Source: Candidatus Latescibacterota bacterium
Lineage (GTDB): Bacteria; Latescibacterota; Latescibacteria; Latescibacterales; Latescibacteraceae
DNA: 38,256 bases
Direction of reading: 5' to 3'
Assembly (NCBI GenBank): GCA_016927495.1
Contig: JAFGMP010000176.1
Span: forward strand, 1-38,256
A program made the translations under genes and the position numbers. Of this stretch, positions 1 through 38,256 are shown in pieces; within the stretch, counting starts at the first letter, position 1, and the number at the start of each line of letters is the position of its first letter. The notes under the pieces were generated by a model. The model was not told the DNA's origin, did no database searches, and worked only from the letters and a program-made list of their open reading frames with translations.

Positions 1-575
1 AATACCACGCCTTTGGGAACTTTGACGAAATTCAGATCGCCTTTTTCCAATTCGTAATAATGTTTCGAGGAAAGATCCCTGAAATCAATGCCGTTTTTCT
101 CCGCCATTGCAGTCCAGCCCATATCATCCCATGCATCCGGGCATGCACATTCACGCAGATAGTATTCCTGCGGCCCGGTCTCCCTCATTCCCTGAACCCA
201 GCCGGCGACAAAATTAGGATCGGTGTTAACACCGAGTTTCTCAAATACAGCATGACCATCTTTCGGACCTGCACAGGTAAAATTAGCTTTTAGGGTAATT
301 CTTGTAGAATTGGAATATCCGGCAGAATCGGTTTTAACAATAAGTTCTTTTGAAAGTTTCAAACCGGCGCTTTCAATTTTATCAATATCTTTTTTGGAAT
401 CAACCGAAGTTTTATAAATAAAAACTGCTTCAGGATGTTCTTTTATAAACGGATGAACGTCAAAACCGGGTCCGCTGAATTTTTCATTCGCTTTTTTAGC
501 TAACGCCGAATGAGCACCGACAAAACCGGTAACTCCTGCTGCGGTCGATGCTTTTATAAAGTCCCTTCTTTTCAT
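1..575 (-). CDS. DUF362 domain protein with Tat-like signal, partial (C-terminus beyond window start)
   Basis: Reading the minus strand from an ATG at 575 gives an open frame of about 191 codons that runs off the window at base 1. It begins MKRRDFIKASTAAG, a twin-arginine-like signal, and continues almost in step with the next gene (594..2204): both share GPGFD, HPEAVFI, DGHAV, EKLGVNTDPNF, RECACP and NGIDFRDLSS/NNIDFRDLSS. It is therefore the N-terminal third of a close tandem paralogue. An AAAGGAT ribosome-binding site lies just upstream of the ATG, and the gap to the upstream gene's stop is only 18 bases, so the two are very likely cotranscribed. DUF362 proteins are poorly characterised; some members carry ferredoxin-type clusters, but no such Cys cluster is visible in this fragment. 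The paralogy is certain from the sequence; the biochemical role is unknown. Confidence 0.88.
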   Translation of the reverse strand, partial: MKRRDFIKASTAAGVTGFVGAHSALAKKANEKFSGPGFDVHPFIKEHPEAVFIYKTSVDSKKDIDKIESAGLKLSKELIVKTDSAGYSNSTRITLKANFTCAGPKDGHAVFEKLGVNTDPNFVAGWVQGMRETGPQEYYLRECACPDAWDDMGWTAMAEKNGIDFRDLSSKHYYELEKGDLNFVKVPKGVV

Positions 576-593
576 TTTTTTATCCTTTGTGAT

Positions 594-2204
594 TTAAGAG
601 TACGTTACAATTTCATGTACTGCATCCCAACCCATACCCTTCACATATGCGCTGTAAAGCCCGGGTGAAGCAAAGCCATCCCATACTACCTGGTGATTGC
701 CCGGTTCGAGCTCATCGGTAATAAGCCTCGTTACAATCTCACCGTCACGGTCCAGCACATCGACATACACCCATTCTTTTTTTGGCAGTGATAATTCCAT
801 CACAACCCTGTTTTGAGAATCACGGCCAATATCCTTTATCGATGGTGTGCAGTCGCCGACTCGCGCACCTTTTTTCCACGCCGAATAATCGAACGGTTCG
901 TCACACAGGTGGAAATGATCCTCGGTACCGCCATTATAATCTCTCGGCAGGTAATAGGTAACCAGCGGAGTACGTTTGAAGTCGATGAGCCGGGCAAGTT
1001 CCGCCTGCCCGTCCTTCCAGTTATAGACAGGAATATCGAAGGGATCGAGTACATCGGACATACCACGCTCGATACCAGAATGAAAGAGGCCGAAATTACC
1101 CGGTTCATGACCGGCAAGCCAGTGAGTAATGATATCCACACGGAACGGGTTAGCACCAAATATTATAATATTACTCATATAATCTCTGCTGGAAACTTCG
1201 TATGGACCGAGTTTCTCATGCGGTCCTGTTCCGAAACCGTTGCCGTCCTGACTGTAAATTCCCTCTACCATATTAAGGGCAGTCGGAGTTACACTTAATG
1301 AATCAAGCATACGTTGCACCCAGGTTTCCATACGAAGGCCGCCGTTCGGATCAGGCCTGTCCCAGCGCGGATAACCATCGGCCACATGCTGCGCATGCAA
1401 TTCTTCGATTCGTTTTTCAAAATTTTTCTGGAAAAATTTATCATAACGTATACCAAAACGTTTTCTGATCTGATCATGACCGGTACACATCTGATGGAAT
1501 CTATGACCGCTGATACCCTGAAGATTTTTTATCGTGGCGGTAATCCCCATCCCATGTGCTTTCATCTTGGCGATATTCACCAGAAAGGTATCAGGTTCGT
1601 TCATGGGAGACATAAAACCGATTTCTTTAAAAACAACACCTTTGGGCGTTTTAATAAAATAAAGGTCACCTTTTTCCAGTTCCCAGTAATCCATGGATGA
1701 AAGATCTCTGAAATCGATGTTGTTCTTTTCGGTCATTTCAACCCAGCCCATATCTGCCCAGGATTGGGGGCATGCACATTCTCTGATATAATAATCCCGG
1801 GGGCCGGCTTCACGCATACCGTTGACCCATCCCGCAATAAAATTGGGATCGGTATTCACACCGAGTTTTTCATAAACAGCATGTCCGTCTTGTGGGCTGG
1901 CGCATGTCCAGTTCGGTTTGACAGTAATTTTTGTGGAGTTGGGAAAACCACCCGAAGGAGACTTAACGATAAGCTCTTTAGCAAGCTTGGCACCGGCGCT
2001 GTGAATGTCATCGATGTCACGTTTTGATGCGACGGAAGTATGGGTTATAAAAACCGCTTCCGGATGTGCTTTGACAAACGGATGAAGATCGAAACCGGGC
2101 CCGGTTGTTCTTCTGGCATTTTGATGTGCCGTTGAACATGCCTGAGCCAGGATTCCGGAAAATCCTGCCGCAGTCGACGATTTAATAAAATCTCTTCTTT
2201 TCAT
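594..2204 (-). CDS. Exported DUF362 domain protein with C-terminal FlgD-like Ig region
   Basis: This 536-residue protein starts MKRRDFIKSSTAAG, which fits a Tat signal; the AQAC at residues 20-23 is a poor lipobox, so lipidation is doubtful. The central part has the DUF362 character, with segments such as VNIAKMKAHG and ATIKNLQGISGHR around residues 210-235 and THWLAGHEPGNFGLFH around 360-375. The last 70 residues or so (VDVLDRDGEIV, GNHQVVWDG, PGLYSAYVKG) resemble the FlgD-type Ig fold that often ends exported proteins in FCB bacteria. It is the upstream member of a tandem pair with the gene at 1..575. Secretion through the Tat pathway would suggest folding, perhaps with a cofactor, before export. 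Substrate and reaction are unknown. The family call is confident; the cofactor idea is inference. Confidence 0.85.
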   Translation of the reverse strand: MKRRDFIKSSTAAGFSGILAQACSTAHQNARRTTGPGFDLHPFVKAHPEAVFITHTSVASKRDIDDIHSAGAKLAKELIVKSPSGGFPNSTKITVKPNWTCASPQDGHAVYEKLGVNTDPNFIAGWVNGMREAGPRDYYIRECACPQSWADMGWVEMTEKNNIDFRDLSSMDYWELEKGDLYFIKTPKGVVFKEIGFMSPMNEPDTFLVNIAKMKAHGMGITATIKNLQGISGHRFHQMCTGHDQIRKRFGIRYDKFFQKNFEKRIEELHAQHVADGYPRWDRPDPNGGLRMETWVQRMLDSLSVTPTALNMVEGIYSQDGNGFGTGPHEKLGPYEVSSRDYMSNIIIFGANPFRVDIITHWLAGHEPGNFGLFHSGIERGMSDVLDPFDIPVYNWKDGQAELARLIDFKRTPLVTYYLPRDYNGGTEDHFHLCDEPFDYSAWKKGARVGDCTPSIKDIGRDSQNRVVMELSLPKKEWVYVDVLDRDGEIVTRLITDELEPGNHQVVWDGFASPGLYSAYVKGMGWDAVHEIVTYS

Positions 2205-2303
2205 TTTACAACCAATATCATTTAATCATGCACAAACCATTGATTTTAGTAATCATACATATTATGAAAGTGTACCAATCCATCTATCCGGTTATTATAT
2301 TAA

Positions 2304-2332
2304 AATTTAATAATTTTACCGTACTTTGTCAA
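2304..2332 (-). promoter_or_regulatory. Candidate sigma-70-type promoter for the DUF362 pair
   Basis: On the minus strand a perfect TTGACA (2327-2332) is followed after 17 bases by TAAATT (2304-2309), about 100 bases upstream of the DUF362 start at 2204. The -35 match is perfect but the -10 matches only four of six bases, and primary promoter consensus in FCB bacteria can differ. Confidence 0.35.
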
Positions 2333-2533
2333 AATGTATTTAAAAATCGACCCGGGTATTAATAAAATATCTGTTGTGATACAGTGCCTTTTTTCAAACA
2401 GGATAATATATAATATGACGAAATATGAACCGTGATGGTTTACTATTAATTTATCTTTTTTATTTTTCAGAGAGCAAAAAGTTCCTTACATGACATTTTT
2501 TGTTGAACTTTAAGCCCGGTATTTATAAATATA

Positions 2534-2562
2534 TTGACACATCTGCCTTGTTGACATATCTT
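2534..2562 (+). promoter_or_regulatory. Candidate sigma-70-type promoter for the nfi operon
   Basis: TTGACA at 2534-2539 and TATCTT at 2557-2562 are separated by 17 bases, about 110 bases upstream of the nfi ATG. A second TTGACA at 2551 has no suitable -10 partner. Position and spacing are right for driving nfi and the genes behind it. Confidence 0.4.
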
Positions 2563-2670
2563 TCGATTAAGTGGGAGACTACTTTAACAGTTAGCCCAAA
2601 AGAGTGGAGCGAACTTGGTTTGACGGGTTTGATCCGGACAGTGTACAGGTAATTTGCGGGATGTCCAAGA

Positions 2671-3462
2671 ATGGAATGTCCGTTTCACTCATTTTATGTC
2701 TCGACAGAAGAGGCAAAAGAAATTCAACGTGATTTACGCGGACGGGTGGAACTCTCCAACACAATTTCATTCAAAGATGTTGAGTTTATAGGTGGTGCGG
2801 ATGTTTCTTTTTTGACCGCAGTTCCCGATTCTTCCGAAGTTCCTGCCGCAGATTATGTTCATGCCCTCGATAGCGCACATTCACCTGAGCGGAAACAACA
2901 GGCAGAAATGGAGCCTGAACCGTCAGTAAGTGCTCTTGCAGTAATAGTTGTTCTGGATGCTGCCACCGGAAGTCTTGTTGAAACAGTACATGCTCAAGCC
3001 CCGGTTTATTTTCCATACATACCGGGATTATTATCATTTCGAGAGGGTCCTGCCGTACTTGCAGCTTTAGGGAAACTAAAAACATTTCCGGGCGTCATGT
3101 GTTATGATGGGTGTGGAATTGCACATCCCCGGGGATTTGGTTTGGCTTCACACATGGGCATTTTAACCGGCATACCATCGGTTGGATGCGCAAAATCCCG
3201 CTTATGTGGTACTCACGATGAACCGGGGTGGGAAAAGGGTAACTGGACAGAACTCAGGTTCAAGAAAAAACTCGTTGGATCGTGCCTCCGAACCCGTGAC
3301 AATGTAAGGCCGGTATTTGTCTCTCCGGGAAACGGTTTCAGCGTGGATGGTGCACGAGACTTTGTTATGGCTTGTGTGGATAAATACAGATTGCCGGAAC
3401 CGACACGGCTTGCCCATAAATATGTGACGGCGTTAAAAAAAGAACTTATAACTCACACGTAA
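2671..3462 (+). CDS. nfi: Endonuclease V (deoxyinosine 3'-endonuclease)
   Basis: Endonuclease V cuts DNA one phosphodiester 3' of hypoxanthine (deaminated adenine), starting inosine repair. The family's signature elements are present in order: GGADVSF with the metal-binding Asp44, the strand-separating wedge PYIPG (115-119), SFRE with Glu125, YDGCGIAHPR with Asp146, GxAxRLCG-type segment near 172-180, and SVDGA with Asp226, ending in RLPEPTR. The protein is 263 residues, longer than the usual 220-230. The excess is a hydrophilic stretch of about 40 residues (roughly 48-86, rich in E, S, P and A) between the first two core strands. It is the first gene of a plus-strand run; the next gene starts 31 bases downstream. 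The ribosome-binding site before the ATG is weak (GGGA about 12 bases upstream). Family assignment is firm. Confidence 0.93.
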   Translation: MECPFHSFYVSTEEAKEIQRDLRGRVELSNTISFKDVEFIGGADVSFLTAVPDSSEVPAADYVHALDSAHSPERKQQAEMEPEPSVSALAVIVVLDAATGSLVETVHAQAPVYFPYIPGLLSFREGPAVLAALGKLKTFPGVMCYDGCGIAHPRGFGLASHMGILTGIPSVGCAKSRLCGTHDEPGWEKGNWTELRFKKKLVGSCLRTRDNVRPVFVSPGNGFSVDGARDFVMACVDKYRLPEPTRLAHKYVTALKKELITHT

Positions 3463-3493
3463 CAATACATTTGTACCGAGAGGTGGTGGAATT

Positions 3494-3685
3494 ATGGAAA
3501 TGGAATGGCCGAAATGTTTGAAATGTGAAATCGGAGAACTTGTCCCTCTCTCCGATTACGGCCGTGAAGGTTCATCGATCATGTATAAAGCCTGGGTATG
3601 TACAAATCCGGAATGCGGATATAACCTCAGGATCGATAACGGTGAAATTAGTATGGGGCGTACGATAGGCCTTTCAGGAAAATGA
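3494..3685 (+). CDS. Small zinc ribbon protein
   Basis: This 63-residue protein has two knuckles, C8-x2-C11 (PKCLKC) and C36-x4-C41 (CTNPEC), a spacing typical of a single zinc ribbon. It follows nfi by 31 bases and precedes the YbbR-like gene by 33, so it sits inside an operon. A strong GAGGTGG ribosome-binding site lies about 6 bases before the ATG, which supports a real gene despite its size. There is no signal peptide or membrane segment, so it should be cytosolic. Its role is unknown; nucleic-acid or protein binding is the general expectation for such ribbons. Confidence 0.78.
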   Translation: MEMEWPKCLKCEIGELVPLSDYGREGSSIMYKAWVCTNPECGYNLRIDNGEISMGRTIGLSGK

Positions 3686-3718
3686 TTTACTGAAAAATGA
3701 GAAATTTGGGTAAGAAAT

Positions 3719-4696
3719 GTGAAAATCTCCAATCCAGGTTCGAATCTGACAGCAAAGATTGTAAGTGTCGCTGCTGCAATATTGTTATGGTTTATAATAA
3801 CATTGCAGGCGCCATTTACCTATAAAGTGTCCGTGCCCATCAAATATATCGGTCTTGCAGATGGATATGTGGTTACCAGCCCACATCCTGATAAAGCGCT
3901 GGCTTTAATAAGCGGCGCGGGAAGGTCGCTTTTGGTTTACAGCATTAAAAAAATGCTGTATCCTGAAATGCATTATGCCGAGGCAAATCTTTCCGGTTTC
4001 AAAACAAAAGGAAAACATCAGATCGATCTGGATAAAAATAAAATTATTCTTGCGGATGTTGACGACTTAAAAGTTGAAAGTATACTCGATAAATCCTTTT
4101 TTTCAATCGATATTGATAAAATCGAAATTCGTACCGTGCCGGTAGATCTCGATAATCTTCCTCCCTATTCTGTTGAGAAGGATTATGTTCTTATCGGCCA
4201 ACCCCAGGCAAAACCTGGTCTTGTCGTTGTTAAAGGCCCATCGGATACTCTCGATGTTATGAAAACGGTAAAAATATCTGCATTTCAGAACAATAAAGTT
4301 TCGTTAAAAGATTCGGTACTGAAAGCTGATCTCGGGAAAAATATGAGCAATCTCATTACAATTGATCCTGAAACAATTGATTTGTATTTTTCCATCGAGA
4401 AAGTCATGCAAAAAGATATAGATGGTATCCCTCTTGTTCTGGTGAACTTTCCCAAAAAGAATAAACCACATTTCACACCCGATTCTCTTTCGGTTAATGT
4501 CAAAGGGCCAGAATCGATAGTTTCGAAGGTAACATCTGATGATTTTAAAATATCGGTTCGCTATTCAACATTCAAGGAATTAACCGGCCAGGGAATAAAC
4601 ACGATACGACCCGAAATATCATTTCCCAACGGTATCACCCGTGTAAATGTCACTCCCGAGACCGTACAGTTTTCCGTAGAATCAGACAAAAAGTGA
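3719..4696 (+). CDS. YbbR/CdaR-like membrane-anchored protein
   Basis: The 325-residue product has one N-terminal membrane segment (about 13-32, IVSVAAAILLWFIITLQ) followed by an outward-facing region with YbbR-type repeats. These are recognisable by units such as VPIKYIGLADGYVV, VPVDLDNLPPYSV and IPLVLVNFPKKNKPHFTPDSL, each followed by a GP(S/D/E)-type turn (VKGPSDTL, VKGPESIV). In Firmicutes the YbbR protein CdaR binds and tunes the diadenylate cyclase CdaA; no cdaA is visible in this window, so that link is only family knowledge. The start used is GTG at 3719, the codon that puts the membrane segment near the N-terminus; GGGTAAG upstream is a modest ribosome-binding site. It lies between the zinc ribbon gene and tsaD. 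The gene symbol is left blank because function is not shown. Confidence 0.82.
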   Translation: MKISNPGSNLTAKIVSVAAAILLWFIITLQAPFTYKVSVPIKYIGLADGYVVTSPHPDKALALISGAGRSLLVYSIKKMLYPEMHYAEANLSGFKTKGKHQIDLDKNKIILADVDDLKVESILDKSFFSIDIDKIEIRTVPVDLDNLPPYSVEKDYVLIGQPQAKPGLVVVKGPSDTLDVMKTVKISAFQNNKVSLKDSVLKADLGKNMSNLITIDPETIDLYFSIEKVMQKDIDGIPLVLVNFPKKNKPHFTPDSLSVNVKGPESIVSKVTSDDFKISVRYSTFKELTGQGINTIRPEISFPNGITRVNVTPETVQFSVESDKK

Positions 4697-4794
4697 CAAT
4701 ATGAACCCGTACTATCAAAAACGGACATCATAACCAACAAAAAAAATGAATATTTACTAACTTAAAAAATTATGTCAGGATACATACATACGTT

Positions 4795-5787
4795 GTGAAC
4801 ATACTTGGAATTGAAACATCATGCGACGATACGTCTGCTGCTGTATACAACCCGGAAAAAGGTCTCCTGTCTTCACTTGTTTCATCGCAACTCGAACATC
4901 TTGAATTCGGCGGTGTAGTACCGGAACTCGCAAGCAGAGCCCATCTGACTTTGATAATACCCGTAATTGAAGAAGCCCTGCGCAAAGCATCCCTGACTCT
5001 CGATGATATCGACGGCATATCGGTTACGGCAGGTCCAGGGCTTGTGGGATCACTCCTTGTCGGTGTAAGCGTCGGGAAAGCTATTGCACTATCACGTAAT
5101 ATTCCCATGATCGGAATACACCACATAGAAGGACATATAATGTCCAATTTTCTGGAAGATCCCCTTCCTGAGTATCCTGCGCTTGTCCTGGTTGTATCAG
5201 GTGGCCATACCGAGCTTGTCATTATGAATGAACCGCTCGATTACGCAGTCATCGGCTCCACAAGAGATGATGCGGCTGGTGAAGCATTCGATAAAGTGGC
5301 CAAACTTCTCGGACTGGGTTATCCCGGCGGCCCGATTATCGATAAAAAAGCATACGGCGGCGATAGTGATTTCGTGAAGTTTCCAGTGAGTAAAGTCCCT
5401 GATTACGAGTTTTCTTTTTCCGGGTTAAAAACGGCTGTTCTGGTGTATGTTAATGAAAAAGGCGAGGAATTTGTCCGAAAAAACCTTGCTCATATTCTGG
5501 CATCATTCCAGCATGCAGTTGTCGAAGCACTGGTAGTAAAAAGTCTGAAAGCATTGAATAAATATCGTCTTAATACATTACTGCTCGCCGGAGGAGTCGC
5601 CGCAAACAGCGCGCTCAGAACGCGTCTCAAAGCTGAAGCCGGATCGAGCGGTTTTCAGCTTTTTATTCCATCGGTAAAATATTGTACCGATAATGCAGCC
5701 ATGATATCGATTGCAGGATATGAACGATTAATCCGTGGCATGAGTTCTCCATTGACACTAAGTCCCGAACCAAGGCTACCACTTTAA
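4795..5787 (+). CDS. tsaD: tRNA N6-adenosine threonylcarbamoyltransferase TsaD
   Basis: TsaD transfers threonylcarbamoyl from threonylcarbamoyl-AMP to A37 of ANN-decoding tRNAs (t6A), acting with TsaB and TsaE, which are not in this window. The 330-residue length is normal. Diagnostic motifs are GIETSCDDT at the N-terminus, the ASRAH segment near 46-50, the metal-binding HHIEGH (His110 and His114), the nucleotide-binding VSGGHTEL (134-141), GEAFDKVAKLLGLGYPGG, FSFSGLKTA, LLAGGVAANSALR and the C-terminal CTDNAAMI. The start is GTG at 4795, giving the family's standard N-terminus; no in-frame ATG upstream fits. The VWA gene begins 9 bases after its stop, so the two are almost certainly cotranscribed. 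Confidence 0.97.
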   Translation: MNILGIETSCDDTSAAVYNPEKGLLSSLVSSQLEHLEFGGVVPELASRAHLTLIIPVIEEALRKASLTLDDIDGISVTAGPGLVGSLLVGVSVGKAIALSRNIPMIGIHHIEGHIMSNFLEDPLPEYPALVLVVSGGHTELVIMNEPLDYAVIGSTRDDAAGEAFDKVAKLLGLGYPGGPIIDKKAYGGDSDFVKFPVSKVPDYEFSFSGLKTAVLVYVNEKGEEFVRKNLAHILASFQHAVVEALVVKSLKALNKYRLNTLLLAGGVAANSALRTRLKAEAGSSGFQLFIPSVKYCTDNAAMISIAGYERLIRGMSSPLTLSPEPRLPL

Positions 5788-5796
5788 TTTAATACT

Positions 5797-7929
5797 ATGA
5801 CAAATACTACAACACATATAGACAATCTATCGTTAAACTTACAAAATCTTGGCGTATTCCTGCTGCTTTTCTTCATTCTCTCAGCTGTGGTTTTTACTCT
5901 CTGGTATTATCGTACAACTGTTCCGCCTGTTTCCGGACTTTTAAGACGTTTTCTTATCGTACTCAGGTCGCTGGCTCTTATTATCCTGCTCATTGGTCTC
6001 GCCGAACCAATCGTAAATATTACAAAAACCGTGCAAAAGGAATCGGGATGTTCAGTGCTGCTCGATACGAGTTCATCTATGGAACGGCCGGACGACCCGA
6101 CACGTAAACGGAATGCTCTTGAAGCCCTGAAAACCATTCGGTCACAATTAAAAGCGCATGCTATTTACCGGGCATTCGACAACGATGTCAGAAATCTGCA
6201 AACCGATACCGTATCTTTCGATGGCTCAGGGACAAATATTATGAACGCTCTCGAACAGACACATAAAAATGATGACATTTCATCGGTTATTCTTATATCG
6301 GACGGACGCTGGAATCTTGGACATGATCCGGGTGTATCAAATCTTTCACAGGATATACCTGTTTACTGCGTTGCGGTTGGGTCAGAAACTTCGGTAAACG
6401 ATGTTATCCTTTCACGGATTTCGGCTGCTTCGGTGGGTTATGACGGCTCGGAAATTCCCGTTGAAATCCATGTATCGTCAACGGCAACCCAAAACGAAGC
6501 TCTTAAAGTCGATATATTGGAAGGCGAAACAACAGTAGCCTCAAGCATGATCTCGCTTTCGCAACTTACATCTGCGCGAACGAAAATAAATCTTTTATTA
6601 AAAGGTCCCGGAGAGCATGTTTATAAGGCTCTGGTACATCCTGTAAATAATGAACCGGTCATGAATAATTCGCGATCTTTCACCGTTCAGGTAATGAAAA
6701 GCGCATTCCGGATATTGGTAATAGCTCAGGCGCCGTCACCGGACCTTGCGTTCCTGAGGCGTGTTATTGAGTCAGATGATTCATTTGAGGGCGTTTTTGT
6801 CGTCGGCGATACCATGGGAAAACCTCTCGTTGATACGCTTCCGGGTGAGTTGTCACAATTTGATGCGTATATCGTGATTGATGGAGCCTCATCAGTCATT
6901 ACTCCTCAAAACAGTGTGGAAATAGTCCGGTATGTGTCGGAAGGAGCAGGTCTGTGGCTGTTGGGTTCCACTCCTCCCGACAAAGGTTCAACCGCACTTA
7001 AACAGGCTCTTCCGGTAGTCTTTTCCAGCAACCGGGAAAAACCATCTGGCGAATTATATATGGAACTCAGCGATTTGGGACGCAGGCATTTTATTACCGC
7101 GGGTACGTTGCATGAAGACAGCGGGATCGACTGGAGCGATCTTCCACCTGTTCATTCGATTTCACAAATCGACAGAATTACCGAATCCGGCCAAATTCTC
7201 GCACAGGCTGTTGCCTCACCTGACAAAAAAATATTCCCGGCGCTGGTGGCAGGCAAATATGGAAGCGGCAAAACTGTCGTACTTCCTGTTACCGGAATCT
7301 GGAGATGGCACCTGATGATGGAAGGCGCGGGTAAAAGAGGATTCTACTCTGTATTTATCAGTGGATTGCTTCGATGGCTTACATCAGGGTCCGAGTCTTC
7401 ACCTTTAACGGTTAACGCCGAATCTCTGAACTATTTAAGCGGGCAGGAGATTGTATTTGAGGGTCGGCTGTTCGATAATATTTATTCCCCTGTTTCCGGT
7501 GCGGAAATAAGTCTTGTTATCGATGAAAATCCAGCATTTAAACTTATACTCGAAGAGCATGATCCGGCAGTATATACCGGAGTTTTAAACAGCGCCGCAC
7601 CCGGAGACCATACTTTCAGGGCAACTGCTTATTTAAACGGAAACCATTTTGCGGAAAGTACGGGCAAGTTTTCTGTTGAGGAATTTTCGCTTGAAATGCT
7701 CGATTCATCGCCAAATCACTCAATTTTAAATTCGATTTCAGAACGGACGGGAGGATTGAGTGTCACTCCTGCCGGAGTCGATTCGATTTTGAATCGTATT
7801 CAACCGGTCTATGTCACCGAGCGGCATAAAAAGGACCATTACATTGCCCTTAATCCCCTGATGCCGTTGATTTCACTTTTGCTGCTCGTTTTTGAATGGG
7901 GTATTCGAAAACACCGCGGAATGATCTGA
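5797..7929 (+). CDS. Membrane-anchored VWA-domain protein
   Basis: The 710-residue protein begins with two membrane helices (about 17-38 and 50-69), followed by a von Willebrand A domain with a complete MIDAS: DTSSS (Asp90, Ser92, Ser94), SGTNIMNAL carrying the Thr, and LISDGRW with the Asp. A glutamine-amidotransferase-like Rossmann region follows (about 300-520; YIVIDGASS, GLWLLGS), then a beta-rich domain, and one more membrane segment at 684-702 near the C-terminus. This arrangement is known in Bacteroidetes, Planctomycetes and related bacteria, often near MoxR/Bat-like genes; none is visible here. The RKHRG tail after the last helix is likely cytoplasmic. It is translated 9 bases after tsaD. 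Metal-dependent protein binding at the envelope is expected; the partner is unknown. Confidence 0.82.
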   Translation: MTNTTTHIDNLSLNLQNLGVFLLLFFILSAVVFTLWYYRTTVPPVSGLLRRFLIVLRSLALIILLIGLAEPIVNITKTVQKESGCSVLLDTSSSMERPDDPTRKRNALEALKTIRSQLKAHAIYRAFDNDVRNLQTDTVSFDGSGTNIMNALEQTHKNDDISSVILISDGRWNLGHDPGVSNLSQDIPVYCVAVGSETSVNDVILSRISAASVGYDGSEIPVEIHVSSTATQNEALKVDILEGETTVASSMISLSQLTSARTKINLLLKGPGEHVYKALVHPVNNEPVMNNSRSFTVQVMKSAFRILVIAQAPSPDLAFLRRVIESDDSFEGVFVVGDTMGKPLVDTLPGELSQFDAYIVIDGASSVITPQNSVEIVRYVSEGAGLWLLGSTPPDKGSTALKQALPVVFSSNREKPSGELYMELSDLGRRHFITAGTLHEDSGIDWSDLPPVHSISQIDRITESGQILAQAVASPDKKIFPALVAGKYGSGKTVVLPVTGIWRWHLMMEGAGKRGFYSVFISGLLRWLTSGSESSPLTVNAESLNYLSGQEIVFEGRLFDNIYSPVSGAEISLVIDENPAFKLILEEHDPAVYTGVLNSAAPGDHTFRATAYLNGNHFAESTGKFSVEEFSLEMLDSSPNHSILNSISERTGGLSVTPAGVDSILNRIQPVYVTERHKKDHYIALNPLMPLISLLLLVFEWGIRKHRGMI

Positions 7930-8041
7930 TTACCCCTCAATATTGAAAAAAGAAAATATTTTTTTAGATACAACTTGCATCATTTTTCCTAATTTATTAT
8001 TGTCTCTAAAATGATTTCCATCCATAATATATGAGGGTAAT

Positions 8042-8689
8042 ATGGTCATCGCTGTGGTAAGCGCAAAAGGCGGAACCGGTAAAAGTACGATTACCCTGAA
8101 TTTGGGTGGAGCGCTGTCATCGGAAAAGCTCAAAGTTCTCATTGTCGATTCGGACCCGCAGGGTTCGGTTGCGCAGTGGTCAAAAAAAAGCACGCAGAAA
8201 GAACCGACCATATTGGTTGAATCCGCACTATCAATTCATAAAAAAATACAGAAATTTTATGATAAATATGACTTTGTCCTTTTCGATTGTCCTCCGACGT
8301 TTAAAAAAAGAATGCATTCCGTTATACGTCTTGCGGACAGACTGATCATTCCGGTATCGCCCGGGTTAGCTGATTACTGGAGCACAAAAAAGTTACTCGA
8401 CATATATTTTGAAGAAAAAGAAAAAAAACCCAAACTCGATGCGCGACTGGTTATTTCCCGTATTGACAGAAGGACAAAATCCGGACGGGAATTCCGGCCA
8501 TTTCTCGAGCGTCTGAGTATTCCTATATTTGTAACCGAAATTCCACAGAGAATTGTTTTTAACGATGTCTGGAATGCCCGTATGTCGGTTGACAGGTTAC
8601 AACCCAAAAGTGAAGGCGCCAAAGATTTCAGGCGGCTTGCACAGGAGGTTATGATTTGGACAGAAAAATCCGGGACAAAAAATAAATAA
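8042..8689 (+). CDS. ParA/MinD-family ATPase (orphan)
   Basis: The 215-residue protein has the deviant Walker A box KGGTGKST (9-16) with the signature lysine Lys9 and catalytic Lys14, the A' segment VDSDPQGS (Asp36, Asp38) and Walker B FVLFDCPP (Asp82). ParA-type ATPases form ATP sandwich dimers on DNA or membrane and position plasmids, chromosomes or protein complexes. No ParB, centromere-like repeat array or second partition gene is next to it, and it lacks the N-terminal DNA-binding domain of type Ia ParA. It therefore resembles small ParA/McdA/MipZ-like positioning ATPases. GAGGG lies 6-7 bases before the ATG. The C-terminal half is rich in Lys and Arg, compatible with nonspecific DNA binding. 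The cargo is unknown. Confidence 0.9.
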   Translation: MVIAVVSAKGGTGKSTITLNLGGALSSEKLKVLIVDSDPQGSVAQWSKKSTQKEPTILVESALSIHKKIQKFYDKYDFVLFDCPPTFKKRMHSVIRLADRLIIPVSPGLADYWSTKKLLDIYFEEKEKKPKLDARLVISRIDRRTKSGREFRPFLERLSIPIFVTEIPQRIVFNDVWNARMSVDRLQPKSEGAKDFRRLAQEVMIWTEKSGTKNK

Positions 8690-8781
8690 ACAGGCACAAA
8701 ATCCATATTCGAAGTTATTTACACTTGTTAATTAAATATAGGGATATCGGCATATAAATTCGATTAAGCAGTTGATACGCT

Positions 8782-8819
8782 ATTGTGAGACATTATGAGA
8801 CATTATGAGACATTATGAG
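8782..8819 (+). repeat. 10-bp tandem repeat spanning the histidine kinase start codon
   Basis: The unit ATTATGAGAC occurs three times (8792, 8802 and a final copy at 8812 that diverges after ATTATGAG), preceded by a copy with one change (ATTGTGAGAC, 8782). Each exact unit carries an ATG, at 8795, 8805 and 8815, and because 10 is not a multiple of 3 each lies in a different frame. Only the ATG at 8815 opens the kinase. The other two open five- and seven-codon frames that stop at 8820-8822 and 8816-8818, overlapping the kinase start. Confidence 0.9.
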
Positions 8820-11800
8820 TAAAAATATTAAAATCGAGGAGTTGGAGCAGCGCTGTCGCGAGGCCGAAGGAAAAATTGCCTATCTGAAAGAGGTCGAAGC
8901 GCGTGAAGCGCATATTAAACAGGTCCTGCTGGCTATCAGGAACGTTAACCAACTCATCGTGGCCGAAGACGACCCGGTACATTTAGTTGAAGGAATATGC
9001 AAACAACTGACCGAGACGATAGGTTATCTGAACGCATGGATTGTCCTGCTGAATAAAAACGATTCCGGAGTTTCAGCGACGGCCGCATCAGGATTCGACA
9101 GCAGCTTCGATATCCTTACCAAACGTATTGAACGTGGTAATTTCCCTTCCTGTATGCGACGGGCCCTTGAATGTGACACAGTCGTCGTGTTTGAAGATCC
9201 GAAAACCGAGTGTACGGATTGTCCTTTATCGACTGAATATGGGGATCATACCCGATTGAGTTGCCGGATAAACCATGGTGACAAAATTTACGGTATCCTT
9301 TCGGTATCTGTCCCGGCTATTTACGCTAAAGATAAGGAAGAGCGGAACTTATTCAATGAACTCACGAGTGACCTGGCTTTCGCCCTCCACAAGATTGAGG
9401 CAGTAAAAAGTATGCGCGAAAGCCAGCGGGACTTAAAACGCGCACAAGCCGTAGCACAAATCGGTTCGTGGCGTTTTGACCTTAATACCGGTATTGTTAT
9501 CGCGTCGAATGAAGCTCGCAGAATATATGGTTTGGATGAAAAAGAATGGTCGATAGAACGAGTTCAGACCATCCCCCTGAAGCAATATCGTGATGCGCTT
9601 GACAACAAATTGAAGAAGCTAATTCATGAAGGGGCGCCCTACGACATCGAATTTCAAATATGCCGGCAGTCAGACAATGCCATACGATACATACATTCGG
9701 TTGCCGAGTATGATGCTGAGCAGAACATTGTCATTGGCACAATTCAGGATATCACCGAGCAAAAAAACGCCGAATATGCGCTTCGTGAAAGTGAGACAAA
9801 TCTCCTGGAGGCTCAACAAATCGCTCTTATGGGTCGATGGGAAATGAACCAGACGACACATAAACTGCAATGGTCAGATACTATTTTCGATATTTTCGAG
9901 GTGGATCCGGCGACGTTTGATGTCAACTATGAGGCATTTCTTAATCTTGTTCACCCTGATGATAGAGAAATGGTAAATCAAGCTTTCACCCAATCAGTTA
10001 TCAACAGGCAATCTTATAATGTTGAACACCGACTGCTGATGGGGGACGGACGAATAAAATGGCTGAATGAGAGGTGTCGTACAGATTATGATGAACAGGG
10101 ACGACCCATTCGTTCCGTGGGTATTGTGCAGGATATTACAGAGCGTAAGCAGGCTGAGAAAGCTATACGACAGCAACATGAGCGATTGGAATTCGTTATC
10201 GACGGTTCCCGACTGGGGACATGGTCATGGAATGTTCAGACGAATGAAACCGTCTTTAACGAAACATGGGCTGCGATGCTTGGTTATACACTTAAAGAAC
10301 TGACACCTTATAGCTATGAAACATGGAAAAAGCTTGTTCATCCTGACGATTTGCCGCAGGCTGAGAAATATTTAAATCGCTGCTTGGAAGGAAAAATACC
10401 CGATTACGAATGTGAATTCCGCATGAAGCACAAGGACAGGCATTGGGTTTGGATTCTTGACCGGGGCCGTGTTATGACCCGTGATATCGAAAACAAGCCT
10501 ATTTCTATGTTCGGCACACATGCCGATATTACTGAGCGCAAACGTGCAACAGAAACCATCAGGGAACGTGAACAATTCCTTCGCACGATACTCCAGACCA
10601 CAGCGGACGGTTTCTGGGTAGTTGACAGTGAAGGAAAGATTACCGAAGTCAACGACGCATATTGTGCAATGTCCGGTTATGAGCGATATGAGATAATGTG
10701 CATGGGCATCGGTGATCTGGACGCTGAGGAGACACCGGAGGACACTGCAGCCCGAATTGAAAGAATCATTGTAAGCAGATCTGAAATTTTCGAGGCGCGA
10801 CACCGGCGCAAGGACGGCAGCATATTACCCGTTGAAGTCTCGGCCACCTTCATGCAGGAGTATGGTGGACAATTTGTGTGCTTCTGCCGGGATATGAGTG
10901 AGCGTAAACGTCAAGATGAGCATATCGAACTGCTCGGCCGGATGCTCGACGCTGCACCTGCAGCAATTACCATTCATGACACCGAAGGTCGGTTCGTTTA
11001 CGTAAATCAGGAAACATTGTCTTTGCATGGTTACGACAACATAAACGAATTTCTTGATATCAATCTGCATGAACTGGATGTACCCGAAAGCGAAGCATTA
11101 CTGGCAGAACGTTTCAAGCAAATCGCTGAGGAAGGCGAGGCTCGTTTTGAAGTATCCCATTACCGCAAGGACGGCTCAACTTTCCCCCTTGAAATATTGG
11201 CAAAATCCATCGATTGGCATGGAGAACCCTGCGTTCTCAGCATCGCTACCGACATCACCGACCGTAAACACGCTGAGGAGGCATTACGTGAGAACGAAGC
11301 TAAGTTCCGCGGAATGGCTGAGAATTTATCGGATGTACTATTCATTACCAACATTCAAGGAAGTATCGATTATATCTCACCTTCGGCCCAAAAAATATTC
11401 TTCCGGGAAGCCGCAGAGATGATCGGACATCCATTTTTTGAGTATCTGCAGGATAAGCAAATTCCTATTGCGATAGAGCAATTTAAACACACACTGTCCT
11501 CAGGTGAGCGTACCATCAATTTTTCACTGGAAATGAAAAGAAAAGACGGATCAAACTTCTGGGGCGAGTTGAGCGCATCCACTTTGAGTAAGGGAAAAAG
11601 CATCATCGGTACGCTTGGCGTGATTCGCGATATCACCGAGCGAAAACTGGCGGAGGAGGAACTACGCAAAAAGTCGGAAGCGATGGAAGCCTCGACAGAA
11701 GGTATGGCGATTCTCGATGCCGATGGCAAATATATCTATCTGAACGCCGCTCATGCAATAATCTACGGTTACGATGATTCTAGTGAGCTAGTGGGAAAAA

Positions 11801-13551
11801 GTTGGCAGGTACTTTACGATCAACCGGAACTCGGCAGGTTTGTCAACGAAATCATGCCGGTTTTCCAACGTGAAGGCGCCTGGAGCGGTGAAGCGATAGG
11901 CAAAAAGAAAGATGGAAGCGCGTTTCCGCAGGAAGTCTCCCTGACCGCGCTTGACGATGGCGGACTCATTTGCGTCGTTCAGGATATCACAGAACGCAAA
12001 AAGGCAGAAAATGAACTGCAAAGACATGAAAGTCAGTTGCAGCAGATATTCGAAATTTTGCCCATTGGACTATGGTTAGCCGACAAAGACGGTACATTAC
12101 TGCGCGGCAACTTGGCAGGTGTGAAAATATGGGGCGTAGAACCGCATATGGCAATTTCCGAATATGGCATTTTCAAAGCCTGGCGATTGCCTTCCCACGA
12201 ACCTGTCCGACCTGAGGATTGGGCCCTGGCGAAAACTATTCGCAACGGGGTCACTATTGTCGATGAGCTTCTGGAAATCGAATCCTTTGACGGTAAGAGA
12301 AAGACCATATTAAACTACACAGCGCCCGTGTTGGATAACAACGGTAAGGTCGACGGCGCCATTGTGATCAATTTGGACATCAGCGACCGCCAGGCGCTCG
12401 AAAACCAACTCCGCCAGGCCCACAAAATGGAGGCTGTCGGACGCCTTGCCGGGGGTGTGGCACACGATTTTAACAATATGCTCAATGTCATACTCGGAAA
12501 TACTGAACTGGTTATTCATGATTTACCAACTGACAGCCCTATACATGACGATCTGAATGAAATCCGAAAAGCCGCCGAGCGCTCTGCTGACCTCACCCGT
12601 CAATTACTTGCTTTCGCCCGGCGTCAGACAGTAGCGCCTAAAGTACTTGATCTCAACAATACCATCGAATCCATGCTCAAGATGCTTGGAAGGCTTATCG
12701 GAGAAGACATCGACCTGCTTTGGAAACCTGCAAAAAACACGGAGCCAGTCCGCATCGATCCTGCCCAGGTCGATCAATTGCTCGCTAATTTAGTCGTCAA
12801 CGCCCGAGATGCCATAGGCCATAATGTGGGCAAAGTCACCATCGAGACAGACCTGTTCGAGTTCGACGATGATTATTGTACAACGCACACCGGTTTTGTT
12901 CCTGGCCGCTATGTCATGCTGGCTGTCAGCGACGACGGCTGTGGAATGGACAAGGAAACCACGGCGCAAATCTTTGAACCGTTTTTCACCACCAAAAAGG
13001 TCGGTGAAGGAACGGGCCTCGGTTTATCCACCGTGTACGGTATCGTCAAACAGAATCATGGGCTTATAAACGTCTACAGCGAATATGGCCAGGGAACTAC
13101 TTTTCGGATTTATCTGCCTGTATATCCAGACGGCTCGTCTGAAGAGGATAAGGAAAAGTACGCGGCCGCACCAATATTACGTGGTTATGAAACAATAATG
13201 TTGGTCGAGGATGAACCGGCTATCCTGTCTCTTGGGAGAAGAATGCTCGAACGGCTGGGATATCATGTGATAGCCGCTTCCACACCGGGCGAGGCCATTC
13301 GACAGGCCGAAGAACATGCCGGCAAGATCGACTTGCTTATTACCGACGTGGTTATGCCGGAAATGAACGGACGTGATGTGGCCCAAAACCTGCTCTCGCT
13401 TTACCCGAATATTAAAAGCCTGTTCATGTCCGGTTATACCGCCAATGTCATCGCTCATCAGGGCGTTCTGGACGAGGGTGTACAATTCATCCAGAAACCG
13501 TTCTCGATGCAGGATCTTAGTCGAAAAGTGCGGGATGTTCTGGACGAGTGA
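8815..13551 (+). CDS. Soluble GAF / eight-PAS hybrid sensor histidine kinase
   Basis: The 1578-residue protein starts with a short coiled coil (to about 35) and a GAF domain (about 35-195) with a Cys-rich CTDCP segment. Eight PAS/PAC units follow, their ends marked by DIT(E/D)RK-type motifs near residues 312, 439, 571, 693, 813, 939, 1057 and 1188. The transmitter has the phosphoacceptor His1217 in GGVAHDFNNML, the N box LLANLVVNARDAI (about 1322-1334), a G1 box DDGCGMD (about 1375) and GLGLSTV (about 1401). A receiver closes it (IMLVEDEP near 1461; likely phosphoacceptor Asp1511 in LITDVVMPEMNG). There is no membrane segment, so it should sense internal or diffusible cues such as redox, gas or small ligands. 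No output regulator is adjacent. There is no good ribosome-binding site: the start codon lies in a 10-bp tandem repeat. Confidence 0.95.
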   Translation: MSKNIKIEELEQRCREAEGKIAYLKEVEAREAHIKQVLLAIRNVNQLIVAEDDPVHLVEGICKQLTETIGYLNAWIVLLNKNDSGVSATAASGFDSSFDILTKRIERGNFPSCMRRALECDTVVVFEDPKTECTDCPLSTEYGDHTRLSCRINHGDKIYGILSVSVPAIYAKDKEERNLFNELTSDLAFALHKIEAVKSMRESQRDLKRAQAVAQIGSWRFDLNTGIVIASNEARRIYGLDEKEWSIERVQTIPLKQYRDALDNKLKKLIHEGAPYDIEFQICRQSDNAIRYIHSVAEYDAEQNIVIGTIQDITEQKNAEYALRESETNLLEAQQIALMGRWEMNQTTHKLQWSDTIFDIFEVDPATFDVNYEAFLNLVHPDDREMVNQAFTQSVINRQSYNVEHRLLMGDGRIKWLNERCRTDYDEQGRPIRSVGIVQDITERKQAEKAIRQQHERLEFVIDGSRLGTWSWNVQTNETVFNETWAAMLGYTLKELTPYSYETWKKLVHPDDLPQAEKYLNRCLEGKIPDYECEFRMKHKDRHWVWILDRGRVMTRDIENKPISMFGTHADITERKRATETIREREQFLRTILQTTADGFWVVDSEGKITEVNDAYCAMSGYERYEIMCMGIGDLDAEETPEDTAARIERIIVSRSEIFEARHRRKDGSILPVEVSATFMQEYGGQFVCFCRDMSERKRQDEHIELLGRMLDAAPAAITIHDTEGRFVYVNQETLSLHGYDNINEFLDINLHELDVPESEALLAERFKQIAEEGEARFEVSHYRKDGSTFPLEILAKSIDWHGEPCVLSIATDITDRKHAEEALRENEAKFRGMAENLSDVLFITNIQGSIDYISPSAQKIFFREAAEMIGHPFFEYLQDKQIPIAIEQFKHTLSSGERTINFSLEMKRKDGSNFWGELSASTLSKGKSIIGTLGVIRDITERKLAEEELRKKSEAMEASTEGMAILDADGKYIYLNAAHAIIYGYDDSSELVGKSWQVLYDQPELGRFVNEIMPVFQREGAWSGEAIGKKKDGSAFPQEVSLTALDDGGLICVVQDITERKKAENELQRHESQLQQIFEILPIGLWLADKDGTLLRGNLAGVKIWGVEPHMAISEYGIFKAWRLPSHEPVRPEDWALAKTIRNGVTIVDELLEIESFDGKRKTILNYTAPVLDNNGKVDGAIVINLDISDRQALENQLRQAHKMEAVGRLAGGVAHDFNNMLNVILGNTELVIHDLPTDSPIHDDLNEIRKAAERSADLTRQLLAFARRQTVAPKVLDLNNTIESMLKMLGRLIGEDIDLLWKPAKNTEPVRIDPAQVDQLLANLVVNARDAIGHNVGKVTIETDLFEFDDDYCTTHTGFVPGRYVMLAVSDDGCGMDKETTAQIFEPFFTTKKVGEGTGLGLSTVYGIVKQNHGLINVYSEYGQGTTFRIYLPVYPDGSSEEDKEKYAAAPILRGYETIMLVEDEPAILSLGRRMLERLGYHVIAASTPGEAIRQAEEHAGKIDLLITDVVMPEMNGRDVAQNLLSLYPNIKSLFMSGYTANVIAHQGVLDEGVQFIQKPFSMQDLSRKVRDVLDE

Positions 13552-13689
13552 GAAAAAAAATAATAATTTCTTACACATTTCACTTTACCGATGCACCATA
13601 TGGTTTGATACAGTACTTCAATCGGATTCGTTTCAACAATTTTTATTATATTTTCAGTTCAATTGTTTGTTTATAAACAGGGATATTCA

Positions 13690-14529
13690 ATGTATCAGGA
13701 AGATATGCTTGATTATTTTCAGTCAAAAATGAAAAAAGTCAAAAAAAACTATTCATCAGCCCTGAAAAAAAACGATCCTGATGGTGTTCACGATTTACGG
13801 GTTGATTTGAAACGGCTTAAGGCATATTACAACCTGATTGAATCAATAAACCGGAATTTCAAATCAAAAAATGAATTTAAAATCTTTAAAATAATAGCAG
13901 ATAATACCGGATGTTTACGTGATACCCAGGTTCAGAAAGACCTGATAAAAAAAATGAATGAATCATTGATGCCGGATATTCATGAGTATCTGCAATTTCT
14001 CGTAACTATTGAAAAACACCATTATGAGTTATTCTGCAAATTTTCGCAATCAAAACCTCTCGAAAAACTGAAAGACAGTACGAATAGTATAACACATGCC
14101 CTTAAAAACATTAGTCCGGTACGAGCGGAAACCAGGGCGCAGGGACGTTTTTTCAATTTGCGAAACAATTTAATTCTTTTAAGCAGCAACCGCAGGCTAA
14201 GTGAAAATATCCTGCATAAGGTGAGAAAACAAACAAAAGAAACCCACTATACTCTTGAGATAATCAACCACAGCTTTCACATTTTCCCGGACTGGAAAGA
14301 ATTTACAGATGAGATAAGTAAAGTGCATAAACTCCTCGGCGACTGGCATGATTTGGATGTCGGTCTGATAACACTCCGTAATTTTATAAAGGATAACAAG
14401 GGCAGTCTTCCCGATGAACCATACGCTATACTCGCAAAACACATACAGGACAGTAAAAAGGATTTACGGACTCATTTCCGAAAAACCTTTAACGAATTTA
14501 TCCGGGCAGCGTCTCATTATGAATTGTGA
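13690..14529 (+). CDS. CHAD domain protein
   Basis: The chosen ATG at 13690 gives 279 residues and has AGGG 7-10 bases upstream; a longer reading from a TTG at 13663 adds only an unconvincing leader. CHAD domains are helical, rich in conserved His and Lys/Arg, and bind polyphosphate. The first repeat shows VHDLRVDLKRLKAYY (about 33-47) with His34, Arg37, Lys41 and Arg42; the second half repeats it as LHKVRKQTKETHYTLE followed by HKLLGDWHDLDVGL. There is no CYTH domain or signal peptide. It lies 138 bases after the kinase stop and may be read through from it. The gene converges on the serine hydrolase at 14568. Polyphosphate binding is family knowledge; a link to the kinase is speculation. Confidence 0.87.
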   Translation: MYQEDMLDYFQSKMKKVKKNYSSALKKNDPDGVHDLRVDLKRLKAYYNLIESINRNFKSKNEFKIFKIIADNTGCLRDTQVQKDLIKKMNESLMPDIHEYLQFLVTIEKHHYELFCKFSQSKPLEKLKDSTNSITHALKNISPVRAETRAQGRFFNLRNNLILLSSNRRLSENILHKVRKQTKETHYTLEIINHSFHIFPDWKEFTDEISKVHKLLGDWHDLDVGLITLRNFIKDNKGSLPDEPYAILAKHIQDSKKDLRTHFRKTFNEFIRAASHYEL

Positions 14530-14567
14530 AACAGCGTCGGGAAGATTGTGAGAACATGGGTTCACTT

Positions 14568-15848
14568 TCAGTCAATTATCGCCTGGTATGTAAGTATCCT
14601 GAATTTCCGGTGTTGTGATTTATCACCTTCACCTCTGATCTGACTCATGAAAATTCCAATCAATTCTTCTTTCGGATCTATCCAGAAAAGGGTATGATAA
14701 GCGCCGCCCCAACCGAAAGTTCCGACAGACTCGATGTCTCCCGGATAAAAACGGATTCCCACACCGAATCCGTACCGGTCACCATGAGTGGCACGGGTAT
14801 CATCCGATTCTCTTAAAATATCGATTCCTCCGGTTGTATCGTGTGTCATCAGTTCAACCGTCTTCCGGCTCAGTATGCGAACGCCATCCAGTTCTCCCCC
14901 GTTTAATAACATCTGGCTGAAACGCGCATAATCTTTGACAGTGGAACACAGACCCCCACCGCCCGAAAAATATGTATGAGGACCAGTATACATTGCATCG
15001 ACAGATTCCTGCGATTGTCTGTCCAGACCGCCATTCTTGTTTTTAATGTAGTATGTAGCGAGACGGGACAGTTTTTCATCCGGTGGGAAAAAGTACGTAT
15101 CGTTCATCCTCAGCGGTTTAAAAATCCGTTCCCTGAAAAATTCATCGAGTGTCATGCCGGACACAATTTCGATAAAATAACCAATTACATCATTCGACAG
15201 GCCGTACGACCATTCTTCTCCCGGATTATGCTGCAGCGGAAGCCCGGCCAGTTTTTTCACCATGTCACCGATCATGCCATCAGTGGACTGTAAACCACTG
15301 GAAACTCCGGCATTTGTATAAAATTCAGAGAGTTTGCCACTACCATAGGTTATCCCGGATGTATGATTTAACAGGTGACGAATCGTAATTTCTCCTTGTG
15401 CAGGAACGAGTTCAAAGGAATCACCATTATTTGATGATTTGATGACTTGCATATTTGAGAATTCTTTTATATATTTACCGATGGGATCACTGAGCAAAAA
15501 ACAGCCCTCCTCATAGAGCATCATAGCCGCGACTGCGGTAATTGGTTTAGTCATGGAGGCTATTCTGAAAATAATGTTCTCAGTCATAGGCTCGCCTGTC
15601 CCGAATGCCGTTTGTCCATATGATTCCATATGGACAATTTTTCCGTGACGGGCGATCAATGTTACACAACCGGGAATCCGGTGGCTGTCGACATATTTCT
15701 GCATAACGGGTGTTATACGTGCCAGCCTTGCAGATGACATACCAACCTGTTCCGGAGTTGCAGACAGCAATCCCTGAGCAATTGAAAACCGAGGAAGAAT
15801 CAACAGGATGAGCATTTGACATACAGTAATGTAATAACTTTTTTTCAT
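14568..15848 (-). CDS. Exported serine hydrolase of the beta-lactamase class C / EstB fold
   Basis: The 426-residue protein has a signal peptide (MKKSYYITVCQMLILLILPR, cleavage near SIAQG). The serine-active-site motif is IASMTKPITA (Ser98 and Lys101), the tyrosine motif is WSYGLSNDVIGY (Tyr215), and the third motif region is FGWGGAYHTLFWIDP near the C-terminus, with Gly-Gly in place of the KTG of true beta-lactamases. This pattern is that of penicillin-binding-protein-like esterases and peptidases rather than antibiotic resistance enzymes. A good AAAGGAT ribosome-binding site precedes the ATG at 15848. It stands alone, convergent with the CHAD gene and divergent from the HD-GYP gene. The substrate is unknown; an ester or D-amino acid amide is plausible. 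Confidence 0.92.
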   Translation of the reverse strand: MKKSYYITVCQMLILLILPRFSIAQGLLSATPEQVGMSSARLARITPVMQKYVDSHRIPGCVTLIARHGKIVHMESYGQTAFGTGEPMTENIIFRIASMTKPITAVAAMMLYEEGCFLLSDPIGKYIKEFSNMQVIKSSNNGDSFELVPAQGEITIRHLLNHTSGITYGSGKLSEFYTNAGVSSGLQSTDGMIGDMVKKLAGLPLQHNPGEEWSYGLSNDVIGYFIEIVSGMTLDEFFRERIFKPLRMNDTYFFPPDEKLSRLATYYIKNKNGGLDRQSQESVDAMYTGPHTYFSGGGGLCSTVKDYARFSQMLLNGGELDGVRILSRKTVELMTHDTTGGIDILRESDDTRATHGDRYGFGVGIRFYPGDIESVGTFGWGGAYHTLFWIDPKEELIGIFMSQIRGEGDKSQHRKFRILTYQAIID

Positions 15849-16162
15849 AAATTTATCCTTTCCGGATTATTATTTTTTTAGCTGTAAGGCACTTATGGTA
15901 AATTTAAGAATTCTGATACACTATAATATCCATTTATAAGAGCATGTAAAAATTATATAATACCTAACAAAAGTTCTATTATATTATTAAGACAACACAA
16001 ACAGGTGACGAAAAATGTCTTTATACGGAAAATACATACATTCTGTATGGTTTGACGTAAAGATCACTTAACACAGCTGATTAAACAACACTAAAATTAC
16101 CAATGATCAATATGTGTAACTTATACGATTAGATATAATATAAATAGAAAGGTCAGGGCAGC
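15849..16162. other. 314-bp divergent intergenic region
   Basis: This AT-rich region lies between the minus-strand serine hydrolase and the plus-strand HD-GYP gene. TATAAT at 16134-16139 is well placed for the HD-GYP gene but has no recognisable -35 at 16-18 bases. No gene, hairpin terminator or clear operator is visible. Confidence 0.4.
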
Positions 16163-17338
16163 ATGAGATTAATTTCCCTGAATGAAATAGAACCCAATAT
16201 GGTTCTTGGAAAATCAATTTACAGTTTCAACAATAAATTGCTGCTCGGCGCGGGATTTCGGCTGTCATCCGAATTTAAAACCAAACTGGTGGAAAGAGGA
16301 TATAATCACATATACATTATGGAAGAAGGAACGGAAGACGTTATCCCTGAAGACATCATTTCCGATGAAGTAAAATATCATGCCAAATCCCGTATCAGCG
16401 ACGAAGCCGAAGAGGTGCATTCTCTTCTGAAAATAAAAGACATCAGCCATAAAAAAGTATATGATTTATTACGAAACGGATATTTGAAAAATGTGAATAT
16501 TACCTATGAAATGAAAAAGGTAGTAAATGAAATTTTTGCCGATATAACGAGTATGGGTGTGACAACACTTAATACTGCATTATTCAAGTCAAAAGACAGC
16601 TATCAGATGGACCATGCATTAAATACAAGTGTTTTATCAATACTGATCGGGAAAAAATATGGTTTCAGCAAAGAGGAACTGTTGAGTCTCGGGCTTGGAG
16701 CTTTTCTTCATGATTTTGGTAAAATCGTTCTTGAAAAAATCAGATCCGCAAACCCGAATTCAAAAACAGCAGATGAACTCCTGAATGAACATCCGACCTT
16801 CGGTTATCTTGTCGTCCATAACAGTAAAAGCGCATCACCTATCGTGTCTCAAATTATAAATCAACATCATGAATGTCAGGATGGTTCCGGTTTTCCGATA
16901 GGCAGAAAAGGGGAAAATATCCCTCCGACAAGGTCGGTACAAAGAAAACTGAAAGGTGGGATTTTCAGGCTTGCCGAGATTGTAAGCGTAGCAAATGCCT
17001 ATGATAACCTTGTAATGAATCCGCTTACGGATAAAGCGCTTTCTCCGTCTGAAGCGATAAAACAATTGATATTAAACGCAGGAACAATGTACAACAAACA
17101 TATAGTAAATACACTAACCACTATTATTCCCTTTTATCCGGTAGGCACACTCGTAAGAATTAAAAATATAGCTGATCAATCTCTGATCGGATACAGAGGA
17201 GTTGTGGCAAAAATAAATAAAGATATGTTAAATAAACCTTTTGTAATACTAATTTATAATAAATCAATGAAACGAATAAAACCCAAACTGCTCGATACAG
17301 CTAAATTAAAAAACGTCGACCTTGAACTGGTATTGTGA
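16163..17338 (+). CDS. HD-GYP-type cyclic-di-GMP phosphodiesterase candidate
   Basis: HD-GYP proteins hydrolyse the second messenger cyclic di-GMP. The 391-residue protein has an N-terminal region (1-125) of the kind found in stand-alone HD-GYP proteins (ISLNEIEPNMVLGKSIY). The catalytic domain follows with His151, FLHDFGK (His183, Asp184), NEHPTFGY (His210), QHHECQDGSGFP (235-245) and an AxANAYDNL segment. The GYP triplet reads GFP: the Tyr is replaced by Phe, a conservative change seen in some members. All metal-ligand positions look intact, so activity is likely. A C-terminal tail of about 90 residues is less conserved. AGGTCAGGG is a good ribosome-binding site. There is no membrane segment or adjacent GGDEF gene. 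It may regulate adhesion, motility or secretion in response to the levels of the messenger. Confidence 0.9.
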   Translation: MRLISLNEIEPNMVLGKSIYSFNNKLLLGAGFRLSSEFKTKLVERGYNHIYIMEEGTEDVIPEDIISDEVKYHAKSRISDEAEEVHSLLKIKDISHKKVYDLLRNGYLKNVNITYEMKKVVNEIFADITSMGVTTLNTALFKSKDSYQMDHALNTSVLSILIGKKYGFSKEELLSLGLGAFLHDFGKIVLEKIRSANPNSKTADELLNEHPTFGYLVVHNSKSASPIVSQIINQHHECQDGSGFPIGRKGENIPPTRSVQRKLKGGIFRLAEIVSVANAYDNLVMNPLTDKALSPSEAIKQLILNAGTMYNKHIVNTLTTIIPFYPVGTLVRIKNIADQSLIGYRGVVAKINKDMLNKPFVILIYNKSMKRIKPKLLDTAKLKNVDLELVL

Positions 17339-17371
17339 TTTATATTATACCGGTTTTTTTTAAAATAGCCG

Positions 17372-17405
17372 AGGTGTAAGGGCGCAGCATTCTGTGCCCC
17401 TACCT
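17372..17405. terminator. GC-rich hairpin between convergent genes (terminator or dispersed palindrome)
   Basis: AGGTGTAAGGGCGCAG (17372-17387) pairs imperfectly with CTGTGCCCCTACCT (17392-17405) around a four-base loop, and is followed on the plus strand by TTTTAAAATTTTTT. It lies between the convergent HD-GYP and GH2 genes and could end both transcripts. The GGGGC...GCCCC palindromic style also recalls dispersed palindromes found in many environmental genomes. Confidence 0.6.
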
Positions 17406-17446
17406 TTTAAAATTTTTTCCATAAATTTGAGCTTTTTAAGAAATTC

Positions 17447-20400
17447 TTACGGCTGTGTGATCAAATTCATAAAAAGTTTTTTTGTAACTGCCGTATGTGG
17501 TTTGTCCGAAACCAGTCCGGTTACGATATCCAGAGTGGATAAAAATATTTCACCTTCACCCAGTTGAATATGGCTTAACGATTCGAGAATCTCTTTCGAA
17601 TGCTGGCTTCCGAGTGCAACAATTGTTTCCACACCCCAGTTGTGAAGCCGTATCCCCGATACATTCCGGGTATAATACAATGCCTGATATTCCCAGTTCA
17701 TCGCCTGAGCCTGAGGCAATCCGTCAAGGTATGGACTGTAACCCACAAAATACCTTCCAAGCTGACCGTGAGTTATAATTCCACCTCCCTCGTACGTGGG
17801 AGGTTTGGAATAGGAAATTTCGTTCAACAATTCAGCCCATCTGTCGGCATGATCGAGAACGATCAGTTTCGCACCACCAATGACGTCGGCCAATATATCC
17901 CGATATATGCTTTTATCCTCGTCCCTGAAATCGTGTGTTCCGACAATGATATATTTATTTGTACTGCTACCTCTTCTATAATCCGTTACTGTTATCCCGG
18001 TATTTTTGTTGAGAAATGATCTGACAGCGCCGTCATTTTCCATAACCAAGATATCCGGTAGGCTTCCGGTGCCTTCTTTATGGTCAACGGCAAAGATATT
18101 ATCAAAGCCGGCGGCTTTCTCCCGGATACCGTCGGTAATCACAGCATTGAGCTTATAATAACCGGGTATACGAACTTCCGGCAGTACAACCTCCTCGACA
18201 AGCAATTCTCCGAACACTTCGCCTCCGCTGATGTTAACCGTGTACTTTTTATCGAACAGCCTGTTACCATAAGGATCGAGATAATCGAGTTTAAGAAAAT
18301 ACGTACCTTTCAGGTTTTCCTCATTGATTATAAAGATATCAGCCACCGGGATTGTTCCGACCGGCATAACCTTCTCCCTCAGCTTTACCGCCACATACAG
18401 CGGTTGGGTATAGTACTGAAGGATAGACGGATCGGCAGTAGGATTGCGATACATATCCACAATATCGGTGCGTGTTCCGCCCGAAGCCCACCCATTGAGC
18501 ACATACGCATCGGAAAAGTTACCCATACGGATGTTTTCGATGTTACGGCCGTGGAAGTAATGCAGGTTTCTTCCCATACTCAGAGTCAGATCATCCACAG
18601 TCGGGTATGCAGGTCTGAAACCTGCTTCATCGAGGAAATTATCATAGTAATCGAACCAGTCGAGGTGCTCCATTTCACGAAAACCTGTCGCACCGGTGAC
18701 ATCCAGACGTTCTTTGATTTTCTGCAGACGTACCATGGTGCCGAAAGCACCCTCTTCACCCCAGAAAATGACCTCATCGGTTGGAACACGGGGCAGTGAA
18801 TCGTTACGTACTATGGTGTAGCGAAGGTAAAACCGCGGATTGTTATAATTATCATCGACATAACCGGCATTGGAAAACCAGTGGTGATGATCCCACCAGC
18901 CGTGATAATAGAATGTATCATCGAACGGCCTCATGTGGAGTTTATACGGATCTTTCGGGAGGAAGTCGGTCGCCTCTATATCACGGTTACGGTCGCTGTT
19001 GTATGTCAGGATTCTACCCGGATCAAGCTCGTGCACCATGCGCATGTTACGTTCGTCATCATCATCCGGTGGATTTCTTGCCTCGTTTTTCAGGTTCCAG
19101 ATAAGCAGCGACGGCCGTGATCTGTCCCTTATAACATTACGCCTGAGTTTTTCACGGCGCCAGAAAAGCGCCTGCTCATCGGGACCATCGATATTGTCAT
19201 CTTTATTGGGGGCAACCCTGTATCCGCCCGGTTCCTCATATGCAAAAACACCCATTTTATCGCACCAGTCCATGGAACGCGGCTGGCCTATGGCACGGTG
19301 ATAAAGCATCATATTATAACCAAGGTCGATACAGGTTAATATATCCTTCTTCGCCATTTCCTCTGTGGCAAACATCCCGTTTGTCGGCCAGAAGCCACGG
19401 GTCATGGCTGCCATGATGAAAACACGCTTTCCGTTGAGATAAAAACGCGGGTCGCCGTCTTTGGTCATGATATCGAACCATCGGAATCCGAACTCCTGAG
19501 ACGTATTATCCATAATATCCCCGCTTTTGGCCGCGAATACCACCGAGGCTTCATACAGATTTGCTTCCTTTACAACACGGTGTCCGGCAAATTCCCACAA
19601 TTTCGCTTTCGGAGCTTTCACATAAAATGAAACCTCGATGCCGTCGGACGGGACGGTACATGATACTGTATTTCTCCATATCTCACGGGCTGGCAGCCCT
19701 TTTTCATGGACACTCAAAGTAAGTGTCCCCTTCTGCTCTCTCTGTGATGAATTATCTAGCTTAACAAACACTTCGATTTCTTTGATTTTCGGTTTGTTTT
19801 CAACATAGATGTCGTCCACATGAACCGCATCAGTGGCGATTAGCTTCACATCACCGGTAATTCCGCCAAATCCATGCACAGCCGGAACGAGATTTTTTCC
19901 CCAGCGCATAAGAATGTTATCGTTCCAGGTGAAATTACCTACCGGATCGGTTATGCGAACATCGAGACGGTTTTTGCCGATAAATGTTACCGCACCGGTG
20001 GCGTCGACCTCAAACGGTGTGTTGCCGATTACATCGTAACCGACCAGCTTACGGTTTACGAATACTTCGGCGCGAAGGTTTACAGCAGTGAAATCGAGCA
20101 ATACCCGTTTGCCTTCGAGTTTCGGGTCAAGTTCAAAAGTTGTGCTCCACCATGAAACGCCGCGGTAATCGCCGCCCTCATCTGGGATTGCACCCCCGAT
20201 AGCTCCCCAGAAATACGCCTCGACAGTTCCCGGCACATCCACGATTTTGTCACAGGCTTTTTCAAACTTTTCCCATCCACACGTCGGAGGATTGACCGGT
20301 ATTGCCGATAAATCCACGGGCGGCATATAGATGTCGTCATCCACCCAGACAGCAGCATGATCCAGCCAGAGTTTCCATCCCGATCCCGAGAGTTTCTGCT

Positions 20401-20497
20401 CGTACCGTCCCGGATCACTCGATATGACGGAGCTTCCTAACATCAAAAGTAAAATACTGAATACTACAATTCTCCATAACCCGTACGGTGATTTCAT
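17447..20497 (-). CDS. Exported glycoside hydrolase family 2 protein
   Basis: The real start is the ATG at 20497, which has an AAGGAGAG site and a clear signal peptide (MKSPYGLWRIVVFSILLLML); a longer reading to 20578 overlaps the upstream HEPN gene and is rejected. The 1016-residue protein shows GH2 architecture: a jelly-roll sugar-binding domain (about 35-225), an Ig-like domain (about 225-345) and a TIM barrel (from about 350). The general acid/base is Glu472 in RPSLLIWNLKNEARN, and the nucleophile is probably in VIFWGEEG (Glu581 or Glu582). The last 300 residues are beta-rich and end in a GATase-like region with ILVMENDGA and LIVLDHADRW. Beta-galactosidase, glucuronidase or mannosidase activity is possible; the sequence does not decide which. 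Export suggests polysaccharide or oligosaccharide breakdown in the periplasm or outside. Confidence 0.9.
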   Translation of the reverse strand: MKSPYGLWRIVVFSILLLMLGSSVISSDPGRYEQKLSGSGWKLWLDHAAVWVDDDIYMPPVDLSAIPVNPPTCGWEKFEKACDKIVDVPGTVEAYFWGAIGGAIPDEGGDYRGVSWWSTTFELDPKLEGKRVLLDFTAVNLRAEVFVNRKLVGYDVIGNTPFEVDATGAVTFIGKNRLDVRITDPVGNFTWNDNILMRWGKNLVPAVHGFGGITGDVKLIATDAVHVDDIYVENKPKIKEIEVFVKLDNSSQREQKGTLTLSVHEKGLPAREIWRNTVSCTVPSDGIEVSFYVKAPKAKLWEFAGHRVVKEANLYEASVVFAAKSGDIMDNTSQEFGFRWFDIMTKDGDPRFYLNGKRVFIMAAMTRGFWPTNGMFATEEMAKKDILTCIDLGYNMMLYHRAIGQPRSMDWCDKMGVFAYEEPGGYRVAPNKDDNIDGPDEQALFWRREKLRRNVIRDRSRPSLLIWNLKNEARNPPDDDDERNMRMVHELDPGRILTYNSDRNRDIEATDFLPKDPYKLHMRPFDDTFYYHGWWDHHHWFSNAGYVDDNYNNPRFYLRYTIVRNDSLPRVPTDEVIFWGEEGAFGTMVRLQKIKERLDVTGATGFREMEHLDWFDYYDNFLDEAGFRPAYPTVDDLTLSMGRNLHYFHGRNIENIRMGNFSDAYVLNGWASGGTRTDIVDMYRNPTADPSILQYYTQPLYVAVKLREKVMPVGTIPVADIFIINEENLKGTYFLKLDYLDPYGNRLFDKKYTVNISGGEVFGELLVEEVVLPEVRIPGYYKLNAVITDGIREKAAGFDNIFAVDHKEGTGSLPDILVMENDGAVRSFLNKNTGITVTDYRRGSSTNKYIIVGTHDFRDEDKSIYRDILADVIGGAKLIVLDHADRWAELLNEISYSKPPTYEGGGIITHGQLGRYFVGYSPYLDGLPQAQAMNWEYQALYYTRNVSGIRLHNWGVETIVALGSQHSKEILESLSHIQLGEGEIFLSTLDIVTGLVSDKPHTAVTKKLFMNLITQP

Positions 20498-20500
20498 TGT

Positions 20501-20508
20501 CTCTCCTT
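20501..20508 (-). promoter_or_regulatory. Ribosome-binding site that fixes the GH2 start
   Basis: On the minus strand AAGGAGAG ends three bases before the ATG at 20497. It marks that codon, not the upstream in-frame ATG at 20578, as the translation start. Confidence 0.7.
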
Positions 20509-20549
20509 CGATAGCGAATACTATTATGATTGATAAATATACAGGGGTA

Positions 20550-20939
20550 TTAAGTTGCTGACGATTTTCCTGATACAAAAACTTTGATTTTTTTAGCTCC
20601 TTTCAGAGCCGCTTTCATGTCAGATTCATCCAGGTCAAGATGAAATGGATATCTTACGGTAACACTGTAATCCGTTAGCATTAAGCATTCTTCCTCTATT
20701 TCTTCAAAACTCCCATCAATGGTACAACACATCCTATTTAAAATTAACAGATCATGAGACCTTGTTATGGTTTTCCCATGAAATAACAAAAAGCCCTTTA
20801 AATATTTTTCAGCGGATTGTTGACAGTGATAACATATAATTTCAACCGGTATCGGTCGCATATTTTGCAGAAATTCCGCAGATAACAAGTCCGCATCTGC
20901 AATATTAAACCACTCTCTGGCAACATCTCGATTATCCAA
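20550..20939 (-). CDS. HEPN domain protein (partner of MNT nucleotidyltransferase)
   Basis: This 129-residue helical protein has the HEPN pattern: AREWFNIADADLLSAEFL (7-24), CYHCQQSAEKYLKGFLLF (37-54), TRSHDLLIL (59-67) and YSVTVRYPF (91-99). HEPN proteins paired with MNT enzymes often form toxin-antitoxin modules in which HEPN is an RNase and MNT inactivates it by AMPylation. Here the usual RX4-6H catalytic motif is not obvious: the nearest pairs are R60-S-H62 and R96-YPF-H100, so RNase activity is uncertain. Translation starts at TTG (20939), preceded by GGGGAG nine bases upstream; a stop lies in frame just before it. Its first 8 bases overlap the end of the MNT gene, which implies translational coupling. 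GH2 follows 52 bases downstream. Confidence 0.88.
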   Translation of the reverse strand: MDNRDVAREWFNIADADLLSAEFLQNMRPIPVEIICYHCQQSAEKYLKGFLLFHGKTITRSHDLLILNRMCCTIDGSFEEIEEECLMLTDYSVTVRYPFHLDLDESDMKAALKGAKKIKVFVSGKSSAT

Positions 20940-21252
20940 TGATCAATACTCCCCGATTAATAATTTCGTACTCGAACGTGTTTTTTATTGCTGCTCTTTC
21001 ATTAAAATCTTTTTCGTCATACACCAATATATCAAACGCCTGAGAAAGGTTACATGCAAGTTCACGTCTTATATCACGCATGATTTCAATTTTTCTTCTG
21101 TTTTTTATGTCGGTTAATACACAAAGATCTATATCGCTATCCTTGTCCGGTGCACCATGGGCATACGAACCAAAAAGAATAATTTTCGTTATTGAGAGTT
21201 TATCGCGAAATTTATTCCCAGTAACTTTGATAGTATCTTTAATGTCTATCAT
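20932..21252 (-). CDS. MNT-type minimal nucleotidyltransferase (antitoxin-like)
   Basis: The 106-residue protein has the polymerase-beta-fold signature GSYAHGAPDKDSDID, an exact GS-X10-DXD (Gly28, Ser29, Asp40, Asp42), and a third acidic residue in FDILVYDE (Asp74). Enzymes of this kind, such as MntA, AMPylate a tyrosine on the partner HEPN toxin. A strong AAGGAG site lies about ten bases before the ATG at 21252. The gene is the first of an MNT-HEPN pair with an 8-base overlap, the usual order for such modules. The pair lies between the GH2 gene and a divergent reductase operon, so it may be an accessory insertion or may simply share transcription with GH2. Confidence 0.9.
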   Translation of the reverse strand: MIDIKDTIKVTGNKFRDKLSITKIILFGSYAHGAPDKDSDIDLCVLTDIKNRRKIEIMRDIRRELACNLSQAFDILVYDEKDFNERAAIKNTFEYEIINRGVLIIG

Positions 21253-21506
21253 CTGTCAACACTCCTTTTAATCATTCACTACATAATTTATTTTCAAATA
21301 TACATGAATTTTATGTGCAATCAATACTAAATTGGTCAGGCATAATTACCCAAATAACCGGAATTTAAAAGAAGGTTATTCAAAGAATGTATAAAAAATG
21401 CTTGGAAAAGAGCTCGGAAAAGGGAATATTCGATAATATAAAAGAGTCTTTTTGAGCTTAACCATCTATTACAGTTACCGCCTCATACTATACGGAGAAA
21501 ATACAC

Positions 21507-22493
21507 ATGAATCGCAGAAATTTTATAAAAGATATCGGTTTATCTACATCAGTACTTTCCCTGTCCGGGTGCGGGGCTCAATCAGTTCAACAACTAAATG
21601 AAATCAGTGTCCCATCAGGTACCATGCCCATGAAAAAACTGGGGAAAACAAGCATCGACATTTCCCTGCTCGGTTTTGGGGCACACCTGAAAGAGGAGCT
21701 TGTCAGACAGCCGAAACTTCGGGACAGAATGATCAAACTCGGTTATGAGGGCGGTATCAATTTATTCGATGTCTACAACCGTGACGAATACCGCCAGTAC
21801 AAACCGATGAGCAAATCGATCCGCGAATTCAGGAAAAATATCATACTCTCGCTTTATGCCATAAACGGCACGAAAAAACTCATATCGGATGTGGAGTATG
21901 CGCTTAAAACCTTCAAAACCGATTACATCGATTTGTACCGTTTCAGACCGGTAAACGATACCAGCATTTCCATAATGGAAAAATATAAACAGGAAGGCAA
22001 AATACGGGCACTCGGTGTTGCTGCACATTCTGCCGAAATACTGACCAAGTATATCAATACCTATGGCGGCAGTATCGATTATATATTTGTCATCTACAAT
22101 TTCCACCATGGCAGATTTATTATGAGTGCGGAGAAAGACGATAGCGAGGCGCTGATAAATCGGTGCAAGCGTGATGGAATAGGTATCATCGGGATGAAAC
22201 CCATGGGCAGCGACGCTATGATAAAGTTTGCCCATGAACGGGGCTATTTCAATAACAACGGCCCCAATATTGCACAGTCGATGCTGCGGTATGTATATCG
22301 ACGTCAGGAAATCAATGCGGCAGTCACCGCCATGAACACTATCGATGAGGTACTTCTGAATCTGAAAGCCGTCTATTCACCGACTATCAGCGAAAACGAG
22401 ATTGAAAAGTTACAAACACTGAGCAGAAAAGCCTCTGAACAAAAGGGAGCATATCTGCCAAAGCATTACCAGTGGCTTGAAAGCTGGGTTTAA
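21507..22493 (+). CDS. Exported aldo/keto reductase-like lipoprotein with degenerate active site
   Basis: The 328-residue protein begins MNRRNFIKD, a Tat-like motif, and carries a lipobox LSGC (Cys22), so it is probably a Tat-exported lipoprotein. The body has the aldo/keto reductase TIM barrel: MPMKKLGKTSIDISLLGFGAH at the start, a GGINLFD segment with the first tetrad Asp, DYIDLYRFRP, and the late GIIGMKPMG strand. Two of four catalytic residues seem replaced: the Lys position reads ILSLYA and the His position reads LYRFRP rather than the usual LYxxH. NADPH-dependent carbonyl reduction is therefore doubtful; a binding or altered role is possible. CGGAG lies about ten bases before the ATG. 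It heads an operon with an MliC-like gene (15-base gap) and a beta-helix gene. Confidence 0.85.
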   Translation: MNRRNFIKDIGLSTSVLSLSGCGAQSVQQLNEISVPSGTMPMKKLGKTSIDISLLGFGAHLKEELVRQPKLRDRMIKLGYEGGINLFDVYNRDEYRQYKPMSKSIREFRKNIILSLYAINGTKKLISDVEYALKTFKTDYIDLYRFRPVNDTSISIMEKYKQEGKIRALGVAAHSAEILTKYINTYGGSIDYIFVIYNFHHGRFIMSAEKDDSEALINRCKRDGIGIIGMKPMGSDAMIKFAHERGYFNNNGPNIAQSMLRYVYRRQEINAAVTAMNTIDEVLLNLKAVYSPTISENEIEKLQTLSRKASEQKGAYLPKHYQWLESWV

Positions 22494-22508
22494 TAAATAG
22501 GATATATA

Positions 22509-22895
22509 ATGTTAGGTCAAAATACAGCAAAAATATCGATAATCATTCTTACCATAATGCTTTCCGGTTGCTTACCGGGTGTGCGCCAAAATAAATTGAT
22601 GGTGGAAATCGGCCAACCCGTGTATTATATAAGCGAAGATGGCTCTCATTTTGTGGCAAGATACGGTTCCCTGTCCGATAAAAGCTTACACTTTGTTAAA
22701 GTACAGTTGCCCGATGGCCGGGAATATACACTGCCTCAGGTAATCTCTGCGTCAGGTGTCAGATATACGGATGAACGAGAACTCGTCTGGTGGACTCATC
22801 AAGGAACGGTCCGTGTTGATGCCAGAAATTCCGAAGGCAACTGGGTAACTATACATAATGAATTACGTGAAACCACCGATTCTGAATTTAAATAG
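22509..22895 (+). CDS. MliC-like lipoprotein (lysozyme inhibitor family)
   Basis: A 128-residue protein with a lipoprotein signal ending in LSGC (Cys21). The mature region shows the MliC/PliC features: YISEDGSHFVARYG, the conserved LPQVISASGVRYTDER loop and a WWTHQGTVRVDA strand. In Proteobacteria MliC inhibits C-type lysozyme, the invariant Ser and Lys of the loop binding the lysozyme active site; here the Ser of SASG is present. AGGAT lies about 7 bases before the ATG. It lies between the reductase-like gene and the beta-helix gene, with gaps of 15 and 44 bases. The family resemblance is fairly strong but judged by eye; a more general envelope role is possible. Confidence 0.75.
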   Translation: MLGQNTAKISIIILTIMLSGCLPGVRQNKLMVEIGQPVYYISEDGSHFVARYGSLSDKSLHFVKVQLPDGREYTLPQVISASGVRYTDERELVWWTHQGTVRVDARNSEGNWVTIHNELRETTDSEFK

Positions 22896-22939
22896 TAACT
22901 CGTATATATAATTGGCTTTAAAAAAAAGGAGTTGGCAAA

Positions 22940-24619
22940 TTGAAAAGATTACTACTGACATGCTTTGTGTTCCTAATATGTTTTGCCGGAAGTCTGATCG
23001 CCGAAAATCTGCCCCCCTATACGAGCATGGTGTATCCCGGTGTGGATGGTAAACTGGTATATGTACCCGATGAACAGGGAAATATCATTCCCGATTATTC
23101 TTATGCGGGTTACTGTTGCGGTGGTGTAACCCTGCCATATGTTCCGGTACGGGAGACTGTATGGCCTGTGGAGGGCGATAACGCAGCCAACATTCAGGAG
23201 GCGATTAACCGCGTTTCCGAACTGCCATTGGACAACAACGGATTCCGTGGAGCGGTATTGATAAAGAAAGGCTACTACAAGTTATATGAACCAATACACA
23301 TAACGGCAAGTGGTATCGTGCTGCGCGGCGAGGGTATGAACGGATCGGGTACTACCCTGATCGCTATGACCACAGATGAATTGAAAACCGGAAACACTTT
23401 CCGCAGTTCGGCGCTTATAGTAATTGACGGGCAACAGAAGATTGAACCGGATACCGGCAAAAGTGTCAGGATTGTTGATGAGTTTGTGCCGTTCGGAGCG
23501 AAGTCATTCCGGGTTGAATCGGCAAAGAAATTGAAGGTCGGTGATACGGTAATCGTACGTCGCAAAACCACCCGTGAATGGTTTGAAACACTCGAACTCG
23601 ATATCGACAACGACAAGTGGGGACGAGGTGAAGTTGCCTGGAGCCATGATTTCGACCGGGTAATAACCGGTATCGACAGAAACATCATAACGGTTGATGT
23701 ACCGATTACCTGTCCCATAGAGGCTCGCTGGGGAGGTGGTGAAGTTATCCCATACACGGAATACCGTATTTCGAAGGTTGGGGTGGAGAATCTTATGGGC
23801 ATCTCCGAATACGACCAGACAAAACGTATCGATACGGCAACCAACATCGACCGTATACCGTTTTACACCGACGAATACTACAATGACGAAAACCACTACT
23901 GGACATTTATCCGCATGGATAATCTCACCAACGGTTGGGTTCGGAATGTGACTCAAAAGCATTTCGCCATGAGTCTGGTGTCGGTGGAAAGCGGCTGCAA
24001 ATGGATTACGGTTCAGGACTGTGTTTCACTGGACCCGATATCCATGAGAAGCGGAGGACGGCGGTTTATTTATCATATCAGCGGCCAGCTCTGCCTCGTG
24101 CAGCGATGCACCTCTGACCTTGGACGTCATTCGTTCGTTATGGGCGGCAGGCTCACTACCGGCCCGAACGTGTTCCTCGATTGTACAGCGACGCGACCGT
24201 ATTCCACCAGCGAACCGCACTCAGACCTGGTTGCTGGCGCTCTCTACGATAATATCCACGCACCCCTTTCTCTCCGGTATGCGGCCTCTACCATACAGCG
24301 CTGGATGGCGATCTGGGGTGTACTCTGGAATTGCGAGGGCATGTATATCTGTCAGAAGCCGCCGGTGGGACAAAATTTTGCATTCGGGCACATCGGTATC
24401 CATGCGGTGGTTTTTAATACCAACCTTGTGGATCACCGGTTTCCCAACGGACATATTGAGTCCTGGGATAAACATGTAGCGCCGCGGAGTCTCTATCTGA
24501 AACAGCTCGATGACCGGCTTGGCTCTGAGGCGGTAAGGAATATAGCTGTGCCGAGCCAGCTTATCGATCCGTCGAACGAACCATGGGGCGGCAATGCGGA
24601 AGGAGTTCTGCTGAGATAA
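22940..24619 (+). CDS. Exported right-handed beta-helix protein (pectate lyase-like fold)
   Basis: Translation begins at TTG (22940), placed by an AAGGAG site about 7 bases upstream and a clean signal peptide (MKRLLLTCFVFLICFAGSLI, cleavage near AEN). The mature protein has the pattern of beta-helix polysaccharide-active proteins: a DNAANIQEAINRV helix cap (about 81-93), GAVLIKKGYYKLYEPIHI, GIVLRGEG and then repeated short strands with turns (WVRNVTQKHFAMSLVSVESG, WITVQDCVSLDP, LVQRCTSDLGRHSFV). The 559 residues include a Cys-rich start (SYAGYCCGGV). Substrate and activity cannot be told: the fold covers lyases, hydrolases and binding proteins. It is the last gene of the reductase-MliC operon, and a heparinase-like gene faces it from 24915. 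Confidence 0.83.
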   Translation: MKRLLLTCFVFLICFAGSLIAENLPPYTSMVYPGVDGKLVYVPDEQGNIIPDYSYAGYCCGGVTLPYVPVRETVWPVEGDNAANIQEAINRVSELPLDNNGFRGAVLIKKGYYKLYEPIHITASGIVLRGEGMNGSGTTLIAMTTDELKTGNTFRSSALIVIDGQQKIEPDTGKSVRIVDEFVPFGAKSFRVESAKKLKVGDTVIVRRKTTREWFETLELDIDNDKWGRGEVAWSHDFDRVITGIDRNIITVDVPITCPIEARWGGGEVIPYTEYRISKVGVENLMGISEYDQTKRIDTATNIDRIPFYTDEYYNDENHYWTFIRMDNLTNGWVRNVTQKHFAMSLVSVESGCKWITVQDCVSLDPISMRSGGRRFIYHISGQLCLVQRCTSDLGRHSFVMGGRLTTGPNVFLDCTATRPYSTSEPHSDLVAGALYDNIHAPLSLRYAASTIQRWMAIWGVLWNCEGMYICQKPPVGQNFAFGHIGIHAVVFNTNLVDHRFPNGHIESWDKHVAPRSLYLKQLDDRLGSEAVRNIAVPSQLIDPSNEPWGGNAEGVLLR

Positions 24620-24669
24620 ATAAACGTTCGTTTATAGATCATATATCTTATGGATATATGCAATTTCCA

Positions 24670-24734
24670 ACCATGAAGAATTTTTTAATAGTGGGAAGGT
24701 TTTTCTTCATTAACTTCAGTTACTTCATGGTGCA
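24670..24734. repeat. Period-9 ATGAAG repeat, inverted pair
   Basis: The plus-strand motif ACCATGAAGAA at 24670-24680 faces a longer minus-strand copy at 24703-24734, which reads (reversed) ACCATGAAG-TAACTGAAG-TTAATGAAG-AAA: the core ATGAAG (one copy CTGAAG) recurs every 9 bases. The two arms can pair over their CCATGAAGAA ends. The same motif recurs at 24787-24900, 37261-37597 and 38057-38090. Confidence 0.7.
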
Positions 24735-24786
24735 TATTTTTTTTAAATCAAATTTTTGTGATTGAAGCTTGAGTTCATTCATTTTT

Positions 24787-24900
24787 AACCATGAAGCGAT
24801 TATTTAGTAAAATTATTAAAAAAAACTTGACTACATTAAACCAGTACATGGAGGTCATTAAGAGGTAATTTCAATATTTTCAGCACCTTCATGGTGGTTA
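24787..24900. repeat. Period-9 ATGAAG repeat, second inverted pair
   Basis: AACCATGAAGCG (24787-24798, plus) faces CACCTTCATGGTGGTTA (24884-24900), whose reverse reads AACCACCATGAAGGTG. A degraded copy (ACATGGAGGTCATTAAGAGG, 24846-24865) lies between. It follows the first pair closely, in the 295-bp gap between the beta-helix and heparinase genes. Confidence 0.55.
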
Positions 24901-24914
24901 ATCAAAAAATTCCA

Positions 24915-26906
24915 TCACCACTCGACAAGCGGTTTCACCTTCCAACTCTCAACGATTTCACCATCCTCCCAATGCGGTGATAGAAGTATTGCTAAACGAA
25001 CATTTTCGGTCTGATTTTCAAGATGAACCATCAGCCGTTTGACACCCTCATTTGTTTTCTGAGGCGGTTTCTGTTCGGCAGATTCAATGGTAAACCGAGC
25101 GCCTTCGGGACTGAGTATACGGGCGGTGAGTTGTTTCCCTTTCTGTTCAAGCACAGCGATGCTGCCATCGGGATGTATGTCGGCATCGGTTGTCATGCCC
25201 CATGAAATATCACAGGATTTGCTTATTTCGAATTCATCCTGAACGAGAACAGCACGGCGGCTGCCAACCATTGCTACACCCCTTGTCACTTTGTTTACAG
25301 CAGGTATATAAGCAGCGCTCAGGTCTACGGTGACAAATGCAGACTCAGGTTTGGAATCGAATTTCAGAAAGTGTGCATTCGCCAGTTCATCCTGATTTGC
25401 GTTGTTCACCATCGGTACATTGTGGCTAAATGAACTGTTGCGATAATATGACCAGCGTTTCCCGCCGGTCTTTTTGGTCAGATAATAGAAGTCGAAATAT
25501 CCCGGCAGACTGTAATCATCCGCACCAAGATCCCGTGCCCACCGTACCCCGAGAGCATCGAGTTCGAATGTGCCAAGGTCAAGCTGAGAATGGTTAAAAG
25601 TGTTGTCGCCTGCTTTAACACCGACAAACAGCGCATCGGGATTTTCCCATTCGCTCCTGAACACGGCAACCTCGACATGACCGCGGAACCGTTTGTCAAG
25701 GCTGGGTTTAACCGACTTCCCGGGAATATCCGCATACCACATGAGATGTTCGGTTCTTGCTCCGTCATTTTCTATCATTTCGGTTTCACGGTCGGCGATA
25801 AACCGGATATTAAATGTCCGTGCCAGCCAGAAAAGAGGGGGCATGCTTCTTATATGGTTATTCTCAGGGCTGTCGGCAAAATTCAGGTACAAACCGGTGG
25901 GACCTGAAGTATAGATCGGGAAAAGGCCTGTTTCCGAAAGGCCATCGATTTTTGTCAGACCGTAATCGGTTCCCAGAGCCGATTCAAGAGCAGACAACCC
26001 GTAAGCCGCATACATGGTTGCATATCCCCAGTACGATGGGCCTTCGGGCCAAGCACCGTCCGGACCATAGGTCACAAGAGCGAGCGGTAAAGACTTTACC
26101 GCATTTGGTATTACAACTTTTGCGTATTCGGGGTCGCTCTCTGCGATTGCCAGCACACCTATTATCAGGCCACCGTTGCACACAAGGTTCCAGTTGTGGT
26201 TATAGGATACCCATTCGGCAGGTTTTCCCGAGGGATTACCGATGCCGGTATAGGCCATAACACCCTCTTCAAGTCCGTTCTTAATCAATCCGTATTTAAT
26301 CATTTTTCGGGTATCTTCGGAAAAATAATGATAAAACCAGTCATAACCGATTCCTGCCGCATGACATGATTCGGAAACATCGAGGAACGAAAACGGAGGG
26401 CGTGAATCTTTATCCTGATTATTTTTATATTTTGTTTCTTTAGGGTAAATAATTGCAAGGGAGGGGGTCCAGTTTTCGAGGGAACAGAACTCCAGCAGGT
26501 CTTTTTCGGCTTTTTGTGCGTATTTTTCTTCTCCTGTTAGACGCCAGGCAAAACCGAGGGTATACATCCGGTTCATGCATTCCCTGCTTGTAAACATAAG
26601 ACGTGCCCCTTCTTTGAGTTCGTACGATAATGTGGGTTTACTGCAGTATTCATCAGCCTTTTTCAGTATCGTGCTTACAAATGCCCTTATTTGAGCATCG
26701 CTTTTTTGAAGCGATTTGATGCGATCGAGTTCTGTGTCATTCATCATAAGCCGGGGATGTGACCTGTTAAGCGTCGAAAGCACTTCATTTGAGAAGGGAT
26801 AACGTACCGGTGATTGACCGAAAGCTGTATGTGAAAAAAATAATATCGGACTCACGGTAAAAAAGGAAAGAACGAGGTTATTTATAAGTCTATTACCCAT
26901 ATGCAT
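24915..26906 (-). CDS. Exported heparinase II/III-like polysaccharide lyase
   Basis: The 663-residue protein has a signal peptide (first about 30 residues, ending HTAFGQS), an (alpha/alpha) toroid and a C-terminal beta-sandwich. The catalytic region reads SYNHNWN (Asn236, His237 and Trp239) and GPDGAWPEGPSYWGY (281-295), the key pattern of this lyase group. The Hepar_II_III sheet domain starts near FNHSQLDLGTFELDALG. Members cleave heparin, heparan, alginate or other uronic-acid polymers by beta-elimination; the exact substrate cannot be read from the sequence. GGGG lies 8 bases before the ATG. Its promoter must lie in the 240-base divergent gap shared with the gene at 27147. With the GH2 and beta-helix genes it suggests polysaccharide use. 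Confidence 0.9.
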   Translation of the reverse strand: MHMGNRLINNLVLSFFTVSPILFFSHTAFGQSPVRYPFSNEVLSTLNRSHPRLMMNDTELDRIKSLQKSDAQIRAFVSTILKKADEYCSKPTLSYELKEGARLMFTSRECMNRMYTLGFAWRLTGEEKYAQKAEKDLLEFCSLENWTPSLAIIYPKETKYKNNQDKDSRPPFSFLDVSESCHAAGIGYDWFYHYFSEDTRKMIKYGLIKNGLEEGVMAYTGIGNPSGKPAEWVSYNHNWNLVCNGGLIIGVLAIAESDPEYAKVVIPNAVKSLPLALVTYGPDGAWPEGPSYWGYATMYAAYGLSALESALGTDYGLTKIDGLSETGLFPIYTSGPTGLYLNFADSPENNHIRSMPPLFWLARTFNIRFIADRETEMIENDGARTEHLMWYADIPGKSVKPSLDKRFRGHVEVAVFRSEWENPDALFVGVKAGDNTFNHSQLDLGTFELDALGVRWARDLGADDYSLPGYFDFYYLTKKTGGKRWSYYRNSSFSHNVPMVNNANQDELANAHFLKFDSKPESAFVTVDLSAAYIPAVNKVTRGVAMVGSRRAVLVQDEFEISKSCDISWGMTTDADIHPDGSIAVLEQKGKQLTARILSPEGARFTIESAEQKPPQKTNEGVKRLMVHLENQTENVRLAILLSPHWEDGEIVESWKVKPLVEW

Positions 26907-27146
26907 AATTGTCCCCGCATTCAGTTTTACAGTTATTCTTAAAATATGGTTTCTTAAAATACTACATAAAGATACTGAACTTCAAAAGCTTTAAATAAAT
27001 TATTTAACACTATTTCCTGCATAAGTCAATAAGTCTCATTTCGACAACTTGCTTTTTTTATTAAACAACTTGCCAATTGTTAAGGGAAATGGATATATTA
27101 AAGCGTTCTGAAACACGAAATAATATACACATGGTACATAACATTT

Positions 27147-28985
27147 ATGGCGCGAAAAAAAAAGCACACTAAAACAATTTCTGTACAACATCCTCATAAA
27201 TCTACTGTCTCTCTGCCCGGCAGAATATATGCAGTTCTTCTGACAATAGCCCGAAGAAAGGATATAACATGGATACTGCTGCTGCTCACAGTTATCACTA
27301 TTGCAGCCTACTATCCAGATCAGGCGGATGACTATGATACATGGTGGCACCTTAAATACGGCGAATATTTTGTCACAAACGGCACATGGAACATCGATCA
27401 TTCGAGTTTTTCATGGACACCCTCGATTGCCGAATGGAAAAAACTGACATGGCTGGGTAGCTCTCTGATATTTCTCGCCTACAAAGTTGCTTCCTATCAG
27501 GGATTACATGTGCTGCGCCTGCTTATTTTTACCGGGATTGTGCTCCTTGTTCTCCTGTTTAAAAAACGTCTCGGCGAATCGTTTGATTTAACATACATGG
27601 CCGGATTACTGCTTATTGCCGTTGCAATCAATCCCACAGCGATATATCTGAAACCGGAGATGTTTACCATTCTGTTTTTCGCTGCCATTGTGTACGTCTA
27701 TTTTACATCGAAACTGATAACGAAAAACCTGTTTTATGTTTATCCTTTTATTTTTGTTTTGTGGATGAATACCCATGCCGGATATGTCGTCGGGCTTGTT
27801 TTTATCACCGGTGTACTGACAGGTGAAGCAACGGCGTTTCTTTTTTTCAAACACAGCAGCATGCCAAAGGAACTTCTGGTAAAACTTGCCGTATTTACCG
27901 TTATTTCTTATGCCGTGCTCATCCTGAATCCTTATGGCATTACCTTCTTCACCGAGCATATTGGAAGAATTTCGAACCAGGATCAGGGCGTAAACCGCCT
28001 GTTTGTCGATTCATACATCAACAGGTGGCAATATCTTTTCCCAAAAACCTATGTATTTCGCAGAACTAACACAGCCTGGATTCTGGTATGTATGGAGGTT
28101 ACTGTTCTTGCGGCTTTTCTGCACGGCTACCTTAAAAAGCGGTATATTGACATTACGGTTGTGGGCATGAATATCGTCTTTTTCTACTTCAGCATGAAAA
28201 TGGCGCGTGGTGCGCTTTATTTCCCGTTCATCTGGTTTTTTTCCGTGCTTTATCTGTTGAAAAAAACCGAAGCATTACATCTAAGAAAAATGATGCTGCC
28301 GGCATCTCTTATCGTAATTATATTTTGCCTCGGCATCTGTAATTACAACACAGTTACCGCAAATACATATACATCGTGGTTCAGCTCAAACTTTGAGGAA
28401 TGTGTGCCGGAGAAGGCGGTCGGATATATAATGGAACACAATCTTCCCAACCCGTTGTTTAATGACTATCTGTCCGGGGGATACATGATCTGGGCAATGT
28501 ATCCGCGCTATAAAGTCTTCATCGATCCCCGATATCAGCCATATGTCAATGGAGTCTGGCAGGATTTTTTACGATTCAGACAGAAACCGGATTCTGACGG
28601 ACTCAATAACCTCGTATCAAAATATTCCTTCAAAACCGCATTGATACATCATGTTCTCTATAATGATCTGGTCAACGCATTTGCCACCTCCCCTGACTGG
28701 GAACTCGTATTTGTTGATGAAATTGCAGCAGTCTTTCTCAATAAATCGGTTATAGATACGATTTCAGTCCAGGATATTGAAAAAAACACCGGCGCAGAAA
28801 AATTCGAGGACATAACTAATCCAAGAATATTATACAGCCTGTTCGGTGTATACCTCGCTGTAGACAGCAAAGAATCCGAAAAGATTTTGCATTACTATAA
28901 AAACAACGTTAGTCAACTCTACGGAGACCGTAAAAAACATATTGCCGTTATGGACCGTGTTCTCACAATGCAGTCGGCACATTGA
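27147..28985 (+). CDS. Polytopic GT-C-like membrane protein of unknown function
   Basis: The 612-residue protein has about 10 hydrophobic helices between residues 40 and 410, then a soluble C-terminal domain (about 425-612). An acidic loop right after the first helix reads DDYDTWWHLKYGEY (61-74), a feature of GT-C-fold glycosyltransferase-like proteins, where the Asp binds the lipid-linked sugar donor. The C-terminal region has LFNDYLSGGYMIWAMYP and VFIDPRYQPY, seen in the same group of hypothetical membrane proteins. A transfer of sugar to lipid or protein is plausible but not shown. No good ribosome-binding site precedes the ATG. It is divergent from the heparinase-like gene. Confidence 0.72.
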   Translation: MARKKKHTKTISVQHPHKSTVSLPGRIYAVLLTIARRKDITWILLLLTVITIAAYYPDQADDYDTWWHLKYGEYFVTNGTWNIDHSSFSWTPSIAEWKKLTWLGSSLIFLAYKVASYQGLHVLRLLIFTGIVLLVLLFKKRLGESFDLTYMAGLLLIAVAINPTAIYLKPEMFTILFFAAIVYVYFTSKLITKNLFYVYPFIFVLWMNTHAGYVVGLVFITGVLTGEATAFLFFKHSSMPKELLVKLAVFTVISYAVLILNPYGITFFTEHIGRISNQDQGVNRLFVDSYINRWQYLFPKTYVFRRTNTAWILVCMEVTVLAAFLHGYLKKRYIDITVVGMNIVFFYFSMKMARGALYFPFIWFFSVLYLLKKTEALHLRKMMLPASLIVIIFCLGICNYNTVTANTYTSWFSSNFEECVPEKAVGYIMEHNLPNPLFNDYLSGGYMIWAMYPRYKVFIDPRYQPYVNGVWQDFLRFRQKPDSDGLNNLVSKYSFKTALIHHVLYNDLVNAFATSPDWELVFVDEIAAVFLNKSVIDTISVQDIEKNTGAEKFEDITNPRILYSLFGVYLAVDSKESEKILHYYKNNVSQLYGDRKKHIAVMDRVLTMQSAH

Positions 28986-29031
28986 GCCAAACCGGCATTT
29001 TGTTTAACATTCTGATACATTTTTCACATTT

Positions 29032-29047
29032 TGGCACATCAATTGCG
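29032..29047 (+). promoter_or_regulatory. Sigma-54 (RpoN) promoter candidate for the M23 peptidase gene
   Basis: TGGCAC (29032-29037), five bases, then TTGCG (29043-29047): the GG and GC are separated by exactly ten bases, matching the -24/-12 consensus TGGCAC-N5-TTGC. It lies 46 bases after the stop of the preceding gene and about 225 bases before the peptidase ATG, on the right strand. Confidence 0.6.
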
Positions 29048-29083
29048 CCTTGCTCCTCAATATCATTTCTGCAATTTTACCAT

Positions 29084-29123
29084 ACATAAATTTTATGTAA
29101 GTTACTGATAATCAACAAGTAAC
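29084..29123 (+). promoter_or_regulatory. Two dyads in the M23 peptidase leader
   Basis: ACATAAATTTTATGT (29084-29098) is a perfect 7+7 palindrome, and GTTACT (29101-29106) is inverted as AGTAAC (29118-29123) around an 11-base loop. Both lie just downstream of the sigma-54 candidate, in the expected leader. They may bind a regulator or fold in the RNA; AT-rich chance palindromes are also possible. Confidence 0.35.
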
Positions 29124-29273
29124 AACAATTATAGGATTAATTGTCAATTTTTCAGATTTGTTTGGCATAAATTTTTCCTACATGAATGAGGGTGTAACAT
29201 CTGATACTGAAAAAGTATAAGTGTGTAGATGTGCCGACATATAAACGTATATGATCTTTAATTGAGATATATT

Positions 29274-30185
29274 ATGAACAAACGGCCTTTTTCACTTTTA
29301 ATTATCCCCGATAACGGCTCCGAGTTGAAAACCGGTATATTTTCAACGCGAATAATAGCCCTTGTTTTCGGTTTGATAATAATGGTATTTTTTTCCTGTT
29401 TGTTTATTATTGCCGGTTACCATATTAAACTCAGTCAGGAAAAAGACTACATATCCGCTGTATTACAACAAAAAAAACTCACCGAAAAAATTCACCACAT
29501 TAAAAAGACACTTAATATCCGGTCTGCCGCAATTGAAGGAATCAGGAAGAGCGATGAAATTTTCAGGCTTGTCGGAATGATGAACCATATCGACAATGAC
29601 ATGTATAAAGCAGGAATAGGTGGACATACGATAGTAGACGAAACCGTTTATGATTCTTTTAATAAAGATATAAGAATCGATCTTATTCAACTTGCATACA
29701 ACTTCACAACACTGAACAACCGTATTGACATCCAGAAAAAAAGTTTTGAGGAAATTGAAGTACGATTACGGAAAAACAACGAAATTGTCGACAATACACC
29801 GACCATTTTCCCGACATTTTTTATGAGGGTTACTTCAGGATTCGGCTGGCGGATCCACCCCATAACCGGCAGAAAAGAATTCCATAAAGGCGTGGATCTC
29901 CATGCTTCGCTAGGCCAGCATATTTATGCAACTGCAAACGGAATTGTAACAGGCGCAGGGAAAATAGGCAAACTGGGTAAATGCATTATTATCAGTCATA
30001 AATACGGGTACAAAACCATATATGGCCATCTCGATGATATAATGGTAACAACAGGGCAGAAGGTAAACAAGGGAGATATCATAGGCACTATGGGTAACAG
30101 CGGACGTTCGACAGGAGTTCACCTTCATTATGGCGTATTTTTGAACGGGCAGGCCCAGGATCCGATGAACCATATAATTCTATAA
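29274..30185 (+). CDS. Membrane-anchored M23 (LytM-type) peptidase
   Basis: The ATG at 29274 is preferred over an in-frame TTG at 29262. The 303-residue protein has a short cytoplasmic start, one membrane segment (about 26-48), a coiled-coil-prone stretch (about 52-170) and a C-terminal LytM domain. The catalytic set is complete: the first Zn ligand His204 and Asp208 in EFHKGVDLH, His252 in GHLDD, and HLH (283-285, the third ligand). GWRIHP (191-196) precedes it as usual. Active enzymes of this kind cut peptidoglycan stem-peptide cross-links, so a role in envelope growth, division or spanning-apparatus assembly is expected. A sigma-54 promoter candidate lies about 225 bases upstream, and a bidirectional terminator ends the transcript. 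Confidence 0.93.
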   Translation: MNKRPFSLLIIPDNGSELKTGIFSTRIIALVFGLIIMVFFSCLFIIAGYHIKLSQEKDYISAVLQQKKLTEKIHHIKKTLNIRSAAIEGIRKSDEIFRLVGMMNHIDNDMYKAGIGGHTIVDETVYDSFNKDIRIDLIQLAYNFTTLNNRIDIQKKSFEEIEVRLRKNNEIVDNTPTIFPTFFMRVTSGFGWRIHPITGRKEFHKGVDLHASLGQHIYATANGIVTGAGKIGKLGKCIIISHKYGYKTIYGHLDDIMVTTGQKVNKGDIIGTMGNSGRSTGVHLHYGVFLNGQAQDPMNHIIL

Positions 30186-30206
30186 AAAAAATTAACACCC
30201 CCCCGC

Positions 30207-30238
30207 AAAAAGACGTCCGAACCTGGGCGTCTTTTTTT
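30207..30238. terminator. Bidirectional rho-independent terminator
   Basis: AAAAAGACGTCC (30207-30218) pairs with GGGCGTCTTTTTT (30225-30237) around the loop GAACCT, with one G-U pair. A T-run follows on the plus strand and the A-run at the left arm gives a T-run on the minus strand. It lies between the convergent M23 and type IX cargo genes and can end both. Confidence 0.88.
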
Positions 30239-30292
30239 AATGTCATGCAGGTATAAATTACCCATGCTTGGGTCGGGTAGTTCTATCTGCGT

Positions 30293-32257
30293 TTATTTCA
30301 AAAGAGTAAATTTTTTCGAGTCACAATACACTCCGGCCTTTATCAGGTAAATATACTGACCGCTTGCAAAGCCGCTCCCGTCAAAAAGCATAGTATGCTC
30401 ACCGGCTGAGATCGTATCCTGAACAATCGTGGAAACTACTTCACCCAGTGTATTGTAAACCTTCAACGTAACAAAGCAGGATTCAGGCAAATAAAAACTA
30501 ATTGAAGTTTGCGGATTAAACGGATTGGGATAATTTTGTGAGAGGATAAATTGCTGAGGCAGAACCTTTTCGTCGACATAAACCGGTATATCCCCGACCA
30601 GGGCACTCAGAATCACAAGGTCATTGACGGTATACTGATCGCTACCGGATGCATATGACGCACATGCATTATATTCCTCGCAGGATTCGCTATCCCATAT
30701 TTTGAATCTGTATGTTTCCCCCGATTTGATACCGTCCTTCTCAGGAGTTTGCGCGTCATTTCCCCAGACGGTGATCACGAGGTTTTTCCCCTCCCATGTA
30801 CCGCAGCCGGCACAGATGCCATCCTCAGTGAAAACACCGATTTCATCGCCATTGGTCAATGAAGCACCTGCCATTGACGGACAAATAGCATCCGTGATCA
30901 GAATCGAAGCATTATTGTCTGTGTATGGTACACATAAGAAATGAGGGACTTCCGCATCGGATACCGGAGCAACTTTCGAAGTTGTCTCAGCATATGAAAA
31001 AGTAACGGCTTCGGATACTCTTATCAGATACCCTTGCCCTATTTGCATTGATCCTAACTGATCGATACCGTACTGAGGCCAGAATACCTTTCCTAAACCG
31101 TCTTTTGCCAATACCACACTATCGATTATCGAACCGAATGCCAATTCAGGCGACCTGCCATCAGGGCCGAGAAAACTGATTAATTTCCATCCATCAAGTT
31201 CATAGGAAACTTCTTCAGGCCGAGCCGTTAATCCATGTATTAAAAGGGTGTCGGCGACACTCATTTTAATCTGATATCCATCGGTTATGACCCATTCCTT
31301 GATTTGTTCCACTTTAAACTGTGGCCAGTTTACCTCTCCCTTTCCGTTTTTGATTATCAAAACATTTTGTATGATGTCCGCAAAGACAGCCTCCATTGAT
31401 TTGTTATATGGCATTAGATTCGACGAAATGTGGTTCCATCCGGCCTGCAGCGGTATTTCCAGTAAATCCAGGACAGGGAACGTCAATGTATTTATAATGG
31501 TAATACCCTGTGGCACAAAAGAACCGTCACCAACCTGGTAAGTCGCCGCTGCAGGATATTCGTTACCGGTTGAAATATCCCAAAGTCTGTAGGAATACAT
31601 TTCACCATTAGCAAAACCCCGTATTCCCGCTACGTTTGGATCATCTCCCCATACAATGATTTCAAGGTTCCTGCCATTCCAGACTCCGAAACCGGCACAC
31701 CTGCCGCGGGGTGTAAAAATTCCGATTTCGTCCTCAACAGAGATCGGCACATTGTTTATTGAAGGCGGATTACTTGAGGGGATGGAAACTATGGCGCTGA
31801 CACCTGTCAGCGATACTTGAAGTAAAAAATGGGAATTAGCTGTTAATGAGGAAAGAATTGTAATGCCGTTGGGCTCGTAGATTCCGTCGCCAATTTCATA
31901 GGTTGCTTGCGCAACATATTCTTTATCATCGGAGGAATCCCATAATTTAATCGTATATAATTCACCGGCGGTAAAACCCCGTACACCAATTTCCTCAGGA
32001 TCATCGCCCCACACGGTTACCGATAAATTGCCACCTGTCCAAATTCCAAGGCCCGCACAAATTCCACGCGCTGTAAATACACCAATTTCATCACCGAAAA
32101 CAAGTTCTTTACCATTTATCGAGGGAGGATTATCTGCTGTAACCAGAATTGTTGCGTTCACACCGGAATTTGAAACATCGAGAGAGAAATGGGCGGCAGA
32201 TACCGGTAAAGCCCACAAAAACAAAAGAAACAGAAAAATAAAATATTTTTTCTCCAT
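30293..32257 (-). CDS. Modular secreted protein with type IX secretion sorting domain
   Basis: The 654-residue protein has a signal peptide (MEKKYFIFLFLLFLWALPVSA). It is built from repeats: module A occurs three times (about 23-137, 143-257 and 439-552), each with a GDEIGVFT/EDEIGIFT segment, a (G/R)xCAGxGxW turn, a (I/T)VWG(D/N)D strand and a YxxxLWD/FKIWD strand. Module B occurs twice (about 267-345 and 352-424; sharing an A-F-x-x-I-I segment, GKGEVNWPQ or GLGKVFWPQ, and DGYQIK or QGYLIR). The C-terminus (571-654) is a type A sorting domain of the type IX secretion system: SQNYPNPFNPQT, then LKVYNTLGEVV and a final YLIKAG...KKFTLLK. It should be exported and surface-attached or released. 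No enzymatic motif is seen; adhesion or binding is the simplest guess. Confidence 0.9.
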   Translation of the reverse strand: MEKKYFIFLFLLFLWALPVSAAHFSLDVSNSGVNATILVTADNPPSINGKELVFGDEIGVFTARGICAGLGIWTGGNLSVTVWGDDPEEIGVRGFTAGELYTIKLWDSSDDKEYVAQATYEIGDGIYEPNGITILSSLTANSHFLLQVSLTGVSAIVSIPSSNPPSINNVPISVEDEIGIFTPRGRCAGFGVWNGRNLEIIVWGDDPNVAGIRGFANGEMYSYRLWDISTGNEYPAAATYQVGDGSFVPQGITIINTLTFPVLDLLEIPLQAGWNHISSNLMPYNKSMEAVFADIIQNVLIIKNGKGEVNWPQFKVEQIKEWVITDGYQIKMSVADTLLIHGLTARPEEVSYELDGWKLISFLGPDGRSPELAFGSIIDSVVLAKDGLGKVFWPQYGIDQLGSMQIGQGYLIRVSEAVTFSYAETTSKVAPVSDAEVPHFLCVPYTDNNASILITDAICPSMAGASLTNGDEIGVFTEDGICAGCGTWEGKNLVITVWGNDAQTPEKDGIKSGETYRFKIWDSESCEEYNACASYASGSDQYTVNDLVILSALVGDIPVYVDEKVLPQQFILSQNYPNPFNPQTSISFYLPESCFVTLKVYNTLGEVVSTIVQDTISAGEHTMLFDGSGFASGQYIYLIKAGVYCDSKKFTLLK

Positions 32258-32473
32258 ACTGCTTTATTCCCCCCTGTCATATGAAATCTTCAGAAATGTA
32301 TACTCTTTTAATATCGGGATATCGGTTTGAAATCTTGAGTTAAAAATGAAACAAATATTCTTTTAATATATTTTTCTTCGTTCAGGAGTGATGCAGGTCA
32401 CTGACTTTTTCAGACAAAAGCACAATAATATCTATAGCATGAGTACTGCAATATACATTGGGGGATGTTCGAA

Positions 32474-32677
32474 ATGCAAAGTACAGAAGAAAATATGAAT
32501 AGCTCCGAAGCGCCTGATCAATGTCAGAATAGCTCAAAACGTCCGCTAAACCACAGTATCTATCTGGACCGTAAATTATCACACGGTTTAATGCTCAACG
32601 AATCGACAAAACACAGATTTTCGGATACTCCACTCAATTACCTCTGGAATATACTGAATATCTTTAGATTTAAATAA
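32474..32677 (+). CDS. Possible small hypothetical protein
   Basis: An open frame of 67 codons from ATG 32474 to the stop at 32675-32677. GGGGG lies 9 bases upstream of this ATG, good spacing for a ribosome-binding site; an in-frame ATG at 32465 immediately follows the G-run and is less suitable. The product is hydrophilic (MQSTEENMNSSEAPDQCQ at the start), lacks a signal peptide and resembles no family I know. It is transcribed against ileS and away from the cargo gene. It may be a chance frame. Confidence 0.3.
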   Translation: MQSTEENMNSSEAPDQCQNSSKRPLNHSIYLDRKLSHGLMLNESTKHRFSDTPLNYLWNILNIFRFK

Positions 32678-32733
32678 TTATAATCCCATGAAAAAACAGT
32701 CGTTTATCGAGCCTTAAAACATATATTTGTTTT

Positions 32734-32748
32734 CCCGATACAATCGGG
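32734..32748 (-). terminator. Short hairpin downstream of ileS
   Basis: CCCGAT (32734-32739) and ATCGGG (32743-32748) form a perfect six-base stem with a three-base loop, 25 bases past the ileS stop. On the minus strand it is followed by AAAACAAA rather than a T-run, so it is at best a weak or rho-assisted terminator, or an mRNA 3'-end stabiliser. Confidence 0.4.
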
Positions 32749-32772
32749 CAACCGGTAAATTATCTGCTATAC

Positions 32773-35700
32773 TTATATTTTACCCACCAAAATTACCATG
32801 TTGTTGCCCTGAATCTCAACATTCCCGGTATACAGCGGATCGGCGATTTTATCGAGACAGAGTTCTTTGGCTAATGTTTCCGTTTGGATAAGCTCTTTGT
32901 GCGTTTCGATTGCCTCTTTAAGGTCCCCATTGACCAAAAGGCCCAGCGTTATACGGTCGTCCGGGACAAGATCGGCTTCACGACGCGCATTCTGCACCAT
33001 CCTGATGACATCCCGAGCGAGACCTTCGAGTTCGAGGCCACGGTCGACGTGAAGATCGAGACAGGTAAATAGTCCGCCGTCCGACATACAGGCATGGCCT
33101 TCTTCGGCAATAATCCTCAATTCAAATTCCTCAGGCATCACCACTTCTCCGGAGGCAATAAGATAACCGTCGTCACGAATTTCCACATTGCCGGACCTGA
33201 CGGCAGAGAGAACATCCTTCATCTTTTTGCCGAGACGTGGCCCAAGCGTCCGTGCATCGACAGAAATCTCCTGACGTCCCATTTCGCCGACATCATCGGT
33301 AAATCTCACCGCTTTTACATTGAGTTCATCCATAATGATATCCGTGTAATGTTCAGACAGATGTGCGTCTTTCCCGGCAATGATAGCTTCTGTAAGGGGC
33401 TGACGAACCCTGATGCGGCTCTGGTGACGGACACCATGGCCGAGCGAACATACTCTCCTGACTGCATCCATACGGCGCAGAATATCCACGTCAGCCCGCA
33501 ATTCATCCTGTGTCGGCCAGTCAGAAAGATGGATCGAACGTTCGCCGGTAAGGTTGCGGTATATGGATTCGGTTGTGAATGGAAGCAGTGGCGCCGCCAT
33601 ACGGCAGGCTATCACCATCACAGTATAGAGTGTATCGTATGCATCTTTCTTGTCGCTGTCAGACTCGCTTTTCCAGAATCTGCGACGGTTTCTGCGAATA
33701 TACCAGTTGGTGAGAATTTCCATGAATTCCCCGATATATTCGCATGTTCCCGGAATGTCGTAAATATCCATTGCCCGGGTAACACGTTCCAGTGTCTCCG
33801 AAAGTTTGGAAATGATATAGACATCCATTTCATTGCCGGAATCGGATCTGAGAACAGGTTTATATCCGTCGATATTGGCGTAAAGCACCAGGAAATAATA
33901 AGAATTCCAGAGTGGGGCAATGGCCGCTTTCTGGGATTGGAAAATCGCCTTTCCCTCGCTGTCAAGCTGCAGGTTGCCGCCTTTCAGGATTGTGTTGCTC
34001 ATCAGGAACCACCTGAGAGTATCTGATCCCACGCTTTCCATGACATCATCGAGCGGCGGATAATTTCTGAGACGTTTGGAGAGTTTCTGGCCGTTTTCGT
34101 CGAGCACTACTCCATGGCAAATACTGTTGAGAAAGGACGGTTTATCGAAAAGTCCCGTCGCAAGAACAGTCAGAGTATAGAACCATCCCCGTGTCTGAGC
34201 GATATACTCGACAATAAAATCGGCGGGAAAATTATTCTCGAACCAGTCCTTGTTTTCGAACGGATAATGCACCTGGGCATAGGGCATCGATCCGGACTCG
34301 AACCAGCAGTCGAGCACATCCTCGATGCGTTTTAATGTTCCGCCGCAGTCCGGGCACTCACGGGTCAGTTCGTCGATATATGGACGGTGGAGATCGGTAA
34401 TTTTTTTCCCGAAGTCATGTTCCATATCGGCAATCGAACCATAAACATCACGATGATTGCATTTCCGGTTATCGCATTCCCAGATGGGAAGCGGTGTTCC
34501 CCAGTAACGGTTACGGGATATGGACCAGTCACGTGCTTCGGCAATCCAGCGTCCGAACTGGCCGTCACGAATATGTTCGGGTATCCAGTTTATCTCCCTG
34601 TTATGTTCGAGCATCCGGTCTTTAATAGCGGTAACTTTAACATACCATGAAGGAAACGCACGGTAGATCAGAGGCGTATCGCAGCGCCAGCAGAACGGGT
34701 AATTATGTTCGATTGTATCGTGGCGGACAAGTTTGCCCTCCTCACGAAGTCGTTTCGTAATGTCCTTATTGGCGTCAAAGACATTTACACCCTGATAATC
34801 GGGGACACGATCATCGAACATCCCCTGATAATCCACCGGCGTAATGGTGGGAATACCATGAGCATCGCAGAGTTTCTGGTCATCCTCTCCGAAGCCGGGA
34901 GCCATATGAACGATACCGGTGCCGTCCTCGGTTGTGACAAAATCTCCGGCCAGAATTTTAAAAGCGTTCGGTGTATCGGCAAAATAATCGAACAGCGGTA
35001 TATAGGATAATCCGACAAGTTCCGAACCTTTCAGACTTTTGACTTTTTCGGTATTCTGAAGCTGTTTTTGATATGCTTCAACACGTTCCCTGGCTATAAT
35101 GAAGTGTGTATCACCCTCACGGAACAGGATATAGTCGATCTTACTCCCGACAGCTATACCGAGATTTGACGGCAATGTCCATGGTGTGGTAGTCCATACC
35201 AGAAGGTTTGTGTTGTGGGGAAGCCTGTCCGAATCGTTAAGCCTGAACAGTACGGTGATAGCGGGGTCCTGTTTGGGACGTGTCGAATTGTCGATTCTTG
35301 TCTCGAAATTCGAGAGCGGTGTCTCGCACCGTGAACAGTACGCGAGAACTCGTGCACCCTCATAAATAAGCTCTTTATCGTAAAGGGTTTTGAACGCCCA
35401 GAGCACGCTTTCCATGAAATCGATGTCCATGGTTTTATAATCATTCTTGAAATCGACCCAGCGGCCCTGACGTGTTACAACCCGTTCCCATTCATCCACA
35501 TATTTCAAAACAAGGCTGCGGCACCCCTCGTTGAAACGGTCCATGCCGTAACCGAGAATTTGATCCCTGCCGTGAATTCCGGCGGTTTTCTCCATTTCCA
35601 TTTCGGCGGGAAGTCCATGACAGTCCCACCCGAAACGCCTTGAAACATGATACCCGCGCATAGTTTTATAGCGTGGAACCACATCCTTGACATATCCGGT

Positions 35701-35910
35701 AAGAACATGGCCGTAATGCGGCAGGCCGTTAGCAAACGGAGGCCCGTCATAAAACACGTAATCATTGTTATCAGCCTGCCTGAACCTTACTGATTCCATG
35801 AATGTCCCGTCCAACTCCCAGAATTTAATAATATCCCGCTCAAGTTTGGGAAAATCGGGTTTTGACGGAACAGGTTCAAAAACATTTTTCTTTTTCCCCG
35901 GCTCACTCAC
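32773..35910 (-). CDS. ileS: Isoleucyl-tRNA synthetase, long IleRS2-like form
   Basis: IleS charges tRNA-Ile and edits misactivated valine. The 1045-residue protein shows the class I motifs HYGH (65-68, in GPPFANGLPHYGH) and KLSKR (about 608-612, in GQKLSKRLRNYP), plus the editing (CP1) domain between them, with TTTPWTLPSNLG and the FVTTEDGTGIVHMAPGFGEDD segment. Length, the KxSKR form followed by RNYPP and the C-terminal region point to the eukaryote/archaea-like IleRS2 clade found in some bacteria, a group generally less sensitive to mupirocin; that property is family knowledge, not shown here. The start is GTG at 35910 with AGGGGA about ten bases upstream. It stands alone on its strand and is divergent from the nitrilase-fold gene. 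Confidence 0.97.
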   Translation of the reverse strand: MSEPGKKKNVFEPVPSKPDFPKLERDIIKFWELDGTFMESVRFRQADNNDYVFYDGPPFANGLPHYGHVLTGYVKDVVPRYKTMRGYHVSRRFGWDCHGLPAEMEMEKTAGIHGRDQILGYGMDRFNEGCRSLVLKYVDEWERVVTRQGRWVDFKNDYKTMDIDFMESVLWAFKTLYDKELIYEGARVLAYCSRCETPLSNFETRIDNSTRPKQDPAITVLFRLNDSDRLPHNTNLLVWTTTPWTLPSNLGIAVGSKIDYILFREGDTHFIIARERVEAYQKQLQNTEKVKSLKGSELVGLSYIPLFDYFADTPNAFKILAGDFVTTEDGTGIVHMAPGFGEDDQKLCDAHGIPTITPVDYQGMFDDRVPDYQGVNVFDANKDITKRLREEGKLVRHDTIEHNYPFCWRCDTPLIYRAFPSWYVKVTAIKDRMLEHNREINWIPEHIRDGQFGRWIAEARDWSISRNRYWGTPLPIWECDNRKCNHRDVYGSIADMEHDFGKKITDLHRPYIDELTRECPDCGGTLKRIEDVLDCWFESGSMPYAQVHYPFENKDWFENNFPADFIVEYIAQTRGWFYTLTVLATGLFDKPSFLNSICHGVVLDENGQKLSKRLRNYPPLDDVMESVGSDTLRWFLMSNTILKGGNLQLDSEGKAIFQSQKAAIAPLWNSYYFLVLYANIDGYKPVLRSDSGNEMDVYIISKLSETLERVTRAMDIYDIPGTCEYIGEFMEILTNWYIRRNRRRFWKSESDSDKKDAYDTLYTVMVIACRMAAPLLPFTTESIYRNLTGERSIHLSDWPTQDELRADVDILRRMDAVRRVCSLGHGVRHQSRIRVRQPLTEAIIAGKDAHLSEHYTDIIMDELNVKAVRFTDDVGEMGRQEISVDARTLGPRLGKKMKDVLSAVRSGNVEIRDDGYLIASGEVVMPEEFELRIIAEEGHACMSDGGLFTCLDLHVDRGLELEGLARDVIRMVQNARREADLVPDDRITLGLLVNGDLKEAIETHKELIQTETLAKELCLDKIADPLYTGNVEIQGNNMVILVGKI

Positions 35911-36151
35911 AATATATAATCCCCTGTAATTTTATAAATAGTATATGATGATTTGCAGAATAATTTTATTTAAACCTAAAATATAATGACTTATATTGTT
36001 GAAAACAAGGACGTTAACTTATTCAAACCAGAAATATGAACCTTTAATTACCCTTGTAAAACTGGAATTTATAACATTTCCTTGCATAATATGAATCAAG
36101 ACCTTTTAGATTCAATCACATCATACCATACAAAAACTGAAAGGAATTATT

Positions 36152-37201
36152 ATGAAACCGTCAAAATGCTGTCCGACAATCAAAACATTCCAACTCACCC
36201 TTTTGATTTCAATTATCATAGCCCACGTTTTTTTCTTTAGCGGGGAAATATACGCCCAGCAAAACACACTGCCTCGTGAGGTGTGGGTGGCCACGGTAAC
36301 ACTCACCGCTGAGTTCGAGTCACCGAAAGACACTATCGGAGACGCTGTTGAAGATCGTATTAACAGAATGCTGAAAAGAATGGAGGAGGTTGTTCCCTAT
36401 AATCCCGATATTATTTGCCTGTCCGAGGTATTCGCCCATACTGGCATCAGGAATCTTCCCGCTTTTCCGGAACGTGCCGAAGAAGTACCGGGGCCGATTG
36501 TCAAAAAATTTGCAGCATTCGCACGGGCACATAACTGTTATGTCATATGCCCAATCTATACCAGAAAAGGAAACATTGTCTACAACTCGGCAGTCCTGAT
36601 CGACCGGAAGGGAAAAGTCGTCGGCCAGTATGATAAAATCAATCCGACAGAAGGTGAAATCGACAGTGGGATATCTCCCGGACCGGTCGATCCGCCAGTG
36701 TTCAAAACCGATTTCGGAACAATCGGCATGCAGATATGTTTCGATGCAAACTGGCCTGAAAACTGGCGCAAACTGAAAGAAGCAGGCGCCGAAATCGTAT
36801 TCTGGCCGTCCGCTTTTGCCGGGGGTAGTATGCTCAATACGCTCGCCGCAAATAATTCGTACTACATAGTAGCCTGCACACGGCACGAACCTGCGCGAAT
36901 TGTCGATGTGACCGGAGTCGATATCTGTTCGACCGGAAGACTGCAATCATGGGTATGCACACCCCTTAATCTGGACAAAAAGGTGTTCCACTGGGATTTT
37001 CAGGATAAAAAATTCAAAGCGGTTCAGAAGAAATACGGGCGCAAAGTCGGGTATTCGATATGCCACCCGGAGGGCTGGTTCACACTGGAAAGCCGTTCGC
37101 CCGATGTGTCGGTTGAAAGTATCATGAAAGAATTCGACCTGATAACCTATGACCGGTATATACATCGCGCCGATGAATACCAGAAACAACACAGGCCGTA
37201 A
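36152..37201 (+). CDS. Exported nitrilase-superfamily (carbon-nitrogen) hydrolase
   Basis: The 349-residue protein has a signal peptide (about 1-37, hydrophobic core LTLLISIIIAHVFFF, cleavage near YAQQ). The nitrilase triad is present: Glu92 in CLSEVF, Lys162 in QYDKINPTEGE and Cys196 in MQICFDANWPE. Enzymes of this family hydrolyse amides, nitriles or carbamoyl groups or transfer acyl groups; most are cytosolic, so a signal peptide is uncommon. The EGE and FDANWPE context resembles an amidase/carbamoylase-like subgroup seen in Planctomycetes and Latescibacteria-type genomes. AAAGGAAT lies about 5-6 bases before the ATG. A 240-base divergent region separates it from ileS. Substrate is unknown. 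Confidence 0.9.
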   Translation: MKPSKCCPTIKTFQLTLLISIIIAHVFFFSGEIYAQQNTLPREVWVATVTLTAEFESPKDTIGDAVEDRINRMLKRMEEVVPYNPDIICLSEVFAHTGIRNLPAFPERAEEVPGPIVKKFAAFARAHNCYVICPIYTRKGNIVYNSAVLIDRKGKVVGQYDKINPTEGEIDSGISPGPVDPPVFKTDFGTIGMQICFDANWPENWRKLKEAGAEIVFWPSAFAGGSMLNTLAANNSYYIVACTRHEPARIVDVTGVDICSTGRLQSWVCTPLNLDKKVFHWDFQDKKFKAVQKKYGRKVGYSICHPEGWFTLESRSPDVSVESIMKEFDLITYDRYIHRADEYQKQHRP

Positions 37202-37643
37202 GTATGCCTGTCCAAAATGAGGTCAAACCAAATTGAGGAAATCAGGGGGAAAAATAATATTCACCATGAAGAACATGAAGTTATTGAAGAAATACTTTTC
37301 ATGTTTTCAGGATTTAGTAAAATAATCCCAATAAAATACTATCCATTTCATTGTGTAAATAACTCAAACCCTATAATCCCAATCAATATATACAAAAAAA
37401 CCTCGACATTAAATTATATGTATATAATATTGTAAAAGTCATTAATTAATTTCAAAAAATAAAAAGTTTTTACTCTACTTATTTTAAAAAGATTCTCTTT
37501 TTTTGTACTTGCATTATATGTGGTGTAATTTTGAATTTTATGAAAAAATGAAGGAATAATCTTCATGATGACCTTCATATGCTTCATGGTTCTTTTTTTA
37601 AAATTGACATATTCCCGGTAATCAGGAGTGAGAAACATCCACA
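37202..37643. other. 442-bp AT-rich region without a convincing gene
   Basis: This follows the nitrilase stop and leads to the GxxExxY gene. It contains a plus-strand period-9 repeat (37261-37291), an AT-rich centre and a minus-strand copy (37561-37597), so much of it looks repeat-derived. An open frame at 37217-37435 is formed largely by the repeat and is not called. Confidence 0.5.
37261..37597. repeat. Period-9 ATGAAG repeat, inverted pair upstream of the GxxExxY gene
   Basis: The left arm (37261-37291) reads CACC-ATGAAGAAC-ATGAAGTTA-TTGAAGAAA. The right arm (37561-37597) is in the opposite orientation and reads (reversed) AGAACC-ATGAAGCAT-ATGAAGGTC-ATC-ATGAAG. The arms face each other around about 270 bases of AT-rich sequence. 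The left arm shares an almost identical core with 38057-38090 and with the reversed copy at 24703-24734. Confidence 0.7.
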
Positions 37644-38030
37644 ATGAAGGTTACAAAAAGAAAATTTAGTGAATTATCAAACAAGGTAATTGGTGCTGCT
37701 ATCGAAGTTCACAAAATACTGGGACCTGGTCTGCTGGAATCCACATATCAGAGGTGCTTGGTTCATGAATTAAAACTATTAAATATTCACGTTGAAGAAG
37801 AATTCCCTTTACCGGTTGAATATAAGGATATTAGTCTGGATTGCGGATACCGGATTGATTTATTGATTGATAACCAAATTATTGTTGAACTGAAAAGTGT
37901 GGAACAATTGAAGAGTATACATGAGGCTCAACTTCTCACCTATATGAAACTAGCAAATATCAAACAAGGTTTTCTGATAAATTTTAATGTTGTATTACTA
38001 AAAGATGGCCTAAAAAGCTTTATTTTGTAA
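37644..38030 (+). CDS. GxxExxY family protein (PD-(D/E)XK nuclease-like)
   Basis: The 128-residue protein carries the family signature GLLESTY (29-35). It also has the PD-(D/E)XK core: Glu32 in that motif, Asp72 in YRIDLLID and Glu82/Lys84 in VELKSVEQL, spaced as expected for a metal-dependent nuclease fold. GxxExxY proteins are widespread in Bacteroidetes, Planctomycetes and related genomes; their role is not established and they are often single genes. The ATG at 37644 is preceded by AGGAG, about 15 bases upstream, further than ideal. It is flanked on both sides by period-9 ATGAAG repeats, and its own first codons (ATGAAGGTT) look like one repeat unit. It is AT-rich compared with the genes before 37200, which suits horizontal origin. 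Confidence 0.92.
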   Translation: MKVTKRKFSELSNKVIGAAIEVHKILGPGLLESTYQRCLVHELKLLNIHVEEEFPLPVEYKDISLDCGYRIDLLIDNQIIVELKSVEQLKSIHEAQLLTYMKLANIKQGFLINFNVVLLKDGLKSFIL

Positions 38031-38056
38031 ATGGTGATTGCATAAAAAAAATATCT

Positions 38057-38090
38057 GCCATGAAGAACATGAAGTTAATGAAGAAAAAAA
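38057..38090 (+). repeat. Period-9 ATGAAG repeat downstream of the GxxExxY gene
   Basis: GCC-ATGAAGAAC-ATGAAGTTA-ATGAAGAAA is the cleanest copy of the family in the window: three ATGAAG cores at exact 9-base spacing. It starts 27 bases after the GxxExxY stop and has the same orientation as the copy at 37261. No facing partner is seen before the window ends. Confidence 0.75.
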
Positions 38091-38169
38091 GCCACATAAA
38101 TATTAAGAATAATAAAATATTGTTATTTTATCAATCTCTCACTTTATATTTCAAACAAAATAATATATC

Positions 38170-38256
38170 ATGAGTAAACATTGTTATCTCTGTGGTGTTA
38201 AACTTATAAAAAACCACAATAAAAGTAAAGATCATGTCCCTCCGGATTGCATCTTC
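38170..38256 (+). CDS. Zinc-finger/HNH-like protein, partial (C-terminus beyond window end)
   Basis: From ATG 38170 an open frame of 29 codons reaches the window edge. It starts MSKHCYLCGVKL and continues to KDHVPPDCIF. The CxxC knuckle followed by a DHVPP segment is the start of a small HNH-like protein family common in bacteria (CxxCG...DHVPPxxLF). No strong ribosome-binding site precedes it. It lies 139 bases after the GxxExxY gene in the same AT-rich accessory stretch, so two candidate nucleases may be neighbours. Only the first residues are visible, so the catalytic set cannot be checked. Confidence 0.65.
   Translation, partial: MSKHCYLCGVKLIKNHNKSKDHVPPDCIF

Follow-up and report, generated by a model that had tools for sequence, protein, structure and literature searches.

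A Tat-signal family of aldo/keto reductase fold in Candidatus Latescibacterota with a rebuilt active site and a possible non-reductase role in sugar chemistry

We identified, within a 38,256-nucleotide stretch of DNA from a Candidatus Latescibacterota genome (the window), a gene for an exported protein of aldo/keto reductase (AKR) fold whose relatives have lost most of the catalytic tetrad and hold a different set of polar residues fixed. Judged from the aligned sequences and their tree, the family is a single rebuilt clade and not the product of drift. The tetrad is all but universal among AKRs, which are known as reductases, and a clade that has lost most of it and fixed a different set of polar residues offers a natural experiment in the re-use of an enzyme fold. 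The reading that we prefer, and to which we give roughly even chances, is that of an extracytoplasmic family of Tat-exported lipoproteins in which the AKR barrel has been rebuilt for sugar-acting, non-reductase chemistry. The coordinates of the gene, its diagnostic residues and its neighbours are collected in Table 1.

Table 1 Features of the window, with positions counted from its first letter
Feature	Position	Strand	Remarks
Gene for exported AKR-fold protein with rebuilt active site	21507..22493	+	328 aa + stop
Tat motif RRNFIK, residues 3-8	21513..21530	+	RR motif in 35/40 family sequences
Lipobox LSGC, residues 19-22, Cys22	21561..21572	+	pattern in 25/35 family signal regions
His60, just past strand 1, family-specific	21684..21686	+	38/38 family rows with a letter; 2% of ordinary AKRs
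Asp88, Val89, Tyr90, end of strand 2	21768..21776	+	Asp 39/39, Tyr90 39/39; Tyr90 in 0/47 ordinary AKRs
Tyr117 (ILSLYA) at tetrad Lys position	21855..21857	+	Lys in 47/47 ordinary AKRs, 0/40 family
Arg145, two residues ahead of old His position	21939..21941	+	40/40 family, 0/47 ordinary AKRs
Arg147 (LYRFRP) at tetrad His position	21945..21947	+	His in 47/47 ordinary AKRs, 12/40 family
His201, past strand 6, family-specific	22107..22109	+	38/40 family, 2/47 ordinary AKRs
C-terminal aromatic motif YQWLESW, Tyr321-Trp327	22467..22487	+	Tyr321 and Trp327 in 40/40 family rows
Two tandem Tat-signal (RRDFIK) proteins	3-2204	-	first cut by window edge; complete one has DUF362
Glycoside hydrolase family 2 (GH2) protein	17447..20578	-	BLAST relative adjoins family member in L062
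HEPN + nucleotidyltransferase gene pair	20550-21252	-	between GH2 and AKR-fold genes
MliC-domain small lipoprotein-like gene	22509..22895	+	starts 15 bases 3' of AKR-fold gene
559-aa protein, signal-like N-terminus	22940-24619	+	no Pfam match at E 0.001; adjoins polysaccharide-degradation genes
Heparinase II/III-like protein	24915..26906	-	BLAST relative adjoins family member in L064

The open reading frame (ORF) starts with ATG, is intact throughout and has GGAG just 5' of the start. The N-terminus of its 328-amino-acid product, MNRRNFIKDIGLSTSVLSLSGC, carries a twin-arginine motif followed by a lipobox whose last residue is Cys22. Aldo_ket_red (PF00248) is the sole Pfam name assigned to the protein (E 5.4e-15, 55.7 bits against a cut-off of 24) and its top sequence matches among solved structures are AKRs; NCBIfam returned only a sub-threshold match to methylglyoxal reductase (28.7 bits against a cut-off of 550). 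An AlphaFold2 model (pLDDT 86.4, pTM 0.84) found its best solved fold match in the L-galactose dehydrogenase 7svq (Z 29.1, rmsd 2.5, 266 aligned, 20% identity), and nearly all of the 50 best solved fold matches, with Z from 24.6 to 29.1, are of AKR fold. Pfam match, model and fold matches together confirm a (beta/alpha)8 AKR barrel, and the combination of Tat-like signal, lipobox and AKR fold put forward in the original prediction is thus borne out.

The active site was compared between 40 family sequences and 47 ordinary AKRs retrieved by the same family profile, the latter chosen by their similarity to that profile and including several near-copies (L023, L028, L032, L033, L035). Alignment to these 47 confirmed that the tetrad Lys and His have given way to Tyr117 and Arg147 in the window protein, as had been proposed from its sequence. 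The loss of two positions proposed there was nevertheless an undercount, in that the tetrad Tyr, present in 47/47 ordinary AKRs, occurs in no family row with a letter in that column, leaving Asp88 as the sole survivor of Asp, Tyr, Lys and His in the window protein. All 39 family rows that have a letter in the Asp column read Asp there, as do 46 of the ordinary AKRs, with Glu in the remaining one. A shifted alignment hiding either missing residue was rejected: residues 112-120 contain no Lys, the nearest being K110 and K123, and residues 138-155 contain no His, so that the tetrad reading stands.

Neither replacement is itself conserved among the homologs. Position 117 reads V12 C7 S7 Y4 A3 T2 M2 I2 F1 across the family and position 147 reads H12 Y10 V6 L5 M3 Q2 R1 S1, giving Tyr in 4/40 and Arg in 1/40; the old Lys and His positions are free to vary. 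Position 172, the nicotinamide-anchoring Ser or Thr of AKRs, is S/T in 47/47 ordinary AKRs and Val, Pro or Ala in 37/40 family members (V21, P13, A3, S3). Nine catalytic and nicotinamide columns overlap with ordinary AKRs at 0.25 against a mean of 0.46 (P 0.003 for a value as low) and twenty adenylate-side columns at 0.56 against the same mean (P 0.04 for a value as high), the P values being indicative only as both sets of columns were picked from known AKR contacts after the alignment had been inspected. With the adenylate side conserved at least as well as the average column, the family proteins may still bind NAD(P).

A second set of residues has become fixed around the altered tetrad. Beyond those listed in Table 1, R72 and Q97 are each found in all 39 family rows that have a letter there and in no ordinary AKR, S115 in 40/40 family sequences and 15% of ordinary AKRs, and S59, which is Ala in the window copy, in 97% and 2% respectively. 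H174 (45/47 ordinary AKRs) and K231 (42/47) are common to both groups. In the secondary structure of the model, D88 and Y90 lie in strand 2 (86-90), S115 and Tyr117 in strand 3 (113-118) and R145 in strand 4 (141-146), just ahead of position 147. Y90 is a new invariant Tyr two residues past the tetrad Asp. Based on the alternation of strand residues in the model, we infer that R145 may take the place of the lost Lys as the partner of D88. The relatives retaining the new residues are 29-49% identical to the window copy. In alignment A1, a profile of 36 sequences including the window copy, the remaining 35 share 28 invariant columns; the divergent window copy retains 26 of these, deviating at S59 and A258. 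Scattered residues at the Lys and His positions of homologs were to be taken, according to the original prediction, as a sign of ordinary drift. The scatter is literally present, but drift is the wrong conclusion, because alongside it the family holds other residues invariant that ordinary AKRs lack or seldom have.

The A1 profile identified family members at no fewer than 42 places in 9 of 64 Candidatus Latescibacterota genomes, all scoring at least 213 bits with the next match at 138 bits, and since at most the best 33 candidates were scored per genome, 42 may be a lower bound. Ten are in the window's own genome (G000), 8 in G001, 9 in G002 and 9 in G003, and the remaining six are spread over five genomes from a different taxonomic family (f8). 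A protein search of G000 gave 21 matches, ten of which belong to the family by profile score. Across 386 genomes of the domain, with the best 5 candidates scored per genome, members above 200 bits occurred only in the same nine genomes; the best non-family match on the same basis, at 142 bits, was a different AKR from another phylum (L127). Of the 22 loci from a genome-contig search, 19 hold ordinary AKRs in which both Lys and His are present and three (L105-L107) hold members, all from Candidatus Latescibacterota SI047_bin62, where stretches are identical to those of G002 (L105 = L044, L106 = L046). G002 belongs to the same taxonomic family as the window's genome, and this identity puts the window in that phylum. 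No family member was confirmed among the viral contigs searched, and no paper on such a family was found in the titles and abstract openings of open papers. Within the sampled genomes, which beyond the phylum were searched by patterns and with one genome per species, the family is confined to Candidatus Latescibacterota.

A tree of 88 rows, made by a quick method without bootstrap, separates the 40 family sequences from all other rows by a branch with SH-aLRT support of 100. The window copy clusters with nine other rows (support 97) on a branch of length 0.78, and the shortest path from it to any other row is 1.38, indicating that a close ortholog is absent from the sample. His147 is retained in 11/14 rows of one clade and in 1/10 rows (L002) of the window copy's own clade.

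The five family sequences in which the RR motif was not found are truncated or long open frames. Some of the signal regions that do not match the lipobox pattern finish in AxA-like sites, and to judge from these signals the membrane anchor varies across the family. A Tat-like signal, recognised by a simple pattern test, is also carried by 15/47 ordinary AKRs, and Asp, Lys and His are kept in 15/15, five of the 15 being near-copies of each other. The argument that a reductase is improbable because NADPH is lacking outside the cytoplasm fails on these proteins, and export as the cause of tetrad loss is rejected on the same ground. The conclusion which that argument had served, that a classic reductase is unlikely, is supported, and a new activity built on the AKR fold, one of the options in the original prediction, is the best reading. 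The L127 protein (1447-2742 (+), genome G118) is a separate case, an AKR with a Tat signal and a cysteine cluster at its C-terminus in which the tetrad Asp and Lys are replaced by Ser and Gly and the His is kept; it is possibly an independent tetrad loss.

The MliC-domain gene is possibly co-transcribed with the AKR-fold gene, and the HEPN and nucleotidyltransferase pair is a typical toxin-antitoxin arrangement; a CN hydrolase is also encoded in the window. Genes found beside family members elsewhere include pectate lyases (L046, L060), DUF4861 (L052), an FGE-sulfatase domain (L059), a polysaccharide deacetylase (L058) and DUF2961. A scan of 66 other neighbors, taken apart from partners (see below), family members, ORFs of less than 150 amino acids, the window and the f8 loci L067-L072, found PF01261 sugar-isomerase-like barrels to be commonest (5) followed by DUF2961 (3), among the best 25 of 99 families. 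Many neighbors have no evident tie to sugars, including TPR proteins, PilX_N, an ammonium transporter and a peptidase S15. Some of the family's neighbors point to polysaccharide use, and published Latescibacteria genomes have been described as those of degraders of algal polysaccharides (PMC4454575).

A set of 21 ORFs neighboring family genes forms one cluster, hereafter the partners. Four of these were scanned against Pfam and 4/4 match GFO_IDH_MocA, one slightly under the cut-off; a model of one partner (pLDDT 84.8, pTM 0.86) matches GenD2 (Z 27.1, rmsd 3.0, 285 aligned) and has NAD-dependent glycoside hydrolases and sugar dehydrogenases among its close folds. A twin-arginine motif is present in 19/21. 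The catalytic Lys of the EKP motif, placed by alignment to the EKP/DKP of 3evn and 3uuw, is Arg in 19/21 partners (NRP, SRP, DRP) and Cys in 2/21 (RCP), where ordinary Gfo/Idh/MocA members of the same genome read EKP. GxGxxG is kept in about 5/21 (four confirmed by pattern and L060 by eye; a fifth pattern hit, in L065, falls in the signal region) and missing from most, so that partners may still bind NAD(P). Tat-signal Gfo/Idh/MocA proteins with both EKP and GxGxxG exist in the same genome (L140-L143). The partner family is large, with at least 18-28 per genome in G000-G003 (L057, L061, L066 and others), mostly with Tat signals, and lone partner-type proteins occur in several f8 genomes both with and without family members.

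Partners lie within 5 kb of at least 14/36 family genes in G000-G003 against 1.43 expected from density and flank length, a count made among the matches listed, on many short contigs and with one partner counted for each of two family genes that share a contig; 200,000 simulations reached 10 at most. Among the matches listed, a partner lies within 5 kb of 0/25 ordinary AKRs, a raw count for a control set in which one gene, G001:C119, narrowly misses the limit with a partner at about 6 kb. At L058 a partner, a sodium:solute symporter and a family member are consecutive on one strand. No such partner was found for the window copy within its 38 kb, and it is one of the 22/36 family genes in G000-G003 with no partner within 5 kb among the matches listed. 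In the clade that mostly keeps His147, members L042, L048, L051 and L064 are close to PF01261 or xylose-isomerase-like barrels of the same cluster, which suggests a second partner type for that clade.

In our preferred reading the family took over the AKR barrel and swapped the reductase tetrad for the new invariant set, yielding what would be an extracytoplasmic enzyme acting on sugars while polysaccharides are broken down, ahead of uptake. A sugar substrate is suggested by gene context together with the fold. The apparent dismantling of the nicotinamide side of the site suggests that its chemistry would not be net hydride transfer, and a lyase, isomerase or epimerase step is predicted as the most likely kind of reaction. 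Asp88 paired with Arg145 would form the likely centre, with Tyr90, His60 and His201 as putative acid/base residues or metal ligands and Tyr321 and Trp327 as a candidate sugar platform. Counting against this reading are the 12/40 members that retain the tetrad His, the family genes without a nearby partner (the window copy among them), the ordinary-AKR-like adenylate side, the partners with GxGxxG and the many non-carbohydrate neighbors. A more tentative extension, which we consider possible though clearly the less probable claim, is a two-protein extracytoplasmic sugar system in which AKR barrel and Gfo/Idh/MocA protein, unrelated NAD(P) oxidoreductase folds, both with Tat signals, both without their Lys and both multiplied, would jointly run a reaction new to either fold, for example the opening or eliminating of oxidised or uronic sugars before uptake.

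The nicotinamide might instead take part without net turnover. Tat exports folded proteins, which would suit an enzyme loaded with NAD(P) in the cytoplasm, exported folded and carrying its cofactor prebound, its nicotinamide reduced and reoxidised in each cycle of an oxidoreductive lyase, epimerase or sugar-sugar oxidoreductase with the new residues as acid/base groups. A prebound cofactor is the arrangement in glucose-fructose oxidoreductase. The latter, a periplasmic Gfo/Idh/MocA enzyme with a Tat signal, provides a precedent (PMC4628093), and the comparatively conserved adenylate half of the cofactor site fits, as do the enzymes among the partner's close folds. This redox-neutral route is nevertheless rather doubtful given the loss of the anchor Ser/Thr and of the tetrad Lys and Tyr, to which the disappearance of the EKP lysine from the linked partner is added. 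Slightly further down we place a non-catalytic sugar- or ligand-binding protein that captures products for a symporter or stabilises an enzyme complex. The lipobox in most signal regions and the one symporter neighbor are in keeping with binding, and so is SmbA, which matches the window protein at Z 25.1, level with many AKRs, and whose nearest relatives outside its own group by BLAST are described as distant AKRs (PMC9944927). In receptors for different ligands one would expect the polar residues to vary, however, whereas here they stay the same in relatives that share only 29-49% identity with the window copy. This constancy speaks for shared chemistry over varied binding and for an enzyme rather than a receptor. 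A decaying or merely divergent AKR in which tetrad residues are unimportant would account for the scatter at the old Lys and His positions and for the window copy's long branch; we regard it as very improbable in view of the intact frame, the 26/28 invariant columns retained and the number of places and genomes in which the family occurs.

The Pfam name Aldo_ket_red probably implies the wrong chemistry for some 40 exported Latescibacterota proteins, and the linked Lys-to-Arg Gfo/Idh/MocA-fold family renders the question of function directly testable.

The family shares with the AKR superfamily (PF00248) the barrel, the tetrad Asp, framework residues such as D142, H174, N198 and K231 and the comparatively conserved adenylate half, but differs from it in the Lys, Tyr and His of the tetrad and the nicotinamide-anchor Ser/Thr, mostly gone in the family, and in its invariant H60, R72, Y90, Q97, R145, Y321 and W327 and nearly invariant H201. 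The L-galactose dehydrogenases are sugar enzymes and include the closest folds to the window protein (7svq, 7ezl, 9w6y and 7lh6, Z 27.1-29.1) and the best profile match among solved structures (8scc); they are about 20% identical to the window protein, their aligned sequences have both Lys and His, and to our knowledge they are not exported. The Tat-signal ordinary AKRs (L018, L027, L109, L129 and others, from the same and other phyla) have the same fold and kind of signal as the family but differ in their complete retention of Asp, Lys and His. SmbA of Caulobacter (8bvb, 6gtm) is an AKR-related TIM barrel serving a non-reductase role, as we propose for the family, and is described as binding c-di-GMP and ppGpp (PMC9944927); the window protein is set apart from it by its export signal and its fixed set of polar residues.
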